This document shows, in pieces, positions 1-64,000 of a stretch of DNA of 64,000 nt (its first letter is position 1; each line of letters begins with the position of its first letter). Source of the DNA: an uncultured Modestobacter sp. (GTDB lineage Bacteria > Actinomycetota > Actinomycetes > Mycobacteriales > Geodermatophilaceae); the NCBI RefSeq assembly GCF_947486615.1, contig NZ_CANKUD010000005.1, forward strand, positions 62,001 through 126,000, written 5' to 3'. The position numbers were made by a program, and so were the translations under genes. The notes beneath the pieces were generated by a model. The model saw only the letters and a list, made by a program, of their open reading frames with translations. It was not told where the DNA came from and made no database searches.

Positions 1-68
1 TCGGGCCGGGGGAGCCGAGGCAGGCTGCGGCGTCGACCGTCGTCCCGGCCTCGGGCGGCGCAGCGTGA
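1..68 (+). CDS. 3' end of an upstream gene (partial)
   Basis: The frame starting at base 3 is open from the window edge to a TGA at 66-68. It encodes a Gly/Ala/Pro-rich tail of about 21 residues. The TGA overlaps the GTG start of the next gene in the four bases GTGA, an arrangement repeated many times in this window, which suggests a real upstream gene translationally coupled to the LuxR regulator. The tail is too short to identify the product. Confidence 0.4.
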   Translation, partial: GPGEPRQAAASTVVPASGGAA

Positions 69-2707
69 GGGCTCCGGTGCGAGAGGTCCCCGGCCGGCTG
101 GTCGGTGGGCCGGCGGCCGGACGGTTGCTGTCCGCCGCCGCGGCCGACGCGCTGCCGCCGGTGGTCGAGGTCGTCGGGCCGGGGGGCAGCGGGAAGACCT
201 GGCTGCTGGAGCAGGTCGCCGAGCTGCTGGGGAACTCCGGTCGCCGGGTGCTGACCGGTGCGGGGTCACCGGTCGGCGGCGGCAGCCGGACCGTGCTCGT
301 GGTCGACGACGCCGACCGGCTGGCCCCGGGTGCGGTGGCGGGGTTGGTGGCGTGCGCGGCCGCATCCGGGACGTGCACCCTGGTGGCCCACCGGCCTGGT
401 CCGGCCGGGCCCGGGCTGGCCCGGCTCCTCGCCGGCCTGTCCGGCGCCCGCCGCGTCGTCCGGCTGGGGCACCTGCCGCGGGGAGAGGTCGCCCGCTGGC
501 TGGCTGCCGAGCTGGGGCGGGCGCCCGAGCATCTGGTGGACGCCGTCCTCGACGCCACCGGTGGGCTGCCGGTGCTCGTCGCCCGGCACGTCGCCGCGCT
601 GGCGGGCGGGGCGGGCAGCCGGCACGGCAACGTGGTGGCCTCGCTCGGGCCGGCCCCGCGCGCGGTCCGGGCACCGCACCGGGGCGTGGTCTCCCGCAGT
701 GGACCGCTCCCGCACCGGGGTGGCGTGCCGCCGGACGGCGAGACGGTGCCGGACGCCGTCCGGGCCGCGGTCGGCCAGCTGGTCGCGGGGCTCGACGAGC
801 CGGTCGCCCGGGTGCTGCAGGCCGTCGCCGCGGGTGCGCCGTGGGACGTCGAGCTGCTGGCCGAGCTGCTGTTCGCCGATGGGGCCGTGCTGCGGGCCGA
901 CCTGGATCGTGCCCGCGCCAGCGGGCTGGTCGGCCCGGACGGTGCGCTGCCCGGCCCGGTGCGCGCTGCCCTGCTGGTCACCTGCCCGGGCGGCCTCACC
1001 ACCGAGCTGCGCCGCCGCCTGCTGCGCCTGCTGGACGACCGGGGCGGGCTCGCGCTGCCGGTGGCGCGGCTGCTGGCCGGCGACCGGAGCCCCGACCGCC
1101 TGGCCGCGGGGCTGCTCACCGCCGAGGCCGCCGCCGTGCTGACCGACGACCCGGCGGAGGCCCGACGGCTGCTCGGCGAGGCCGCGGCGGTCGGCGCCGA
1201 CGCGGCCGACGTGGCCGCACTGCAGGCGGAGGCCGCGGCGCTGACCGGCGACGTCGCGGAGGCGCTGCGCTGGGCCGACGACGTCACCCGCCGGTCCCGG
1301 GACGGGACGGACGAGCACGCCGTCCGCCGGGCCGCGGGGGTGAGCGGCGTCCTGCTGGCCGGTCGCGGACTGCCGCTGCGCAGCGCCGGACTGTTCCGCC
1401 GGGCCGGAGCGGACCGGGCGGGTGCGGCGGCGCTGCAGCTCCTGCTGGCCGGTCGGCGGTCCGAGGCGGAGGAGCTGGTGGCCTCCGGCGCACCGGAGCA
1501 CCCCCCGGAGGCGCAGGCCGCGGCCGAACGGCTGGTCGCCGTCGCCGTGCTTCAGTCCCTCGACGGGAACGCCCCGGTGGCCAGGGCGCTGACCACGCTG
1601 GCCCAGGCGGCGGCGCTGGTCGAGCCGGTCGGCCGGACGACGTTGCTGGCCGACACCCCGGCCGGCGTGGCCGCCGTCCTGGCGTTGTCGATCGGTGACG
1701 CCACCCACGCCGCGGCCGTCCTGCGCCGGGCCGACCGGTCCGGCACGGGAGGGCGGCTGGCTCAGCCGCGGCACGGTCTGCTGGCCGCCTGGACGGCGAT
1801 GGTCGCGGGGCGGCTGGGCGAGGCGGAGCAGGGGCTGTACGCCGTCGAGCGGGCCGCCGGGGTGCTCGGGGAGGGCACCCCGCTGGAGCCGCGCGACGAG
1901 CTGTTCCGCCGCACGCTGCACCTCGGTCTCGCCCGACGGCGGGGCGACCTGGCCGGGCAGCTGGCCGCCTGGGAGCCGGCGCGCGAGGCCTGGGTGCGGT
2001 ACCCGGTGGACCTGCTGACCCTGCTCCCCGCCGGAGAGCTCATCGCCGCCGGTGCCCGGCTGCGCCGGCTGGACGTGGTGGACGACCTGCGCCGCCAGGG
2101 CGCCGAGCTGCTGGGCGCACTGGGCGAGCCGGCGGTGTGGTCGGCGGGCTGGCACTGGTCGGGTGTGCAGGCGGCGATCCTCGCCGAGCGGCCGGGTGAC
2201 CTGGAGCCGCACGCCGCCGCGCTGGTCGCGGCGGCCCGGACGAGCCCGGTGGCCGGGGTGCTGGCCGGTGCGGGGCACACCTGGCTGGCGGTGCTGCACG
2301 GCACCGCGACCACGGCGCAGGTGGTGGCCGCGGCGGACGCGCTCGGGGCCGCGGGCTGGACCTGGGAGGGCTCCCGGCTGGCCGGGCACGCGGCGGCCCG
2401 GGCGCGGGAGGCAGCCGACCGGGGGGCGCTGCTGCAGTGTGCGCGCACGCTGTCCGGCCCGCCGGAACCGGCTCAGCCGCCGGCGCCGGCCGCCGAGCCG
2501 GTGCCGAGTGGTCGGCTGAGCGCGCGCGAGCGCGAGGTGGCGGAGCTGGTCGTCGCCGGGGTGACGTACCGGGAGATCGGCAGCAGGCTGTTCATCTCGG
2601 CCAAGACCGTCGAGCACCACGTCGCGCGGATGCGCCAGCGGCTCGGTGCGGCCGACCGCACCGAGCTGCTGGCGCACCTGCGGGTGGAGCTGCGGGGCGC
2701 GGCCTGA
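65..2707 (+). CDS. Large ATP-binding LuxR-family transcriptional regulator
   Basis: This 880-residue protein has a P-loop (GPGGSGKT, about residues 38-45) and a Walker B-like strand (VLVVDDADRL, about residues 78-87). A long Ala/Leu-rich helical middle follows, probably TPR-like repeats. The C-terminal 60 residues are a LuxR/GerE helix-turn-helix beginning LSAREREVAELV and containing ISAKTVEHHVARMRQRLG. That architecture is the STAND/LAL class of regulator, in which ATP binding and an unknown inducer control DNA binding. Mycobacterial IniR has a similar size and layout, but identity with it is only a guess. The GTG start overlaps the upstream stop. The next gene lies 113 bases downstream on the same strand. 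Confidence 0.85.
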   Translation: MRAPVREVPGRLVGGPAAGRLLSAAAADALPPVVEVVGPGGSGKTWLLEQVAELLGNSGRRVLTGAGSPVGGGSRTVLVVDDADRLAPGAVAGLVACAAASGTCTLVAHRPGPAGPGLARLLAGLSGARRVVRLGHLPRGEVARWLAAELGRAPEHLVDAVLDATGGLPVLVARHVAALAGGAGSRHGNVVASLGPAPRAVRAPHRGVVSRSGPLPHRGGVPPDGETVPDAVRAAVGQLVAGLDEPVARVLQAVAAGAPWDVELLAELLFADGAVLRADLDRARASGLVGPDGALPGPVRAALLVTCPGGLTTELRRRLLRLLDDRGGLALPVARLLAGDRSPDRLAAGLLTAEAAAVLTDDPAEARRLLGEAAAVGADAADVAALQAEAAALTGDVAEALRWADDVTRRSRDGTDEHAVRRAAGVSGVLLAGRGLPLRSAGLFRRAGADRAGAAALQLLLAGRRSEAEELVASGAPEHPPEAQAAAERLVAVAVLQSLDGNAPVARALTTLAQAAALVEPVGRTTLLADTPAGVAAVLALSIGDATHAAAVLRRADRSGTGGRLAQPRHGLLAAWTAMVAGRLGEAEQGLYAVERAAGVLGEGTPLEPRDELFRRTLHLGLARRRGDLAGQLAAWEPAREAWVRYPVDLLTLLPAGELIAAGARLRRLDVVDDLRRQGAELLGALGEPAVWSAGWHWSGVQAAILAERPGDLEPHAAALVAAARTSPVAGVLAGAGHTWLAVLHGTATTAQVVAAADALGAAGWTWEGSRLAGHAAARAREAADRGALLQCARTLSGPPEPAQPPAPAAEPVPSGRLSAREREVAELVVAGVTYREIGSRLFISAKTVEHHVARMRQRLGAADRTELLAHLRVELRGAA

Positions 2708-2820
2708 GCGCTGACCGGGCGGCGGGTGCCCGGCGTCGGTAGGTTCGCCACGGGTCGCGCTGCCGGTCTCCGGCACGGCGCGGACGGCGTACCGGTCGGG
2801 TGAGCAGCGAGGAGGACGAC

Positions 2821-3153
2821 GTGATCGTCGAGGTGATCAGCGGCGCCGACGAGGTGCCGGAGGTGCGGGTGGCCGACGTGGACGACCTGACCCGGCTGCA
2901 CCTGGCCGTGGGGGCGATGACCGACGAGGACGTCGACGGGGCGTTGCGCGCCGCGGGGATGGGGCGGCTCGCCGACGGGGACACCGGCTTCGTGGACGTC
3001 GCCGCCCTGCGTGCCGCCGCCCAGCCGCAGGCGACCGCCGCGGACTGGGCGGAGCGCTTCGACGGCATGGTGACCCAGGCCGCGGAGAAGGGGTGGACCG
3101 GCGACGATGGCGCCAGCCTGCAGGTGCACATCGAGCCCGCCGCCTCCGCCTGA
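2821..3153 (+). CDS. Small acidic protein of unknown function
   Basis: The product is 110 residues, strongly acidic in its first half (many Asp and Glu), and has no signal peptide, membrane segment or recognised domain. A start at GTG 2821 is preferred because GGAGG (2811-2815) sits five bases upstream; an earlier in-frame GTG at 2800 has no such site. The frame is dominated by G/C third positions like its neighbours, so it looks coded. It follows the large LuxR regulator on the same strand and could be cotranscribed with it. No function can be assigned. Confidence 0.6.
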   Translation: MIVEVISGADEVPEVRVADVDDLTRLHLAVGAMTDEDVDGALRAAGMGRLADGDTGFVDVAALRAAAQPQATAADWAERFDGMVTQAAEKGWTGDDGASLQVHIEPAASA

Positions 3154-3244
3154 GCAGCCCCTGGGCCTTGCCCGGCGGCTGTGATCTGCATGTGCACGCG
3201 CGCGGTTGTTGTGGTCACTCCACTTTCTTGGGCACGATTGCACG

Positions 3245-3874
3245 GTGACGACCACCGAGCTCCCCCAGCGCCCTGCCGGCGCTCGCCCTCCGGGGCGTCC
3301 CCTGTCCTCGGAACTGTCCGAGCAACTGGTGTCCGTGGCCGTGGACATCCTCGCCGATGAGGGGTGGGGTCGGCTCAACAGCGACCGGGTCGCCGCTCGC
3401 GCGCGGGCGGGCAAGGCCGGCATCTACCGTCGCTGGCCCACCATGGCCGCGCTCGCCCGGCACGCGCTGAGCACCGCGCCGCTGGTCGAGGTGCCCGCGG
3501 ACGGCGGCTCGCTGCGCGCCGACCTCTGCGCCCTGCTGGTCCGCTGGACCCGTCCGCTGGACCGCGCCGAGCGGGCCGCGGCCAGCCTGGTCGGGGCCGC
3601 CCGGCACGACGACGAGCTGCGGGCCGGGCTGGAGGACGCCCTGGTGCGCCCGCTGGCCGGCGCGGTGCGCGAGCTCGCCGCCCGGGAGGCCGCCCGCGGC
3701 CACGAGCTGTCGCACGAGCGGGTCGCGCTGCTCGGGTCGGTGCTGCAGGCCCTCTGGTGGCAGCGCTACACCGCCTTCGGCACCGCGCCGATGACGGCGC
3801 CGCAGGTGGAGCAGCTGGTCGCCGACGTCCTCCTGCCGCTCGCCGAGCCGGACCCGGCCGCCGGCGGTCGCTGA
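3245..3874 (+). CDS. TetR/AcrR-family transcriptional regulator
   Basis: The protein is about 209 residues. An N-terminal TetR helix-turn-helix spans roughly residues 25-70, with the recognition region reading RVAARARAGKAGIYRRWPT, and an all-helical ligand-binding C-terminus follows. The GTG at 3245 gives a normal TetR N-terminus (MTTTELPQRP after initiation); a TTG at 3206 would add an odd leader. It converges with another TetR gene, leaving 15 bases between them. The ligand and target are unknown; the divergent or adjacent gene is the usual target in this family, but neither neighbour is an obvious pump. Confidence 0.85.
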   Translation: MTTTELPQRPAGARPPGRPLSSELSEQLVSVAVDILADEGWGRLNSDRVAARARAGKAGIYRRWPTMAALARHALSTAPLVEVPADGGSLRADLCALLVRWTRPLDRAERAAASLVGAARHDDELRAGLEDALVRPLAGAVRELAAREAARGHELSHERVALLGSVLQALWWQRYTAFGTAPMTAPQVEQLVADVLLPLAEPDPAAGGR

Positions 3875-3889
3875 CCTGCCGACCGGGGG

Positions 3890-4555
3890 TCAGTCGACCG
3901 GCACGTCCAGCCGGCGGGCCAGCTCGCGGACGCCGTCCTCCAGCACGGTGAGGGCGTCGGCGGGGGTGACCGGACGGCGGTGCTGCGCCGGGGCGCCGTC
4001 CAGCACCCGGCGGCGGTGGTCGAGCACCAGCACCCGGCCGGTGATCAGGAACAGGTCCGCGGCCAGCCGGCTCACCACCTGGACGGCGGGGGAGGGGGCC
4101 GGGTCACCGGGGGCGATCGCGCCGACCAGCGCGCCGGCGACCAGCTCACCGGCCTGCTCCACCAGCGTCCGCTCCCGGGCCTGCAGGCTGGCCGAGGAGG
4201 CCAGCGCCTCCAGGTAGCTGCGGTTCTCCGGGCGGGCCTCCTGCTCCAGCAGGGCGGACAGGTCGGTCTCGAGGTAGCTGCACAGCGCGCTGAGCGGACC
4301 GGTGCCCGCCGGGCGGGCGGCCACGGCGGCGGCGACCCCCTCGACCCAGGGGGTGCGGCCGTCGAAGAACAGCGCCTCCTTGGTCTCGAAGTGGTTGAAC
4401 ACCGTCTGCACCGCGACGTCGGCGGCCGCGGCGACGTCGGCGATGGTGACCGCGTCGAACCCACGCTCGGCGAACAGTCGCTGTGCGGTCTCTCGTACCT
4501 CGGCCCGGGTCTGCGCCTTGCGGCGCTCCCGTCGGCCCCCCGTGGCCTCACTCAC
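3890..4555 (-). CDS. TetR-family transcriptional regulator
   Basis: This 221-residue protein carries a TetR DNA-binding domain near the N-terminus (ETAQRLFAERGFDAVTIADV, then VAVQTVFNHFETKEALFF). The helical C-terminal domain resembles those of actinobacterial TetR proteins. The minus-strand GTG at 4555-4553 is chosen because it begins just ahead of the basic RRERRKAQTR stretch that usually precedes the helix-turn-helix; the frame stays open far upstream without a better start. It is head-to-tail with the DUF5946-like gene, about 40 bases away. The regulated genes are not evident. Confidence 0.85.
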   Translation of the reverse strand: MSEATGGRRERRKAQTRAEVRETAQRLFAERGFDAVTIADVAAAADVAVQTVFNHFETKEALFFDGRTPWVEGVAAAVAARPAGTGPLSALCSYLETDLSALLEQEARPENRSYLEALASSASLQARERTLVEQAGELVAGALVGAIAPGDPAPSPAVQVVSRLAADLFLITGRVLVLDHRRRVLDGAPAQHRRPVTPADALTVLEDGVRELARRLDVPVD

Positions 4556-4596
4556 AGCGGCAACCCTATGACCCACTGGTTGCGCGCCTGCGCATG

Positions 4597-5109
4597 TCAG
4601 CTGGTCAGCGCGCCGTCGGCGGCGGCACGGAGCTCGCGGTGGGCAGGGGCCCAGTCGTGCCAGACCGCGTCGGCCCAGGCGTGCACCAGCGCGGGCAGGT
4701 CGACCACGTCGAGGTCGGCGGCCAGGTCGGCGACGGTCGTCGTCCAGTGCGCCGGTGGGGTGAGCGACCGCGGCGCGGCCTGGTCCACCCGGCCGTCCGG
4801 TGCCGCGGCCGGCCGCGGGTCGTGGGCCCGCTCCAGCTCCAGGCACAGCCGCACCGGCGCGGCGGCGGGCGTACCGCTGAGCAGGTGCTGGGCGTCGTAG
4901 GCGTCGGTGGCCAGCCGCAGCAGGGCCGCGGCCCGCAGGTCCTGGGCGGCCTCCTCGCGGAGCCCGCGGACGGTCACCCGGAACAGCCCGGCGCAGCTGG
5001 GTGAGGCGCCGGGGTGGTCGGTCGCCAGGCCCGGGACGACGGCGAGCACCGCGCCGCACCCCGGGCAGCCCGACGTCTCGGGATGGCCGGCGGCGTCGGT
5101 ACGGCTCAT
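4597..5109 (-). CDS. DUF5946-like protein with an N-terminal zinc-binding-type CxxC motif
   Basis: The 170-residue product starts at ATG 5109-5107. Near its N-terminus it has CPGCG and a further Cys (SPSCAGLF), then conserved-looking RLATDAYDAQHL and a C-terminal half rich in Trp and Ala (HAWADAVWHDWAPAHRELR). This pattern resembles actinobacterial proteins grouped as DUF5946, whose function is unknown; the family call is from memory. It ends about 40 bases before the TetR gene on the same strand and is divergent from the alcohol dehydrogenase, with 111 bases between starts. Confidence 0.65.
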   Translation of the reverse strand: MSRTDAAGHPETSGCPGCGAVLAVVPGLATDHPGASPSCAGLFRVTVRGLREEAAQDLRAAALLRLATDAYDAQHLLSGTPAAAPVRLCLELERAHDPRPAAAPDGRVDQAAPRSLTPPAHWTTTVADLAADLDVVDLPALVHAWADAVWHDWAPAHRELRAAADGALTS

Positions 5110-5220
5110 GACCGACGATCGTGCCGCACCGCGGCGCCCGCCGCTCTGGCACCGGGTGCCACCCCGGCGTGCGCACCGCCTAACGTGGGCTGGGTCACGC
5201 TCGAGGCAGGGAGACGGTGG

Positions 5221-6327
5221 ATGAGGACGCACGGTGCTGTGCTGCGAGGTCCCGGCGACTGGGAGGTCGCGGAGCTGGAGCTCGTCGACCCCGGGCCGGG
5301 CCAGGTGCTGGTGGAGATGGCCTACGCCGGGCTGTGCCACTCCGACGAGCACCTGCGGTTCGAGAGCCAGCGGTACCCGATCGTCGGCGGCCACGAGGGC
5401 GCCGGCGTCGTCCAGGCGGTGGGGGCCGGGGTGACCGGGGTCCGGCCCGGCGACCACGTCGTCACCTCGTTCCTGCCCGCCTGCGGGCACTGCCGCTGGT
5501 GCGCCACCGGGCGGTCCAACCTCTGCGACCTGGGCGCCACGATCGGCACCGGCCAGCTGCCCGACGGCACCTGGCCCTTCCGGCTGGACGGCGAGGAGGC
5601 CGGCGGGTTCTGCATGGTCGGCGCCTTCGCCCGGCACACGGTGCTCTCCGAGCACTCCTGCGTGAAGATCGAGCCGCACCTGCCGCTGGACGTCGCTGCG
5701 CTGATGGCCTGCAGCGTGCCCACCGGCTGGGGATCGGCGGTCAACGCCGGCCCGGTGCGCCCGGGCGACGTCGTGGTCGTGGTCGGCACCGGCGGCGTCG
5801 GCTGCAACGCCGTCCAGGGCGCGGCGATGGCCGGGGCGGCGTCCGTCGTCGCCGTCGACCCGGTGGAGTTCCGCCGCGAGTTCGCCCGCACGCTGGGCGC
5901 CACCCACGCCGTGGCGGGCACCGACGAGGCGGCCGGGCTGGCCCGCGAGCTGTCCCGCGGCACCGGGGCCGACGTCGTCGTGCTGGCCACCGGCACCACC
6001 AGCCCGGAGATCACCGGCGGCGCCTACCGCTGCCTGGGCAAGGGCGGCACGCTGGTGCTCACCGGCCTGGCCGACCACACGATGGAGACCACGGTCGCGC
6101 TGCCGGGCAACATCACCACCGTCTACGAGCAGCGGGTGCAGGGCGCGCTGTACGGCATGTGCAACGCCTACCGGGACATCCCGAAGCTGCTTCGGCTCTA
6201 CGAGGACGGCAAGCTGCAGGTCGCCGAGCTGATCACCAAGCGGTACACCCTCGACGAGGTCAACCAGGGCTACCAGGACCAGCGCGACGGCACCGTCATC
6301 CGCGGCGTCCTCGAGCACCAGCACTGA
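5221..6327 (+). CDS. NDMA-dependent-type zinc alcohol dehydrogenase
   Basis: This 368-residue medium-chain dehydrogenase has catalytic zinc ligands in AGLCHSDEH and GGHEGAG and a structural-zinc loop with four Cys (CGHCRWCATGRSNLC). A Rossmann fold follows, with the nucleotide motif GTGGVGCNAVQGA. The insertion after the structural zinc loop and the end sequence match the actinobacterial class that keeps a bound nicotinamide cofactor and is assayed with the artificial acceptor NDMA, using mycofactocin as the likely natural acceptor. The substrate is probably a primary alcohol or aldehyde. ATG 5221 has a GGGAG site upstream. A perfect palindrome begins two bases after the stop. Confidence 0.9.
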   Translation: MRTHGAVLRGPGDWEVAELELVDPGPGQVLVEMAYAGLCHSDEHLRFESQRYPIVGGHEGAGVVQAVGAGVTGVRPGDHVVTSFLPACGHCRWCATGRSNLCDLGATIGTGQLPDGTWPFRLDGEEAGGFCMVGAFARHTVLSEHSCVKIEPHLPLDVAALMACSVPTGWGSAVNAGPVRPGDVVVVVGTGGVGCNAVQGAAMAGAASVVAVDPVEFRREFARTLGATHAVAGTDEAAGLARELSRGTGADVVVLATGTTSPEITGGAYRCLGKGGTLVLTGLADHTMETTVALPGNITTVYEQRVQGALYGMCNAYRDIPKLLRLYEDGKLQVAELITKRYTLDEVNQGYQDQRDGTVIRGVLEHQH

Positions 6328-6328
6328 C

Positions 6329-6370
6329 CCTCACGAGCGGCCATGTTGGCCAACATGGCCGCTCGTGAGG
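6329..6370. repeat. 42-bp perfect palindrome
   Basis: Two 21-base arms are exactly complementary with no loop, centred on GGCCATGTTGG/CCAACATGGCC. It begins right after the alcohol dehydrogenase stop and ends before the HAD gene. As RNA it would form a very stable hairpin that could act as a terminator or processing barrier, although no U-run follows. Related palindromes with a GGCCAT...ATGGCC theme occur at 8357-8402, 22299-22322 and 22353-22376. Confidence 0.9.
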
Positions 6371-6404
6371 AGTGAGCGGCGGATCGGGTGGGCAGCCCAC
6401 CGGC

Positions 6405-7070
6405 ATGGCTGAACCCACGATCGCCGTCCTGGACGTCGACGGCACCCTGGTCGACACCAACTACCAGCACGCCCTGGCCTGGTACCGGGCGCTGCGCTCC
6501 TGCGGGGAGACCTTCCCCGTCTGGCGCATCCACCGGCTCATCGGCATGGGCGGTGACCAGCTGGTCGGCGCCCTCGGTGGCGACGACGTCGAGGCGCGGA
6601 TCGGTGACGCCGCGCGGGACCGCTGGGTCGAGGAGTTCGACCTGCTGCTGCCGGAGATCTCCCCGCTGCCCGGCGCTCGCGACCTGCTGCTGGCGGTCAA
6701 GGAGCGCGGCCACCGGCTGGTGCTGGCCAGCTCGGGCAAGCCGCAGCACGTCGACGCCTTCATCGACCTGCTCGACGCCCGCGGCATCGCCGACGCCGTC
6801 ACCTCCAGCGAGGACGTCGAGGCGTCCAAGCCGGCGCCGGACCTGCTCTCCGTGGCGCTGGAGAAGCTCGGGGTGCCGGCCGACTCGGCGAGCGTGCTCG
6901 TCGGTGACTCGGTCTGGGACGTCGAGGCCGCGAAGAACGCCGGGATGCCGGCGATCGTCGTCCGCTCCGGTGGCTTCGGGGACGACGAGCTCCGGGACGC
7001 CGGGGCGGTCGGTCTCTACGACACCCCGAGCGACCTCGTCGCGGCGCTGGACGACACCCCGCTGGCCTGA
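6405..7070 (+). CDS. HAD-superfamily phosphatase
   Basis: This 221-residue protein has all the HAD motifs: motif I DVDGTLVD near residues 9-16, motif II Ser in VLASSGK, the motif III Lys in EASKPAPD, and motif IV in VLVGDSVWDVEAAK. The helical cap between motifs I and II is of the phosphoglycolate/beta-phosphoglucomutase type (subfamily IA). A small phosphorylated metabolite is the probable substrate. ATG 6405 is preferred over GTG 6372 because motif I then lies at its usual distance from the N-terminus. It converges with gpgS; a role in that pathway is possible but not shown. Confidence 0.85.
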   Translation: MAEPTIAVLDVDGTLVDTNYQHALAWYRALRSCGETFPVWRIHRLIGMGGDQLVGALGGDDVEARIGDAARDRWVEEFDLLLPEISPLPGARDLLLAVKERGHRLVLASSGKPQHVDAFIDLLDARGIADAVTSSEDVEASKPAPDLLSVALEKLGVPADSASVLVGDSVWDVEAAKNAGMPAIVVRSGGFGDDELRDAGAVGLYDTPSDLVAALDDTPLA

Positions 7071-7079
7071 CGATCGCGG

Positions 7080-7130
7080 CCCCGCTGCAGGGGCCCGCCG
7101 CGAGCGTGCGAGCGGTGGGGGGCAGCGGGG
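7080..7130. terminator. Possible bidirectional terminator hairpin
   Basis: A 9-bp GC-only stem (CCCCGCTGC at 7080-7088 with GCAGCGGGG at 7122-7130) encloses a GC-rich 33-base loop. It lies between the converging HAD and gpgS genes. There is no U-run on either strand, so this is a weak call. Confidence 0.3.
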
Positions 7131-7219
7131 TCCTTCCCCAGCCGACGACCACACGGGTCGGCTGACCCCGACGGTCCGCTCCTCGGTCGCTGGCGCTCCC
7201 TGCGATGCTCCCGCCGGGA

Positions 7220-8212
7220 TCAGCCGACGACGCCCTCGCGCAGGAGGGTGTACTCGTCCACCGCGCTCATCGGCGGGCGCTCGTCGACGGCGACGGTGTG
7301 GCTGGTGGGCACGAACCCGCTGCCGTCGTGGGCGAACTGGGTGAGCAGCCCGCCGGGCTCCAGGCGGCGGTGCCCGGGGCGCCCGCGCTCGGCCCGGGCC
7401 AGCACCGTGGAGACGATCTGGCCGGCCATCTTGCCCAGCGCCTCGTCGGTCTGGTGGGAGTGCTTGCGGGTGCCGAGGTCGACCTGGGCGAGCCCGTTGA
7501 GCCCGCACACCTGCAGCAGGTCGACCAGCAGCCCGACCTCGACGCCGTAGCCGGAGACGAAGGGCACCTGCTCCAGTGCGGAGCGGCGGCCGGCGTACTC
7601 GCCGCCCAGCGGCTGGACGAAGCCGGCGAGCTCGGGCCACAGCGCGTTGAGCATCGGGCGGGCGGTCAGCTCGGTGACCCGGCCGCCGCCGGCCGGGCGG
7701 TGCTCGCCGTCGACGGTGAGCGGGCGGGTGTAGCAGCCCTTGACGTAGTCGACCCGCGGATCGGTGAGCAGCGGGGTGAGCAGCCCGGGCACGTAGTGGC
7801 TGACGTCGCCGAGCAGGTCGGAGTCCATGAAGACGACGAGGTCGCCGGTGGTGGCGGCCAGCGACTTCCACAGCGCCTCGCCCTTGCCGGGGCGGTCGCC
7901 GTGCATGGGCAGCACGTCGCCGGCGGCGACGACGTCGGCGCCGGCGGCCCGGGCGACGTCCGCGGTCGAGTCGGTGGAGTTCGAGTCGATCACGACGAGC
8001 TCGTCGATCAGGGGTACGCCCTCGACCCAGCGGTCGACCAGGTCCCGGACGAGGACGCCGACGGTCGTCTCCTCGTTGCGGGCGGGCAGGACGACGCTGA
8101 TCCGGTGCCCGCCCCGGCGCTTGGCCTGGAGCAGGGCGTCGACGTCGATCTCGGCCAGGGAGGTGGCCGACGTGGTGCGGTGCTCGAACCAGGCGCGGGC
8201 GTCAGGTCGCAT
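7220..8212 (-). CDS. gpgS: Glucosyl-3-phosphoglycerate synthase
   Basis: This 330-residue retaining GT-A glycosyltransferase (GT81 type) transfers glucose from a nucleotide sugar to 3-phosphoglycerate, the first step of glucosylglycerate and methylglucose lipopolysaccharide synthesis. Seen in sequence: ISVVLPARNEETTVG near the start, the DSNSTDST segment, the metal site FMDSDL, and later VKGCYTRP, FVQPLGGEYAGRR, VSGYGVEVGLL and the KHSHQ segment that binds substrate in known GpgS. ATG 8212-8210 gives MRPDARAWFEHRT, typical for the family; GTG starts further upstream are possible. Confidence 0.92.
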   Translation of the reverse strand: MRPDARAWFEHRTTSATSLAEIDVDALLQAKRRGGHRISVVLPARNEETTVGVLVRDLVDRWVEGVPLIDELVVIDSNSTDSTADVARAAGADVVAAGDVLPMHGDRPGKGEALWKSLAATTGDLVVFMDSDLLGDVSHYVPGLLTPLLTDPRVDYVKGCYTRPLTVDGEHRPAGGGRVTELTARPMLNALWPELAGFVQPLGGEYAGRRSALEQVPFVSGYGVEVGLLVDLLQVCGLNGLAQVDLGTRKHSHQTDEALGKMAGQIVSTVLARAERGRPGHRRLEPGGLLTQFAHDGSGFVPTSHTVAVDERPPMSAVDEYTLLREGVVG

Positions 8213-8264
8213 CAGCCCACTGTCGAGCACTCCACCCACCTCCGGCACGTCGACGAGGCGGCGT

Positions 8265-10535
8265 TCACACGAACTTCACCTGCCTCGCACTCAGGGTGAG
8301 GGCAGCCGTGGAGGTCGGCAAGCCGCCGGACGACGTCCGCGGGACCGCATGGGCCGCCGTCCTTCCTCCGCCAAAATGGCCATTTTGGCGGAGGAAGGAC
8401 GGGTCAGGCGGGGGCGGTGAGGACGGCGGCGGGCGGTCCGGGGCGGGGTCGGGGTGACCGAGGTCGCGCAGCCAGCCGCGCAGCACCCGGTGCAGGTGCT
8501 CGGCGCCGACGATCTCGCCGGGGTCGGCGAAGGCGCGGGGGTGCACCAGGAAGCCGTGCTGCTGCGGCCCGCCGAGGCCGCCGTGCGAGCCGACGTGCGG
8601 CTCGAAGGGGGAGGCCTCGTCGGTCTCCGGGTCGTACCGGCTGTTGATGACGACGTCGGGGCAGTGCGCGAACGTCGATGCCCGGGCGACCAGCGCGGCG
8701 GCGTGCTCGCCGTAGGCGGTCAGCGGGTCGGTGCCGATGACCACGCCGGTGCGCAGCCGGTGCAGGCCGTCACGGCCGAGCACCACCGGGCCGAACTCCT
8801 CGGAGTGCACCAGCAGGAAGCCGACGCCGTCGTGGTCGACGAGGGCGGGCAGCAGGTGCGGCCAGCGGCGCTCGATGGTCTCCAACGGCACCCGGCCGGC
8901 GAGCTCGGGGAAGGAGACGTGCGCCATGTGACCGGAGACGGTGACCACCACGCCGGGGGCCACCCGGGTGACCGCGCCGTGCTCGCCGGCCGGGCCGGAC
9001 GGCTCGGCGGGCTCGGCCCGGGCGACCCGGTCGCGCAGCCGCCGGGCGATCACCCCGCCGCCCTCGGCGAGGGCGGAGGTGACCTGCCAGGTCTCGGCCG
9101 GACGGCGGCTGTCCTGGGCGGGCGCCGTCCGCAGACCGAACCACCGGCGGCGGGCGGGGGTGACGGGCCCGCCGCAGAGCCGGCCGACCAGCTGCTCGAC
9201 GGTCTCCCCGAACCGGTCGGCGAACGTCCGGCCCTGGGTCTGGCCGTGGTCGGACAGGCACACCAGGTGGTAGCGGCGGGGGGCGAGCTGGGCGGCCCGC
9301 CACAGCCGGCCGACCTGCTGGTCGATGCTGCGCAGCACCTCGAGGGTGTCGAACCGCTCGATGCCGGAGTGGTGGGCGACCTCGTCGTAACCGAGGAAGT
9401 CGGCGTAGACCGCCGGCCGGCCGGCCATCATGTCCTCGAGCAGGGCGTTGACCACGACGTCCCGGGCGATCACCGTCGTCCCGGGCCGGGCGAGCGGGTA
9501 GATGCCGCCGCGGTCGACCCGCGGCCGCACGTCGGCCCGGCGCTGCCGGGCGGCGGCGACCAGCTCCCGGTAGACGTCGACGAGGGAGACGCCGAGGGTG
9601 CGCAGCGCGTTCACCGGGTTGGCGAAGTAGGCGTAGTAGCCGGCGCCGATCCGGTCGTGGTGCCGGCGCTCCCGGCGCGAGCCGCGGGCCACGACGGCCA
9701 GCGAGCTCATGGTGAGCGAGACGTGCGGGGCGTCGCCGGTGAACAGGTTTCCGCGACCGGCGCCGTCCCCGGCCAGCAGGCCCCGGCCGTCGGAGTGCCG
9801 CCGCTCGACCTCGGCGGCGTCCTGCGGGTGGGAGACGGCGACGACCCGGTCGCGGTCCTTCTCGTACCAGCGGAAGCCCAGCACGTCGTCGTTGGAGCCG
9901 TGCAGGATGCCGACGACGCTCGCGCCGGTCTGCGAGCTCCAGTCGGTGTGCCAGGAGCGCAGCTCGTGGGTGCCGGCCCGCAGCCAGCCGGCCAGGGTGG
10001 GCATCGACCCGTCGCGCACCGCCCGTCGCGCGACGTCGTGGCCGAGCCCGTCGATCTGCAGGAACAGCACGCCGGGCGGGCACTCGCCGGTGTCGGCGGC
10101 GCGCCGGCCGCGGCGGCGGGCCCGCCGGAAGAACACCTCGTCCTCGTTGACCGCCAGGACGCTGCTGATCACCCCGGCGACCCCGGCCATCGCGACGGCC
10201 ACGACGACGCTGGTCCGGAAGGAGTGCACCTCCACCCCGGGGATGGCGTAGAAGACGGCGAGCACCCCGGCGCCCAGCAGCAGGAAGCTGCCCAGGCCGA
10301 AGGTGAACAGCGCCACCGGCAGGGCGATCCGCAGCACCAGCGGCCACACCACCGTGACCAGCACGCCGAGCAGCAGCGCGGCGACCGGCGGCTGCCACCA
10401 GGAGCGCAGCGCGAAGCCGGTGAGCCAGCCGTCCAGCGCGATGAGCGCGCCGGTGACGGCGGCCCAGATGAGCAGCAACCGGGCGAGCGTGCGCCCGCCG
10501 CGCAGCACCCGGCCCGGGGGCGTCGTCCCGGTCAC
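8265..10535 (-). CDS. Membrane-anchored type I phosphodiesterase / alkaline-phosphatase-superfamily protein
   Basis: About 756 residues. The first 150 contain about four hydrophobic segments; a basic linker and a large hydrolase domain follow. LFLQIDGLGHDVARRA provides the metal-binding Asp of the nucleotide pyrophosphatase fold, STLAGWLR-like and SQTGASVVGILHG segments the nucleophile region, YADFLGYDEVAHHSG the second site, and LVCLSDHGQTQG the DHG ligands. Likely a membrane enzyme that cleaves phosphodiesters or phosphoglycans; the substrate is unknown. GTG 10535-10533 overlaps the DedA stop as GTGA; a second GTG lies four codons upstream. The last 50 residues are low-complexity and include a stretch encoded by a 46-bp perfect palindrome. 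Confidence 0.8.
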   Translation of the reverse strand: MTGTTPPGRVLRGGRTLARLLLIWAAVTGALIALDGWLTGFALRSWWQPPVAALLLGVLVTVVWPLVLRIALPVALFTFGLGSFLLLGAGVLAVFYAIPGVEVHSFRTSVVVAVAMAGVAGVISSVLAVNEDEVFFRRARRRGRRAADTGECPPGVLFLQIDGLGHDVARRAVRDGSMPTLAGWLRAGTHELRSWHTDWSSQTGASVVGILHGSNDDVLGFRWYEKDRDRVVAVSHPQDAAEVERRHSDGRGLLAGDGAGRGNLFTGDAPHVSLTMSSLAVVARGSRRERRHHDRIGAGYYAYFANPVNALRTLGVSLVDVYRELVAAARQRRADVRPRVDRGGIYPLARPGTTVIARDVVVNALLEDMMAGRPAVYADFLGYDEVAHHSGIERFDTLEVLRSIDQQVGRLWRAAQLAPRRYHLVCLSDHGQTQGRTFADRFGETVEQLVGRLCGGPVTPARRRWFGLRTAPAQDSRRPAETWQVTSALAEGGGVIARRLRDRVARAEPAEPSGPAGEHGAVTRVAPGVVVTVSGHMAHVSFPELAGRVPLETIERRWPHLLPALVDHDGVGFLLVHSEEFGPVVLGRDGLHRLRTGVVIGTDPLTAYGEHAAALVARASTFAHCPDVVINSRYDPETDEASPFEPHVGSHGGLGGPQQHGFLVHPRAFADPGEIVGAEHLHRVLRGWLRDLGHPDPAPDRPPPSSPPPPDPSFLRQNGHFGGGRTAAHAVPRTSSGGLPTSTAALTLSARQVKFV
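8357..8402. repeat. 46-bp perfect palindrome inside the phosphodiesterase 3' coding end
   Basis: Two 23-base arms are exactly complementary without a loop; the centre reads CCAAAATGG/CCATTTTGG. On the minus strand it is read in frame as PSFLRQNGHFGGGRT, near the C-terminus of the phosphodiesterase. The neighbouring protein sequence is Pro-rich and unconserved-looking, so the palindrome may have been gained in a former spacer and absorbed into the reading frame. Confidence 0.9.
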
Positions 10536-11209
10536 GGCTGCTCGCACCGCTGCGCAGCGCCGTCCTCCCGCGCTTTCGCGCGAGAAAGCGCGTCGTTGTC
10601 GGGTGCAGGGACGTCGGCGGCCCCGCGGCGGCGGTGCGCGGAGACCAGGTTGAGCACCAGGCCGACCAGCAGCACCAGCAGGGTGGCGATCAGGGTGGCG
10701 ATCAGCGGGGAGTCGAAGATGCCGCCGCTGACCACGCCGAGCAGCGCGTAGGCGCCCGCCCAGACGGCGCCGGCGGCGAGGGAGGCCGGCAGCAGCCGGC
10801 GCCACGGGTAGGCCAGGGCGCCGGCGGCGAGCAGCACCGGGATGCGTCCGGCGGGCAGCAGCCGCCCGACGACGACGATCTGCCAGCCGTGCCGGCGGAA
10901 CTGCTCCCGCACCTCCGCGATCCGGTCGGCGTGCTGACCGCGGGCGACCCAGCGGACGGCGGTCGGCCCACCGGATCGGCAGATCGCGAAGGTGATGACG
11001 TCGCCGGTGAAGGCGCCGAGGGTGGCCAGCAGCAGCACCACCGGCAGCGACATCGCGTCGGTGGTGACGGCGACCGCCGCGGCGGCGCCGACGACCGCAC
11101 CGGTGGGCACGACGGGCACGACCGAGCCCAGCAGCACCCCGCCGAAGACGACGGGGTAGCCCAGCGAGCTGCCGTCGGTCCAGCTGACGGCCAGCGAGGT
11201 GACGCTCAC
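10532..11209 (-). CDS. DedA/VTT-domain membrane protein
   Basis: This 225-residue protein has the VTT (SNARE-associated) fold of DedA proteins. It begins with a hydrophobic re-entrant region (VVFGGVLLGSVVPVVPTGAVVG), then GAFTGDVITFAICR, the amphipathic HGWQIVVVGRLLPAGRIPV with the conserved Arg and Pro residues, and ends in two further membrane helices. DedA proteins act in membrane lipid homeostasis and in flipping lipid carriers such as undecaprenyl phosphate. GTG 11209-11207 overlaps the upstream stop by GTGA, and its own stop overlaps the phosphodiesterase start, so the three genes are translationally coupled. Confidence 0.88.
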   Translation of the reverse strand: MSVTSLAVSWTDGSSLGYPVVFGGVLLGSVVPVVPTGAVVGAAAAVAVTTDAMSLPVVLLLATLGAFTGDVITFAICRSGGPTAVRWVARGQHADRIAEVREQFRRHGWQIVVVGRLLPAGRIPVLLAAGALAYPWRRLLPASLAAGAVWAGAYALLGVVSGGIFDSPLIATLIATLLVLLVGLVLNLVSAHRRRGAADVPAPDNDALSRAKAREDGAAQRCEQP

Positions 11210-12051
11210 CGGGGGTCCTGGACCCGCGGGAGAGCGACGGGGGATCCCGGGGCGGTGAGCAGCACCTGGGTCCGGGCGCCACCCACGGTGGCGGCCGCGG
11301 CGACGGCGGCGGCGAACCGGCGCGGTGGCTCGACCAGCAGCGACCGCATCCGGGCGCGGTAGGGGGAGGGCAGCGAGGTGAGGCCGGTGACGGCGTAGGT
11401 GCCCCAGTGCACCGGGACGGCGACGCGCGGGCGGAGCAGCTGCACGGCCTCCGCGGCCCCGGCCGGGTCGAGGTGCCCGGGGCCGAGCGAGGGGCCCCAG
11501 CCCCACACCGGCAGCAGGGCGATGTCGATGCCGTCGTCCCCGAGCTCGGTCATGGCGGGGAAGAGGTCGGTGTCGCCGGCGGCGTAGACGGTGACGCCGT
11601 CCCCGTGGAGCAGGTGGCCGACCGCGGGGGCGTGCGGCCCGTGGGTGAACCGGGGGCCCCAGCGGTGCGCGGCGTGGTCGGCGGAGGTTGCGGTGACGGT
11701 GAGCCCGCCGTCGCGGAGGCCCTCACCCGGGCCGAGCTCGGTGACGTCGGTGAACCCGTGCCGGGTGAGCCAGCGCCCGGCACCGCGCGGCACGACGATC
11801 GGCGTGCCGCGGCCCAGCAGCCGCAGCGACGGCAGGTGCAGGTGGTCGTTGTGCAGGTGCGAGACCACCACCAGGTCGACCCCGGACCAGGACGACGCGG
11901 GCAGCGGTGCCACCGCCCGGCGCAGCGGGCCGAGCCGGGGGGTCAGCAGCGGGTCGGTGAGCACGGTGCGCCCGGCCAGCTCGACCCGGACCGTGGAGTG
12001 TCCGAGGAAGTGCAGGGCCGGGGTGCGCACCGCGCCAGTATCGGGGCTCAC
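11206..12051 (-). CDS. Metallo-beta-lactamase-fold hydrolase (UlaG / NAPE-PLD-like)
   Basis: The 281-residue protein shows the metal-binding signature HLHNDHLH, a later DHAAHRWG, AGDTDLFP and the closing VPVHWGTYA, the order found in UlaG and N-acyl-phosphatidylethanolamine phospholipase D relatives. These hydrolyse phosphodiester or lactone bonds. No signal peptide is seen. It sits between a c-di-GMP protein gene (10-bp gap) and DedA (4-bp overlap), within a string including a phosphodiesterase and DedA, so a lipid or lipid-carrier substrate is plausible but inferred. Confidence 0.85.
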   Translation of the reverse strand: MSPDTGAVRTPALHFLGHSTVRVELAGRTVLTDPLLTPRLGPLRRAVAPLPASSWSGVDLVVVSHLHNDHLHLPSLRLLGRGTPIVVPRGAGRWLTRHGFTDVTELGPGEGLRDGGLTVTATSADHAAHRWGPRFTHGPHAPAVGHLLHGDGVTVYAAGDTDLFPAMTELGDDGIDIALLPVWGWGPSLGPGHLDPAGAAEAVQLLRPRVAVPVHWGTYAVTGLTSLPSPYRARMRSLLVEPPRRFAAAVAAAATVGGARTQVLLTAPGSPVALPRVQDPR

Positions 12052-12061
12052 GGGTGCCCGG

Positions 12062-14701
12062 TCACGACACCTCGGCGCGCGGCCGGGGCGCCGGCAGCGG
12101 GGCCACCACCGCCGAGGACGGGTGCCGCAGCAGGGCGGCGGCCTGGGCGGCGGTGAGCCCGCTGGGCAGCACGGGGCCCGCGACGGCGACCACGCCCTGC
12201 ACCCGCAGCTCGTGCAGCAGCTGCGGGGAGGCGATCTCCTTGGCCACGGTGGAGACCTCGAAGCCGCGGGCGCTGCGGCCGATCGCGCCGAGCAGCTCCA
12301 GCGTCCGGTCTCGGTCGCCGCCGGCGGACAGGGTGCGCACGTCGACCATGACCACCTCCAGCGGCAGCCGGGCCAGCTGGGACCACAGCGTGGACCCCAT
12401 GCCGTAGTCGTCCAGCCCGATCCGGACGCCGGTCCGGTGGACGGTGTGCAGCGCCGGGATGAGGGCGGCCGAGGAGGTCTGCAGCACCTCCTCGGTGACG
12501 AAGAGGGTGAGCCGGGGCGGCGCGAGCTCGGCGGCCGCCAGCGCGGCGGCCACCTCGCCGGGCAGCTCGTCGGCGTGCACCAGCCCGGCGGGCAGGTCGA
12601 CGGCGACCAGCAGCTGGTCGTCGAGTGCGGCCACGTCGGCGCAGGCGCGGGAGATCAGCCACCGCTGCAGGGCCGCGGTCTGGCCCTGTCGTTCGGCGGC
12701 GGCCCACAGCTCGGCGGCGGGCAGCACGCCGAGCTCGGGGTGCACCCAGACGGGCTGGGCGTGCAGGGCGGACAGGATGCCGGAGTCGCCGTTGGCGATG
12801 GTGTCGAAGCGGAGCTGGACGTCCCCGTCGGCCAGGGCGTCGGCGATGGAGCTGGTGGCCGCGGCCCGGGCCACCCGGTCCTCGGTGTGCACCCGCCAGC
12901 AGCCCTTGCCGGCCTCCTTCGCGGCCCGCAGGGCGGTGTCGGCCTGGCGGAAGGCGAGCTGCCCGCCGCCGGGGTGCACCCGGCACAGGCCCACGCTCGC
13001 GCCGACGCCGAAGGTGCGGTCGCCGACCCGGTAGGGCCGGGCGAGCACGTCCACCACCCGCTGGGCGGCCTCGGTGGCGGCGTCCTCGGCGCCGGCCAGC
13101 AGGACGGCGAACTCGTCGCCGCCGAGCCGGGCGACCAGGTCGTCGGCGCGCACCAGGCCGCTCAGCCGCCGGGCCACCTCGACGAGCAGGAGGTCGCCGG
13201 ACTCGTGGCCGGCGGAGTCGTTGACGGCCTTGAAGCCGTCCAGGTCCAGCACCAGCAGGGACCGGTCGCCGGGAGCCGGCGCGGCCAGCTCGCGGAAGAG
13301 CATCGCCCGGTTCGGCAGCCGGGTCAGGTGGTCGGTGAAGGCCATCCGCTCCAGCTCGCGCTCGCGCCGCCGGCGGGTGGTGGCGTCGCGCAGGTGCAGC
13401 ACCCGCCGGCCGCTGCCGGGCCGCTCGTGGTGGGTGACCTCCAGCTCCCGCGGCTCGGCGCCGGGCACCGGGACGCGCAGGTGCAGGGCCTGGGTGGCCG
13501 GCCCGGCGGTGCCGGTGAGCTCCTGCCGGACCCGCTCGCGGTCCTCCTCGGTCAGCAGGTCCAGCAGCACCGGGTGCCGGTCGCCGCCGGGGACCAGGCC
13601 GAGCAGGGTGCGGGCGGCCGGGGAGGTGAACTCCAGCCGCAGGTCGCCGTCGATGATCGCCACGCCGTCGGAGCTGGCCTCGACCAGACCGCGGAAGTCC
13701 TCCTCGCTGCGCACGAGGTCGGCCTGGATGCGGCCGCTGTCCCGGATGCGCAGCACCAGCCGCAGCAGGAGCAGCCCGATCAGCGCGGCGGTGCAGGAGA
13801 TCTCCCCGGTGCCGATGGGCAGGTCCAGCAGCAGGGCCAGGACCAGCGTGACCGGGACGCCGCCCAGCGCCAGTACGTCGACGGCCACCCCGGCGGTGTT
13901 GACCACCGGGGCGTTGCTGGCGTGCGCCGCGCCCGCGGCGGCGGCCAGCTGCACGGCCCGGACGCCGACCACCAGGGCGCCGGCGGTGACGACGTCGCCG
14001 GCCGTGGTCCACAGCCCGCCGGGCCGCACGATCTGCATGGCGAGGCAGCTGGACGCGACGCCGAGCAGGCCGGTCATCACGATCACGGCGGTGGCCGGGC
14101 GGCGGACCCCGGCCGCGGAGACGGTGCACAGCGCGCCGACCAGGCCGACGGCGACCGCCGGGTAGATGCCGTAGGCCAGCACCAGGGGCTTCAGCCCGGG
14201 GCTGATCGCGCCGGGGGCGAGCGCGGGGGACAGCACCAGCACGTCGGCGACGATCACCAGGGCGACGGTCACCATCGCGCCGTCGACCACCAGGACCGGC
14301 CAGCGGGTGCCGCGGACCCGTCCGCCGATCAGCGCGGCGCTCACCGTGGGGCCGAGCGCGGCGACGAGCACCAGGCACTCACCGAGGCCGACCGGGCGGA
14401 GGTCGCTGCCGACGCCGAACCCGCTGAGCAGCCCGGCGAGGCCGAACAGCAGTGCGCTGCCGCTGAGCACCAGCCACGGCAGCCGGTCGCGGCTGCGCAG
14501 CCGGCGGGTCAGCCGCCTGCCCTGCACCGCGGCCCACAGCCCCGCGGCGGCGAGCACCAGGTCGTCCCACTGGGGGAGCTCATCGGCCAGGCTGAGCGGC
14601 ACGGTCACCGCGATGCCGGCGAGGACGACCAGCAGGGTCAGCAGCAGCGGGGAACGGACGGTGCGGCGGAGGGTGCGCGGAGGCCTCGCCGGGTCGCTCA
14701 C
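12062..14701 (-). CDS. Membrane PAS-GGDEF-EAL protein with intact GGDEF and decayed EAL
   Basis: The 879-residue protein has about nine or ten N-terminal membrane helices (to about residue 290), then a PAS domain (FRGLVEASSDGVAIIDGD) and a GGDEF domain. The latter has the canonical active site LGGDEFAVL and an upstream inhibitory-site RxxD (RADD). The C-terminal EAL-like domain has lost its signature: HAQPVW stands where EALLRW is expected, and only LDDYGMG recalls the DDFGTG motif. Expected activity is diguanylate cyclase only. GTG 14701-14699 overlaps the stop of the upstream c-di-GMP gene as GTGA, so the two are translated together. Confidence 0.88.
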   Translation of the reverse strand: MSDPARPPRTLRRTVRSPLLLTLLVVLAGIAVTVPLSLADELPQWDDLVLAAAGLWAAVQGRRLTRRLRSRDRLPWLVLSGSALLFGLAGLLSGFGVGSDLRPVGLGECLVLVAALGPTVSAALIGGRVRGTRWPVLVVDGAMVTVALVIVADVLVLSPALAPGAISPGLKPLVLAYGIYPAVAVGLVGALCTVSAAGVRRPATAVIVMTGLLGVASSCLAMQIVRPGGLWTTAGDVVTAGALVVGVRAVQLAAAAGAAHASNAPVVNTAGVAVDVLALGGVPVTLVLALLLDLPIGTGEISCTAALIGLLLLRLVLRIRDSGRIQADLVRSEEDFRGLVEASSDGVAIIDGDLRLEFTSPAARTLLGLVPGGDRHPVLLDLLTEEDRERVRQELTGTAGPATQALHLRVPVPGAEPRELEVTHHERPGSGRRVLHLRDATTRRRRERELERMAFTDHLTRLPNRAMLFRELAAPAPGDRSLLVLDLDGFKAVNDSAGHESGDLLLVEVARRLSGLVRADDLVARLGGDEFAVLLAGAEDAATEAAQRVVDVLARPYRVGDRTFGVGASVGLCRVHPGGGQLAFRQADTALRAAKEAGKGCWRVHTEDRVARAAATSSIADALADGDVQLRFDTIANGDSGILSALHAQPVWVHPELGVLPAAELWAAAERQGQTAALQRWLISRACADVAALDDQLLVAVDLPAGLVHADELPGEVAAALAAAELAPPRLTLFVTEEVLQTSSAALIPALHTVHRTGVRIGLDDYGMGSTLWSQLARLPLEVVMVDVRTLSAGGDRDRTLELLGAIGRSARGFEVSTVAKEIASPQLLHELRVQGVVAVAGPVLPSGLTAAQAAALLRHPSSAVVAPLPAPRPRAEVS

Positions 14702-17379
14702 GACGGCGCCCCGTCGCCGTCGTCCCGCCGGGGGGTGGGCAGTCCGGCGGTGGTGGCGCCGGGAAGGCCGGGCAGCTGGGTGGTGAGCACGGCGGCGTCG
14801 AGCGGGCGGGCCAGCAGGTAGCCCTGGATGTAGCGGTGGCCCATGTCGCGCAGCAGCTGCAGCTCGGCCTGGGTCTCCACGCCCTCGACGACCACGGCCA
14901 GGCCGAGGCTGGTGCCCAGGTGCAGCACCGAGGCGCACAGCGCCCGCCGCTGCGGGTCGGTCTCCACGTCGGCGAGGAACTGGCGGTCCATCTTCAGCAC
15001 GTCGATCGGCAGGCCGACCAGGTAGGCCAGCGACGACCAGCCGGTGCCGAAGTCGTCGACGGCGATCCGCACGCCCATCCGGCGCAGCGCCGCGAGGTCG
15101 TCGGTCACGTGGTCGTCGTCCAGCAGCACGGACTCGGTGATCTCCAGGACCAGCCGGGAGGCGCACAGCCCGCTGGACTCCAGCGCGGCCAGGACGTCGG
15201 AGACCAGCTCACCGCTGCGCACGTGCCGGGCCGAGACGTTGACCGCCACGCCCAGCTCGGCGTGCGGTAGGGCGGCGATCGTGGCGGTGGCCTCGGCCAG
15301 CACCCAGCGGCCCAGCTCGGTGATCAGCGCCGACTCCTCGGCCAGCGGCACGAACTCCGCCGGCGAGACCTCCCCGTAGACGGGGTGCCGCCAGCGCAGC
15401 AGCGCCTCGACCGAGGTGGTGCGGTGCAGGGCCAGGTCGACGACGGGCTGGTAGACCAGCCGCAGCTGGCCGTCGGCGAGCGCCCGGTCCAGGTCGGTGC
15501 GCAGCTGCTCCTCGCGGTCCTGGCTGATCCGCAGCGCGTCGGAGTGCCGGCGCACCCGGCCGGGCCCGGCCGCCCGGGCACTGCGCAGCGCCAGGTCGCC
15601 CCAGCGCAGCGCCTCACCGGGGTCGACGTCCGCGGGCAGCTGGGTGACGCCGGCGGCCGCGGTGAGCCGGAGCGTGCCGGCGGCGGTGGCGACCGGCTCG
15701 ACGGCGGCGACCAGCCGCCCGGCGACCACCTCGGCGTCGGCGATGGTGCCGTCGACCAGGACGGCGAAGTCGCCCGACCCGGCGCGGGCCAGCCAGTCGT
15801 CGCCGCGCAGCACGCGGGAGAAGCGGGTGGTGAGCTCGCGCAGCACGGCGACGTCCTCACCGGTGGGCAGCCCGTCGACGCCGAGCACGACCAGCGACGT
15901 CGCGCGGGCACGCGGCGCCCGCAGGGCCGCGGCGAGCCGCTGGGTGAGCGCGGAGCGGTTGGGCAGGCCGGTGGCCGGGTCGATGGTGCTGAAGGTCAGG
16001 TCGGCCTCGGCCGGGCCGGGCTCGTCCCGGCTGACGTCCCGGCAGTACAGCACCAGCGCGCCCACGTCGGGATCGCTGCGCAGGTCACGCACCTGGGCCT
16101 GGATCAGCCGCCAGCGGCCGTCCTCGTGCTGCACCCGGGCGGTGCGGGTCTTGGTCTCGGTGACGTCGGCGCTGGAGCTGCTCAGCGCGGCGACCAGCCC
16201 GGGGACGTCGTCCGGGTGGACGGCGGTGGTGAGCGGCCCGCCGACGATCTCCTGCGGGTCCAGGCCGAGCAGGTCGGTGATCGCGGGGGAGACCCAGAGG
16301 ACGTCCAGCTTGTCGTCGAGGATCAGCACCGAGTCGGCGTTGCTGCGCACCAGGGCCCGGAACCACGCCTCGCCGCGCTGCAGGTCGGCGGTCAGCCGCA
16401 GCTGGGTGCGCCAGCTGACGGTCTGGTGCACGAACAGCAGGCCCAGGCCGACCATGCCGAGGCTGGCGCCGAAGATGGTCAGCTTGCCGGTCAGTGGCAC
16501 GCTGAGCAGCAGCAGCACGCCACCGACCGCGGCGGTGGCGTGCGGCAGCAGCGAGCCGAGGGTGGAGGCGGTGGGCTCCTGCAGCTCGCGGGGAGAGGTG
16601 GCGACCGGCCGGTCGGCGAGGCAGGCGACGGTGACCAGCCCCAGGCCCAGCACGCTGAGCCCGCAGGCGAGGTACTGCAGCAGGTGGGGTCCGGTGGTGA
16701 TCGCCGCCAGCGCCCCGGACGTCGAGGCGGCGCACTGCGAGGCGAAGACCAGGCCGGCCACCCGCCGTCCGGCCGCACGGGCGACGGACATCATCAGCAG
16801 CGAGACGCCGGTGCCCAGGGCGATGCAGAAGAGCAGGGCGAAGAAGCTCACCGTCTGGGACAGCGAGAGCAGCCCGCGGTCGGCGATGGTCAGGTGGTAC
16901 AGCGTGTGCACCATCAGCAGGTCGGCCAGCACGAACAGCGCCAGGGACGTCGCCAGCTGGCTGCGGGCGGCCCGCAGCGAGGGCCGGTCGAGCATCTGGG
17001 CGATGGCCAGCACGATGACCAGCTGGCCGGGGATGCTGCCCAGCACGGTCTGGCCCCAGGGCATGAGGACGGCGGCGAGCGCCGAGCCCCCGCCGCCCAG
17101 GGCGACCGCCACCGCGTAGCAGCGCCAGGCGGTGGGGTGCGCGGTGTGCGGCGCCGAGCGGGCGATGACGACGGTCGCGGCGATGATCACCAGGAAGGTG
17201 AGCGTGACCGGCAGCAGCTCGCCGTCGTCGGCGGGACCCAGCCCGAGTCCGGAGATCGTGGTCAGGGCGGCGAGGGCCAGCACGAGCAGCAGCTGACGGC
17301 CGACGGCGACGGAGGCCGGGCCGCCCGTCGCCGGTGCGGCTCCGGCCCGCACCGGTGCGGCGAGGACTCCAGAGGTCAC
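14698..17379 (-). CDS. Membrane PAS-GGDEF-EAL protein with decayed GGDEF and intact EAL
   Basis: This 893-residue protein has N-terminal membrane helices to about residue 320 and a PAS domain (FRALVRSNADSVLILDDK). Its GGDEF domain has the active site replaced by AGSGDFAVL. The EAL domain is complete: EALLRWRHP, NVSARH, LEITES, DDFGTGWSSL, LKMDRQF, VVEGVET and GYLLARPL. It should therefore be a c-di-GMP phosphodiesterase. It is the reciprocal partner of the next gene, which keeps GGDEF and has lost EAL. The start is GTG 17379-17377. It is divergent from fdhA, with the zinc-ribbon gene between. Confidence 0.88.
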   Translation of the reverse strand: MTSGVLAAPVRAGAAPATGGPASVAVGRQLLLVLALAALTTISGLGLGPADDGELLPVTLTFLVIIAATVVIARSAPHTAHPTAWRCYAVAVALGGGGSALAAVLMPWGQTVLGSIPGQLVIVLAIAQMLDRPSLRAARSQLATSLALFVLADLLMVHTLYHLTIADRGLLSLSQTVSFFALLFCIALGTGVSLLMMSVARAAGRRVAGLVFASQCAASTSGALAAITTGPHLLQYLACGLSVLGLGLVTVACLADRPVATSPRELQEPTASTLGSLLPHATAAVGGVLLLLSVPLTGKLTIFGASLGMVGLGLLFVHQTVSWRTQLRLTADLQRGEAWFRALVRSNADSVLILDDKLDVLWVSPAITDLLGLDPQEIVGGPLTTAVHPDDVPGLVAALSSSSADVTETKTRTARVQHEDGRWRLIQAQVRDLRSDPDVGALVLYCRDVSRDEPGPAEADLTFSTIDPATGLPNRSALTQRLAAALRAPRARATSLVVLGVDGLPTGEDVAVLRELTTRFSRVLRGDDWLARAGSGDFAVLVDGTIADAEVVAGRLVAAVEPVATAAGTLRLTAAAGVTQLPADVDPGEALRWGDLALRSARAAGPGRVRRHSDALRISQDREEQLRTDLDRALADGQLRLVYQPVVDLALHRTTSVEALLRWRHPVYGEVSPAEFVPLAEESALITELGRWVLAEATATIAALPHAELGVAVNVSARHVRSGELVSDVLAALESSGLCASRLVLEITESVLLDDDHVTDDLAALRRMGVRIAVDDFGTGWSSLAYLVGLPIDVLKMDRQFLADVETDPQRRALCASVLHLGTSLGLAVVVEGVETQAELQLLRDMGHRYIQGYLLARPLDAAVLTTQLPGLPGATTAGLPTPRRDDGDGAPS

Positions 17380-17456
17380 CGGTCAGTTGTCGGGACGGCG
17401 CCGTCCGGGCTGGACTCCTGTGGTGCGCGCCTCACCCCAACGGGGAGTGGGTGGGG

Positions 17457-17690
17457 CTACCAGCGCAGCGGCTGGATCGCCCGGGAGTCGGCGGTGCGGC
17501 AGGCGCGGCAGTGCCCCCAGGTGGAGATCCGCGCCGGGCTGCTGGGCTCGCCGCACTCGGGGCACTCGACCGTCGTCGAGGCATCCGGGGCCTCGGCGGC
17601 CTGCCGCACGCGCTCGGCGTGCAGTCGTTCGTCGCCGGCGCAGGGGCAGGCGAGGTGGGCGTCCGGGCAGCCTGCGGTGTCGCTCGAGAT
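17457..17690 (-). CDS. Small zinc-ribbon protein, apparently with an AUC start
   Basis: Minus-strand frame of about 77 residues ending at TAG (17459-17457). It has CPC, CPECGEP and CRAC motifs; the last two are 16 residues apart, as in a zinc ribbon. Between the upstream in-frame stop and the first Cys there is no ATG, GTG or TTG. However, a consensus AGGAGG (plus-strand CCTCCT at 17697-17702) stands six bases before an ATC at 17690-17688, which I take as the start. The alternative is an internal GTG giving about 50 residues with only the C-terminal ribbon. It is divergent from fdhA. The function is unknown. Confidence 0.5.
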   Translation of the reverse strand: MSSDTAGCPDAHLACPCAGDERLHAERVRQAAEAPDASTTVECPECGEPSSPARISTWGHCRACRTADSRAIQPLRW

Positions 17691-17833
17691 GGCGCGCCTC
17701 CTGGGTGTCCGGGACGACGCTACTGGCCCGGGACGTGATCTGGGGCCGGACGTCGCGCCGTTCCGCCCGGATGCGACCCGCCGGGAGGAGGGCGAGCGGG
17801 CGTGGGCGGCGATCGGGTGGCAAGCTCCTGGGG

Positions 17834-20800
17834 GTGAAGACGTGGCTCGACGCGTGGCCGGTGTTCCGGCAGCTCACTGGATCCGATCCGCTCGGCCGGG
17901 GCCATGCTGCCCGCAGCAAGGCCACCGAGCAGACGGTCAGCCGCACGGCGACCGCCGACCGGGTGGCGAAGTCGGTCTGCCCCTACTGCGCCGTCGGCTG
18001 CGGCCAGCGGGTGTTCGTCAAGGACGAGCAGATCGTGCAGATCGAGGGCGACCCCGACTCCCCGATCAGCCGCGGCCGGCTGTGCCCCAAGGGCAGCGCC
18101 AGCAAGCAGCTGGTCACCAGCCCGACCCGGGTCACCACGGTCAAGTACCGCCGTCCCTACGCGACGGACTGGGAGGACCTGGACCTGGACACGGCGATGG
18201 AGATGATCGCCGACCGGGTGCTGGCCGCCCGGGAGAAGGGCTGGCAGGACGAGGACGCCGGCAAGCGCGTCAACCGCACCATGGGCGTGGCCAGCCTGGG
18301 CGGGGCGACGCTGGACAACGAAGAGAACTACCTGATGAAGAAGCTGTACAGCGCCATGGGCGCGGTACAGATCGAGAACCAGGCCCGCATATAGCACTCG
18401 TCGACGGTCCCCGGTCTGGGGACCTCGTTCGGCCGTGGTGGCGCGACCAACTTCCTGGAAGACCTGGCGAACTCCGACTGCATCGTCATCGAGGGTTCGA
18501 ACATGGCCGAGTGCCATCCGGTCGGGTTCCAGTGGGTGTCCGAGGCGAAGGCCAAGGGCGCCAAGATCATCCACATCGACCCGCGGTTCACCCGCACCAG
18601 TGCGATCGCCGACCTGCACGTCCCGATCCGGATGGGCACCGACATCGCCTTCCTGGGCGGGCTGATCAAGTACGTGCTGGACAACGACCTGTACTTCAAG
18701 GAGTACGTGGTCGCCTACACGAACGCCGCCGCCCTGGTCGGTGAGGACTTCGTCGACGCCGAGGACCTCGACGGCCTCTTCTCCGGCTTCGACCCCGAGA
18801 CCGGCCAGTACGACGAGTCGAGCTGGCAGTACGAGGGCGCCGAGCAGGTCGCCGCGGCGGGGCAGCGTTCCCCGGGGCAGCCGGGTTACTCGGGCACGTA
18901 CGAGGCCACGACGGAGGGCGACGAGGAGGAGACCGGCGAGGCCGACGACCCGCAGCGGGCCGCCGAGCAGGACGCCAGCGACGAGGACCCGTCGGTGAAG
19001 GCATCCGACCGGGGCCAGGCCGCCGGCAGCGGTGGGCCGTCGATCCCGGGCAAGCCCAAGCGCGACGAGACCCTGCAGCACCCGCGCACGGTGTTCCAGG
19101 TGCTCAAGCGGCACTTCGCCCGCTACACCCCGGAGATGGTCGCCGAGGTCACCGGCATCGAGCCCGAGGTCTTCGAGCAGGTCGCGAAGTGGGTGACGTC
19201 GAACAGCAACCGGGAGCGCACCACCGCCTGGGTGTACTCGGTGGGCTGGACGCAGCACAGCGTCGGCGCGCAGTACATCCGGACGGCGTCGATCCTGCAG
19301 GCGCTGCTGGGCAACATGGGCCGCCCCGGCGGCGGGATCATGGCGCTGCGCGGGCACGCCTCGATCCAGGGCTCGACCGACGTCCCGACGTTGTTCAACA
19401 TCCTCCCCGGCTACCTGCCGATGCCGCACGCACTGCAGCACCACACGCTGGCCGACTACGTCGCCTCCAGCGCGGGCAAGGCCGGGTTCTGGGGCAACAT
19501 GGACGCCTACATGACCAGCCTGCTCAAGGCCTGGTTCGGTGACGCCGCGCAGCCGGAGAACGACTTCGGGTTCGACTGGCTGCCGAAGATCAACGGCGAC
19601 CACAGCTCCTACCGCACGATCGCGGACATGATCGCCGGCAAGGTGCACGGCTACTTCCTGGTCGGGGAGAACCCCTCGGTCGGTCACCCCAACGGCAAGA
19701 TGAACCGGTTCGGGCTGGCGAACCTGGACTGGCTCGTCGTCCGCGACCTGCAGATGATCGAGTCGGCGACCTTCTGGAAGGAGGGCCCGGAGATCGAGTC
19801 GGGGGAGATGGCCCCCGAGACGATCGGCACCGAGGTCTTCTTCATGCCCGCCGCCACGCACGTGGAGAAGGAGGGCACCTTCACCCAGACGCAGCGGCTG
19901 CTGCAGTGGCGGGAGAAGGCGGTCGAGCCGCCGATGGACGCCCGCAGCGACCTGTGGTTCTTCTTCCACCTGGGCCGTCTGCTGCGCGAGCGGCTGGCCG
20001 GGTCGACCGACCCGAAGGACCAGCCGCTGCTCAACCTGACCTGGGACTACCCGACGATCGGGGAGACCCAGGACCCGGACGCCGAGGCGGTGCTGCGCGA
20101 GATCAACGGCGTCGGCCCCGACGGCAAGGCGCTGAGCTCCTACACCGAGATGAAGGCCGACGGGTCGACCAGCGGTGGCTGCTGGATCTACACCGGCGTC
20201 TACGCCGACGAGGTGAACCAGGCCGCCCGGCGCAAGTCGCACCGTGAGCAGGGCCCGGTCGCCTCCGAGTGGGGCTGGGCGTGGCCGGCCAACCGGCGGA
20301 TGCTCTACAACCGCGCCTCGGCCGACCCCGAGGGCAAGCCGTGGAGCGAGCGCAAGCGGTACGTGTGGTGGGACGAGGAGTCCGGTCGCTGGACCGGCGT
20401 CGACACCCCGGACTTCGAGGCCACCAAGCGGCCGGACTACCAGCCGCCGGAGGGGGCCAAGGCGCAGGACGCGATCTCCGGCGTCGACCCGTTCATCATG
20501 CAGGGCGACGGGAAGGCCTGGCTGTACGCGCCGGCCGGGCTGACCGACGGCCCGATGCCGACGCACTACGAGCCGGCCGAGTCGGTGGTGGAGAACGCCC
20601 TCTACGGGACGCAGTCCAACCCGACGATCGAGCGCATCGCCGGTCCGTGGAACCGGGAGAACCCCTCGATGAGCGAGGTCTTCCCGTTCCAGGTGACCAC
20701 CTACCGGCTGACCGAGCACCACACGGCCGGCGGGATGAGCCGCACGCTGCCCTACCTGTCGGAGCTCCAGCCGGAGTTCTTCGTGGAGGTCAGCCCGGAG

Positions 20801-21208
20801 CTGGCGGAGCTGCGCGGCCTGACCAACGGCGAGTTCGCCACCCTGGTGAGTGCCCGGTCGGCGATCGAGGCGAAGGTGCTGGTCACCGAGCGGATCCGGC
20901 CGATCAAGCTGCGCAGCGGCCAGGTCGTGCACCAGATCGGCATGCCCTACCACTGGTCGTACGCGGGCCTGTCCACCGGCGACAACGCCAACGACCTGCT
21001 GGGCATCGTGCTCGACGCGAACACCCACATCCAGGAGGACAAGGTCAGCACCGCCGACATCATCCCGGGGCGCCGGCCGCGCGGGCCGGAGCTGCTGGAC
21101 TTCGTCGAGGGCTACCGGATGCGGGCCGGCGTGAAGTCAGGCCGGGTCGGCATCAACGGCCGCGAGCCCGACGAGGACCCGAGCAAGATGGAAGAAGCGG
21201 GCGCGTGA
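17834..21208 (+). CDS. fdhA: Formate dehydrogenase catalytic subunit, selenoprotein with UAG-encoded selenocysteine
   Basis: Molybdopterin oxidoreductase of FdnG/FdoG type that oxidises formate to CO2. Reading through the in-frame TAG at 18392-18394 gives 1,124 residues. An N-terminal [4Fe-4S] site is formed by C49, C52, C56 and C84 (CPYCAVGC ... RLCPKG). Residue 187, after ENQARI and before HSSTVPGLGTSFGRGGATN, is the selenocysteine position of the family. Downstream are MAECHPVGFQW, HIDPRFTRTS and the C-terminal dinucleotide-binding domain. GTG 17834 gives VKTWLDAWPVFRQLTG, as in actinobacterial homologues. An acidic low-complexity stretch (about residues 336-418) is longer than I expect. 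No Tat signal is evident. It is followed by fdhB after 22 bases. Confidence 0.92.
18392..18394 (+). other. Recoded TAG codon, predicted selenocysteine
   Basis: The codon at the family's selenocysteine/cysteine position is TAG, in frame between ENQARI and HSSTV. Both sides are conserved without interruption, and the next true stop is TGA at 21206-21208. In most bacteria this codon is TGA. TAG is also used as an ordinary stop in the window (cysQ ends in TAG at 58780-58782), so reading must depend on the adjacent hairpin. Confidence 0.9.
18402..18427 (+). promoter_or_regulatory. Bacterial SECIS hairpin
   Basis: A perfect 7-bp stem (GGTCCCC 18406-18412 with GGGGACC 18418-18424) carries a GGTCT loop (18413-18417). 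A 3-bp extension (CGA 18402-18404 with TCG 18425-18427) lies below a single bulged C at 18405. The GGTCT loop starts 18 bases after the TAG. From memory, E. coli fdhF has a GGUCU loop 18 bases after its UGA and a bulged base in its stem, the features recognised by SelB. The hairpin lies inside coding sequence and is read as TVPGLGT. Confidence 0.9.
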
Positions 21209-21230
21209 CACACGGGAAGCAGGTAACGCG

Positions 21231-22298
21231 ATGACCGCGGTCAGCTCGGCGAGCCCGGGGCTCGAGGGCCCGGACGCCAAGAACCGGCTGTTCGGGCCGC
21301 TGCCCGACGTGCAGGGCGAGGCCGGGTACGCCGAGGACCACCCGGCCCGGGTCGGGTTCTTCACCGACACCTCGGTGTGCATCGGCTGCAAGGCGTGCGA
21401 GGTGGCCTGCAAGGAGTGGAACACGCTCCCGATGGACGACTCGCACGGCAAGCGGGACGCCATGGGCATGTCCGGGATGTCCTACGACAACACCGGCATG
21501 CTGGGCGCCAACTCCTGGCGGCACGTGGCCTTCATCGAGCAGAGCCGTGCGGTCGACCTGCCGATGCCGTCGTTCGGCCGTCCGGGTGACGACCGCAAGG
21601 ACACCGGCCTCCCGGTGAACCCGGTCGCCCCGCAGGCCGACGGCCCGCTGAACGCGCAGACCAGCGTGCTCAACGCCGAGGCGCTGACCGAGTACGACCC
21701 GCAGACCGGGCAGAGCGGCGGTGACAAGCAGATCCGCTGGCTGATGTCCTCCGACGTCTGCAAGCACTGCACGCACGCCGGCTGCCTGGACGTCTGCCCG
21801 ACCGGTGCGCTGTTCCGCACCGAGTTCGGCACCGTCGTGGTGCAGGGCGACATCTGCAACGGCTGTGGCTACTGCGTGCCGGCCTGCCCCTACGGCGTCA
21901 TCGACAAGCGCGAGGACGACGGCCGGGTCTTCAAGTGCACGATGTGCTACGACCGGCTCACCGACGGGCTGCAGCCGGCGTGCGCCACGGCGTGCCCGAC
22001 CCAGTCGATCCAGTTCGGTGACCTCGACGAGCTGCAGGCCCGGGCCGACGCCCGGCTGGCCACGCTGAAGGAGCAGGGCGTGGAGAGCGCCCGGCTCTAC
22101 GGCCGCGACGAGAACGACGGCGTCGGCGGCAACTCGGCGTTCTTCCTGCTGCTCGACGAGCCCGAGGTCTACGGCCTGCCGCCGGACCCGATCGTCACCA
22201 CCCGCGACCTGCCCGCGATGTGGAAGGCCGCGGCCACCGGTGCGGCGATGATCGTCGGCATCATCGGCTCCGCCTTCCTGGGCCGGAGGCGGTCATGA
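21231..22298 (+). CDS. fdhB: Formate dehydrogenase iron-sulfur subunit
   Basis: This 355-residue ferredoxin-type subunit carries electrons from FdhA to the membrane. Four Cys clusters are visible: CIGCKACEVACK, CKHCTHAGCLDVCP, CNGCGYCVPACP and CTMCYDRL with later CATACP, enough for four [4Fe-4S] centres. A single hydrophobic helix near the end (GAAMIVGIIGSAFLG) followed by RRRS is a membrane anchor like that of FdnH/FdoH. ATG 21231 follows fdhA by 22 bases. After its stop, two palindromes precede nrfD. Confidence 0.92.
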   Translation: MTAVSSASPGLEGPDAKNRLFGPLPDVQGEAGYAEDHPARVGFFTDTSVCIGCKACEVACKEWNTLPMDDSHGKRDAMGMSGMSYDNTGMLGANSWRHVAFIEQSRAVDLPMPSFGRPGDDRKDTGLPVNPVAPQADGPLNAQTSVLNAEALTEYDPQTGQSGGDKQIRWLMSSDVCKHCTHAGCLDVCPTGALFRTEFGTVVVQGDICNGCGYCVPACPYGVIDKREDDGRVFKCTMCYDRLTDGLQPACATACPTQSIQFGDLDELQARADARLATLKEQGVESARLYGRDENDGVGGNSAFFLLLDEPEVYGLPPDPIVTTRDLPAMWKAAATGAAMIVGIIGSAFLGRRRS

Positions 22299-22322
22299 CG
22301 GCCATGTTCGCCAACATGGCCG
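22299..22322. repeat. Inverted repeat overlapping the fdhB stop
   Basis: A 10-bp perfect stem (CGGCCATGTT with AACATGGCCG) with a CGCC loop begins one base after the fdhB TGA. It shares the GGCCATGTT/AACATGGCC core of the palindrome at 6329-6370. As RNA it could stabilise or terminate the fdhAB message ahead of nrfD. Confidence 0.85.
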
Positions 22323-22352
22323 GTATCGACGCACCGTCACGTGCCGCCCGAG

Positions 22353-22376
22353 CGGCCATGGTGGCCACCATGGCCG
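22353..22376. repeat. 24-bp perfect palindrome upstream of nrfD
   Basis: A fully self-complementary 24-mer (arm CGGCCATGGTGG) lies just before the GGGGAGGGG ribosome-binding region of nrfD. It is a second member of the GGCCAT...ATGGCC family within 60 bases. It could pause RNA polymerase or adjust the amount of nrfD made relative to fdhAB. Confidence 0.85.
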
Positions 22377-22389
22377 GGGAGGGGCGGGC

Positions 22390-23574
22390 GTGAGCGAGCA
22401 GTCGACGGGCAACGAGCCTGCCGGCAAGGCCCCGGTGACGCCGGGTGCCGGCTGGCACCGCGCCGGCGGTGAGGACCTCACCCGGCCGCGGCGCAAGCGC
22501 CGCAAGGGCGGCGGTGGCTGGGGCGGGGGCAACCGCGAGGCCGCGATGGTGCCGGAGGCGGAGTTCAGCTCCTACTACGGCCGGCAGATCATCAAGACGC
22601 CGACCTGGAAGAACCCCGAGGTCCCGATCTACTTCTTCCTCGGTGGTGCGGCGGGCACGTCGTCGGTGATCGCGGCGCTGGCCGAGTTCACCGACCGGCC
22701 GAAGCTGGCGCGCAACGCCGAGTACGTGGCCGGGGCCGGGGCGCTGGCCTCGGTGGTGCTGCTGATCGACGACCTGGGCCGCCCGGAGCGCTTCCTGCAC
22801 ATGCTGCGGGTGTTCAAGGTGACCTCGCCGCTGTCGGTCGGCTCCTACATCCTGTCGCCGTTCAGCGCGCTGACGTCGGCCGCTGCGGCCTTCCGGCTGC
22901 TGGACCTGAAGCCGGTCATGGGGCTGGGCACCAAGGTGCTGCCGTTCCTGCCGAAGATCGCGGGCTCGATCCCGGTGCTGCGCAAGGCATCCGCCGTGGG
23001 TGCGGCCGCCTTCGGTGGGCCGATGGCGACCTACACGGCGGTGCTGATCGCCAACACCGCGGTGCCGTCGTGGCACGCGCCCTACGACGAGCTGCCGTTC
23101 GTGTTCGCGGGCTCGGCGATGGCCGCCGGTGGCGGCATCACCATGGCGCTGACCCCGGTCGACGAGGCCGGCCCGGCGCGCAAGGCCGCGCTGGCTGGGG
23201 TCGCCCTGGAGCTGGCGGCGATGCACAAGGTGGAGAACGGCCACGGCATCGTCAGCGAGCCCTACCACCTGGGCAAGGCCGGGAAGCTGATGAAGGCGGC
23301 GAAGGCGGCCACCGTCAGCGGCGCCGCGATCACGGCGCTGCTCGGCCGGAAGCGCGCCGGGGCGGTCGCCGGTGGCGTGCTGCTGGCCGCCGGCTCGCTG
23401 TTCACCCGCATGGGCGTCTTCGAGGCGGGCATGGCCAGCGCCAAGGACCCGAAGTACACGGTCATCCCGCAGCGCGAGCGGATCGCCGCCCGCGAGGCGG
23501 GCCGGGGTGCCACGACCGACGGCACCGAGGGCAACGCCGTCGACGCGGGCGAGGCCAGCACCATCACCCGCTGA
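22390..23574 (+). CDS. nrfD: NrfD/PsrC-family membrane subunit of formate dehydrogenase
   Basis: This 394-residue polytopic protein is expected to pass electrons from FdhB to the quinone pool. A cytoplasmic N-terminus (about 70 residues) contains a basic RPRRKRRK run and Gly-rich GGGGWGGG. Membrane helices begin at VPIYFFLGGAAGTSSVIAAL, and DDLGRPERFLHMLRVFKVTSPLSVGS is the NrfD signature. TYTAVLIANTAVPSWHAPYDELPF and further helices follow, then a hydrophilic tail. GTG 22390 has GGGGAGGGG upstream. Unlike E. coli FdnI it is not a cytochrome b. A strong terminator follows. Confidence 0.9.
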   Translation: MSEQSTGNEPAGKAPVTPGAGWHRAGGEDLTRPRRKRRKGGGGWGGGNREAAMVPEAEFSSYYGRQIIKTPTWKNPEVPIYFFLGGAAGTSSVIAALAEFTDRPKLARNAEYVAGAGALASVVLLIDDLGRPERFLHMLRVFKVTSPLSVGSYILSPFSALTSAAAAFRLLDLKPVMGLGTKVLPFLPKIAGSIPVLRKASAVGAAAFGGPMATYTAVLIANTAVPSWHAPYDELPFVFAGSAMAAGGGITMALTPVDEAGPARKAALAGVALELAAMHKVENGHGIVSEPYHLGKAGKLMKAAKAATVSGAAITALLGRKRAGAVAGGVLLAAGSLFTRMGVFEAGMASAKDPKYTVIPQRERIAAREAGRGATTDGTEGNAVDAGEASTITR

Positions 23575-23587
23575 GCCCGCACGCGCG

Positions 23588-23639
23588 ACACGACACCGCC
23601 CCGGTCATCCGAACACGGATGACCGGGGCGGTGTCGTGT
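23588..23639 (+). terminator. Strong terminator hairpin after the fdh operon
   Basis: A perfect 24-bp stem (23588-23611 with 23616-23639) and an AACA loop lie 14 bases after the nrfD stop. There is no long U-run, as is common in actinobacterial terminators. It marks the end of fdhA-fdhB-nrfD; selA, selB, selD or fdhD do not follow. Confidence 0.8.
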
Positions 23640-23646
23640 GGTGGTG

Positions 23647-23683
23647 CTGCCCCGCGCCGCCGGTACACGCCGGCGCGGGGCAG
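23647..23683 (-). terminator. Terminator-like hairpin for the converging GGDEF gene
   Basis: A perfect 13-bp GC-rich stem (CTGCCCCGCGCCG with CGGCGCGGGGCAG) and an 11-base loop sit about 60 bases beyond the stop of the minus-strand GGDEF gene. Confidence 0.6.
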
Positions 23684-23714
23684 GTCGGGAGGGCAGTTCA
23701 GCCGATCGTCCGGG

Positions 23715-23738
23715 GCCCGCCGCGCCGCTGCGGCGGGC
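23715..23738 (-). terminator. Second GC-rich hairpin beyond the GGDEF gene
   Basis: A 9-bp stem (GCCCGCCGC with GCGGCGGGC) with a six-base loop starts six bases past the GGDEF gene's stop. It probably acts with the neighbouring hairpin at 23647-23683. Confidence 0.5.
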
Positions 23739-23743
23739 GTCGG

Positions 23744-24256
23744 TCAGCGGCGCGCGCCGCTGTAGCGGATGACCCGGCCGCCGCCGACGCTGCGGGCGGC
23801 GGTGAGGCAGAGGGTGGCCCGGCGGTGCACCTCGGTGGGTGCGGCGTCGGGGGAGAGCCCGGCGATGCCGGCGCAGGCGGTCAGGCCGGGGACGCCGGCG
23901 TCGGCGATGACCTCGAGCAGCCGGTTCGCCGCGGTCTCGGCGTGGTGGGCGGCGCTGTCGAGCACCACCGCGAACTCGCTGGGGCCGGAGCGGGCCAGCC
24001 AGTCACTGCCGCGCACGTTGGCGGAGAGCGCAGCCGCGACCTGGTCGAGGCGCGCACCGGGCAGCGGCCAGCCGTTGTCGCGGCGCAGCAGCCCGACGAG
24101 CACGAGCGCGGCCGGGGCGACGTCGGAGGTCGGCGTCCGCTCGGCGAGGCGGTCGATCAGGGTCGCGCGGGTGGGCAGCAGGGAGATGGCGCTGGTGGCC
24201 TGGAGGTCGAGCGGCGGCAGAACCTCGTAGGCGACCGAGTTGGCGGCGATCGGCAT
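23744..24256 (-). CDS. Stand-alone degenerate GGDEF-domain protein
   Basis: This 170-residue cytoplasmic protein spans one GGDEF fold: the opening LLPTRATLIDRLAE matches the LPNRxxLxxRL helix, and SDWLARSGPSEFAVVLDSAA occupies the active-site hairpin with GPSEF in place of GGDEF. A closing helix with ATLCLTAARSVGGGR corresponds to the AD.ALY.AK segment. It should not make c-di-GMP; it may bind a nucleotide or a partner. ATG 24256-24254 is divergent from the GT2 synthase, which itself has a GGDEF-like domain, so a shared regulatory role is plausible but inferred. Confidence 0.75.
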   Translation of the reverse strand: MPIAANSVAYEVLPPLDLQATSAISLLPTRATLIDRLAERTPTSDVAPAALVLVGLLRRDNGWPLPGARLDQVAAALSANVRGSDWLARSGPSEFAVVLDSAAHHAETAANRLLEVIADAGVPGLTACAGIAGLSPDAAPTEVHRRATLCLTAARSVGGGRVIRYSGARR

Positions 24257-24599
24257 GGACTGGTTGTCGTCCTGTTCGGCGAGTCAGTTGAGTCCTGAAA
24301 CCTCCTCCACCCCGATCGAGTGAGGCGCTACGGCGTCGCCTGAGGCGTCCCAGGCCAAGTGAGCAGCCAATCACGCTCAGTAGTGCCAGTGACGTCGGCG
24401 TGCCTGTCACCCGTTCGGGATCCGGGCGCACCAGGTTCATCACCCTGAGTCATCCGATCCACCGTTCAGGCGATACCCACGGTCATGGATGACCGGTTCA
24501 GTGGTCATGCGCAGGTCGAACCGACCTCTCCGGCGAGGAAGCCGGTGACGCAGCGTCGCGGGCGATCATCCAGCACCACCCGACTTGGGGTGACTCACC
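24257..24599. other. Divergent intergenic region, no gene seen
   Basis: This 343-base spacer lies between the GGDEF gene (minus) and the GT2 synthase (plus), so both promoters should be inside. GC is lower than in flanking genes. Small inverted repeats are visible, for example GGTCAT-GG-ATGACC at 24481-24494. I could not match it to a c-di-GMP riboswitch, and no convincing open frame or tRNA was found. Confidence 0.5.
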
Positions 24600-26606
24600 G
24601 TGACCACGACTCTGCCCGCGCCACCGGACGGCACCGTCGTCCTGCCGACGCAGCGGCTGTACGGCCTGCCGCCCATCGACGCCGCCCCGCCCCGCTCGGC
24701 GCGGGTGCGGGTGCACCCCTCCCAGCGCGGCGCCCGGCAGGTGCCCGCCGCCGCCTGGCTCGACGCGCTCCCCGGCCGGCCGTCCCCCTGGACCGTGCTC
24801 CTGCCGACCGCGCTGCGGCCGCGGGTGACGATGGTCGCGGTCGACTACGCCGAGCGGGAGCAGGTGCTGGCCGAGCACGGCCCGGACGCCGTCCGTGAGG
24901 TCGCCGCCGCGCTGGCGCACGCGGTGCGAGCCGCGCTGCCGGCCCCCGACGCCCCGGTGGTGACGGCGGCCGGCCAGGTGCTCGCACCGGTCGGCGCGCT
25001 GCGCCAGGCAGTGCTCGAGCGCGGGCTGCACCAGGTCGCCGAGCGGATGCGCAGCGTCCAGCTCGGTGGCCGCACGCTGGCGATCACCCCGGCCATCGGC
25101 TGGGCCGCCGCACCGACCCTGGGCCCCCGCGCGGTGCCCGAGCTCGCCGAGCAGGCGCTGGAGGCCGCCCAGGTGGCCCGCCGCCGGCTGGACGCGGTGC
25201 CGCAGCAGTGGACCGACGAGCCGGCAGCCGGACGTCGGCTGCTCAGCCACCGCACCCGCCGGCAGATCGCGCTGACCACGGTGATCGCCCTGGCCTGGCC
25301 GCTGGCGATCGTCGGGCTCTCGCTCGCACTGGGCATCGAGCCCGCCGACTGGGTCTTCCGGTTCGTGGTCCTGGGGCTGCTGGTCACCTCGGCGATGATC
25401 TGGATCGAGAGCGTGCTGGCCCTGCCGGCCGCCACCCCGCCGCCGCTGCCGGACGACGAGCGCCCGCTGCTCACCGCGGTCATCGCCGCCGACCTGCCCA
25501 ACGAGGCGGCCACCATCGTCGAGACCCTGCAGGCCTTCCTGCGGGTCGACTACGCGCGCACCGAGATCGTGCTCGCCTACAACACCCCCGGGCCGCTGCC
25601 GGTCGAGGCGCAGCTGCACGCGCTGGCTGCCGAGCACGACCAGCTGACCGTGCTGCACGTGCCGTTCAGCACCTCCAAGGCGCAGAACGTGAACGCCGCG
25701 CTGCACGTGGCCACCGGTGACGCGATCGGGGTGTTCGACGCCGACCACCACCCGGAGCCGGACGCCTTCACCCGCGCGGCCGCCTGGCTCAGCGGGGGCG
25801 CCGACGTCGTCCAGGGCCGGTGCGTGGTGCGCAACGGGCCGGAGTCCCCGGTCAGCGCGCTGGTCGCCCGCGAGTTCGACGCGATCTACGGCGTGAGCCA
25901 CCTCGGCCGCGCCCGGCTGCACGGCTTCGCCGTCTTCGGCGGGTCCAACGGCTGGTTCCGCGCCGACCTGCTGCGCGAGCTGCGGCTGCGCCCGGACATG
26001 CTGACCGAGGACATCGACGTCTCGGTGCGTGCGCTGACCGCCGGCGCCGAGCTGGTCTACGACCCCGACATGATCTCCACCGAGCTGGCCCCGGTGACCG
26101 TGGCCCGGTGGTGGCGGCAGCGGGCGCGCTGGGCGCAGGGCTGGTTTCAGGTGTCGCTGCGGCGGCTGGGGGCCGTGCTGCGCTCCCCGCACACCGACAC
26201 CCGCCAGCGGCTGGGCGCCTCGGTGCTGCTGGGCTGGCGCGAGGTCGCGCCGTGGCTGAGCCTCGCCGTCCTGCCGCTGCTGGTGTGGTCGACCTGGTTC
26301 GACGGCACGCCGGGCATCCCGCTGAACGTGCCGTCGCTGCTGCTGGCGCTGGCCTTCACCTCGCTGGCCGGCCCGTTCCAGACCTGGGTGTCCTACCGGA
26401 CGACGCCGGCGCACCTGCGGGCCCCCGCCCGCCGGTACGCGGTCTACGCGCTGATGTCGGTGCTCTGGTACGCGGAGCTGAAGAACATCGTGGCGCGGGT
26501 GGCGCAGCTCAAGGAGTCGGTGGGGGAGCGGCGCTGGGTGACCACGCCGCGCACCGCCGGCACCGTCGTCCCGGCCGGTTCGATCACCACGGAGGTGGCG
26601 GCATGA
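24600..26606 (+). CDS. Membrane GT2 polysaccharide synthase with N-terminal GGDEF-like domain
   Basis: This 668-residue protein resembles processive cellulose/hyaluronan-type synthases. Residues about 45-200 follow the GGDEF fold in order (VTMVAVDYAEREQVLAEHGPD; VREVAAALAHAVRAAL; VTAAGQVLAPVG at the hairpin; LAITPAIGWAA; AEQALEAAQVARRRL) but lack all catalytic residues. Two membrane helices (about 222-265) precede the GT-A domain with FDADHHPEPD, TEDIDVS and QRARW (the D,D,D,QxxRW signature), and more helices follow. It should export a beta-linked polymer. The acyltransferase start overlaps its stop (ATGA). The start is GTG 24600. Confidence 0.85.
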   Translation: MTTTLPAPPDGTVVLPTQRLYGLPPIDAAPPRSARVRVHPSQRGARQVPAAAWLDALPGRPSPWTVLLPTALRPRVTMVAVDYAEREQVLAEHGPDAVREVAAALAHAVRAALPAPDAPVVTAAGQVLAPVGALRQAVLERGLHQVAERMRSVQLGGRTLAITPAIGWAAAPTLGPRAVPELAEQALEAAQVARRRLDAVPQQWTDEPAAGRRLLSHRTRRQIALTTVIALAWPLAIVGLSLALGIEPADWVFRFVVLGLLVTSAMIWIESVLALPAATPPPLPDDERPLLTAVIAADLPNEAATIVETLQAFLRVDYARTEIVLAYNTPGPLPVEAQLHALAAEHDQLTVLHVPFSTSKAQNVNAALHVATGDAIGVFDADHHPEPDAFTRAAAWLSGGADVVQGRCVVRNGPESPVSALVAREFDAIYGVSHLGRARLHGFAVFGGSNGWFRADLLRELRLRPDMLTEDIDVSVRALTAGAELVYDPDMISTELAPVTVARWWRQRARWAQGWFQVSLRRLGAVLRSPHTDTRQRLGASVLLGWREVAPWLSLAVLPLLVWSTWFDGTPGIPLNVPSLLLALAFTSLAGPFQTWVSYRTTPAHLRAPARRYAVYALMSVLWYAELKNIVARVAQLKESVGERRWVTTPRTAGTVVPAGSITTEVAA

Positions 26607-27853
26607 GCGCGCCCCAGCAGGACACCAGCAGCCGACGCGGCTCGGCGATGCTGGCCCCGATCACCTACATGCGCGTGGTGGCGGCCTTCGCCGTCATCGT
26701 CTTCCACGCCTACCAGCACTCCGCGTACAGCGGGATGACCGACTGGATGGGCGGGGACTTCTGGCACCGGGCGCTGGTGCTGATGGCCGCCGGCGGGGTG
26801 GACGCGTTCTTCGTCGTCACGATGTTCCTGTCGGCCCGCGCCGTGGTGCGCGGCGCTCTCGGTGACGGTCCGATCGCCGACGGCCGGACGCTGCTGCGCA
26901 AGCGGGCGGCCTCGCTGCTGCCGGTCTACCTGGTCGCCGTGGCGATCGTGTGGGCGGTGACGAACCCGCGGCTGCCCGGTCACTGGGCCGACCTGGTGCT
27001 GCATCTGACGTTCACCCAGGTCTACAGCGACCAGTACATCTTCTGGACGCTGGGGCCGGCCTGGTTCATCGCGGTCTCGATCCACTTCTACCTGCTGCTC
27101 GCGGTGATCAGCGGCCCGCTGCAGCGGTACTGCCTGCGGCTGACGTCTCGTACCGCCCGGGTGCGGGTGCTGCTCGGTGTCGCCGCGGTGCTCGGGGCCA
27201 TCAGCTGGGCCTACAAGCTGGTCATGCACTTCGGGCTGGAGCGGCCGGTGGACAGCTGGTCGACCTGGTTCGGCCCGCTGTCGCGGCTGGACCTGATGGC
27301 CCTGGGCCTGGTGCTCGCGGTGCTGGCCGTGGTGCGGCCGGCGATCCCGCGCTGGGGCGTGGTGGCGTCGTTCGTGGGCGCCGGCGTGCTGCTGGTGGGC
27401 ACCGGCCTGACGTTCCCGGAGAACACCCCGGACTGGTGGCCGCACGGCACCATGGGCCTGGCGGCGTTCCTGTACCTGCTGCCCTCGGTCACCGACCGGC
27501 GGCAGGCCTCGGGTGCCGTGGTGCCCGCCACCGGCCGGGTGCCGGCGACGTGGGCCGGCGGCATCGCGCTGCTGAGCTACGGCGTCTACATCTGGCAGGA
27601 GCCGGTGCTGCGGATGCTGGACTGGGCCGGGCTGCTGCCGGCGGACTCCTCGCCGTGGGCGTTCCCGGTCACCTCGGTGCTGATGATCATCGGGACGCTG
27701 ATCGTGGCGTGGGCGAGCTACCACCTGCTCGAGGTGCCCGGCCGGGCCTGGGCCTCGTGGTCGGCACGGACGTCGGCACCGGCTGCTCCGGTCGCCTCGG
27801 TGGCTCCGGCCGGGCCGGCGATGGCGCTGGCCGTCTCCACTCCGGCTCGCTGA
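26603..27853 (+). CDS. Acyltransferase 3 family membrane protein
   Basis: The 416-residue protein has about ten membrane helices and the acyltransferase-3 layout: ITYMRVVAAFAVIVFHAYQH holds the catalytic His, GGVDAFFVVTMFLSARAV the next helix pair, and TLGPAWFIAVSIHFYLLL the conserved centre. It ends in an Ala/Pro-rich tail. Such enzymes O-acetylate or O-acylate extracellular polysaccharides. ATG 26603 overlaps the stop of the synthase gene and has GGAGG seven bases upstream, so it probably decorates the synthase product. Confidence 0.88.
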   Translation: MSAPQQDTSSRRGSAMLAPITYMRVVAAFAVIVFHAYQHSAYSGMTDWMGGDFWHRALVLMAAGGVDAFFVVTMFLSARAVVRGALGDGPIADGRTLLRKRAASLLPVYLVAVAIVWAVTNPRLPGHWADLVLHLTFTQVYSDQYIFWTLGPAWFIAVSIHFYLLLAVISGPLQRYCLRLTSRTARVRVLLGVAAVLGAISWAYKLVMHFGLERPVDSWSTWFGPLSRLDLMALGLVLAVLAVVRPAIPRWGVVASFVGAGVLLVGTGLTFPENTPDWWPHGTMGLAAFLYLLPSVTDRRQASGAVVPATGRVPATWAGGIALLSYGVYIWQEPVLRMLDWAGLLPADSSPWAFPVTSVLMIIGTLIVAWASYHLLEVPGRAWASWSARTSAPAAPVASVAPAGPAMALAVSTPAR

Positions 27854-27866
27854 GCCGGCACTGACC

Positions 27867-27902
27867 CCCGGGGCTGGGCTGCTCGACGCGCCCAGCCTCG
27901 GG
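27867..27902. terminator. Bidirectional terminator hairpin
   Basis: A 12-bp stem (CCCGGGGCTGGG with CCCAGCCTCGGG, one G-T pair) and a 12-base loop stand between two converging genes. It would serve both strands. Confidence 0.6.
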
Positions 27903-27912
27903 CCCGTCGTGG

Positions 27913-28824
27913 TCAGCCGCCGATGAGGTCGCCGACCAGGTCGATGATCTCGTCGATGGCACCGGAGGTCTCCGCCGGCGCCTCGGTGGGCGTCGGGGTG
28001 GGGGTCTCGGTCACCTGAGGCTCGGACGGCGTCGGCTCGGGCGCGGACGGCGTACTGGTCTCGATCGGCGCCGCATCGGTGGGTGCCGGCAGGGGAGCGA
28101 CATCCTGGGACAGCACCGGGACGTCGGATGTTCCGTCAGGTGATGGAACTGTCGCCGTCTGCTCCTGCTCGGTCCGCTCCGCCGTGGTAGGTGTCGTCGT
28201 CCCGGTGGTGGGATCGGCAGGGGCGGGTGCGGGCCCGGACCCGGTGACGTCGGACGTCGCCGCGCTGGCGCCCGGCTCACCGACACTGCTGGACGGCGCC
28301 GGGTCGGCACTGCTGGACGACGCCGGGTCGGCGCTGCCCGCTGCGGTGGCGGCTGCGGTGCCGCGGTCGGACGGTGTGCCGACTGCGGGCGCGTCCGTGC
28401 CTGCGGGGGCGGTGGTGGCCGAGCTCCGCTCCCGGGCGGGCGCGGAGGTCGCGGTGCCGATCAGGCCGGCGCGGCTGATCGCCTCGAGGGTGTCGCCGGC
28501 ATGGTCGGGGTGAGCGGCCACCTCGGCGGCGATGGCGTCGTGCAGGCCCAGGGCGCTGTTGGATCGGGCCAGCACCGGCGCCAGCGCCACGGCGACCAGG
28601 GCCGCGCCGGCCAGGACCCGCTGCGGGGCCCGGCGGCGAGACCGCCGCACGGCGTCCGGGTGTGCCTTCGGGGCGACGTCGGCGGCGTGCCGCCGGCGGG
28701 GGGCCTCGTCCTGCTCGGCCGCGGACTGGGCGCTGACGGCCCGGTGCCGCCCGGTGTCGGTGAGCGGCATCTCGACCCGGCGGTGGCGGCCCGTGGTCTC
28801 CGGGCCCGATCCTGCGTCCTGCAC
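27913..28824 (-). CDS. Ser/Thr/Pro-rich membrane-anchored surface protein
   Basis: A 303-residue protein of unknown function. About 80 hydrophilic, basic N-terminal residues precede one membrane helix (VLAGAALVAVALAPVLA), then a short helical segment (LGLHDAIAAEVAAHPDHAGDTLEAISRAG). About 170 residues of Ser/Thr/Pro/Ala/Asp low complexity follow, and the end is a hydrophobic tail (IDEIIDLVGDLIGG). The low-complexity part should lie outside the membrane and may be glycosylated. GTG 28824-28822 is chosen because a GAGGGGG site precedes it; a later ATG at 28770 is possible. Confidence 0.65.
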   Translation of the reverse strand: MQDAGSGPETTGRHRRVEMPLTDTGRHRAVSAQSAAEQDEAPRRRHAADVAPKAHPDAVRRSRRRAPQRVLAGAALVAVALAPVLARSNSALGLHDAIAAEVAAHPDHAGDTLEAISRAGLIGTATSAPARERSSATTAPAGTDAPAVGTPSDRGTAAATAAGSADPASSSSADPAPSSSVGEPGASAATSDVTGSGPAPAPADPTTGTTTPTTAERTEQEQTATVPSPDGTSDVPVLSQDVAPLPAPTDAAPIETSTPSAPEPTPSEPQVTETPTPTPTEAPAETSGAIDEIIDLVGDLIGG

Positions 28825-29172
28825 TGCGTCCCCCTCGCACAGCCGACCACCCGATCGACTTACAGCAAGGTAATTCGCATGGCACGCCGCGCCCATACCG
28901 CCACGGCGTGTCACCGCTGACACGCCGACGGCTCCTCGTCCCAGGCCCCACATCGATCGTGGAGGCCCCCAGTGGTTGGCGAAAGCTCAGTGCAACTGCG
29001 CGCCGGCTCTAGTGCGTCGACCCGAGCGGCTCGGCCCTGGGTGACCGGATGTGCGGTCCCATGGCGGATCCCCGAACACTGTCGCGGCTAGTCTTCCGGC
29101 GGACAGGATCCCGCCGCGGGACGAGAATTGAGAGGCGGTCATCGTGGGCGTGGGGCTCAATCGGACGGTCGC
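28825..29172. other. Divergent spacer with a 10-bp inverted repeat
   Basis: This 348-base spacer lies between the surface-protein gene (minus) and the polymerase gene (plus). A perfect inverted repeat CGGCGTGTCA-CCGC-TGACACGCCG lies at 28904-28927, about 80 bases upstream of the surface-protein start, and could be an operator or an RNA hairpin. No open frame here looks coded. Confidence 0.5.
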
Positions 29173-30726
29173 GTGACCAGCGCTCGGCGCGGCGACTCCC
29201 TCCACCACCCACGTGTCGTGGTCGGGGCCAGTCGAGGAACGGGCGGGCTCTTCCCGATACTGCTCTTCCCCGGCGTAGCTTGCGTCGCTCTACTGCCCTG
29301 GGTGCTCCAGGTTGATGATCCACTCACGGCCGTCGTCCTCATGGGGCATGCTCTTCTGACGGCAGCTGGGGTCGGCTTCGCTTGTAGTGGGCGCCTCCGC
29401 CCGATGGCTCTTGTCTTCTTCTGCTTCCACTTCGCGTGGCTAGGGGTGGCGCCCATCTACCAGGTGTCGCATGACGCATTGGCCTGGAGTGATGCGTCTC
29501 TCCTGCAGCAACGACAACTGGTGCAGGATGCCGCCCTGCTCACGCTCGCATCGACGGCAGCCTTTTCTCTGGCTTACGCGGCGCAGTCGGCAGCCGGGCG
29601 CCGTAAGAGCGGAGGGTTGCCCGTTGCTGGTACCAAGAGTGTCGACCCGGGCATCACACGCCACGTAGGCCAGCATCGGTGGAACGTCACGTGGGTGTAC
29701 TTGGCCGTGCTCGCGACTCTGACGCCCTATGCAGTCGTGAAGAGCGGCGGTCTGGCCGCGCTGTTCTCCTCTCGGAGCGACCGTGCTGAGTCACTCGCCG
29801 CGGCTGGGGTGTCGGTGGTGGAGAGCGGCGGACTGTCTGTCGCCCTGGCTTCCATCCTGCCCACCGCCTTGGCCGTTGCCGCAGCGCACACGATCCTATT
29901 ACGTCTACGGACGACCAAGGGCGAGCGGCGAGGGTGGGGAGACATCCGGCTCAGTGACGGGTGCGCGCTGCTCTTCTCGATCGCCGCGCTGGTCGTCTTT
30001 GCGAATCCGTTCAGCAACTCCAGATTCGTGTCGGCAGCTGCACTCGGTGGCGTACTTCTCGCGGCAGTTCGGCCGGTGACCCCGAGAGCGGGACGTGTGT
30101 TCGCGCTTCTCGTCCTGTCTGCCACCCTACTCGTCTACCCGCTGGCTGAGGCTTTTCGCTCGGGGGAGCCAGGCTCCTTCACGGCTTGGAACGCCGGGGT
30201 GTTCGCCGGCAACGACTTCGATGGGTTCCAACAGGTGGTCAACTCGTTGATATACGTGGATGATCAGGGGCACTCGGCGGGCCGCTACACACTGTCAGCG
30301 CTGTTGTATTTCGTGCCGCGATCACTCTGGGCAGGTAAGGCGACGCCCGCGTCGATCGACGTCGCATCGAACAGGAACTACAGCTTCGTGAACTTGTCGT
30401 TGCCGTTACATGCGGAGTTGTACGTCGAGTACTCGATCATCGGGCTCCTTCTGGTCATGGCCGTGATCGGAGTCCTGTGGGCGCGGGCGGACAGCCGCTG
30501 GATGACCCAGCGCGGTGGACGCTTCCTGCAGCTGGTGCCGTACCTCGCGCTCGCTCAACTCGGGATGATCCGGGGTCCGCTGGGGTCGTTGGCGCCGATC
30601 TGGCTGACCACCAGCGCGCTCGTCCTGCTCGGAGCGCACCTGCTCATCGGTCGCTCCGCGCAACAGTCTGACGTTGACACATCAACCAACGAGCAGCCGA
30701 CTGCGATGGGTGCTCACCGGCGGTGA
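29173..30726 (+). CDS. Wzy-like polysaccharide polymerase
   Basis: About 517 residues with 10-12 membrane helices and a long extracytoplasmic loop containing FDGFQQVVNSLIYVDDQGHSAGRYTLSALLYFVPRSLW, which resembles the oligosaccharide repeat-unit polymerase (O-antigen polymerase) type. The downstream NLSLPLHAELYVEYSIIGLLLVM fits the same family. It would join lipid-linked repeat units outside the membrane. GTG 29173 is preferred to an earlier GTG because a helix begins soon after it. Third-position GC is visibly lower than in the flanking 20 kb. Its end overlaps the next gene tail-to-tail by 13 bases. Confidence 0.78.
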   Translation: MTSARRGDSLHHPRVVVGASRGTGGLFPILLFPGVACVALLPWVLQVDDPLTAVVLMGHALLTAAGVGFACSGRLRPMALVFFCFHFAWLGVAPIYQVSHDALAWSDASLLQQRQLVQDAALLTLASTAAFSLAYAAQSAAGRRKSGGLPVAGTKSVDPGITRHVGQHRWNVTWVYLAVLATLTPYAVVKSGGLAALFSSRSDRAESLAAAGVSVVESGGLSVALASILPTALAVAAAHTILLRLRTTKGERRGWGDIRLSDGCALLFSIAALVVFANPFSNSRFVSAAALGGVLLAAVRPVTPRAGRVFALLVLSATLLVYPLAEAFRSGEPGSFTAWNAGVFAGNDFDGFQQVVNSLIYVDDQGHSAGRYTLSALLYFVPRSLWAGKATPASIDVASNRNYSFVNLSLPLHAELYVEYSIIGLLLVMAVIGVLWARADSRWMTQRGGRFLQLVPYLALAQLGMIRGPLGSLAPIWLTTSALVLLGAHLLIGRSAQQSDVDTSTNEQPTAMGAHRR

Positions 30727-31787
30727 TCGGCGGCCACTGACTCGATCAAGTCGTCCATCTTCCGTAGGAAGGTCTCTTCAGAGAACCGCTCCGCAGTCTG
30801 CTCGATCTCGTCCTGGTCCCACCTCGTCGTCTGCCATCCACGTATGGCGGCCACCAGGAGCTCTGGTGTGGCCTCGCCGATCAGCTGCCCGTTGACCCCA
30901 TCGATGACGGTGTCCAAATAGCCCCCAGCTCTCAGGGCCAAGACGGGACACCCGTGGGCGTGGGCCTCGATGGGTGTGAGCCCGAAGTCCTCGCGGCCGA
31001 TCGCTATCAGTCCGGAAGCAGACCTGTACAGCTCGCTCAGTCTCTCGTCCGACACACGGCCCGCCTTCTTCACGTTGGCCGGGGTGTCGCCGTCGTAGCT
31101 GCCGACGATCACCAAGCTCAGATCAGGAGCACCGGCGAACGCCTCGACGATGGTGCCCGTGCCCTTATAGCCGCGACTGCGTGCCACGGTGAGGAACATG
31201 CCATCCACCCTCTCTGTCGCAGGTGCTGCCTTCGCGACCAGAACGGGTGGATGGATGACTGTCGCTTCGATGCCGTACGCGTCGCGGATCCGCTGAGCCA
31301 CGGATGTCGAGTTCGCCACGTAGTGATCGGCTGTCCGTGCCCATCGTCGGTCCAGGCGGCGGAGTGGTGACATCAAGGTGTGCAGTGCTGTTCGTGCAGA
31401 GCGCGGCCAGCTGCTGAAGTAGTCGTCGATCTGGTAGAGCCAGCGCCCAGGGTTGTGGCAATAAACGATCTTGATGCCCGGCCAGCGCAGCCCGTGAGCC
31501 CACCCAGAGCTCGAGGCCACCAGCACGCCTGTCCCCGAGATGCGACTGAGGGAGACGACCAGTGGGAGGAAAGGGGAGAGAAGCGCCCGGCTGTGTCGCA
31601 GCGGGCGGAACCGGTTGACCCACGATGTGTCCACGCGCAGCCCATCGAACAGGTCGGACGTGCGCGTCGGCTCGTAGACGGAGACCCAGAGTCGGTGGCC
31701 GTAGTGCCTCGCCATAGAGGCCGCCACGCGCTCTGCGCCACCGGCCTGATTTGCATAGTCGTGCGCTACCTGGACGCGTGGAGACAA
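30714..31787 (-). CDS. GT4-family glycosyltransferase
   Basis: This 357-residue GT-B enzyme has an N-terminal acceptor domain beginning VQVAHDYANQAGGAERV. Its C-terminal donor domain contains FLTVARSRGYKGTGTIVEAFA, LVIVGSYDGD and the EX7E-type motif AIGREDFGLTPIEAHAHGCPVLALRAGG. TTG 31787-31785 is chosen because GAGGA precedes it by seven bases and the Rossmann strand begins directly after; a longer ATG form has no ribosome site. It belongs with the minus-strand exopolysaccharide genes upstream. Confidence 0.82.
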   Translation of the reverse strand: MSPRVQVAHDYANQAGGAERVAASMARHYGHRLWVSVYEPTRTSDLFDGLRVDTSWVNRFRPLRHSRALLSPFLPLVVSLSRISGTGVLVASSSGWAHGLRWPGIKIVYCHNPGRWLYQIDDYFSSWPRSARTALHTLMSPLRRLDRRWARTADHYVANSTSVAQRIRDAYGIEATVIHPPVLVAKAAPATERVDGMFLTVARSRGYKGTGTIVEAFAGAPDLSLVIVGSYDGDTPANVKKAGRVSDERLSELYRSASGLIAIGREDFGLTPIEAHAHGCPVLALRAGGYLDTVIDGVNGQLIGEATPELLVAAIRGWQTTRWDQDEIEQTAERFSEETFLRKMDDLIESVAADHRR

Positions 31788-31845
31788 GACTCGTTCCTCT
31801 TTCGTGAGCGTGAATGCAGTGCAGTGAGGGCCTCGACCCCATGAG

Positions 31846-32922
31846 TCACTTGCGAACGAGCAGTCGTTCGTACAGCTCATGAGTCTCGGACGTCATCCGC
31901 TCAACGCCAAGCCAGCCAGTGTTGTCAGCGGCGGAATGCGCCAAGCGGGCACGCGACTCCGGGTCCGTGATCAACCAGTGCAGCGCCTGCGTCAGTGCGG
32001 GCACGTCAGCTACCGGGAGCATGATCCCGGCCCTCCCGTGTTCGAGCACCTCGGGGATCCCGTCCACATTCGTGGAGATGATCGGAAGGCCCGCGATCCG
32101 AGCCTCGGCCAGCACCAGCCCGAACGGCTCGCGATGGCTCGGTAGAACGAAGAGGTCTGCAGATCGCATGTATGACTGAGGACTCGGGGAGAAGCCGACG
32201 AATCGAACTGTCTGTCCCAGGTCGAGTGCATCGGCCAGGTGCTCGTACTTCTGTCGGTCCGGCCCATCGCCCACGATGTAGAGCGTGGCCGTAGGCCCGA
32301 TGGACCGGATCACGGAGCTCCACGCGTCCAGGAGGTCGGCGACTCCTTTGCGGTCGTTGAGACCTCCGACGAACAGAACCGCTGGCCGCCGGAGCTCGAC
32401 AGTCGACGCCGATGTCGTCGGGGAGATCCCGTTGCGGATCACAGTGACCCGTCGCGAACCGAACCACCGTCGGAGCGTCTCGCCGTTCGACTCACTGACG
32501 GCGATGACGGCTGAGGCCGTGCGCAGGAGGCGCGTTCGTGCGTCGAACTGGTTGTGCGCTGTGGCAACCAGGGGCGGCCGGGGTGATCGGCTGATCGACA
32601 ATGCGGCACGGGTCAACAACGTCAGGGTGGTCGTATGTGCGTGCACGATGTCCGCATCGACAGTGGAGAGGATGCCTCGCAGGGCGCCGATGATCTTCAT
32701 CGTCCGGCCGACCCCACGGCCAGGTGCCGGTAGATCGTGTGTTGTGACGCCGCCGTCGCGAAGGGCGTTGCCGAGCTCACCTGCCGGAGCGACGACATGG
32801 ACCGTCATCCCCTCCTTGCTCTGCGCAAGGGCCAGGTCGACGGTCACGTTGACGATCCCATTTCCGACTCGTCGCAGGTGTGGGAGAACGTGGATGACCG
32901 TGGGGCTGGTCGGCATGTTCAT
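31846..32922 (-). CDS. GT4-family glycosyltransferase
   Basis: The 358-residue GT-B enzyme opens with VIHVLPHLRRVGNGIVNVTVDLA. It shows DIVHAHTTTLTLL, VSESNGETLRRWFG, VIRNGI, VLFVGGLNDRKGVADLLDAW, LYIVGDGPDRQKYE and SHREPFGLVLAEARIAGLPIISTNVDGIPEV, with the donor-site EX7E. It probably adds one sugar to the lipid-linked repeat unit. ATG 32922-32920 overlaps the flippase stop (ATGA) and has AAGGGA upstream. It ends 58 bases before the next glycosyltransferase gene. Confidence 0.88.
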   Translation of the reverse strand: MNMPTSPTVIHVLPHLRRVGNGIVNVTVDLALAQSKEGMTVHVVAPAGELGNALRDGGVTTHDLPAPGRGVGRTMKIIGALRGILSTVDADIVHAHTTTLTLLTRAALSISRSPRPPLVATAHNQFDARTRLLRTASAVIAVSESNGETLRRWFGSRRVTVIRNGISPTTSASTVELRRPAVLFVGGLNDRKGVADLLDAWSSVIRSIGPTATLYIVGDGPDRQKYEHLADALDLGQTVRFVGFSPSPQSYMRSADLFVLPSHREPFGLVLAEARIAGLPIISTNVDGIPEVLEHGRAGIMLPVADVPALTQALHWLITDPESRARLAHSAADNTGWLGVERMTSETHELYERLLVRK

Positions 32923-34298
32923 GATCCGTCCCTTGATGAGTGAGATGCCTCGGTGAGGTCGGCGGAAGCAGCCCCGCCCGTTGCGACCGCACGCCCGGCA
33001 CGGGATTGCTTGATGGAACTGTGGAGAACGGCTGCCTGGATCGCCGCAAGCAGGCCCTCGGCCGCCGCAAAGGCCAGCACGGCCCCGAGCAGACCCATGA
33101 ACACGGGCAGGACTACGAGTGCCGTCAAGCCCAGGGCTGCTGCGGCGGCAGTCGCTCGGTAGAGGGCGGCCTGCCGGCCCAGCGGTACGAGGCACAGCTG
33201 TCCTGTGCATCGCTCCAAGCATGCGAATCCCAACCCCACTGCGACGGCCCACTGCACTGTGGGCTGAAGGGAAACCTGGCCCGCATACACGATGTGGACG
33301 AGTGGCGGGAGCAGCCAACCTGAGGCACCAGTCGTGAGCAGCGCCAGCGCCAGCGCCCACCGTCTGACGTTGATGACGCGGCCGATCAGTGAGGCGTGAG
33401 AGGAACCCGCCTGCGACACATAGCTCGCCCCGGTGGCAGGGAGCAGCTGTAGTGCGTTGACACCGGATTTCTGCAGCCGATCGATGGCCGCGAAGGACGT
33501 TGCTGCGGTGGGGTGCAAAGTGCTCACGAGAGCCGTCGACCCGTACAGATAGGACGTGCTCAAGAGTCGGGACGGCAGTCCGGTGCTGTGGCTCCGGAAC
33601 TGCGTCAAGAGCTCGCCGGAAGCGCGGCGGCCGTCGTTGCCACTGCGTACCGCTCGCCGACCCGAGAAGCTGGCATGATTCAGCGCGACGCTGAGAACAG
33701 TGTTGGCGACCATGGCAATTCCGTACGCCACGAGGGGTGCGCCCGCCAGCATGATCGGGATGGTCGCGAGGTTGAACACGATCCGGGGAAGCGCCTCGTT
33801 GCGGATGAGGAGGCTGGGCCGTCCGATCCCGGCGCACATCCAGCTCGCGGTGAACCCGTTGGCCGTCGTGCTGAGGGCCACCAGAGCGACGACCCAGCCC
33901 TGTTCCCCGGCGATGAGGGTAGCGACGAGGACAGCGAGCGGAGCTGTCATCAGGTAGGCCACGACGCGTGTGCGCACGCTGAGACGAAAGACGTCCGGCC
34001 GCTGTTCCCTGGCGGAGATGGCCACCATGTGCGGTCCGACGACCGGCCAATCGAGGCCGACGACCACGGAGGCAACTGCTCCGACCGAGCTGGCGATGGC
34101 CAGTGCCTGCCAGCCGTTCGGGCCGTACTGGGTGGCGACCGTGGGCAGTACCGCAAGCGGCGCCAGCAGCGACAGTGTCGGGACCATCGCGAAGCTCGCC
34201 AGGCGGGCGAGGCCGCGGGTCAGGGGATGGCCGCGAAATCGGCCCTGCTGGCGGGAGCCCACTCCTCCGGGCGGGTGCTCAGCCCGCTGGGCGCTCAC
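32919..34298 (-). CDS. Wzx-type oligosaccharide flippase
   Basis: This 459-residue protein has about 12-14 membrane helices and the MATE/MOP flippase pattern (RLASFAMVPTLSLLAPLAVLPTVATQYGPNGWQALAIASSVG near the N-terminus). It should move undecaprenyl-linked repeat units across the membrane. GTG 34298-34296 overlaps the upstream glycosyltransferase stop as GTGA, and its own stop overlaps the next start as ATGA, so three genes are tightly coupled. The matching polymerase is probably the divergent gene at 29173-30726. Confidence 0.8.
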   Translation of the reverse strand: MSAQRAEHPPGGVGSRQQGRFRGHPLTRGLARLASFAMVPTLSLLAPLAVLPTVATQYGPNGWQALAIASSVGAVASVVVGLDWPVVGPHMVAISAREQRPDVFRLSVRTRVVAYLMTAPLAVLVATLIAGEQGWVVALVALSTTANGFTASWMCAGIGRPSLLIRNEALPRIVFNLATIPIMLAGAPLVAYGIAMVANTVLSVALNHASFSGRRAVRSGNDGRRASGELLTQFRSHSTGLPSRLLSTSYLYGSTALVSTLHPTAATSFAAIDRLQKSGVNALQLLPATGASYVSQAGSSHASLIGRVINVRRWALALALLTTGASGWLLPPLVHIVYAGQVSLQPTVQWAVAVGLGFACLERCTGQLCLVPLGRQAALYRATAAAAALGLTALVVLPVFMGLLGAVLAFAAAEGLLAAIQAAVLHSSIKQSRAGRAVATGGAASADLTEASHSSRDGS

Positions 34299-35464
34299 AG
34301 TGGCCGTTGGCCTTCGCGTGAACGCGCCGTTACGGCATAGGTATCCAGAACTCGCGGTGCAATCGCGGCCAGTCGATATTGTGCGGCCGTCTCTCTGGCA
34401 GCCCTGATCATGCTCTCACGGTCATCGGGGGAGCCGTGTAACTGAGATATCGCAGTTGTCAGTGCATTGACGTTTCCCGGTTCGACCAAGAGGCCATCGA
34501 CTCCGGCAGTGATGATCTCGGCAGGGCCCCCCGCATTGGTGGCGATGACAGGCGTCCCGGCCGCCATGGCCTCCACGATCACCTGGCCGAAGGGTTCGGG
34601 GAGAACCGAGGCGTGCACCATCAGGTGCGCTCTGTGCAGCCATGGAGTCGTGTCGTCGACCTGGCCGACGAGCACGACCTTGTCGGCGAGGCCGAGGTCG
34701 GCGATCAGGCGTGTCAGCGAGGCGAGGTAGTCATCTTCTCCGAAGAGTGGCGACCCGATGATGTAAGCGGTCTTCCAGGCGTCTTCCGGCAAGGCGGCCA
34801 GGGCAGAGATGAAGACGTCTTGGCCCTTCCAAGGGGAGATGCGACCGATCATGACGAGGACGAGCGGTTCGGGTGACTGAGGCGCGAAATCGAAGTCCAC
34901 CTCGGGGCCCAGTGGGCTCGCAGCAACGACGCGAGGTCCTCGGGATCGGGGCAGGGTGCTGAGCGTCGAGGCTGAGTTGGCCAGCACTCCGGCAGCGAAG
35001 CATCCGGCCAGGATGCGGATGAGGCCTGCGGAGCGGCCCATGTACTCGCGAGTCAATTGATCTCGGAGGTGCCAGATGACGGGTGTTCTGGTGGTGAGAC
35101 CCGGCAATGTGCCGAAGACGGCGGCCTTCGTGGAATTGGCATGGATCAGATCGAAGTCCCCCTGACGGAGAACCCCGATGAGTCGAGAGGTGTACCCAAC
35201 GGAAGCGACGGCCGCTGCCGGGATGGCGCGCCATCCCGTCTGGCGCCCGAGGCCGCGCAGCTGAGCAGGAAGCGCGACTCGGACGAGTCGAACCGGCAGT
35301 TCCCGTAGCCTGGCTTCCAGGGGCCCGCCTTCCCCGGCGATGACGGTAATGTCGTGCTCAGCCAGACCGGGCAGGAGCCGCAACATGGCGAGCTCGGCCC
35401 CGGACGGCCGCAACGTGTGCATCATCACTGCGATGCGCAAGCGTCGACGTGGTGGCTCCGTCAT
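34295..35464 (-). CDS. GT4-family glycosyltransferase
   Basis: The 389-residue GT-B enzyme begins LRIAVMMHTLRPSGAELAML. It includes DLIHANSTKAAVFGTLPGL, VIWHLRDQL, LVMIGRISPWKGQDVFISAL and ASVLPEPFGQVIVEAMAAGTPVIATNAGGPAEII, all typical of GT4 enzymes that act on lipid-linked oligosaccharides. ATG 35464-35462 is the first gene of the minus-strand flippase operon, and a 354-base spacer separates it from the divergent BY-kinase. Confidence 0.88.
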   Translation of the reverse strand: MTEPPRRRLRIAVMMHTLRPSGAELAMLRLLPGLAEHDITVIAGEGGPLEARLRELPVRLVRVALPAQLRGLGRQTGWRAIPAAAVASVGYTSRLIGVLRQGDFDLIHANSTKAAVFGTLPGLTTRTPVIWHLRDQLTREYMGRSAGLIRILAGCFAAGVLANSASTLSTLPRSRGPRVVAASPLGPEVDFDFAPQSPEPLVLVMIGRISPWKGQDVFISALAALPEDAWKTAYIIGSPLFGEDDYLASLTRLIADLGLADKVVLVGQVDDTTPWLHRAHLMVHASVLPEPFGQVIVEAMAAGTPVIATNAGGPAEIITAGVDGLLVEPGNVNALTTAISQLHGSPDDRESMIRAARETAAQYRLAAIAPRVLDTYAVTARSREGQRPL

Positions 35465-35818
35465 CTGTCATCCCGTCTGTGCTCGCACTCAGGTGCCCCA
35501 GCGGCATCGCTTGCCTGTCTCGCATGCTTCATCCCACGGCCTGAGTGCCGCGGTCTGACGCCCGAGCATGTGTAGCAGGGCCATCCACTGCTGCGTCTGC
35601 CTGTGGCAGATGACACAACGGTCTGTCCTCCTGCTGAATCCCTGCGCAAGCGGTCGGCTGCCTGGATGTTGATACGCGTTTCAGTGCACTGTCGGAAACC
35701 TGCTGATGCGCCGCCCACGCTCGGTGGAGTGATGAAGCTGGGCAGCTTGAGCTGCTGTGACCTAAGGTCCCGGCTGCAGCTCCCCGGCCGGGTGGGTGCG
35801 GTGATTGATGGGGGACTC
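35465..35818. other. Divergent promoter region of the lower-GC exopolysaccharide locus
   Basis: This 354-base spacer lies between the glycosyltransferase-flippase operon (minus) and the BY-kinase (plus). Its GC content is lower than the genome norm. A frame reading into the kinase is open from 35603, but it lacks coding character before 35801. No repeat or RNA gene stands out. Confidence 0.5.
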
Positions 35819-37204
35819 GTGGATCTGCGCGAAGCACTGGCGGCCCTCCGGCGGGGTTGGCTTCTCGTCGTCGCCCTGATGCTGGTGGGTGGACTGCTGG
35901 GCTTGTCGGCGTCCCTGCTGAGCACCCCGAAGTACACGTCGCGCACGCAGTTGTTCGTCTCGGCCGCCGACCCCAGGTCGACGGCCGAGGCGTTCCAGGG
36001 GAGTCAGTTCACGCAGCAGCGAGTGGACTCTTACGCGCTGCTCCTGACTGGCGAAGAACTCGCTTCCCGGGTGGTTGACCGGCTCGGCCTGGACATCAGC
36101 CCGGAGGCGCTGGCAGACGAGGTGTCCGCCACTGCCGTCACCAACACGGTGCTGATCGACGTCGACGTGGTCAACGAGTCGCCTGAGCGGGCCCAGCGAA
36201 TCGCTGCCGTCCTGGGCGATGAGTTCGCCGACTTCGTCACAGAGCTTGAGACTCCCGACGAAGGGGGCTCCTCACCGGTCAGTGTTCGAGTCACGGACTC
36301 CCCGGATGCCCCGACGGTGCCCAGCTCTCCGAAGCCCGTCCGAAACGTCGCGCTCGGCCTGGTCGTGGGCCTGTTGGCGGGTGTGGCCGCAGTCATCGGG
36401 CGTTCAGCTGCTGACCGTTCGGTGCGAGACCCTGAGCGAGCAGCAGACCTCGCCGGCGCGCCGGTGATCGGAGTCGTGCTGCGCGATGATGCTCTGCTGA
36501 CGCAGCACGTCATCGACAGGAAGAGCCAGTCGCGCACCGCAGAGGCTTACCGCCAGTTGCGAACGAACCTGCAGTTCCTCAACGTCGATGAGCCGCCGAA
36601 GGTCATCATGATCTCCAGCGCTGTGCCGTCGGAGGGGAAGACCACGGTCGCTGTGAACCTGGCGCTGGCCCTGGCGGAGGCCGGGCGATCAGTGACTCTC
36701 GTGGAAGGCGATCTTCGCCGACCGAGAGTGACCCGATACCTCGGGATGGTCGGCGGTTCTGGACTGACCAACGTCCTGGCCGAGACCGCCGAGGTCGAGG
36801 ACGTGCTGCAGCCCCACGGAGACGGGAATCTCAAGGTCATCGCGGCCGGGCCCACGCCGCCCAACCCGAGCGAGCTGCTGGCCTCGACTCACATGTTGAG
36901 AGTCCTCGATGAGCTGCGTGGCAAGAACGACTTCGTGCTCATCGATGCGCCACCGTTGTTGCCGGTCGCCGACGCGAGCGGTCTCGCAGTGCTGGTCGAT
37001 GGGGTCGTGCTTTCCGTCCGCTACGGGAGTACTCGTAACGAGCAGCTCCAACAGGCCCGCGCGACTCTCGACCGGGTCGGTGCCCGGACGTTGGGCGTGG
37101 TCCTCAATATCGTGCCACCCAAAGCGGAAGTCACCTCGGCATATGGGTACGGCTACGACTACGGATATGACGCTGATCGCAGCGGTGAAGCGCGCAATCT
37201 GTGA
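35819..37204 (+). CDS. Wzz-BY-kinase fusion (chain-length regulator and tyrosine autokinase)
   Basis: About 461 residues. An N-terminal Wzz domain (VDLREALAALRRGW, first membrane helix) is followed by an outside loop and a second helix (NVALGLVVGLLAGVAAVIG). The cytoplasmic kinase has Walker A SSAVPSEGKTTVAVNL, Walker A' TLVEGDLRRPR, Walker B DFVLIDAPPLLPVADA and a Tyr cluster at the C-terminus (YGYGYDYGYD) for autophosphorylation. It controls polymer length. GTG 35819 is preferred, with GTG 35801 also possible. The phosphatase at 39049 is the likely antagonist. Confidence 0.9.
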   Translation: MDLREALAALRRGWLLVVALMLVGGLLGLSASLLSTPKYTSRTQLFVSAADPRSTAEAFQGSQFTQQRVDSYALLLTGEELASRVVDRLGLDISPEALADEVSATAVTNTVLIDVDVVNESPERAQRIAAVLGDEFADFVTELETPDEGGSSPVSVRVTDSPDAPTVPSSPKPVRNVALGLVVGLLAGVAAVIGRSAADRSVRDPERAADLAGAPVIGVVLRDDALLTQHVIDRKSQSRTAEAYRQLRTNLQFLNVDEPPKVIMISSAVPSEGKTTVAVNLALALAEAGRSVTLVEGDLRRPRVTRYLGMVGGSGLTNVLAETAEVEDVLQPHGDGNLKVIAAGPTPPNPSELLASTHMLRVLDELRGKNDFVLIDAPPLLPVADASGLAVLVDGVVLSVRYGSTRNEQLQQARATLDRVGARTLGVVLNIVPPKAEVTSAYGYGYDYGYDADRSGEARNL

Positions 37205-37485
37205 CTTGCGCTTAGTTGCGTGACCAAGACCACTTCGTAGTCTCAGCTGCTTCCCCTTGTGACGACTGCGCCTGTCGCTACTCCCTATGCTGGCTCAGTC
37301 GCGCGGAGTTAGACTCAGGTCTTGATTGACGCTTCGTGTTCGACTGATGACGTGACCGCTCTGCCGCCTGAACTGCCCTTTCGCTACCTTCAGTGCGCCG
37401 GAAGACAAGGCTGTCCCGGAATCCACTAACTCCAACCGTCGCGGGTTTCACGCTGTCTGCGACCGGGTCGCACGGGGGTGCGCGG

Positions 37486-39003
37486 GTGAGCTTGCTAGAG
37501 GAGCGCGAGGGACAAGTCCGTCTCGCCGGCGCGGTGCCGGTGTGGCGTCGTTCCAACGCATCGCGGCTTCGGGGCGAGGGGACCGAGGCGCGCCGCGCCT
37601 GGCAGTCCGACTACGTTCGTCGCATCGCGCTGGGCGACGTGCTGGCCGCCCTCGTTGCCTCGGGTGTCGGGTACCTCGCCCGCTTTGGTGCTGAGACTGG
37701 GCCCCTCGCCGCCGACCACCCCTCCCTCTGGATCGTGCCGCTGCTGCCCGTGCTGTGGGTGGCCGGGATGCTCGTTGCCCGCTCCTACGAGGAGCGGTTC
37801 CTCTGGATCGGCGCCGAGGAGTTCCGCCGGGTGCTCTCGGCCGCCGTTGCCATGCTGGCGGCGGTCGGGGCCGTCTCCTGGGCGTTCCAGTTGCAGGTGG
37901 CCCGTGGCTTCGTGGTGGTGGCCCTGCCGCTGGCCACCGGGCTCACCTTGCTGCAGCGCTACGGGCAGCGGTCCTGGCTGCACCGTCGCCGAGCCGAGGG
38001 CAAGTTCCTCCAGACCGCGATCATCGTCGGGCACCGAAATGGCGTGGTGGCGCTGCACCAGCAGATCGACCGCGAGGCGTATCACGGGTATCGGGTCATC
38101 GGTTGCTGCCTGCCGCCTGCCATCGCCGGTGCCCAGCCCGTGGCGTTCGACGGGCTGCCGGTGCTCGGCACTCTCGATGAGGTCGTCGATGTGGTCCGCA
38201 GGTATGAGGTCGACACGGTCGCCGTCCTGCCGTCCCCCGAACTCGAAGGGCCAGCGCTCCGCCGGCTCGGTTGGGATCTCGAGCAGACCCAAGCCGAGCT
38301 GCTGCTCGCTCCGGCGGTCACCGAGATCGCCGGCCCGCGGGTGCGCATCCGCCCGGTGTGCGGGCTGCCGCTGCTGCACGTCGAGCGGCCGGAGCTGCGC
38401 GGCGTCCGGCGCATCACCAAGGAGACCTTCGATCGCACCGCGGCCGCCGCGGGGCTGCTGGTCCTGGCGCCGCTGCTCATCACGCTTGCACTGGCCGTCG
38501 GGCTCACCAGCCGGGGCGGCGTCTTCTACCGCCAGGAACGGGTCGGCCGCGACGGTCAGACCTTCGGGATGCTGAAGTTCCGCAGCATGGTGTCCGGCGC
38601 CGATCGGATGGTGCAGCAACTGGACGCGCAGAGCGACGGCAACGGCGTCCTGTTCAAGATGCGCAGCGACCCGCGCGTCACCCGGGTCGGCAAGGTGCTC
38701 CGTCGGTACTCCTTCGACGAGCTGCCTCAGCTGATCAACGTGGTCCGCGGCGACATGTCCCTGGTGGGGCCCCGGCCGCCGCTGCCCGCCGAGGTCGAGC
38801 GGTACGGGTTCGACATGCACCGCCGGTTCCTGGTCAAGCCCGGGATCACGGGCCTGTGGCAGGTCAGCGGCCGTTCCGACCTCTCCTGGGACGACTCGGT
38901 GCGCATCGACGTGCGGTACGTGGAGAACTGGTCACTCGCCTTCGACTTCATGATCCTCTGGAAGACGCTCGGCGCCGTGTTCCGCGGCGCCGGCGCCTAC
39001 TGA
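37486..39003 (+). CDS. Polyprenyl-phosphate sugar-1-phosphate transferase (paralogue A)
   Basis: This 505-residue WbaP-type initiating enzyme puts the first sugar-phosphate onto undecaprenyl phosphate. It has four to five N-terminal membrane helices, a CoA-binding-like central domain (TAIIVGHRNGVVALHQQI) and one more helix. The catalytic domain contains RQERVGRDGQTFGMLKFRSM, RRYSFDELPQLINV, MSLVGPRPPLPAEVERYG, KPGITGLWQVSGRSDL and ends RGAGAY. The GTG at 37486 gives MSLLEE, matching MSLLDS of paralogue C, so the longer reading from 37393 is rejected. It is followed by the phosphatase gene after 45 bases. Confidence 0.9.
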   Translation: MSLLEEREGQVRLAGAVPVWRRSNASRLRGEGTEARRAWQSDYVRRIALGDVLAALVASGVGYLARFGAETGPLAADHPSLWIVPLLPVLWVAGMLVARSYEERFLWIGAEEFRRVLSAAVAMLAAVGAVSWAFQLQVARGFVVVALPLATGLTLLQRYGQRSWLHRRRAEGKFLQTAIIVGHRNGVVALHQQIDREAYHGYRVIGCCLPPAIAGAQPVAFDGLPVLGTLDEVVDVVRRYEVDTVAVLPSPELEGPALRRLGWDLEQTQAELLLAPAVTEIAGPRVRIRPVCGLPLLHVERPELRGVRRITKETFDRTAAAAGLLVLAPLLITLALAVGLTSRGGVFYRQERVGRDGQTFGMLKFRSMVSGADRMVQQLDAQSDGNGVLFKMRSDPRVTRVGKVLRRYSFDELPQLINVVRGDMSLVGPRPPLPAEVERYGFDMHRRFLVKPGITGLWQVSGRSDLSWDDSVRIDVRYVENWSLAFDFMILWKTLGAVFRGAGAY

Positions 39004-39048
39004 CCTGGGCCTGCCGGTTCGCTGACCCTGATCGGGGAGACTGGCGGG

Positions 39049-39696
39049 ATGGCCCGCCACTGGTCTCCCGACGCGACGTTCTCGGTGCTCTTCGTGTGCA
39101 CCGGGAACATCTGTCGCTCGCCGCTGGCCGAACGCGTCACCCGGGCCTATCTCGACGAGGCGCTGGGTGAACAGGCCGCAGCCATCCAGGTGCGCAGCGC
39201 CGGCACCCAGGCCGTCGTCGGCTCCGGGGTCCATCCCGACAGTGCGCTGGTGCTGGCCGGCTTCGGTGGCGAGCCGGCTGGCTTCGCCGCCCGCCAGATG
39301 GTCGAGGACATGGCCATCGACGCCGACCTCACGCTGACCCTCACCCGGGCGCACCGCCGGACCGTTCTGGCAGGTGCGCCCCGGGCACTGTCCCGCACAT
39401 TCACCATCCGCGAGGCCGGCGAGCTGGTGCGGCTCGTGTCCGGCGACCGGGAGCTGCCCGGGACGACGCTTGCCGAGCGGTGCCGCTCCCTGGTCAGGGC
39501 GATGGCCGAGGCTCGTTCACAGCGCTCGACAGACGCCGGCGACGACATCGGCGACCCGATCGGCCGGCCGCTCGAGGTCCATCAGCAGATCGGTGAGGAG
39601 ATCGTCCAGGCGCTGCTGCCGCTGCTGAGCAGACTGGTGTCGCTGCAGCCGGCGGACGACGTCGATGGGCCGTCGTCATTGTCGCTGGTGCGCTGA
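39049..39696 (+). CDS. Low-molecular-weight protein tyrosine phosphatase (Wzb-like)
   Basis: The 215-residue enzyme carries the signature P-loop VCTGNICRSPLAE (CX5RS) about 17 residues from the start and a C-terminal GDPIGRP segment that supplies the general acid Asp. It would dephosphorylate the tyrosine-rich tail of the BY-kinase encoded at 35819. ATG 39049 directly follows the sugar transferase. It converges with paralogue B, with only four bases between stops. Confidence 0.9.
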   Translation: MARHWSPDATFSVLFVCTGNICRSPLAERVTRAYLDEALGEQAAAIQVRSAGTQAVVGSGVHPDSALVLAGFGGEPAGFAARQMVEDMAIDADLTLTLTRAHRRTVLAGAPRALSRTFTIREAGELVRLVSGDRELPGTTLAERCRSLVRAMAEARSQRSTDAGDDIGDPIGRPLEVHQQIGEEIVQALLPLLSRLVSLQPADDVDGPSSLSLVR

Positions 39697-39700
39697 CCGG

Positions 39701-41203
39701 TCAGTAGGCGCCCGAGCCGCGCAGCACGGCGCGGGCCGTCTTGGCCAGGATCATGAAGTCGAAGGCCAGCGACCAGTTCTCCACATAGCGCACGTCGATG
39801 CGCACCGAGTCGTCCCAGGACAGGTCCGACCGGCCGCTGACCTGCCACAGGCCCGTCAGGCCCGGCTTGACCAGAAAACGCCGGCGCATGTCCAGCCCGT
39901 AGGCGGCGACCTCGGTGGCCAGTGGCGGACGCGGGCCGACCAGGGACATCTCACCGCGCAGCACGTTGATCAGCTGCGGCAGCTCGTCGAGCGAGTAGCG
40001 GCGGAGCACCTTGCCCACCCGGGTGACCCGGGGGTCGTCGCGCTTCTTGAACAGCACGCCGTTGCCGTCACTGTCCGCGGTCAGGTCGGCCACCATCGCG
40101 TGGGCGCCCGGCACCATGCTGCGGAACTTCAGCATCATGAACGGCTCACCGTGGTGGCCGATGCGCTCCTGCCGGAAGAACACCGGCCCGGCGCTGCTGG
40201 CGCGCACGGCGATGGCAATGCCCAGTAGGACCGGGCAGAGGAAGGCCAGGCCGAGGAATGCGGACGTGCGGTCGAAGGTCGCCTTGGTGAAACGGCGGAG
40301 ACCGGTCAGCTCGGGCCGCTCCATGTGTAGCAGCGGGAGCCCGGCCACCGGGCGGATGTGGACACGCGGCCCGACGACGTCGGTGATGGCCGGCGCCACC
40401 AGCATCTCCGCGTCAGTGTCCTCCAGCTGCCAGCCGAGGTTGCGCAGCGTGCGGCCGTCGAGCTCCTGGCTGGGCAGCACGGCGACGGTGTCGACCTCGA
40501 AGCGGGTCACCACCTCGGCGACCTCGTCGACCCCGCCCAGCACCGGCAGGCCGTGGAACGCGTCGACCGCCGTGGAGTGCTGATCGGAGGGCAGGCAGCA
40601 GCCGATGACCCGGTAGCCGCGGTCGGTGGCCCGCTGCAGCTGCTCGTCGAGGTCGGCCACCGCCCGGCTGTGGCCTACGAGCAGCGTCGTCTGCTGGTAG
40701 CGGCCGCCCCGGCGCTGACGGTGCAGCCAGTGCCGGTGGGCCAGGCGCGCCAGCAGGGTGAGCGCGGTGGCGACGGGCAGCGCGAGCACGACGAAGCCCC
40801 GGGCAACACGCATGTCGAGTGCCCAGGAGACGAACCCGACGGCGGCCAGGAGGGCGACCGCGGCGTCGAACACCCGGCGGTACTCCTCGACGCCGACCCA
40901 CAGGAAGCGCTTCTCGTAGGTGCGCGAGACCAGCATGGCGGGCAACCAGATCAGCGGCAGCAGGACCACTTCCCAGAAGGGCGGGCTGCCGGTCCAGCCG
41001 AACCAGAGGCCGTGGGCCATCAGCGCGGCGGTCACGGCGCACAGCGCGTCGAAGGCGACGGTGCGTGCCACGTAGCGGGACTGCCACGCCCGTCGTGCCG
41101 TCGTCCCCTCGCCGCGGATCGCCGGGGCGAAGCGCGCCCAGCCTTGGGCGGCTGAGGTGCGGCCGGACCGTGGTGACTCCACGACCACGTCGGTCGAGCT
41201 CAT
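39701..41203 (-). CDS. Polyprenyl-phosphate sugar-1-phosphate transferase (paralogue B)
   Basis: This 500-residue protein has the same domains as paralogue A: membrane helices, a central nucleotide-fold domain (TLLVGHSRAVADLDEQL) and a bacterial sugar transferase domain with RQERIGHHGEPFMMLKFRSM, RRYSLDELPQLINV, MSLVGPRPPLATEVAAYG, KPGLTGLWQVSGRSDL and the ending RGSGAY. ATG 41203-41201 has GGGGGA five bases upstream. Loss of identity in the N-terminal half suggests an old duplication. It is preceded by a hairpin at 41310-41350 and the LCP gene. Confidence 0.9.
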   Translation of the reverse strand: MSSTDVVVESPRSGRTSAAQGWARFAPAIRGEGTTARRAWQSRYVARTVAFDALCAVTAALMAHGLWFGWTGSPPFWEVVLLPLIWLPAMLVSRTYEKRFLWVGVEEYRRVFDAAVALLAAVGFVSWALDMRVARGFVVLALPVATALTLLARLAHRHWLHRQRRGGRYQQTTLLVGHSRAVADLDEQLQRATDRGYRVIGCCLPSDQHSTAVDAFHGLPVLGGVDEVAEVVTRFEVDTVAVLPSQELDGRTLRNLGWQLEDTDAEMLVAPAITDVVGPRVHIRPVAGLPLLHMERPELTGLRRFTKATFDRTSAFLGLAFLCPVLLGIAIAVRASSAGPVFFRQERIGHHGEPFMMLKFRSMVPGAHAMVADLTADSDGNGVLFKKRDDPRVTRVGKVLRRYSLDELPQLINVLRGEMSLVGPRPPLATEVAAYGLDMRRRFLVKPGLTGLWQVSGRSDLSWDDSVRIDVRYVENWSLAFDFMILAKTARAVLRGSGAY

Positions 41204-41309
41204 GCACATCCCCCGATGGCTGACGGCGCGGGAGATGGAGAGAAGGCGCTGGTGAGCGCGCCGTCCCGACCATTCCCCGTCATGGCAGCCACAGAGAACC
41301 ACACAGGAA

Positions 41310-41350
41310 ACGCCCGTGTGTGTTGAATGATCAACGACTCCGACGGGCGT
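41310..41350 (-). terminator. Compound hairpin between the LCP gene and paralogue B
   Basis: An outer 8-bp stem (ACGCCCGT with ACGGGCGT) encloses an inner 5-bp stem (GTTGA with TCAAC, loop ATGA). It lies beyond the LCP stop and about 100 bases before the start of paralogue B, so it is either a terminator for the LCP gene or a leader structure. Confidence 0.4.
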
Positions 41351-41404
41351 GGCAGTTGGTGAGCGAACCCCTACGCATCGTGCGCCGAACTGCGATGGTG
41401 CAGG

Positions 41405-42556
41405 TCAGCGAGGCACCTCGGGCAGTGCCTCGTCAGCGAACTCGTCGGCGTTCTGGCCCAGGGAGTCGGTCTGCAGGTAGCCCCACATGCGCGCGCCCGT
41501 CGTCGGGTCCAGGTAGACGACGCTCGCCGGCCCCTCCATGCCGGTGCCCAGCACCGGGGCGGTGAAGAACTCGACGTCGGACGGCGTGAGCCCGCGCAGT
41601 GAGTAGGCCATCGACAGCAGGTCGCCGTTGCCCAGCTCGTCGTCCACCGCGACCGCGCTGGTGACCGCCAGCAGGGTGGAGTCCAGCTTGCCGGGGGAGG
41701 TGAAGACCTCTTGGCTGAAGAGCTTGCCGAACATCGCCCGCAAGTAGTTCTGCTGGCGCTTGACCCGGTCGAAGTCGCCGCCGGGCAGGTCGTAGCGCTG
41801 GCCGACGTACCAGCGGGCCTGGTCGCCGTCCAGGTGGTTGAGGCCGGCGGTGAACGTGTACGGCCCGTTGCTGGTGGTCTCGGAGACCACGACGTCGACC
41901 CCGCCCAGGTCGTCGGTCACCTGGATCAGCCCGTCGAAGTCGATCGCCGCGTAGTGGTCGATCCGGACGCCGGTCAGCTGCTCGATCGTCTGGATGAGCA
42001 GGGTCGGCCCGCCGAGCGCGTACGCCGCATTGATCTTGTTCTTGCCGTGGCCGGGGATGTCCACCCACGAGTCGCGCGGGATGGAGACGACCTGGGCGTG
42101 CTCCCGATCGCCGGAGAACCGGGCGAGCATGATCGCGTCGGACCGGGCGTCGGGCAGTTCGCCCGGGGCGACCTCCGCGCGGGTGTCGGAGCCGACGAGC
42201 AGGAAGGTGATCGGGTCCTCGGTGGCCTGGGCCGCCTCGCCCGTGGGGGAGGGGGCCGCCGGGCGGGTCTCCTCGTCGAGGGCCTGGAAGACGTCGCCGA
42301 CCCGGTCGATGTTGCCGCCGTACCGGTTGGTGAAGAACCAGGCGCCGGCGCCGATCACGACCGCCAGCACCAGGCCCAGAACGCCGAGAGAGATCAGCGT
42401 CCGGCGCAGCCAGTGCCGGCGGTTCGGCGCGTCGTCGGCCTGGGGCAGGTCGTCGCCGTCCTGTGCCGGCTCACCGGCCGGCGGCAACCTCCGGTCGTCG
42501 TCCGGCGACGGGTTGCGCTCTGACGGAGCGCCGCCGTCGGGCTGTCGCTCGCTCAT
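41405..42556 (-). CDS. LytR-CpsA-Psr (LCP) family cell-wall glycopolymer ligase
   Basis: The 383-residue protein has a charged cytoplasmic N-terminus (about 50 residues), one membrane helix (LISLGVLGLVLAVVIGAGAWF) and an extracytoplasmic LCP domain. Visible motifs are ITFLLVGSDTRAE, ARSDAIMLARFS, VVSIPRDSWVDIPGHGKNKINAAYALGG, GLNHLDGDQARWYVGQRYDLPGGDFDRVKRQQNYL. LCP enzymes transfer lipid-linked polymers to peptidoglycan or other acceptors. ATG 42556-42554 is divergent from UDP-glucose dehydrogenase by 256 bases. Confidence 0.92.
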   Translation of the reverse strand: MSERQPDGGAPSERNPSPDDDRRLPPAGEPAQDGDDLPQADDAPNRRHWLRRTLISLGVLGLVLAVVIGAGAWFFTNRYGGNIDRVGDVFQALDEETRPAAPSPTGEAAQATEDPITFLLVGSDTRAEVAPGELPDARSDAIMLARFSGDREHAQVVSIPRDSWVDIPGHGKNKINAAYALGGPTLLIQTIEQLTGVRIDHYAAIDFDGLIQVTDDLGGVDVVVSETTSNGPYTFTAGLNHLDGDQARWYVGQRYDLPGGDFDRVKRQQNYLRAMFGKLFSQEVFTSPGKLDSTLLAVTSAVAVDDELGNGDLLSMAYSLRGLTPSDVEFFTAPVLGTGMEGPASVVYLDPTTGARMWGYLQTDSLGQNADEFADEALPEVPR

Positions 42557-42812
42557 CGGTCTGCCCCCGTGATCTGCGTGTTCGACTGCCGGACAGTAGC
42601 TGGGCGGGCTTGGGCGGAGCTGCTCACCGCGGCCGCCCTCACCCGTCAGGGGCGGAGGGTGCAGGCCGGAACGTCTCTGACGAGGTGACCTCGGTCGCTC
42701 TCCGGGCCGCCGGCCACGGCTCGGGGTGCCGCGCTGGCGCTTGGCCGCACCGGTCTTCTACGGTTCCGTTGCACGGGGCGTCCGCCCACGTGCGCACGGG
42801 GAAGGGACGTTC

Positions 42813-44132
42813 ATGAAGATCTCGGTCATCGGCTGCGGCTACCTGGGGGCGGTGCACGCCGCCTCCATGGCAGAGCTCGGCCACGACGTGATCGGCATCG
42901 ACGTCGACCAGCCGAAGATCGAGGCGCTGCAGAACGCCAAGGCGCCCTTCTATGAGCCCGGCTTCGAAGAGCTGCTCGGCCGTTCCCTGGCCTCCGGGCG
43001 GCTGCGGTTCAGCGCCGACATGGCCGACGCGCGCGACGCCGTCCTGCACTTCGTCTGCGTGGGCACCCCGCAGAAGCGGGGCGAGTACGGCGCGGACATG
43101 CGCTACGTGGAGTCTGCGGTCGAGTCGCTGCTCGAGGTCTTGAAGCCCGGCGACCTCGTCGCCGGCAAGTCCACCGTCCCGGTCGGCACCGCCGCGCGAC
43201 TGGCCGGGCTGGTCGAGGGCAAGGTGCCCGGTGCGATGCTCGCCTGGAACCCGGAGTTCCTCCGCGAGGGCTTCGCCGTGCAGGACACGCTGAACCCCGA
43301 CCGCCTCGTCTACGGCCTGCCGGCGGACGAGAACGCGGACCGGGCGCGCGCGATGCTGGACGAGGTCTACGCCTCGATCGTGGCCTCCGGCACGCCTCAG
43401 GTGGTCACCGACTACGCCACCGCGGAGATGGTGAAGACGGCGGCGAACTCCTTCCTCGCCACCAAGATCTCCTTCATCAACGCGATGGCCGAGCTGTGCG
43501 AGGCCACCGGGGCGGACGTGAAGCAGCTGGCCGACGCGATCGGTCACGACGACCGGATCGGCCGCAAGTTCCTCAACGCCGGCCTCGGCTTCGGCGGTGG
43601 CTGCCTGCCCAAGGACATCCGCGCGTTCATGGCCCGGGCCGGCGAGCTGGGTGCCGACCAGGCGCTGACCTTCCTGCGCGAGGTCGACAACATCAACATG
43701 CGCCGTCGGATCCGGATGGTCGAGCTGGCCCGCGAGGTCTGCGACGGCTCACTGCTCGGCAAGCGGGTCGCGGTGCTGGGGGCGGCCTTCAAGCCCGACA
43801 GCGACGACATTCGCGACTCCCCGGCGCTGAACGTCGCCGCTCAGCTGCAGTTGCAGGGTGCGTCGGTGCACGTCACGGACCCGGCGGCGGGGGAGAACAT
43901 CAAGCGCAGCTGGCCCCAGCTCGATGTGGTCGACACCCCGGAAGAGGCCGCCAAGGGCGCTGACGCCGTGCTGCTGCTCACCGAGTGGAAGCAGTACCGC
44001 GAGCTCGACCCGGTGGCGTTCGGGAAGATCGTCAAGCAGAAGCGCGTGCTCGACGGCCGCAACGCGCTGGACCGGGACAGCTGGACGAACGCCGGCTGGA
44101 CGTACCGCGCGCTGGGCCGCCGCGCCGGCTGA
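42813..44132 (+). CDS. ugd: UDP-glucose/nucleotide-sugar 6-dehydrogenase
   Basis: This 439-residue enzyme oxidises UDP-glucose to UDP-glucuronate with two NAD. The N-terminal Rossmann motif is ISVIGCGYLGAVHAA. FVCVGTPQKRGEYGADM, STVPVGTA, WNPEFLREGFAVQD and the catalytic Cys in GFGGGCLPKD follow, then a C-terminal domain with LGAAFKPDSDDIRDSP. ATG 42813 follows GAAGGGA. It supplies glucuronate (or, after decarboxylation, xylose) for acidic exopolysaccharide. It converges with the acyltransferase gene. Confidence 0.92.
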   Translation: MKISVIGCGYLGAVHAASMAELGHDVIGIDVDQPKIEALQNAKAPFYEPGFEELLGRSLASGRLRFSADMADARDAVLHFVCVGTPQKRGEYGADMRYVESAVESLLEVLKPGDLVAGKSTVPVGTAARLAGLVEGKVPGAMLAWNPEFLREGFAVQDTLNPDRLVYGLPADENADRARAMLDEVYASIVASGTPQVVTDYATAEMVKTAANSFLATKISFINAMAELCEATGADVKQLADAIGHDDRIGRKFLNAGLGFGGGCLPKDIRAFMARAGELGADQALTFLREVDNINMRRRIRMVELAREVCDGSLLGKRVAVLGAAFKPDSDDIRDSPALNVAAQLQLQGASVHVTDPAAGENIKRSWPQLDVVDTPEEAAKGADAVLLLTEWKQYRELDPVAFGKIVKQKRVLDGRNALDRDSWTNAGWTYRALGRRAG

Positions 44133-44200
44133 GTCATCGCTCTGGGAGCGGCGGAACTCACCGGCAGGAAGCTGCCCTGTGTGCCGGTTCGTTCTTCTCG

Positions 44201-45358
44201 TCAGGGGAAGCGGGTGCTCGGCGCTGAGGCGTGCCTGGGGTGCGCCCGGTCGGGCGATGTCGGCGTGGTGTCGTCGAGCGCCGGGGATGTACCAGTCCGG
44301 GTGCCGCCCTGCGACCAGGTCTTCCACGGGCGGGGGAGGTCGAAGACCCAGTTCGCCCAGGGGCGGGGCTCGGCGAACACCGCCGCCAGGAACGGCACGG
44401 CCACGCCCAGCGGTACCGCGATCGCCACGATCACGTAGGGCTCGTCGACGCCGAGGGCGAGCAGCACGACCCGCACGCCGGCCACCACGATCACGTGGGC
44501 CAGGTAGATCGGCAGCGTCCGCCGGCCGATCGCGGCCAGCAGGCCGCGCAGCGGTGTCACGTGGGAGAGCAGCACCGAGACCGCCAGCAGCGCGAGCGTG
44601 CCGGCCACGGCCGCGCACAGGCTCAGCGCACTCTGCGCCAGGTCGGCGGAGGCGGGCAGGGTGCCCGGGACGACGTCCAGCTGGTCGATCAGCAGCAGGG
44701 CGGCCAGGCCGAGCAGGCCGACCGCCGTCCACCCCCACACCGAGCGCTGCATCAGTGCGCCCAGCCGCGGCAGCCCCACCATCGAGCCGGCCGCGGCGAA
44801 GACGAGCAGCGACAGCCCGGTGAGGCCGAAGACGTCCAGGTTCCAGCCCCAGGTGACCAGGCTCACGCCGAGAAGTACGACACCGACCACCAGGCCCCGT
44901 GAACGGCTCGCCCACGGCCGGGAAACGGCGAGCACCACGGAGGTGACGATGAGGAACGGCAGGAACCACAGGTGCGCGAAGGTGATCCACACCGACCAGA
45001 TCGAGCCGGCGTCACGGGGCGTGTTCTTCAGTCCGTTGGTGGCCGCCTCGGCCGCGCTCTGCAGCGCGTACCAGAGGAGGTAGAGGTAGAGCATCAGCGA
45101 GGCGCGCTCGCGCACGTAGCCCGGACCGCCACGCTTCGTGACGGCGCGCGGCACGAAGAGCCCCAGGAGGAACGCCAGTGCCGGCATGCGGAAGAGGTAC
45201 AGCGCGGAGTTGACCGTCTCCAGAGGATGATCCGCCGGGATGAGGCCGGCGTTCAGCATGCCGTCGATGGAGTGGTTCGCGGCGACGCCGACGATGGCGA
45301 CAGCCCTCGCGACGTCGATCGCGTGAACCCGCTGAGGGCGCACGGGAGTCTCGGTCAC
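44201..45358 (-). CDS. Acyltransferase 3 family membrane protein
   Basis: About 385 residues and ten membrane helices. The N-terminus VHAIDVARAVAIVGVAANHSIDG contains the His expected in this family, LYLFRMPALAFLLGLFVPRAV the adjoining helix, and GRRTLPIYLAHVIVV the C-terminal conserved block. A hydrophilic tail ends the protein. It is probably an O-acetyltransferase for surface polysaccharide. GTG 45358-45356 is taken as start; TTG 45367 is an alternative. It is divergent from the Wzz-like gene by 185 bases. Confidence 0.85.
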   Translation of the reverse strand: MTETPVRPQRVHAIDVARAVAIVGVAANHSIDGMLNAGLIPADHPLETVNSALYLFRMPALAFLLGLFVPRAVTKRGGPGYVRERASLMLYLYLLWYALQSAAEAATNGLKNTPRDAGSIWSVWITFAHLWFLPFLIVTSVVLAVSRPWASRSRGLVVGVVLLGVSLVTWGWNLDVFGLTGLSLLVFAAAGSMVGLPRLGALMQRSVWGWTAVGLLGLAALLLIDQLDVVPGTLPASADLAQSALSLCAAVAGTLALLAVSVLLSHVTPLRGLLAAIGRRTLPIYLAHVIVVAGVRVVLLALGVDEPYVIVAIAVPLGVAVPFLAAVFAEPRPWANWVFDLPRPWKTWSQGGTRTGTSPALDDTTPTSPDRAHPRHASAPSTRFP

Positions 45359-45543
45359 GCGCCCCAACCTAGATCGATCGGCGCGTCGCCGCAGACGGGA
45401 GATGTGTCACGTCCGAGGGGCACAGCTGGGTCACGACGGTCACCCGAACGTGTTCTCGCCCTCTGCTGCCAACCGGGCTCGCCCTATCATTCGAACGCTG
45501 TCAGCGGGCGGACTCCGCCAGTCAGACGAGAGGACGCCAGTAG

Positions 45544-47058
45544 ATGACCAGCAGCACCACAGGGGCGACCAGCACACGGTCGGTGACGCAGGGTCACCAG
45601 CCCGACGGCGCCCAGGAGGTGTCCCGGGCGGACACCTGGCCCGGCCCCGCCGCGCCACTGGTCTGGCTGGCCACCCTCGCCCTCGTCGGGGCCGTGCTCG
45701 GCGGCCTGATCGGCGCGCTCGTCGGCGCCGCCGGCGACGAGGAGGCCACCGCGTCCGCGACGTTCGAGGTGGTCACCGACGCGCGGGCACTGAACAGCCC
45801 ACTCGCGACGTCCACCACGAACGTCGACACCGACACCTTCGTCGAGGGCCAGCTGCAGGCGCTGGAGTCCCTGCGCGAGGCACGGGAGGACGACGAGGCA
45901 TCCCTGACCGTCAGCCAGGTCGGCTCCGCCGACGTGCTGCGGATCAGCGCCACCGCACCCACCGCCGACCAGGCCACCGCCGCCGTCAGTGGGCTGCTCG
46001 ACGCCTACGTCACCGCGCGCCAGGAGGCGGCGGGCGCATCGGTCACCGCCGCCCTGGCCGCGGTCCAGCAGCGACTCGACGCGCTCGCCGTGCTCGGCGG
46101 CACCGACGAGGCCGGCACCCCGGTCGGCCAGGAGGTCCAGCGCCTGCTCTCCCAGCAGAGCGAGCTGCAGGCCGCCGCCACCCGCGTCCCCGGCATCGTC
46201 CCGGTGCTGCGCGGCACCACCGCCGACGAGCCCGCCGGCGCACCCTCGTGGCTGCTCTCCGGCCTCGTCGGCGCCGTGCTCGGCGCCGTCCTGCTGCTCG
46301 CCGCCGGCGCCGTCTGGCGGGCGACCACCAGCCGGATGTTCGACGCCCGCCTGCTCGTCGCCGCCGGGGTCACCGTGCTGCTGCCGCGGCTGCCCGCCGG
46401 GCGGGTCCGTGGCCGGGGCCGCCAGGTGCCCACCCGGGCGCCCAACGCCCGCGCGCTCTCCGCCGCCCGGCTCCTGGTGCCCCAGGTGACCGAGGTCGGC
46501 CGCGGCGCCGGCAGCCTCGCCGTCTTCGGTGCCGACGAGCGCGCCGGGGCCAGCGAGGTCGTCTGGGAGCTGGCCTGGGCCATCGCCTCCAGCGGCGCGC
46601 CGGTCGCCCTGCTCACCACCGCCTCGGCCGCCCACGCCGAGCGCCCCGACGGTCAGCGGCGCGCCGACGGCACCGAGCGGGTCGTCACCTCCGCGCTCAG
46701 CGTGGTCGAGCTCCCCGCCCAGCCCGACGACGACGTGCTCGCCGCCGCCGTGGCGCAGCAGCGCGCCGCCGGCCGGCAGGTGCTGCTGCACGCCCCGGCG
46801 CTCACCACCGGCGTCCGCGCCCACGACCTCGCCCGCCACGTCGACCGGGCCGTCGTGGTCGTGGGGGAGGGCGTCTCCTCCCTGGAGGGCGCGCTCGCCG
46901 CGGTCCGGGACGTCAGCGGCTCCACCGCCCCGCTGCTCGGCGTCGTCGTCACCACGACCAGCGGCCACCTCGGCCGCGCCCAGGTCGACGCCCCCGCCAG
47001 CCACCCTGCGGAGGAGACCACGTCGCCTCGGCAGGAGACCATCCCCAGCGAGGTCTGA
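45544..47058 (+). CDS. Wzz-type chain-length protein with a degenerate kinase-like domain
   Basis: The 504-residue protein has one membrane helix at about residues 36-62, a periplasmic Wzz-like region (ASATFEVVTDARALNSPL ... SLTVSQVGSADVLRISATAPT) with a coiled segment, and a second helix near residue 240. A cytoplasmic part resembles the BY-kinase fold (SLAVFGADERAGASEVVWELAWAIA; LLGVVVTTTSGH) but lacks a Walker A lysine motif and a Tyr tail. It probably sets chain length without kinase activity. ATG 45544 heads an overlapping operon with the flippase, polymerase and glycosyltransferase. Confidence 0.75.
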   Translation: MTSSTTGATSTRSVTQGHQPDGAQEVSRADTWPGPAAPLVWLATLALVGAVLGGLIGALVGAAGDEEATASATFEVVTDARALNSPLATSTTNVDTDTFVEGQLQALESLREAREDDEASLTVSQVGSADVLRISATAPTADQATAAVSGLLDAYVTARQEAAGASVTAALAAVQQRLDALAVLGGTDEAGTPVGQEVQRLLSQQSELQAAATRVPGIVPVLRGTTADEPAGAPSWLLSGLVGAVLGAVLLLAAGAVWRATTSRMFDARLLVAAGVTVLLPRLPAGRVRGRGRQVPTRAPNARALSAARLLVPQVTEVGRGAGSLAVFGADERAGASEVVWELAWAIASSGAPVALLTTASAAHAERPDGQRRADGTERVVTSALSVVELPAQPDDDVLAAAVAQQRAAGRQVLLHAPALTTGVRAHDLARHVDRAVVVVGEGVSSLEGALAAVRDVSGSTAPLLGVVVTTTSGHLGRAQVDAPASHPAEETTSPRQETIPSEV

Positions 47059-47060
47059 CC

Positions 47061-48485
47061 TTGGCGGTCGCGGCGGAGCAGACCCAGGAGGTCCGCCGGA
47101 GCTTCGGGCTGCGCATGGTGGTCGCCGTCCTGGGTCTGGTGGCCACCTTCCTCACCTCGGTGGTCGCCGTCCGGACCCTGGACGCCCGGGCCGCCGCCGG
47201 GTTCCTGGCGATCCTCGGTGCGCTGATGCTCGGCCCGATGGTCGGCCGGCTGGGACTGGGGCAGAGCGCGATCCGGGCCATCGCCGGCGCCGGGTCACCC
47301 GCCGAGGTGGCCGTGCAGGTGGTCGCCCACCTGCGTGCCGTCGCCCTGCTCAGCGTGGTCACCGCGCCGCTGGTCGCCTGGGTCGCCACCGTCGTCGTCC
47401 GGGACGACCGCGGCCTGGTGGTCGCCCTGGTCGCCGGGCTGATCGTGCTGGAGACCCTGCGGCTGACCATCAGCGACGTCTACGCCGCGCTCGGCCGGAT
47501 CCCCTGGTCGGTCGCGGCCACCCACCACAGCCGGTCGATCCTCGCGCTGCTGGTCATGCTGGTCGTCGTCCTCGTGCAGGGCGGGGAGACCACCCTGCCC
47601 ACCCTGCTCACCGCCTACGCCGGCACCTCGCTGGTGCTGCTGCTCGTCGTCCTCGTCCGGCTGCCGCTGCGGGCGGGCAGCACCGGCACCCGCTGGTGGC
47701 GGCCGATGCTGGTGGCGATGGCCGCCGGGGCGTGGCTGTTCACCGTCGAGCTCGGTGCCTTCCTCGTCGGCCGCGCCGACGTGTGGCTGGCCGGCGCGGT
47801 CTTCCCCGCCGACGAGGTGCTGCTGTACTCGACCGCCAGCGTGCTGGCCATGCAGGTCACCGTGCTCGAGGGCCTGGCCAACATCGCCATCACCCCGGTC
47901 GCTGCCCGGATGTGGGCCGAGGGCCGCCGCGACCGGGTGTTCGCGCTGCTCCGCGCCAGCGCCACGCTCTCCACCGCCGTCACCGTCGTGCTCGTCGCCG
48001 GCGTCTGGCTGCTCGCCCCCCAGGTGCTGGCCGTCTACGGCGACGGACTGGACGACGCCGCCCCCTACCTCTCCGTGCTCGCCACCGGCGGCCTGGGCAT
48101 GGCCGTCTTCGGCGCCTGCGCGGTGCTGCTCGTCGTCACCGGCAACGGCCGCACCGCCGCCGGCGCGGTCGGCGTGGCCATGCTCATCGCCGTCCCCGGG
48201 GCCGTGCTCGCCGCCGTGCTCGGCGGCCCGCTGGCACTCTCCATCGCCAGCGCGTCGGCCACCGCGCTGCTGTTCGGCTCCTACGCCTTCGCCTGCCGCC
48301 GTGCCTTCGGGACGGCGCCGCTGCCCGGCCTGCACCTGCGCAGCAGCCTGCTCCTGCTGGCCGGCCGCGGACCCGACGAGGACGACGCCCCCGACGCCGC
48401 GGTCACCGCAGCCACCGACAACGGGGCGGTCACCGGCAGCGGTGCCGGCCCGGGCGTCGTCGACGGGCCGGGGACGACGCGATGA
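47061..48485 (+). CDS. Wzx-type polysaccharide flippase
   Basis: This 474-residue polytopic protein (about 12-14 helices) begins FGLRMVVAVLGLVATFLTSVVAVRTLDARAAAGFLAILGALMLGPMVGRLGLGQSAIR, typical of polysaccharide exporters, and ends in an acidic, Gly-rich tail. TTG 47061 lies two bases after the Wzz stop and is preceded by GAGG at seven bases. Its stop overlaps the polymerase ATG as ATGA. The nearest match in role is the flippase at 32919, but the two differ too much to be recent duplicates. Confidence 0.82.
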   Translation: MAVAAEQTQEVRRSFGLRMVVAVLGLVATFLTSVVAVRTLDARAAAGFLAILGALMLGPMVGRLGLGQSAIRAIAGAGSPAEVAVQVVAHLRAVALLSVVTAPLVAWVATVVVRDDRGLVVALVAGLIVLETLRLTISDVYAALGRIPWSVAATHHSRSILALLVMLVVVLVQGGETTLPTLLTAYAGTSLVLLLVVLVRLPLRAGSTGTRWWRPMLVAMAAGAWLFTVELGAFLVGRADVWLAGAVFPADEVLLYSTASVLAMQVTVLEGLANIAITPVAARMWAEGRRDRVFALLRASATLSTAVTVVLVAGVWLLAPQVLAVYGDGLDDAAPYLSVLATGGLGMAVFGACAVLLVVTGNGRTAAGAVGVAMLIAVPGAVLAAVLGGPLALSIASASATALLFGSYAFACRRAFGTAPLPGLHLRSSLLLLAGRGPDEDDAPDAAVTAATDNGAVTGSGAGPGVVDGPGTTR

Positions 48486-49813
48486 GCCTGCTGACCGCCG
48501 TCCGGCCCCGCCACGTCCGGCCGCGGGGCGTCGAGCTCGGTGGGGCCCCGGGTGTCTGGTGGCTCTCCCCGCTGGCCCTGGTCGGCCTGGTCGTCCTGCC
48601 GACCACCTGGCTGGCGCTGGCCATCGCCGACGAGCGGTACCGCGCGCTGTGGGGCACCCCGAAGTGGATCGACCTGCACTGGACGCTGTGGTTCACCCTC
48701 GGCCTGCTGCTGTTCCTCGGCGCGGCGATGCTGCCGGGCACCCGCGGCGTGCGCCGGGTCGCGAACTGGCCCGGGCTCTCCACCGGTGACCTGCGCATCC
48801 TCGAGCGCTCGGCCACGGTGCTGTTCTGGCTCACCATGGTCGGCTACATCGCCTACGCGGCCCAGGCCGTCCGGGTCGGGCTGAGCCCCAGCCTGCTGCT
48901 GACCTCGCTGCTCAACCAGGAGCTCTACGGGCTGGGCATCCGCGACCGGCTGGGCACCGTCCCCGGGCTGACCACGATGACCCAGTTCGGGCTGGGCTTC
49001 GTCGTCGTCACCGGGGTGCTGGTGATCGCGAACGGCCGGCGGGCCCGGTACACCCGCCGGCTCGTCATCGTGGTGCTCCTGGCGCTGGTGCGCGCCTTCT
49101 TCGTCACCGAGCGGCTGGCCCTGCTCGAGCTGCTCGTGCCGATGCTGGTGCTGGTCGTGGCCGGCATGTCCCGCCGCACCCGGGGCGCGCGGCGGGCGGC
49201 GCTGCTGCCCGCGGTCCTGCTGCCCGTCGTCGTCCTGGTCTTCGCCGCCTTCGAGTACTCCCGCAGCTGGGTGTTCTACGCCGCGCAGGGCGGCCAGTCG
49301 TTCCCGGTCTTCGTGGTCGAGCGCTTCGCCGGCTACTACGTCACCGCCTACAACAACGGCGCGATCCGGCTGGTCCACCAGGACGGCGCGGGACTGCCCT
49401 ACGACCTGTGGTCGGCGTTCTGGACCGCACCCGGGGTGGGCAGCGCGAACCTGTACCGCACGCTCACCGGCGTCGACGCCGACCCGGCGTACACCCTGGC
49501 GCTCGAGCGGTTCGGCAACCCCGAGTTCAACAACTACGGCGGGGTCGCCAGCCCGTTCGTCGACCTGGGCATCGCCGGCGGGCTGGTGTTCTACGTGCTC
49601 GCCGGCCTGCTCTGCGGCACCCTGTACCGCTCGCTGCGCGAGGGCCGCATCTGGGGCCTGCTGCTCTACCCGGTGTTCGTGCTGACGCTGCTGGAGCTGC
49701 CCCGCTACTTCTACATCGGCCAGGGGCGGGCCGCGCCGGGCCTGGTCTCCCTCCTGGCCATCGCCCTGCTGGTCAACCGAGCCCGCCGACGACGAACCGG
49801 AGCCGTCCTCTGA
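48482..49813 (+). CDS. Wzy-like polysaccharide polymerase
   Basis: The 443-residue membrane protein has about ten helices and a large outside loop (AAFEYSRSWVFYAAQGGQSFPVFVVERFAGYYVTAYNNGAIRL, ending near NPEFNNYGGVASPFVDLGIAGGL), as in O-antigen and exopolysaccharide polymerases. ATG 48482 overlaps the flippase stop (ATGA), and its own stop overlaps the glycosyltransferase start (TGATG), so Wzz, Wzx, Wzy and GT are made as a unit. Confidence 0.82.
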   Translation: MSLLTAVRPRHVRPRGVELGGAPGVWWLSPLALVGLVVLPTTWLALAIADERYRALWGTPKWIDLHWTLWFTLGLLLFLGAAMLPGTRGVRRVANWPGLSTGDLRILERSATVLFWLTMVGYIAYAAQAVRVGLSPSLLLTSLLNQELYGLGIRDRLGTVPGLTTMTQFGLGFVVVTGVLVIANGRRARYTRRLVIVVLLALVRAFFVTERLALLELLVPMLVLVVAGMSRRTRGARRAALLPAVLLPVVVLVFAAFEYSRSWVFYAAQGGQSFPVFVVERFAGYYVTAYNNGAIRLVHQDGAGLPYDLWSAFWTAPGVGSANLYRTLTGVDADPAYTLALERFGNPEFNNYGGVASPFVDLGIAGGLVFYVLAGLLCGTLYRSLREGRIWGLLLYPVFVLTLLELPRYFYIGQGRAAPGLVSLLAIALLVNRARRRRTGAVL

Positions 49814-50901
49814 TGCCCGCCCCGTTGCGCTACCTGCTGGTGGCCACCCACGTGCCGCCCAGCGGGGGCGGTGGCGGGATGGTCCGCTACGTCATGGAGA
49901 TGGCCCGCGGCCTCGCCGCCCGCGACGACGTCGAGCTGCACGTCCTCGCCGGCGCCGGCGCCGAGGCGGCCTTCACCGGCGTGGCCGAGCCCGACCGGGT
50001 GCACACGCTGCCCGGTCGCGGCCCGCTGGTCTCCGCCGTCGAGCGGCTCGCCGGTGCCCGGGTGGGCGGCCGGATGGACGTCGTGCACGGCACCAAGCAC
50101 CTGCTCCCGCGGGGCGTGCCCGGCGTCGGCGTGCTCACCGTGCACGACATGCTCGCCCTCGACCGGCCCTACGACTTCGGCCTGGCCAAGCGGCTGCTGG
50201 TGCGCGGCCCCTACCTGGCATCCATGCGGGCGGCCGATGCGCTGGTCTGCGTCAGCGCCGCCACCCGCGACCGGGTCGCCGCCTACCTGCCCTCGGTCGC
50301 CGGCCGCACGTCCGTGGTGCACCACCCCGACGGCTCCTCGCTCACCGCCGTGGACGCCGACCCGGTGCCCGAGCTGACCGGGCGGCCGTTCGCCCTGGTC
50401 GTCGGTGACCCCTCGCCGCGCAAGAACGTCGGGCTGGTCGTCGACGCCTGGGCCGCCGTGCGCGCCGAGGTGCCCGACGCCGTGCTGGTCGTCGTCGGGC
50501 CGGACAGCTGGGGCCCCACCGACCGCGGCCAGGCCTTCGCCGCGCTGGCCGCCGAGGGCGCCGTCGCGCCGATGGGGCACGTGCCCGACGCCCAGCTGCG
50601 CTGGCTCTACGAGCACGCCCGGGTGGTGCTCTGCCCGAGCCTGGCCGAGGGGTTCGGGCTGCCCGCCGCCGAGGCGCTCACCTTCGGCGCCCCGCTGATC
50701 ACCTCCGAGGACCCCGCGCTGGCCGAGGCGTCCCCGGTCGGCGCGCAGCGGCTGCCCGGCCGCCGTCCCGAGGTGTGGGCGGCCGCGATCACCGAGCACC
50801 TGCGCCGTCCACGCCCGGACGTCGCCGGTCGGCCTGCCCGGCGTGGCTGGGACGACGTCGTCGAGGAGACCCTGGAGGCGGTGCGGCGTGCCCAGCGCTG
50901 A
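49813..50901 (+). CDS. GT4-family glycosyltransferase
   Basis: This 362-residue GT-B enzyme opens YLLVATHVPPSGGGGGMVRYVMEMARGLA and shows MDVVHGTKHLLP, VLTVHDMLALDRP, VSAATRDRVAAYLP, LVVGDPSPRKNVGLVVDAW, VLVVVGPDSWGP and CPSLAEGFGLPAAEALTFGAPLITSEDPALAE. It resembles mannosyl or rhamnosyl transferases of the GT4 family. The ATG overlaps the polymerase stop. The next small gene starts within its last 14 bases. Confidence 0.88.
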   Translation: MPAPLRYLLVATHVPPSGGGGGMVRYVMEMARGLAARDDVELHVLAGAGAEAAFTGVAEPDRVHTLPGRGPLVSAVERLAGARVGGRMDVVHGTKHLLPRGVPGVGVLTVHDMLALDRPYDFGLAKRLLVRGPYLASMRAADALVCVSAATRDRVAAYLPSVAGRTSVVHHPDGSSLTAVDADPVPELTGRPFALVVGDPSPRKNVGLVVDAWAAVRAEVPDAVLVVVGPDSWGPTDRGQAFAALAAEGAVAPMGHVPDAQLRWLYEHARVVLCPSLAEGFGLPAAEALTFGAPLITSEDPALAEASPVGAQRLPGRRPEVWAAAITEHLRRPRPDVAGRPARRGWDDVVEETLEAVRRAQR

Positions 50902-51409
50902 CCTGAGCGGCATCCTGTCCACCCCGGTCCACGGCGAGGTGCTGACGGTGCGGCACGTGGCCACCGGCGCCGAGCTGGCCACCGCCCGCGCGGCCGCGGC
51001 CGTGCAGACCGCCGCGGGCTGGTCCAGCACCGCGCACGAGGTGGCCGACCTGCCCGGGCTCGCCCTGGACGACGTCGACGCCGTCGTGCTCTGGGGCGCC
51101 GCGGCCGCGGCCGGCCGGGACGTCGTGGCCGGGCGGCGGCCCACCGTTGTCGTGCTCGACGCCGCCGACACCCGCGCCGTGCTGACCCGCCCCGCCCGCT
51201 GGGCCGCCGAGCTGCGCCGGGCGGCGGACACCAACCTGCTGCTGGTGCCCGCCGGCCTCGCGGAGCGCTACACGCGCTGGGGCCCGCCGGTTCCGCTGGC
51301 CCACCGGCCCGAGGGCCTGCCCGGCGACGACGCCGTCACCGTGCTGTCGGCCTGGACCGCCCGGGCCTACGCGTTCGGACGCCGTCCGGCCGCGCAGCCC
51401 GCCGGCTGA
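50888..51409 (+). CDS. Hypothetical protein at the end of the wzz-wzx-wzy operon
   Basis: A 173-residue soluble, Ala/Arg-rich protein with no domain I recognise. Strands such as DDVDAVVLWGAAAAAGRDVV and TVVVLDAADTRAVL suggest a small Rossmann-like fold, perhaps a remnant of a glycosyltransferase. GTG 50888 lies nine bases after GGAGG and overlaps the glycosyltransferase gene by 14 bases. It ends four bases before the converging beta-helix gene. Confidence 0.6.
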   Translation: MPSADLSGILSTPVHGEVLTVRHVATGAELATARAAAAVQTAAGWSSTAHEVADLPGLALDDVDAVVLWGAAAAAGRDVVAGRRPTVVVLDAADTRAVLTRPARWAAELRRAADTNLLLVPAGLAERYTRWGPPVPLAHRPEGLPGDDAVTVLSAWTARAYAFGRRPAAQPAG

Positions 51410-51413
51410 GCCG

Positions 51414-52973
51414 TCACCAGCCGCTGCGGAAGGCGGACGGCGCGCCGTCGTCCACCAGCCCGGTGACCCGGACGGCCGAGGGCGTGCTCGTGTAGATCGG
51501 CATCGCCGGCCCGCCCGCGAGGGAGACCCGGGTCAGGCTCACCCGGCTGAGGCCCGCGCCCGGGTTGGCGAGGACGCCGATGTTCCAGGTCGCGCTGCTG
51601 CGGGTGTTCCGCACCGCCAGGTCCTGCAGGGTGATGTCGCTGGTCTGGGGGCCGGTGTTGCCGGAGTAGACCATCAGTGCGCCGTGGTCCTTGGCGGTGT
51701 TGCGGTTGGCACCGGTCACCGTGCCGCCGCGGACCAGGACCCGCTGCGAGGGGTAGGTGTCGTACTCCGCCTCGCTGCCGAGGTACACCGCGGCGGCGTC
51801 GGTGTCCCGGATCGTGACGTCGGTGTAGGTGATGTCGTTGCCGCCGACCACGGAGATGCCGCGGCCCCAGGTGGTGCCGTTGACCGTCGGCGAGGTGATC
51901 TGGATCCGGGCGCTCACCACGCCGTCGGACTTGTACGACACGACCGCGACCCCGTCGTCCCCGGTGCGGTTGGTGACCGGGGAGACCACCCGGCCGTCCG
52001 TCGCACCGTTGCTCATGTGGATGCCGTCGGCGCGGCTGTCGGACACGGTGACCCGGTCCAGCAGGAAGCGCGCGGACCCGTCCACGAAGATGCCGGCGGC
52101 GGCTGCGCCCTGGACGTGCACGTCGCGCAGCACGACGTCGTCGCCCCAGACCCGGACCTTGTCCTGGGCGGGGGCGTCCCAGCGGCGGGTGGAGGCAGTC
52201 AGCCCGAAGGTGACCCCGGTGACCGTCACCCGGGAGCCGGTGACGTGGAACGACGACCGGGCCTCGTCGGTGGCCAGCAGGGTGGCGCCGGGCCCGGACA
52301 GCGTGACGTTCGACCGGCTCAGGCGCAGCACGTCGGAGTGCAGGTAGGTCGCGCCGGCCTTGAGCTGCAGGACGCTGCCGACCGGCACGCTGTCCAGCGC
52401 CTTCTGCAGCGCGGCGGTGTCGTCGGTGCGCCCGTCACCCGTGGCGCCGAACCTCTCGACGGGCAGGACGCCCCGGGCCGCGGACACGGCCTGCGGTGCG
52501 ATCGGGGCGGGCGCGGCCGGCAGGGCGGCGGTGCCGGCGGGCTGGACGGCGGGCTCGGCCGCCGCAGGTGCGGCGGCGGGCCCGGCGCCGGCGGCCGGCG
52601 CCGAGGCGCCGGGGGACGCGAGCGGAGCCGGGGCCGGGGCCGTCGCCGGCTCCGTGGTCGACGGGGCCGGGGCGGCCGCGGTCGAGCCGGCCGGGGGCAC
52701 CGCGGCGGCGCTGGGGGCCTGCGCGCCGGAGGTCGGGGACGTTGCCTGCAGCGCGGCGGCGCTCGGTGAGGCGGTGACCAGGTCCGGCACCGGCGCGTCC
52801 GCCGAGTGCACGCCCTGCACGGACAGCACGCCGACGGCGGTCAGGCACACGGCGAACGCGGTGCCCAGCACCGCCGCCCGCCGGCTGCGCCCGCGGGGCG
52901 CGGCCTCGTCCGGGGTCGGGTCGAGGAACGCCAGTTCGTCGACGTCGGAGCGGGCGTGGTGGAGCGAGGTCAT
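51414..52973 (-). CDS. Exported right-handed beta-helix protein (copy 1)
   Basis: A 519-residue protein. About 45 cytoplasmic residues precede one membrane helix (AAVLGTAFAVCLTAVGVLSV), then about 120 residues of Ala/Pro/Thr low complexity. A pectate-lyase-like parallel beta-helix starts at VERFGATGDGRTDDTAALQKALDSVP, with repeated coils (NVTLSGPGATLL, RVTVTGVTFGL, DVVLRDVHVQG, LDRVTVSDSRADGIH, NDITYTDVTIRDTDAAAVYLG). It may cut or bind the exopolysaccharide; the enzyme class is unknown. ATG 52973-52971 has GGAGG upstream. A paralogue lies 472 bases upstream. Confidence 0.82.
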   Translation of the reverse strand: MTSLHHARSDVDELAFLDPTPDEAAPRGRSRRAAVLGTAFAVCLTAVGVLSVQGVHSADAPVPDLVTASPSAAALQATSPTSGAQAPSAAAVPPAGSTAAAPAPSTTEPATAPAPAPLASPGASAPAAGAGPAAAPAAAEPAVQPAGTAALPAAPAPIAPQAVSAARGVLPVERFGATGDGRTDDTAALQKALDSVPVGSVLQLKAGATYLHSDVLRLSRSNVTLSGPGATLLATDEARSSFHVTGSRVTVTGVTFGLTASTRRWDAPAQDKVRVWGDDVVLRDVHVQGAAAAGIFVDGSARFLLDRVTVSDSRADGIHMSNGATDGRVVSPVTNRTGDDGVAVVSYKSDGVVSARIQITSPTVNGTTWGRGISVVGGNDITYTDVTIRDTDAAAVYLGSEAEYDTYPSQRVLVRGGTVTGANRNTAKDHGALMVYSGNTGPQTSDITLQDLAVRNTRSSATWNIGVLANPGAGLSRVSLTRVSLAGGPAMPIYTSTPSAVRVTGLVDDGAPSAFRSGW

Positions 52974-53444
52974 CGGGCCTCCAGGAGGCAGAGCGCGCGG
53001 CGTGGGGCTGAGCCGGCTGTGCGTAGGGCTGGCACGGTCGCGGTCCGGGCGCCAGGCGCCCCGGCCCGGTCGACCGCGGAGGACCCGACAGCGCTGTACG
53101 GCGTCCCCACGCACCCAGGATGAGCCGCGAACGAAGACGCTCCGTGAACGACGCGCTACTAACCGCACACAATCGGGTCAGGCGTCACACGAGTCCCAGC
53201 AACCCCTGGCGCACGGTCCTCGGCGATGTCATCGGCAGTCCCGGCGCTCCGTGTGACCACCGGGACGCGACGTCCGCGACCGTCACCGGATCGTGCCGTC
53301 GGACCCTCCCGCCGGCGCTCGCCCGACCGTCGTCCCCCCGCATCGACAGCTGTCCCCCTGCACCAACGCTGGTGCAGGGGGACAGTGGGTGATCAGGTCG
53401 CCTGGTCCACGCATGGGACGGCGACGACGGGACGCGCCGGGGCG
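52974..53444. other. Spacer between the two beta-helix genes
   Basis: This 471-base region must hold the promoter of copy 1 (minus strand) and the terminator of copy 2. A strong hairpin lies at 53350-53385. No open frame in it has convincing coding character. Confidence 0.5.
53350..53385 (-). terminator. Terminator hairpin after beta-helix copy 2
   Basis: A perfect 16-bp stem (CTGTCCCCCTGCACCA with its complement) with an ACGC loop lies about 60 bases past the stop of the minus-strand gene at 53445. No U-run follows. Confidence 0.75.
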
Positions 53445-54794
53445 TCAGTCGCCCTGGTCGGGTACCGGGGCGCCGTCGTCCTCGAGCTCGGTGAGCCGGA
53501 CCGCGGCGGGTTCGTTCGTGTAGAACGGCACGGCCGGGCCCTCGCTGATCCGGAAGTCCTCGAAGGTGACCTGCTCGACCGCGGAGTCCGGGTCGGCCAG
53601 GACGCCGACGTCCCAGGGCGAGCTGGTGCGCGTGCCGCTGATGGTCAGGTCGCGCACGGTGACGTCGCTGGTCGTGGTGTCGGCGTTGCCGGCGTAGACC
53701 AGCACGGCGCCGTGGTCCTTGTCGGCGTTGGTGTTCGCGCCGGTCACCGTGCCGCCGTCCACCAGCACGTCGACCGAGGGGTAGGTCCAGTACGGGTCGC
53801 CCTCGCTGCCGACGTAGATGCCGGCCGCGTCGGTGTCGCGCACGGTGACGTCGGTGTAGGTGATGTCGTTGCCGCCGACCACGGAGATGCCGCGGCCCCA
53901 CGTCGTCCCGTTCACGGTGGGGGACTCGATGGTGATCCGCTCGGAGGGGCCGCCGTCCTTCATGTAGGACACCACCGCGACACCGTCGTCGCCGGTGCCG
54001 GTGGTGACGGGGGAGACCACCCGGCCGTCGTGGGCCTGGTCGGTGATGTGGATGCCGTCGGCCCGGCTGTCGGTCACGGTCACGCGGTCGAGCAGGAAGT
54101 CCCCGGCGCCGTCGGTCACTGCGATGCCGGCCCCGCCCGCACCCTGCACGTGCACGTCGCGCAGCACGGCGGAGTCGGCGGCGACCCAGACCATCGTGGA
54201 CTCGAAGGGGTCCCACCGCTGCGTGATGTTGGGGGTGGTCAGGGTGAGCCCGGTGACCGTCACGTCGTCGGCCACGACCTTGAGCGCGGAGGCGGTCTCG
54301 TCCGAGGCCTGCAGCGTCGCGCCGGCGCCCTCGATCGTCAGGCCGGGGTTGTCCACGGTCAGCACCTGCGAGTACCGGTAGGTGGCACCGTCCTCGAGCA
54401 CCAGCGTCCCGCCCTCGGGCACGGCGTCCAACGCCTCCTGCAGGGCCGCGCCGTCGTCGGCGACGCCGTCGCCCACCGCCCCGAAGTCCGCCACCGGGAC
54501 TCCCCCATCGTCCCGACCCAGGAGGGTCAGCACCCCGACCAGGACGGCGACGGCCACGGCGATCGCGCCCAGGACGAGGCCGATCCGGCCGCGTCCGGGC
54601 CGACCGCCCGGACCACCGCTCGTCGCGCCGGCGTCCGGTCCGGTCGGTGCCGACCTACCGGCGTCGGTGCCCGTGCTGGCCATCGCCATCCGCACGACGC
54701 CGACGAGAGCGCTGCGCCGTGCGGTGGGCAGCCGGGGAACGGTCCACCCGGGGGTGACGAGGGGTGCGGGCGGGCCGGCGGGCAGCAAGGTCAT
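53445..54794 (-). CDS. Exported right-handed beta-helix protein (copy 2)
   Basis: The 449-residue protein has a cytoplasmic N-terminus, a membrane helix (GLVLGAIAVAVAVLVGVLTLL) and a beta-helix domain beginning VADFGAVGDGVADDGAALQEALDAVP. It shares coil after coil with copy 1, including an identical stretch VNGTTWGRGISVVGG and the adjoining NDITYTDVT. It lacks the long Ala/Pro linker of copy 1. ATG 54794-54792 overlaps the glycosyltransferase stop as ATGA, so it is translated with that enzyme and probably acts on the same polymer. Confidence 0.82.
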   Translation of the reverse strand: MTLLPAGPPAPLVTPGWTVPRLPTARRSALVGVVRMAMASTGTDAGRSAPTGPDAGATSGGPGGRPGRGRIGLVLGAIAVAVAVLVGVLTLLGRDDGGVPVADFGAVGDGVADDGAALQEALDAVPEGGTLVLEDGATYRYSQVLTVDNPGLTIEGAGATLQASDETASALKVVADDVTVTGLTLTTPNITQRWDPFESTMVWVAADSAVLRDVHVQGAGGAGIAVTDGAGDFLLDRVTVTDSRADGIHITDQAHDGRVVSPVTTGTGDDGVAVVSYMKDGGPSERITIESPTVNGTTWGRGISVVGGNDITYTDVTVRDTDAAGIYVGSEGDPYWTYPSVDVLVDGGTVTGANTNADKDHGAVLVYAGNADTTTSDVTVRDLTISGTRTSSPWDVGVLADPDSAVEQVTFEDFRISEGPAVPFYTNEPAAVRLTELEDDGAPVPDQGD

Positions 54795-55906
54795 CCAGGC
54801 TCCAGGAGGGTCAGCAGCGCACTGGCGGTGATCTCGCGGGAGGTGGCCGCGGCGAACCGGGTGGACGCAACGGTGCGGCCGGTCGCGGCCTCCTGGGCGG
54901 CGAGCGCCGGGTCGAGCAGTCGGGCGGTGAGCTCCCGGGCGAGCTCGGTGACGTCGAACGGAGGCACTGCGGTGCCCGATTCCCCAAGGTAGGTGCCGAT
55001 CCCGGCGACGTCGAACGCGACGACGCTGCGCTCGCTGGCCATGGCCTCCATCGCCACCAGCGGCAGGCCGGCCTCCCAGCGGGAGGGGACGGCGACCACG
55101 TCGGCGGCGGCGTACCAGTCGGCCAGCCGCTCACCGGGCGCGAAGTGCACCCCGTCGCCGGCGGCGGCGCGCAGGGCCGCCTCGTCGGGCCCGCCACCGA
55201 CCAGCACGAGCTGCGCGGTCGGGACGGCCCGGCGCACGGCGGTCCAGGCCTCCAGCAGCATGTCCTGGCCCTTCTGCCGGGCCAGCCGCCCGACGCAGAC
55301 CACCGTGGGTGCGTCGGGGGAGGTCAGGCCGAGGGTCGCGCGGCTGGCCGCCCGGTCCCGTGGCGTCCAGGCGTCGGGCTCGACCCCGTTCGGGATGACG
55401 ACCGCGCGGCCGGTCAGGCCGGCCGCCCGGCCGGTGTCCAGCTCGGCCTGGCTGACGTTGAGCGTCAGGTCGGTCCAGCGCTGGGCGGTCCGCTCCCAGA
55501 GCCGGGTGGCGACCTGGACCGGCCCGGTGACCGCCTCGAACGACCAGGCGTGCGGTTGGTAGACGGTGGGCCGGCTGCCGCGGAGCGCGAGCCGGCCGGC
55601 CAGCCCGGCCTTGGCGCTGTGCAGGTGCACGACGTCGGGGGCGACCTGGGCGATGACCCGGCGCAGCGCGAGCGTCTCGCGGGGCACCGTGGGGCCGGGG
55701 GAGCGGGTGGCCTGCCACGGGACCAGCCGGGCGCCGGCCTCCTGGACGACAGTGGCCAGCCAGCCCTCCGGCGGGCAGGCCACGGCGACGTCCCAGCCGC
55801 GCCGGCACTGGTCGCCGACGAGCCCGGCGACCACCTTGGCGACGCCGGCCTCGACGGGCTGGCTGACGTGCAGGATGCGCACGGTCCGGTTGTCTGCAAG
55901 GCCCAC
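54791..55906 (-). CDS. GT4-family glycosyltransferase
   Basis: The 371-residue GT-B enzyme begins VRILHVSQPVEAGVAKVVAGL and has DVVHLHSAKAGLAGRLAL, VYQPHAWSFEAV, LNVSQAEL, VVIPNGVEPDAW, TVVCVGRLARQKGQDMLLEAW, LVLVGGGPDEAAL and VPSRWEAGLPLVAMEAMA with the EX7E-like donor motif. The start is GTG 55906-55904; the inner GTG before RILHVSQ is an alternative. It is the first gene of a two-gene operon with beta-helix copy 2. Confidence 0.88.
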   Translation of the reverse strand: MGLADNRTVRILHVSQPVEAGVAKVVAGLVGDQCRRGWDVAVACPPEGWLATVVQEAGARLVPWQATRSPGPTVPRETLALRRVIAQVAPDVVHLHSAKAGLAGRLALRGSRPTVYQPHAWSFEAVTGPVQVATRLWERTAQRWTDLTLNVSQAELDTGRAAGLTGRAVVIPNGVEPDAWTPRDRAASRATLGLTSPDAPTVVCVGRLARQKGQDMLLEAWTAVRRAVPTAQLVLVGGGPDEAALRAAAGDGVHFAPGERLADWYAAADVVAVPSRWEAGLPLVAMEAMASERSVVAFDVAGIGTYLGESGTAVPPFDVTELARELTARLLDPALAAQEAATGRTVASTRFAAATSREITASALLTLLEPG

Positions 55907-56253
55907 GCCCCGAGCATGACCACATCGGCAGGCACCCCGCTCGCTGACACCGGAAAGTGGCCAAACGTGAGCCATCTCACGATGAGTCCATCAGGTCGCC
56001 CACGATTGAACGGCGCGTTGCGATCCCTGCGCGTCACCACGGAGGGTGAGCAATCGCGCGGGAGGTGTGATTGCGCGTGGCGAGATACACAGGGTGACGA
56101 GCGGGCTCACTGTCCGCTGCGTGGACGAGGGGCAGCGCGATGAGCTGCGAGACCGTACGTTCCCCTGGGTCGGTCGAACAGCGAGGTTCCCGACGACGAC
56201 GACGAGACGCCGGGTGAGAAGAGCCGGGCCGGAACTGCACCGGGAGTTACACA
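55907..56253. other. Divergent regulatory region with inverted repeats
   Basis: This 347-base spacer lies between the glycosyltransferase (minus) and paralogue C (plus). CGTGAG-CCAT-CTCACG lies at 55966-55981, about 60 bases upstream of the glycosyltransferase start. GCAATC and GATTGC flank 56050-56074. These look like possible operator sites. No gene was seen. Confidence 0.5.
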
Positions 56254-57756
56254 TTGTCACTGCTCGACTCCACTGACGAGGTCGCCGAGCTACGCACCGA
56301 CGTGGTCGCCCGGCGGCGCTTCTGGTCCGTCGCCCGGCTCCGCGGCGAGGGCACGGCCGCGCGCCGCGCCTGGCGCAGCACCTACGTCCGCCGGGTCGTC
56401 GCAGGTGACGCGATCGTGGCCGTGCTCGCCGCCCTGGTCGGCCGGCTGGTCCCGGACACCGGTCCGCTGTCGATGACGGTGGACCCGTGGCCGGTGCTGA
56501 TCATGCCCCTGGTCTGGGTCGCCGCCATGGCGATCGCCCGTACCTACGAGGAGCGCTTCCTCTGGGTCGGCCCCGAGGAGTTCCGGCGGGTCTTCTTCGC
56601 CGCCGCGCTGCTGCTGGCCTCCGTCGGCACCATCTCCTGGGCGTTCAAGCTCGAGCTGGCGCGCAGCTTCGTGGTGGTCGCCGTACCGCTGGCCACCGCG
56701 CTGACCCTGCTGCTGCGCTACGCCCAGCGGGCCCGGCTGCACAGCCAGCGGATGCACGGCCGGTTCCAGCAGACCGCCATCCTGGTCGGCCACCGCAACG
56801 GCACCGCCGAGCTGCACGCCCAGCTGGAGCGCCAGGCCAAGCACGGCCTGCGGGTCATCGGCGTCTGCCTGCCCACCCCGGAGCCGGCCGGCACCGTCTT
56901 CGACGGCCTGCCGGTGCTCGGCAGCTTCGCCGACGTCGTGGACGTCGTCCGCCGGTACGAGGTCGACACCGTCGCCGTGCTGCCCTCGCCCGAGCTGGAC
57001 GGCGCGAGCCTGCGCCGGCTGGGCTGGGACCTGGAGACCACCGAGGCCGAGCTGCTGCTGGCCCCCGCCGTCACCGAGTTCGCCGGCCCCCGGGTCGGCA
57101 TCCGCCCGGTCAGCGGCCTGCCCCTGCTGCACCTGGAGCGCCCGGAGTTCCACGGCCTGCGCCGGGTGACCAAGGACGTCTTCGACCGCTCGGTCGCCTT
57201 CCTCGCCGTGGTCGTCCTGCTGCCGGTGCTGCTCGGACTGGCGCTGGCGGTCAAGACCACCAGCCGCGGACCGGTGTTCTACCGGCACCAGCGGATCGGC
57301 AAGGGCGGCGAGCCCTTCCACGTGTTCAAGTTCCGCAGCATGGTGCCCGACGCCGACAAGCGCATGGAGGCGCTGATGGCGATGAACGAGGGCAACGCCG
57401 TGCAGTTCAAGATGAAGCGCGACCCGCGGGTCACCCGGGTCGGCGCGGTGATGCGGCGCTTCTCCCTCGACGAGCTGCCCCAGCTGTTCAACGTCATCGG
57501 CGGCTCGATGTCGCTGGTGGGGCCCCGGCCGCACGTGACCCGCGAGGTCGAGCAGTACGGCTTCGACATGCGCCGCCGCCTGCTGGTCAAGCCGGGCATC
57601 ACCGGCCTGTGGCAGGTCAGCGGCCGGTCGAACCTCTCCTGGGACGACTCGGTGCGCATCGACGTCCGCTACGTGGAGAACTGGTCGCTGGCGATGGACC
57701 TGATGATCCTGGGCAAGACGCTGGGTGCGGTGGTCCGCGGTTCCGGCGCGTACTGA
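56254..57756 (+). CDS. Polyprenyl-phosphate sugar-1-phosphate transferase (paralogue C)
   Basis: This 500-residue protein is close to paralogue A throughout: SVARLRGEGTAARRAWRSTYVRR, YEERFLWVGPEEFRRVFFAA, TAILVGHRNGTAELHAQL, VRRYEVDTVAVLPSPELDG, RHQRIGKGGEPFHVFKFRSM, RRFSLDELPQLFNV, MSLVGPRPHVTREVEQYG, KPGITGLWQVSGRSNL and ending RGSGAY. TTG 56254 follows GGGAG by eight bases and yields MSLLDS. It starts a plus-strand run into a small membrane protein and cysQ. Confidence 0.9.
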   Translation: MSLLDSTDEVAELRTDVVARRRFWSVARLRGEGTAARRAWRSTYVRRVVAGDAIVAVLAALVGRLVPDTGPLSMTVDPWPVLIMPLVWVAAMAIARTYEERFLWVGPEEFRRVFFAAALLLASVGTISWAFKLELARSFVVVAVPLATALTLLLRYAQRARLHSQRMHGRFQQTAILVGHRNGTAELHAQLERQAKHGLRVIGVCLPTPEPAGTVFDGLPVLGSFADVVDVVRRYEVDTVAVLPSPELDGASLRRLGWDLETTEAELLLAPAVTEFAGPRVGIRPVSGLPLLHLERPEFHGLRRVTKDVFDRSVAFLAVVVLLPVLLGLALAVKTTSRGPVFYRHQRIGKGGEPFHVFKFRSMVPDADKRMEALMAMNEGNAVQFKMKRDPRVTRVGAVMRRFSLDELPQLFNVIGGSMSLVGPRPHVTREVEQYGFDMRRRLLVKPGITGLWQVSGRSNLSWDDSVRIDVRYVENWSLAMDLMILGKTLGAVVRGSGAY

Positions 57757-58015
57757 CCTCTCGCCGGGCCGGACCGGCACCCGCACGTCCTGGACCGCGG
57801 TCCGCTGGCTGGCTGCCTCGGTGGCCGTCGCCGTGCTGACCTGCTTCGCGTTCCTGCTGGTCACCGGCCGGTACGCCGACGAGGGGCCCGTCCTCGTCGT
57901 CCTGCGGCCCGGCCGGGGCGTGCACCGCGGCGACCTGTTCGTCATCGCCGGCTGGCTGCTCGGGGTGGCCGCGGTGCTGACGGCGGCCGCGTCCCCGGGA
58001 CGGCGCTCGCGGTGA
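57725..58015 (+). CDS. Small two-helix membrane protein
   Basis: The product is up to 96 residues with two membrane helices (WLAASVAVAVLTCFAFLLVTG and LFVIAGWLLGVAAVLTAAAS) joined by a short loop with VLVVLRPGRGVHRGD. It overlaps paralogue C by 32 bases if GTG 57725 is used, and no clear ribosome site marks a later start. Its TGA overlaps the cysQ GTG as GTGA, which supports it being translated. The function is unknown. Confidence 0.6.
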   Translation: MRWSAVPARTDLSPGRTGTRTSWTAVRWLAASVAVAVLTCFAFLLVTGRYADEGPVLVVLRPGRGVHRGDLFVIAGWLLGVAAVLTAAASPGRRSR

Positions 58016-58782
58016 CTGGGACAGTATCCGGCGTGACCACCTCCGACGCCGCCCTCGCCGCCGAGCTGGCCACGGCCGCCGGGGAACTGCTGCTGCGGGT
58101 GCGCGGCCGTCACTTCGCCGACGCCGCCGCCCGCAAGGCCGCCGGTGACGCCGAGTCCCACCGGTTCCTCCTCGAACGGCTGCGCACCGCCCGACCGGAG
58201 GACGCGGTGCTGTCGGAGGAGGGCGTCGACGACCGGGCCCGGCTCGCCACCGACCGGGTCTGGATCGTCGACCCGCTCGACGGGACCCGCGAGTTCGCCG
58301 AGCCGGACCGCCGCGACTGGGCGGTGCACGTGGCGCTGTGGCAGGCCGGTGACCTGGTCGCCGGGGCCGTCGCGCTCCCCGCCGAGGGCCGCACGCCGAG
58401 CACCGCCGAGCCGGTGACGCTCCCCGCCCGCCGGCCGGGGCCGCTCCGCCTGGCGGTCAGCCGCAGCCGGCCACCGGCGCTGGTCCAGGAGCTCGCCGTC
58501 CGGCTGGACGCCGAACTGGTGCCGATGGGCTCGGCCGGGGTCAAGGCCGTGTCGGTGCTGGACGGGGCCACCGACGCCTACGTGCACGGCGGCGGCCAGT
58601 ACGAGTGGGACTCGGCGGCTCCGGTCGCCGTCGCCCGGGCCGCCGGCCTGCACACCAGCCGGCTGGACGGTGCCCCGCTGCGCTACAACCAGCCCGACCC
58701 GCACCTGCCCGACCTGGTCGTCTGCCGCCCCGAGCTGGCCGACCAGCTGCTGGCGGCGATCGCTCAGCTGCCGGTGAGGTAG
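58012..58782 (+). CDS. cysQ: 3'(2'),5'-bisphosphate nucleotidase
   Basis: This 256-residue inositol-monophosphatase-fold enzyme removes a phosphate from PAP (and PAPS), the by-product of sulfate activation. The metal sites are seen in SEEG and WIVDPLDGTREF, and the closing GGGQYEWDSAAPVAVA. GTG 58012 overlaps the upstream stop; a second GTG four codons on is possible. It ends in TAG, showing that UAG serves as an ordinary stop here. It overlaps the converging cysC by 19 bases. Confidence 0.88.
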   Translation: MTGTVSGVTTSDAALAAELATAAGELLLRVRGRHFADAAARKAAGDAESHRFLLERLRTARPEDAVLSEEGVDDRARLATDRVWIVDPLDGTREFAEPDRRDWAVHVALWQAGDLVAGAVALPAEGRTPSTAEPVTLPARRPGPLRLAVSRSRPPALVQELAVRLDAELVPMGSAGVKAVSVLDGATDAYVHGGGQYEWDSAAPVAVARAAGLHTSRLDGAPLRYNQPDPHLPDLVVCRPELADQLLAAIAQLPVR

Positions 58783-59792
58783 TCCAGCACCAGCCGGGCG
58801 CTCTCGTCGACCGAGCTGCGCCGGGTGTCGATGGTGAGCTCGGCGTCCGTCGGCTCCTCGTACGGGTCGCTGATGCCGGTGAACTCCGCGATCTCGCCCC
58901 GCCGGGCCTTGGCGTACAGACCCTTGCGGTCCCGGGCCTCGCACTCGTCCAGCGGGGTGGCCACGTGCACCAGGACGAAGGAGCCCGGCCCCGCCTGCTC
59001 CTCGACCAGCCGGCGCACCTCGGCGCGGCTCGCGGCATAGGGCGCGATCGGCGCGCACACCGCCCAGCCGCCGTGCTTGGCGATCTGGGCGGCCACCCAG
59101 CCGATCCGCCGCACGTTGGTGTCCCGGTCCGCGCGGGAGAAGCCGAGCCCGGCGGACAGGTGGGTGCGCACCTCGTCGCCGTCCAGCAGGGTCACCGTGC
59201 GCCCGGCCTCCAGCAGCAGCTCCACCAGCCGGCCGGCGATGGTGGACTTCCCGGCCCCGGACAGCCCGGTGAACACGACGACCCGCCCGCCGGTCGACAC
59301 GGGGCCCGGGTCCACCCGGCTGGCCACCGGCCCGGCGCCGTAGGCGGTGGCCAGCTCCGGCCAGCCGATCTCCGGGCTCGCCGCGGTCACCGGCACCGGC
59401 ACGATCATGAGCTCGCGGTCCGCTGACCGCTGCGCCCAGGCCGCCGCGGTCAGCGAGATCTCCGCCGCGTCCGGGGCGGTGCCGGCGACCGGCAGCAGCA
59501 CGACCAGCCGGTCGGGCAGCCCGCCGGTGTCCTCCGGGGGCCGGCCGACCCAGGCGGCCGGCTGCGACCAGCCCCGGCGGTCCAGCTCGGCCCGGACCTC
59601 GGCCGGCGCACGCCAGCGGGGGATATCCCGGACGGCCAGGCCCGCGGCCCCGGTGCTGGCGACCAGCACGCCCTCGGCGTCCTCGAAGTCGGTGTCCGAC
59701 GGCAGCTCGGGCGGGGTGGGGCTCAGCCCGAAGGCGTGTCGGGCCAGCTCAGCCAACTGGGCGTGGGTGAGCCGGGTCCGGGTCTGCGCCAT
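58764..59792 (-). CDS. cysC: Adenylylsulfate kinase with N-terminal extension
   Basis: The 342-residue protein phosphorylates APS to PAPS. The C-terminal kinase (about residues 165-342) has Walker A VVFTGLSGAGKST, LLDGDEVRTHLSAGLGFSRADRDTNVRRIG, APYAASRAEVR and ARDRKGLYAKARRGEI. The N-terminal 160 residues resemble a degenerate ATP-sulfurylase-like (PUA-like) domain, seen in some actinobacterial CysC proteins. Its tail overlaps cysQ. PAPS feeds either assimilation or sulfation of polymers. Confidence 0.88.
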   Translation of the reverse strand: MAQTRTRLTHAQLAELARHAFGLSPTPPELPSDTDFEDAEGVLVASTGAAGLAVRDIPRWRAPAEVRAELDRRGWSQPAAWVGRPPEDTGGLPDRLVVLLPVAGTAPDAAEISLTAAAWAQRSADRELMIVPVPVTAASPEIGWPELATAYGAGPVASRVDPGPVSTGGRVVVFTGLSGAGKSTIAGRLVELLLEAGRTVTLLDGDEVRTHLSAGLGFSRADRDTNVRRIGWVAAQIAKHGGWAVCAPIAPYAASRAEVRRLVEEQAGPGSFVLVHVATPLDECEARDRKGLYAKARRGEIAEFTGISDPYEEPTDAELTIDTRRSSVDESARLVLDYLTGS

Positions 59793-59840
59793 GGCAGCAG
59801 TCTGGCAAGCGCCGAGCGGGTGGGTGCGTCGTGGCCCGGG

Positions 59841-59981
59841 TCAGAAGCCGGCCCGGACGACGCCGCAGCGGCAGCCGTAGTGGCTCCCGCCGCTGAACGG
59901 GTCGTCGCCGAGTCGGCGGAAGCGGTGCACGTGCAGCACGCGCCGGCGGGTGTGACGCGAGGCATCGGAGAGCAGCGGCAC
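59841..59981 (-). CDS. Very small basic protein with His/Cys motif
   Basis: A 46-residue product from GTG 59981-59979, which lies eight bases after GGAGG. The sequence ends VLHVHRFRRLGDDPFSGGSHYGCRCGVVRAGF; the HxH and CxC pairs suggest metal binding. The ribosome site, the Gly-rich conserved-looking ending and its isolation in a spacer favour a real gene. No function is known. Confidence 0.5.
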   Translation of the reverse strand: MPLLSDASRHTRRRVLHVHRFRRLGDDPFSGGSHYGCRCGVVRAGF

Positions 59982-60244
59982 AGCCGGATCCTCCCCGCGG
60001 CGCGTTCCCGGCAGGCTCCGATCCCGCTGCGTGCGGGTGAACACCGGACGGACACCTGTCGACCCGGCCCGGCCGGCCGCTCGTCGGCGGCACCTCAGTG
60101 CGGACAGCACCGCCTCAGGATGCGGCGGCGCGGGCCGGTCCGCCCCACGAGCCCCGTCACCCCCACGGGTGACGGCGGGCTCCCGACTGCACCGGGACGG
60201 GGCGGTCCGTCCGGTAGACACGCTGTGTGGCGGTTGGGAGAACA
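59982..60244. other. Spacer upstream of the membrane-protein gene
   Basis: 263 bases between the tiny minus-strand gene and the membrane-protein gene. Longer frames crossing it look like shadows. It should hold the promoters of both neighbours. Confidence 0.4.
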
Positions 60245-60958
60245 GTGCGTACGTCTCGTCGGCGTGTCCCGGTGCCGACGGTGGCGTTCGTGCTCGCCGG
60301 CATCGCGGTGACCCTGGAGCTCGTCGGCTACCTGACCCGGGTGACCGGTGCCGCGCCGTCCCTCGCCCGGACGCTGTCGATGGACGCGCCCTTCTCCCTG
60401 GCGCGGCTGTTCGTCGCGGGCCTGTTCGCCGCCGCCGCGGTCGCCGCCGGGCTCGGCGCCGGCCGGATGCCCGGACGGCGCACCTGGTGGACCGCGGTCG
60501 CGGTCATCGCCGCCGGGATCGCCACCGTGAAGGCCGGCGGCGACGTGCACGTGACGTTCGTGCGCGCCGTCGCGGGCAGCGACCCCCTGCGGGGCCTGCT
60601 CTTCTCCGCCCCGCTCGCCCTGGCGGCCGTCGGCTGGCTGTGGTGGCTGAGCCGCCACGAGCGACGTGACCGGCGCCGGGTGCTCAGCTGCCTGGGCGCG
60701 TACGCCTTCGCCTCGGTCGTGCTCTCCGCGGTCTCCGCGTTCGCCGCCCAGCAGTGGGGGGCCCGGGGAGGGGCGGCGGCCACCTTCGTGGAGGAGAGCG
60801 GTGAGGCGCTGGCCGGCGTGGCCTTCCTGGTCGCCGTCCTGATCGGTGTGGCGCCGCGGCTGGTGCTGCCGGCCGGCTGGACCCGCCGGACCGACGACGC
60901 GCACTCCCTCGAGCTGCCGGTCGTGCAGCCCGGTCGGGCCGCCGAGACCGGTCGCTGA
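60245..60958 (+). CDS. Six-helix integral membrane protein of unknown function
   Basis: About 237 residues with roughly six membrane helices (VAFVLAGIAVTLELVGYL; LFVAGLFAAAAVAAGLGAG; WWTAVAVIAAGIATV; GLLFSAPLALAAVGWLWWL; SCLGAYAFASVVLSAVSAFAA; LAGVAFLVAVLIGVA) and short charged loops. No family is recognised. GTG 60245 has GGGAG four bases upstream; GTG 60227 is an alternative. A strong terminator follows. Confidence 0.7.
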   Translation: MRTSRRRVPVPTVAFVLAGIAVTLELVGYLTRVTGAAPSLARTLSMDAPFSLARLFVAGLFAAAAVAAGLGAGRMPGRRTWWTAVAVIAAGIATVKAGGDVHVTFVRAVAGSDPLRGLLFSAPLALAAVGWLWWLSRHERRDRRRVLSCLGAYAFASVVLSAVSAFAAQQWGARGGAAATFVEESGEALAGVAFLVAVLIGVAPRLVLPAGWTRRTDDAHSLELPVVQPGRAAETGR

Positions 60959-60963
60959 GCTCC

Positions 60964-60994
60964 GGACGCCCGGGGCCGACGGCCCCGGGCGTCC
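60964..60994. terminator. Terminator hairpin
   Basis: A perfect 14-bp stem (GGACGCCCGGGGCC with GGCCCCGGGCGTCC) and a three-base GAC loop start six bases after the membrane-protein stop. It also lies just beyond the stop of the small minus-strand gene at 61001. Confidence 0.75.
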
Positions 60995-61000
60995 GCGTGG

Positions 61001-61144
61001 TCAGGGGATGGCGGGGCGGCTCGCCGGGATGCTGGTGCGTCGCTGGGCGGCCTGCTGGGCGGCGAAGCCGGCCTGGAGGGCGTCGGCCAGGGCGATGGCG
61101 GGGTCGGTGGACCCGGCGACCGGAGGAGTTGCGGTCTGCGTCAT
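61001..61144 (-). CDS. Very small Ala-rich protein
   Basis: A 47-residue frame from ATG 61144-61142 with the sequence TDPAIALADALQAGFAAQQAAQRR in its centre, a likely amphipathic helix. There is no ribosome site, so it may be leaderless, which is common in actinobacteria. It is followed by the hairpin at 60964-60994. Codon third positions are G/C-rich as in real genes. The function is unknown. Confidence 0.5.
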   Translation of the reverse strand: MTQTATPPVAGSTDPAIALADALQAGFAAQQAAQRRTSIPASRPAIP

Positions 61145-61191
61145 GTCGGAAAGCTAGGGCGACGCTGTGTCCCGACCCGGTCGACACACGG

Positions 61192-62382
61192 TCAGCAGGC
61201 GTTGCGAGTTCGTGACTCGTGCACTCCTGTCACACCCACCGGTCGATTCCCCAGCGCAGCGTCCAGCCAGGCGTCGGTGCGCCGGTCCCACGTGCGGTCG
61301 GCGGCCCACGCGACGCGGGCCTCGGCGTACCCGCGCGGCTCGTCCGCGGCGGCGACCATCGCCTCGGCCATCTCCGCCGCGCTCCGGACGACGGCGGTGT
61401 GCGGTGGCACGTCGCTGGAGTGCTCCAGGTGGCCGGCGGTCGCCACCACCGGCACCCCGCGGGCGCAGTAGTCGTAGGCCTTCATCGACGACTGGCCCAG
61501 CGCGCGGCTCGGGACGTCGGGGATCAGCCCCACGGTGGCCGCGTCCAGCACCGCGGGCAGCCGGTCGCGGGCGAGCAACCCGGCGTAGGTGAAGCGCCCC
61601 GGGAACTCCTGCTCGAGGGCCAGGAAGCGGTCGGCCGCGGCCTGCGCCCGCTGGGGGAAGACCAGCTGCCCGTGCACGGTGAGCGTCCAGTCCGGCAGCG
61701 TCGTGAGCACCTGGCGGACCAGCTCGACGTCGAACCGCTCGGCGACGCTGCCCACGTAGACCGCGTGCCGCTCCCGCCGCTGCACGGTCCGGGCAGCGGT
61801 GAGCAGCTCCTCGTCGGTGCCGTTGGGGACGACGACCGGCGTCCGGCCGGGGAAGAGGTCGGACAGCACCTCGTTGACCACGACCACCTCGTCGGCCTCG
61901 TCGGCGATCCGGCGCAGCTGGTCGGGCAGGCCACGGGCCTGGGGGAGCAGCCGTGCCCAGTCGTCGGTGCAGTCGAAGACCACCCGGCCGCCGAGCGAGC
62001 GCGCCGCCCGCCACTCCCACGGGAACATCAGCACCGTCAGCCCCGGCGTCCAGCCCGAGCGCCGCAGGAAGCCGCCGAGCAGCGCCGCGTCGACCCGCTC
62101 GGCCCCCGGACCGCGCAGGCCCGGCACCAACGTCGATCGCTCGGAGACGGTGACGCCCGGCGCCGCGGGCCGGAAGTGCCCCCGGAGCAGGTGGCGCTGC
62201 CAGTTGCCGGGGTCGGTGCGCAGCCGGCGCCAGTCGCTGGGGGCCTGGACGAACCGCACCGGCGCGCCGCGGCGGACCAGCTGACCGGCGATCATGTGCT
62301 CGCGACGGATCGCCGGGTGCCACGGGTCCTTGGCGACGAAGCCGACGCCGGCGGCGAGCTCGGGGTGGTCGCTCGAGGTCAA
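61192..62382 (-). CDS. GT-B glycosyltransferase (GT1/GT4-like)
   Basis: About 396 residues. Seen are VVFDCTDDWARLLP, ADEVVVVNEVLSDLFPG, VVVPNGTDEELL, HAVYVGSVAERFDVELV, WTLTVHGQLVFP, VGLIPDVPSRALGQSSMKAYDYCARGVPVVATAG. These are typical of actinobacterial glycosyltransferases with a GT-B fold that act on cell-surface sugars. The start is uncertain; TTG 62382 gives MTSSDHPELAAGVGFVAKDPWHP. It is divergent from the ATP-grasp gene by 100 bases, and the two may be co-regulated. Confidence 0.78.
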   Translation of the reverse strand: MTSSDHPELAAGVGFVAKDPWHPAIRREHMIAGQLVRRGAPVRFVQAPSDWRRLRTDPGNWQRHLLRGHFRPAAPGVTVSERSTLVPGLRGPGAERVDAALLGGFLRRSGWTPGLTVLMFPWEWRAARSLGGRVVFDCTDDWARLLPQARGLPDQLRRIADEADEVVVVNEVLSDLFPGRTPVVVPNGTDEELLTAARTVQRRERHAVYVGSVAERFDVELVRQVLTTLPDWTLTVHGQLVFPQRAQAAADRFLALEQEFPGRFTYAGLLARDRLPAVLDAATVGLIPDVPSRALGQSSMKAYDYCARGVPVVATAGHLEHSSDVPPHTAVVRSAAEMAEAMVAAADEPRGYAEARVAWAADRTWDRRTDAWLDAALGNRPVGVTGVHESRTRNAC

Positions 62383-62482
62383 GAGGCCGCTGCCGTGCTC
62401 ACGCCCCGACCCTAGGAGCCGGTCGGTGCACCCGCTGGCCCAGACTGTGTGAGCTGTGTCGACCGCACGAGGAGGCGCCCGG

Positions 62483-63418
62483 GTGGCCCCACTGCTGCCA
62501 CCGGCCGTCGTCCGGCGGTTGCCGCTGCCGGCCAAGCGCGCCGTCCTGTACCGGCAGGCCCACGGCCGCTGGCCGGGGCGCCCGCCGCGGACGTTCACCG
62601 AGAAGGTCAACTGGCGGGTGGTGCACGACCGGCGGCCGCTGATCGGCCGGCTCGGCGACAAGCTGGCGATGAAGGAGCACGCCGCGAGGGTGCTGCCCTC
62701 GCTCAGCGTGCCCCGGGTGCTCTGGACCGGGACCGACGTCGCGGAGCTGGCCGACGTCGACCTGCCCGACCGGTGGGTGCTCAAGCCCAACCACGGCACC
62801 ATGCGGGTGCACCTGGGCGCCGGCCGGCCCGACGTCGCCGCGCTGCGCCGGCTCACCACCGGCTGGCTGGACGAGCCGCTGTTCCGCGACCGCGGCGAGT
62901 GGGTCTACAGCCAGGCCCGCCGGACGTTGCTGGTCGAGGAGTTCATCGGCTCGGCCGGCGAGGTGCCGGCCGACCACAAGATGCTGGTCTTCGGCGGCCG
63001 GCTGGAGCTCGTGCAGGTGGACACCGGCCGGTTCGGGCAGCACCGGCGCCGGCTGTACACCCCGGACTGGACGCCGGTCGACGTCGCCGAGGCGGTGCCA
63101 CCGGGGCCGGTGACGCCGCCGCCGGCCTCGCTGCCCGAGCTGACGAAGGTCGCCGAGGCGCTGGGGGAGGGGCTGGACTTCATCCGGGTCGACCTCTTCG
63201 ACGTCGCCGGCGAGGTCTGGTTCGGCGAGCTGACCCCCTACCCCGGCGGCGGGCTGGACCGCTTCGACCCGGTGCTGGACGAGCGGCTGGGCGCGCTGTG
63301 GCAGCTGCCTGCCCGGCGGGACGCCTCCACCGCGAGGTGGGCCCCGGTCGGTGAGCTGCGCGGTCGCCGCCGGCTCGACCCCCGCGAGGCACCCGCCGGT
63401 CGGGGCGGAGCGTGGTGA
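62483..63418 (+). CDS. TupA-like ATP-grasp protein
   Basis: The 311-residue protein resembles the TupA-like ATP-grasp family found in exopolysaccharide clusters: RTFTEKVNWRVVHDRRPL, LGDKLAMKEHAARVLP, WVLKPNHGTMRVHLG, LLVEEFIGSAGEVPADHKMLVFGG, DFIRVDLFDVAGEVWFGELTPYPGGGLDRF. GTG 62483 is chosen because GGAGG lies seven bases upstream; the GTG at 62456 has none. Members are thought to ligate or modify polymers with ATP; the precise substrate here is unknown. Confidence 0.85.
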   Translation: MAPLLPPAVVRRLPLPAKRAVLYRQAHGRWPGRPPRTFTEKVNWRVVHDRRPLIGRLGDKLAMKEHAARVLPSLSVPRVLWTGTDVAELADVDLPDRWVLKPNHGTMRVHLGAGRPDVAALRRLTTGWLDEPLFRDRGEWVYSQARRTLLVEEFIGSAGEVPADHKMLVFGGRLELVQVDTGRFGQHRRRLYTPDWTPVDVAEAVPPGPVTPPPASLPELTKVAEALGEGLDFIRVDLFDVAGEVWFGELTPYPGGGLDRFDPVLDERLGALWQLPARRDASTARWAPVGELRGRRRLDPREAPAGRGGAW

Positions 63419-63632
63419 CGTACCGGAGTCGGACCGCACCCCCCGGGGGGTCGGCTCAGCTGACGGTCTGCGGGAGCATCTCTCCGTCGACCTCCAGGAC
63501 GGAGGGCGCAGCGGCCATCCCTACGGCGACCGGAGCGGATCACATGCCTGCGAGAGCCCGTGCCGGGGCCCGGCCACGACGGTGCGGCAACGGGTGTCCC
63601 TCGCCGGATCGGCCGGTCGGGAGGCGGGCTCG

Positions 63633-63818
63633 GTGAGCGGCTTCCTCGGGGCCCTCCGCCGGGCGATCGGTGGTGGGCAGGAGCCCGACCGGCCGTGCAG
63701 CGTGTGCGGCCACCCGCGCCAGGCGCACGCCCACTACCGCCGGGGCTCCGACTGCGCGCTGTGCGACTGCCCCCGCTTCCGGGGGCCGTGGCCCCGGTGG
63801 CTGCCGGGCTCGCACTGA
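63633..63818 (+). CDS. Small Cys-rich zinc-finger-like protein
   Basis: A 61-residue protein from GTG 63633, eight bases after GGAGG. It has CSVCGHPRQAHAHYRRGSDCALCDC, a compact cluster of five Cys and four His/Cys-near residues that could bind one or two zinc ions, then RFRGPWPRWLPGSH. It probably acts as a small nucleic-acid or protein binder; nothing more can be said. It lies 214 bases after the ATP-grasp gene. Confidence 0.6.
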   Translation: MSGFLGALRRAIGGGQEPDRPCSVCGHPRQAHAHYRRGSDCALCDCPRFRGPWPRWLPGSH

Positions 63819-63931
63819 GTCGCCGGCATCGCCTCCGCGCCCCCTTCGGCTGCCGCCCCTGCCCAGCCAGACTGAGCGTGAAGCTCCATGTGTGCAAAGT
63901 CACTAAAATACGCCGCTGGGCCGCCGCTCGA

Positions 63932-63998
63932 TGACGCTCTGTGAAGTTTCGCCGGGAACGCGCCAGCTCATCGCGTAAGTAGTTGACGCTCTGTCAAC
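63932..63998. repeat. Direct repeat and inverted repeat near the window end
   Basis: TGACGCTCTGT occurs twice, at 63932-63942 and 63984-63994. The second copy is inside an inverted repeat GTTGAC-GCTCT-GTCAAC (63982-63998). This AT-richer stretch, starting about 63885, looks like a promoter or operator region for a gene beyond the window. Confidence 0.55.
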
Positions 63999-64000
63999 AA

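What the first reader, a model, noticed from the sequence alone, without database searches (positions are those of the whole stretch)
18392..18427. Selenocysteine encoded by UAG in formate dehydrogenase
Seen directly: the fdhA frame is interrupted once, by TAG, exactly where the formate dehydrogenase family has selenocysteine. Conserved protein sequence continues on both sides, in frame, to a TGA 2.8 kb later. A hairpin with a GGTCT loop and a bulged base starts 8 bases after the TAG; the loop begins 18 bases after it, the spacing I recall for E. coli fdhF. Established: bacterial SelB reads UGA with such a hairpin. From memory, UAG (and UAA) selenocysteine codons have been reported for some bacteria, including Geodermatophilaceae, so the principle is described but rare. 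Standard annotation would split or discard this gene.
Basis: partly seen in the sequence, partly recalled or inferred. Interest (0 to 1): 0.95.

Follow-up and report, generated by a model that had tools for sequence, protein, structure and literature searches.

The report
UAG likely read as selenocysteine
In this bacterium the formate dehydrogenase gene has a UAG stop codon exactly where related enzymes carry selenocysteine, and the genome holds a selenocysteine tRNA with the matching CUA anticodon plus the helper genes, so the codon is likely read as selenocysteine, a rule already reported for this bacterial family.

Summary
The fdhA frame (17834-21208, +) is interrupted once, by TAG at 18392-18394, which aligns with the selenocysteine position of a solved formate dehydrogenase. 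Eleven bases later lies a hairpin (18406-18424) whose GGTCT loop sits at the same distance as in E. coli fdhF. In the window's family 118 of 125 fdhA matches contain one TAG; the other 7 do not span the site. A class-wide sample outside the family shows only TGA or no stop. The hairpin covaries at synonymous sites. Best explanation: SelB delivers Sec-tRNA(CUA) at UAG. This rule is published for Geodermatophilaceae, so this is a new member of a known kind. Two additions: three genera of the same family keep a UCA tRNA, and two of them have formate dehydrogenase-like genes with UGA. One genome (G059) carries both a CUA tRNA-Sec and, on a transposon-bearing island, a UCA tRNA-Sec beside a UGA-interrupted AhpD-like gene. 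Selenium insertion itself could not be tested.

The parts
17834..21208 (+). fdhA, formate dehydrogenase alpha subunit, 1124 residues when TAG is read through (start codon GTG inferred)
   Evidence: NCBIfam NF041513 formate_DH_Act 1897.6 bits, cut-off 1400; Pfam Molybdop_Fe4S4, Molybdopterin, Molydop_binding
18392..18394 (+). in-frame TAG, residue 187, predicted selenocysteine codon
   Evidence: aligns with the residue printed X of PDB 1h0h_A in QARI-X-HS, which I take to be its selenocysteine
18406..18424 (+). bSECIS-like hairpin GGTCCCC-GGTCT-GGGGACC, 11 bases after the TAG
   Evidence: fold; covariation; same loop offset as E. coli fdhF
21231..22298 (+). iron-sulfur (beta-like) subunit gene next to fdhA
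   Evidence: Fer4_11 and further 4Fe-4S domains; TIGR01582 FDH-beta 175.2 bits, below its cut-off of 334.7
22390..23574 (+). NrfD-like membrane subunit gene
   Evidence: PF03916 NrfD 55.6 bits, cut-off 25.8; no NCBIfam match

Best explanation
The UAG at codon 187 of this fdhA gene is likely read as selenocysteine by the genome's own selenocysteine tRNA, which has a matching CUA anticodon. Predicted steps: seryl-tRNA synthetase charges the tRNA with serine; SelA, using selenophosphate from SelD, converts it to Sec-tRNA(CUA); SelB binds this tRNA and the hairpin just after the UAG and delivers it to the ribosome in competition with release factor 1. The product would be a 1124-residue, membrane-linked formate dehydrogenase with Sec at its active site. 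Shown here: the codon, its position, the hairpin with covariation, the tRNA with its anticodon, and selA, selB and selD. Not searched for: the synthetase and the release factor. Inferred: charging, delivery, insertion and enzyme activity.
For: Machinery in the same genome: CUA tRNA-Sec at C8:168236-168327, selD, selA, selB (581-aa frame). TAG aligns with the X of PDB 1h0h_A. In the family 102 of 110 tRNA-Sec are CUA, and all 118 fdhA matches that span the site hold one TAG (52 of the 118 read letter by letter). In a 394-genome class sample with 113 matches, TAG appears in 3, all from genomes of this family; 87 have TGA and 23 no stop. The 7-bp stem is paired in 99% of cells in 43 distinct TAG sequences against 43-60% when slid by 1-2 bases; on the 28 distinct 40-base versions the value is 98.5% and 0 of 2000 column shuffles reach it. 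Its fourth pair occurs as C-G, G-U, U-A and G-C, both sides being synonymous third codon positions. Five Cys homologues have lost the stem (60% paired, the same as when slid by one) and the loop.
Against: No protein or RNA data. SelB matches its model only over residues 3-339; the C-terminal part that should bind the hairpin is unmatched. The tRNA shows several non-standard pairs against the Rfam consensus, and ARAGORN labels it tRNA-Pyl. Genome G080 keeps a CUA tRNA, but both its fdhA copies have out-of-frame deletions covering the codon and hairpin. Single-sequence folding is not clearly better than shuffles. Column shuffles ignore relatedness, so 0 of 2000 is not a probability.
Confidence: 0.95

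Rival explanations
1. The TAG is a real stop: fdhA is a pseudogene, or a sequencing error has turned a Cys or TGA codon into TAG.
For: A standard ORF list shows two separate frames. One family genome, G080, does have broken fdhA copies.
Against: One TAG recurs in 98 of 112 family genomes and at this very site in 43 of 43 contigs of the clade, with protein sequence conserved on both sides and high GC at third positions just before and after the TAG (0.96 and 0.93).
Confidence: 0.01
2. UAG is read, but as another residue: pyrrolysine, or serine left unconverted on this tRNA under low selenium.
For: ARAGORN calls the gene tRNA-Pyl. Serine is the precursor on this tRNA (established for SelA pathways).
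Against: The tRNA scores 67.7 bits against tRNA-Sec, cut-off 47. UCA versions of nearly the same tRNA occur in three genera of the family. SelA, SelB and SelD are present. The residue is Cys, or a stop at the Sec site, in the homologues read. pylS was not searched for.
Confidence: 0.03
3. UAG mainly terminates, and the readthrough product is a regulated minor one, so that the cell makes the full enzyme only when selenium is plentiful. This does not exclude the main reading.
For: Sec insertion in competition with a release factor is stated for bacterial UGA-Sec (PMC8124441, passage). A naive gene call of the window gives 42 TGA and 2 TAG ends, one of them fdhA's own, so UAG is a rare but not absent stop.
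Against: Nothing here measures yield; conservation of the whole downstream protein shows that the full product matters.
Confidence: 0.1

Closest known systems
UAG-selenocysteine system of Geodermatophilaceae (Mukai et al. 2016, not held, content recalled; PMC5330540, passages read)
   Same: CUA tRNA-Sec, UAG in formate dehydrogenase, same family
   Different: Nothing in mechanism. The window genome lies in a genus whose members match Modestobacter contigs; the search for papers with both 'selenocysteine' and 'Modestobacter' gave 0.
E. coli fdhF UGA-selenocysteine system
   Same: Stop codon followed by a hairpin with a GGTCT loop at the same offset; SelA, SelB, SelD
   Different: UAG in place of UGA, CUA in place of UCA; perfect 7-bp stem without the bulge that I recall for E. 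coli; a longer, actinobacterial FDH
Pyrrolysine decoding of UAG
   Same: UAG read with a CUA tRNA
   Different: The tRNA here is of the tRNA-Sec family and the residue is a Sec/Cys active site; pylS not searched

Membership tests
Bacterial selenocysteine insertion system, UAG variant | in-frame UAG at a known Sec/Cys active-site position | tested here: met
Bacterial selenocysteine insertion system, UAG variant | tRNA-Sec with CUA anticodon in the same genome | tested here: met
Bacterial selenocysteine insertion system, UAG variant | SelA, SelB and SelD genes | tested here: met
   each over its curated cut-off; the SelB match covers only residues 3-339
Bacterial selenocysteine insertion system, UAG variant | hairpin directly after the codon, conserved as RNA | tested here: met
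   covariation at synonymous sites, lost in five Cys homologues; loop offset as in E. coli fdhF; fold energy alone not significant
Bacterial selenocysteine insertion system, UAG variant | selenium in the protein | not testable with these tools
   needs 75Se labelling or mass spectrometry
Actinobacterial formate dehydrogenase alpha (NF041513) | score over curated cut-off | tested here: met
   1897.6 bits, cut-off 1400
Pyrrolysine system | tRNA of the tRNA-Pyl kind | tested here: not met
   best Rfam family is tRNA-Sec at 67.7 bits; ARAGORN's tRNA-Pyl label probably rests on the anticodon (inference)
Pyrrolysine system | pylS and pylBCD genes | not tested

The most novel reading that the evidence does not exclude
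One member of this family (genome G059, whose fdhA and UGSC gene have UAG) encodes two selenocysteine codons at once: UAG with its CUA tRNA-Sec, and UGA with a second, intact-looking UCA tRNA-Sec on a transposon-bearing island. That tRNA lies about 320 bases from an AhpD-like gene with a CFY[UGA] motif. A single SelB gene would have to serve both. UGA, given up by this lineage, would thus be returning by horizontal transfer, giving a natural two-codon selenocysteine code in one cell.
Probability: 0.5. Interest if true: 0.75.

Novelty: new member of a known kind. Interest (0 to 1): 0.42.

Why it matters
It confirms with whole-genome evidence that most genera of a bacterial family have moved selenocysteine from UGA to UAG. 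An annotation pipeline that expects UGA will cut these formate dehydrogenases in two. The family also contains genera that still use UGA, and one genome that appears to hold both codes, so the question of how a codon meaning is handed over can be tested by comparing close relatives.

Tried and rejected
Pseudogene or sequencing error: rejected by conservation. Pyrrolysine: rejected on tRNA family; pylS not searched. Rfam at the gathering threshold finds nothing in the window. Single-sequence folding does not by itself support either hairpin (window z -1.23; G059 AhpD-like gene z -0.74, 44 of 200 shuffles as good). UGSC proteins: no match in the own genome; of 95 matches in the family 72 contain one TAG and 23 no stop (I did not read where the TAG lies). 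The AhpD-like UGA protein found no relative in viral contigs, and on plasmids only matches under 60% identity (333 records). A first regular expression for tRNAs matched 0 of 110 and was replaced by ARAGORN in the same script. AhpC, reported with UAG in Blastococcus saxobsidens (PMC5330540), was not searched in the own genome. A genome with both UAG and UGA selenocysteine was not found in print by searches (listings only, apart from passages of six papers); Mukai 2016 itself is not held, so this is no proof of absence.

Full report
OBSERVATION. The frame of formate dehydrogenase alpha runs from an inferred GTG start at 17834 to TGA at 21206-21208 and is broken once, by TAG at 18392-18394, codon 187. 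With that codon read through, the protein scores 1897.6 bits against NCBIfam NF041513 (cut-off 1400) and has three molybdopterin-oxidoreductase domains. In the alignment to PDB 1h0h_A, a solved formate dehydrogenase, the TAG falls on a residue printed X within a conserved QARI-X-HS stretch; that X is its selenocysteine is my recall. Downstream genes encode an iron-sulfur subunit (21231-22298) and an NrfD-like membrane subunit (22390-23574).

HAIRPIN. Eleven bases after the TAG is GGTCCCC-GGTCT-GGGGACC (18406-18424). In the E. coli K-12 record, fdhF has GGTCT at exactly the same offset after its TGA. Energy alone does not single the hairpin out (26 of 200 shuffles fold as well), so I used 52 TAG-bearing fdhA segments from the family. 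In 43 distinct sequences the seven pairs form in 99% of cells; sliding one arm by 1 or 2 bases gives 43-60%. On the 28 distinct 40-base versions the observed value is 98.5%, the mean of 2000 column shuffles 87.6%, the highest 92.9%. Shuffles ignore relatedness, so this is not a probability. The fourth pair occurs as C-G (21), G-U (14), U-A (4) and G-C (4); both sides are third codon positions (Val and Gly), so the protein does not demand this. The two fdhA copies of the window genome differ by a C-G to G-C swap at the loop-closing pair, again without a change of protein. The loop codon GGT is present in 51 of 52, while GGT makes up 97 of 930 glycine codons in the flanks. Fifteen TGA relatives pair in 92% of cells, 7 of 15 lacking the outermost pair. 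Five homologues that have a Cys codon pair in 60%, no better than when slid by one, and have lost the loop.

MACHINERY. The window genome (4.70 Mb, 36 contigs, 99.98% complete) has a tRNA-Sec at C8:168236-168327, 67.7 bits (cut-off 47), anticodon CUA. A second hit over the cut-off (49.7 bits, C5) is a serine tRNA by the better-scoring Rfam family and by ARAGORN; two weaker hits are serine tRNAs by ARAGORN. selD lies beside the tRNA (C8:167246-168154), and selA and selB about 8 kb away (C8:176116 onward); in each of the three searches one match is over the cut-off. The genome has a second fdhA at C1:381456-382421, also with TAG. The SelB model matches only residues 3-339 of 581, so the hairpin-binding half was not verified by profile.

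FAMILY CENSUS. Of 112 genomes held for the window's family, 108 have a tRNA-Sec. The four without are 72-82% complete drafts; two of them (G098, G099) still have a TAG fdhA. ARAGORN on all 110 tRNA-Sec gives 102 CUA and 8 UCA. fdhA was found in 101 of 112 genomes, 125 matches: 118 contain one TAG (98 genomes); the other 7 (four in G080, one each in G034, G097, G099) do not span the site. Of the 118, 52 were read directly; the remaining rows rest on the tool's stop count. A scan of a collection with organism names gave 193 relatives, of which the best 80 were kept: the first 43 have TAG, and are named Modestobacter, Geodermatophilus, Blastococcus, Trujillonella or Geodermatophilaceae, except one labelled 'Bacillus sp. 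AZ43' and marked unverified; the other 37, from other actinobacterial genera, have TGA (15), TGC (21) or TGT (1). In a class-wide sample of 394 genomes, 109 have fdhA (113 matches): TAG 3, all from G000 and G023 of this family; TGA 87; none 23, of which I read five, all TGC.

WHERE THE SWITCH HAPPENED. Seven of the eight UCA tRNAs belong to three genera (g6, g7, g8), all draft genomes, placed in the same family. They have no close fdhA. A looser search of nine genomes of these genera finds matches in 5 of 9, in g7 and g8 only: 9 matches, 6 with one TGA and 3 without a stop. I read four of the six (L321, L322, L325, L326): the site is NNIDSCNRT[TGA]HAPSVVGL, and GGTCT follows (its offset, checked on one, is the usual one). 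The other two (L323, L324) were not resolved. A small SelB tree (9 sequences, outgroup G368) puts the two UAG members next to g6 (support 0.948) with g7 and g8 outside, as expected if UGA is ancestral and UAG derived once within the family; nine tips make this a weak test. The CUA tRNA differs from a UCA tRNA at 8 of 96 positions, including two anticodon bases and a T-A to C-G swap of one anticodon-stem pair.

A TWO-CODON GENOME. G059 (genus g4; UAG in fdhA, and one TAG in a UGSC match) has two tRNA-Sec: CUA on C11 and UCA on C17. The UCA gene scores 81.8 bits, the highest of the 110 (alignment). About 320 bases away is a 191-residue AhpD-like frame interrupted by TGA in CFY[TGA]MESH. Five distant family relatives have CxxC there. 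It passes TIGR01926 (112.6, cut-off 81.8) and resembles NF041238 'AhpD_rel_CFYUT' (seleno)protein below its cut-off (51.8 of 175). Of ten database relatives read, four show CFYW or CHYW at this place and six a cysteine; the W may be TGA translated as Trp by the source, which I could not check. CxxU AhpD-like selenoproteins are listed in PMC13188914 (passages read). A 7-base-pair hairpin starts 10 bases after the TGA, not significant by energy. One SelB is over the cut-off in G059; a weaker match on C1 is probably elongation factor Tu (inference). The first 17.5 kb of the contig have GC 0.61-0.73, an ALIL element (the link to IS3-type transposons is recalled) and frames that I read as transposases without a profile search; the rest has GC 0.75-0.77. 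A gene at C17:19113 is 83% identical to one in another family genome, though only 7 of 112 genomes have a match. So contamination is less likely but not excluded, and the contig begins inside a transposase-like frame, where misjoins occur. No other of the 112 genomes has this gene with a stop (six genomes match at E <= 1e-20, the other five without a stop).

COMPARISON AND NOVELTY. PMC5330540 (passages read) reports CUA tRNA-Sec in three Geodermatophilaceae genomes with UAG formate dehydrogenases, UGSC proteins and one AhpC, citing Mukai et al. 2016. I recall from that paper's abstract (not held) that selenium labelling supported UAG selenocysteine in Geodermatophilus and Blastococcus. PMC10778597 and PMC8124441 (passages) also state that some bacteria use UAG. 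The finding is therefore a further member of a known kind. What I did not find in print is the in-family split between UGA and UAG genera and the genome with both tRNAs (searches; only openly licensed papers are held). PMC5330540 does report genomes with two tRNA-Sec genes; the passages that I saw do not say that their anticodons differ.

Noticed in passing
L080 1173-1263 (-) and 1582-2157 (+), genome G059 contig C17: A second tRNA-Sec with UCA anticodon on a transposon-bearing island, next to an AhpD-like gene interrupted by TGA, in a genome whose fdhA and UGSC match have TAG.
   Followed up: partly
L084 and L085 (genome G080, contigs C12 and C4): Both fdhA copies have different out-of-frame deletions that remove the selenocysteine codon and hairpin, while the CUA tRNA-Sec (L032) is kept.
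   Followed up: partly
L321, L322, L325, L326 (genomes G075, G073, G071, G072): Formate dehydrogenase-like genes with TGA at the Sec site and GGTCT downstream, in two genera of the same family that have UCA tRNA-Sec (no tRNA-Sec was detected in G072 itself).
   Followed up: partly
G000:C1:381456-382421 (L094): A second fdhA of the window genome, also with TAG; its hairpin shows a compensating C-G to G-C swap relative to the window copy.
   Followed up: yes
family-wide UGSC genes, for example G059:C67:137879-138379: 72 of 95 UGSC-family matches in the family contain one in-frame TAG, 23 no stop; the window genome has no match.
   Followed up: no
L080 2476-5320 (-): A JAB-domain protease gene (Prok-JAB) beside two frames without Pfam match on the same island, possibly part of a ubiquitin-like defence cluster (guess).
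   Followed up: no
window 1-64000: A naive gene call gives 42 TGA and 2 TAG gene ends and no TAA among 44 frames, so UAG is a rare stop here.
   Followed up: no
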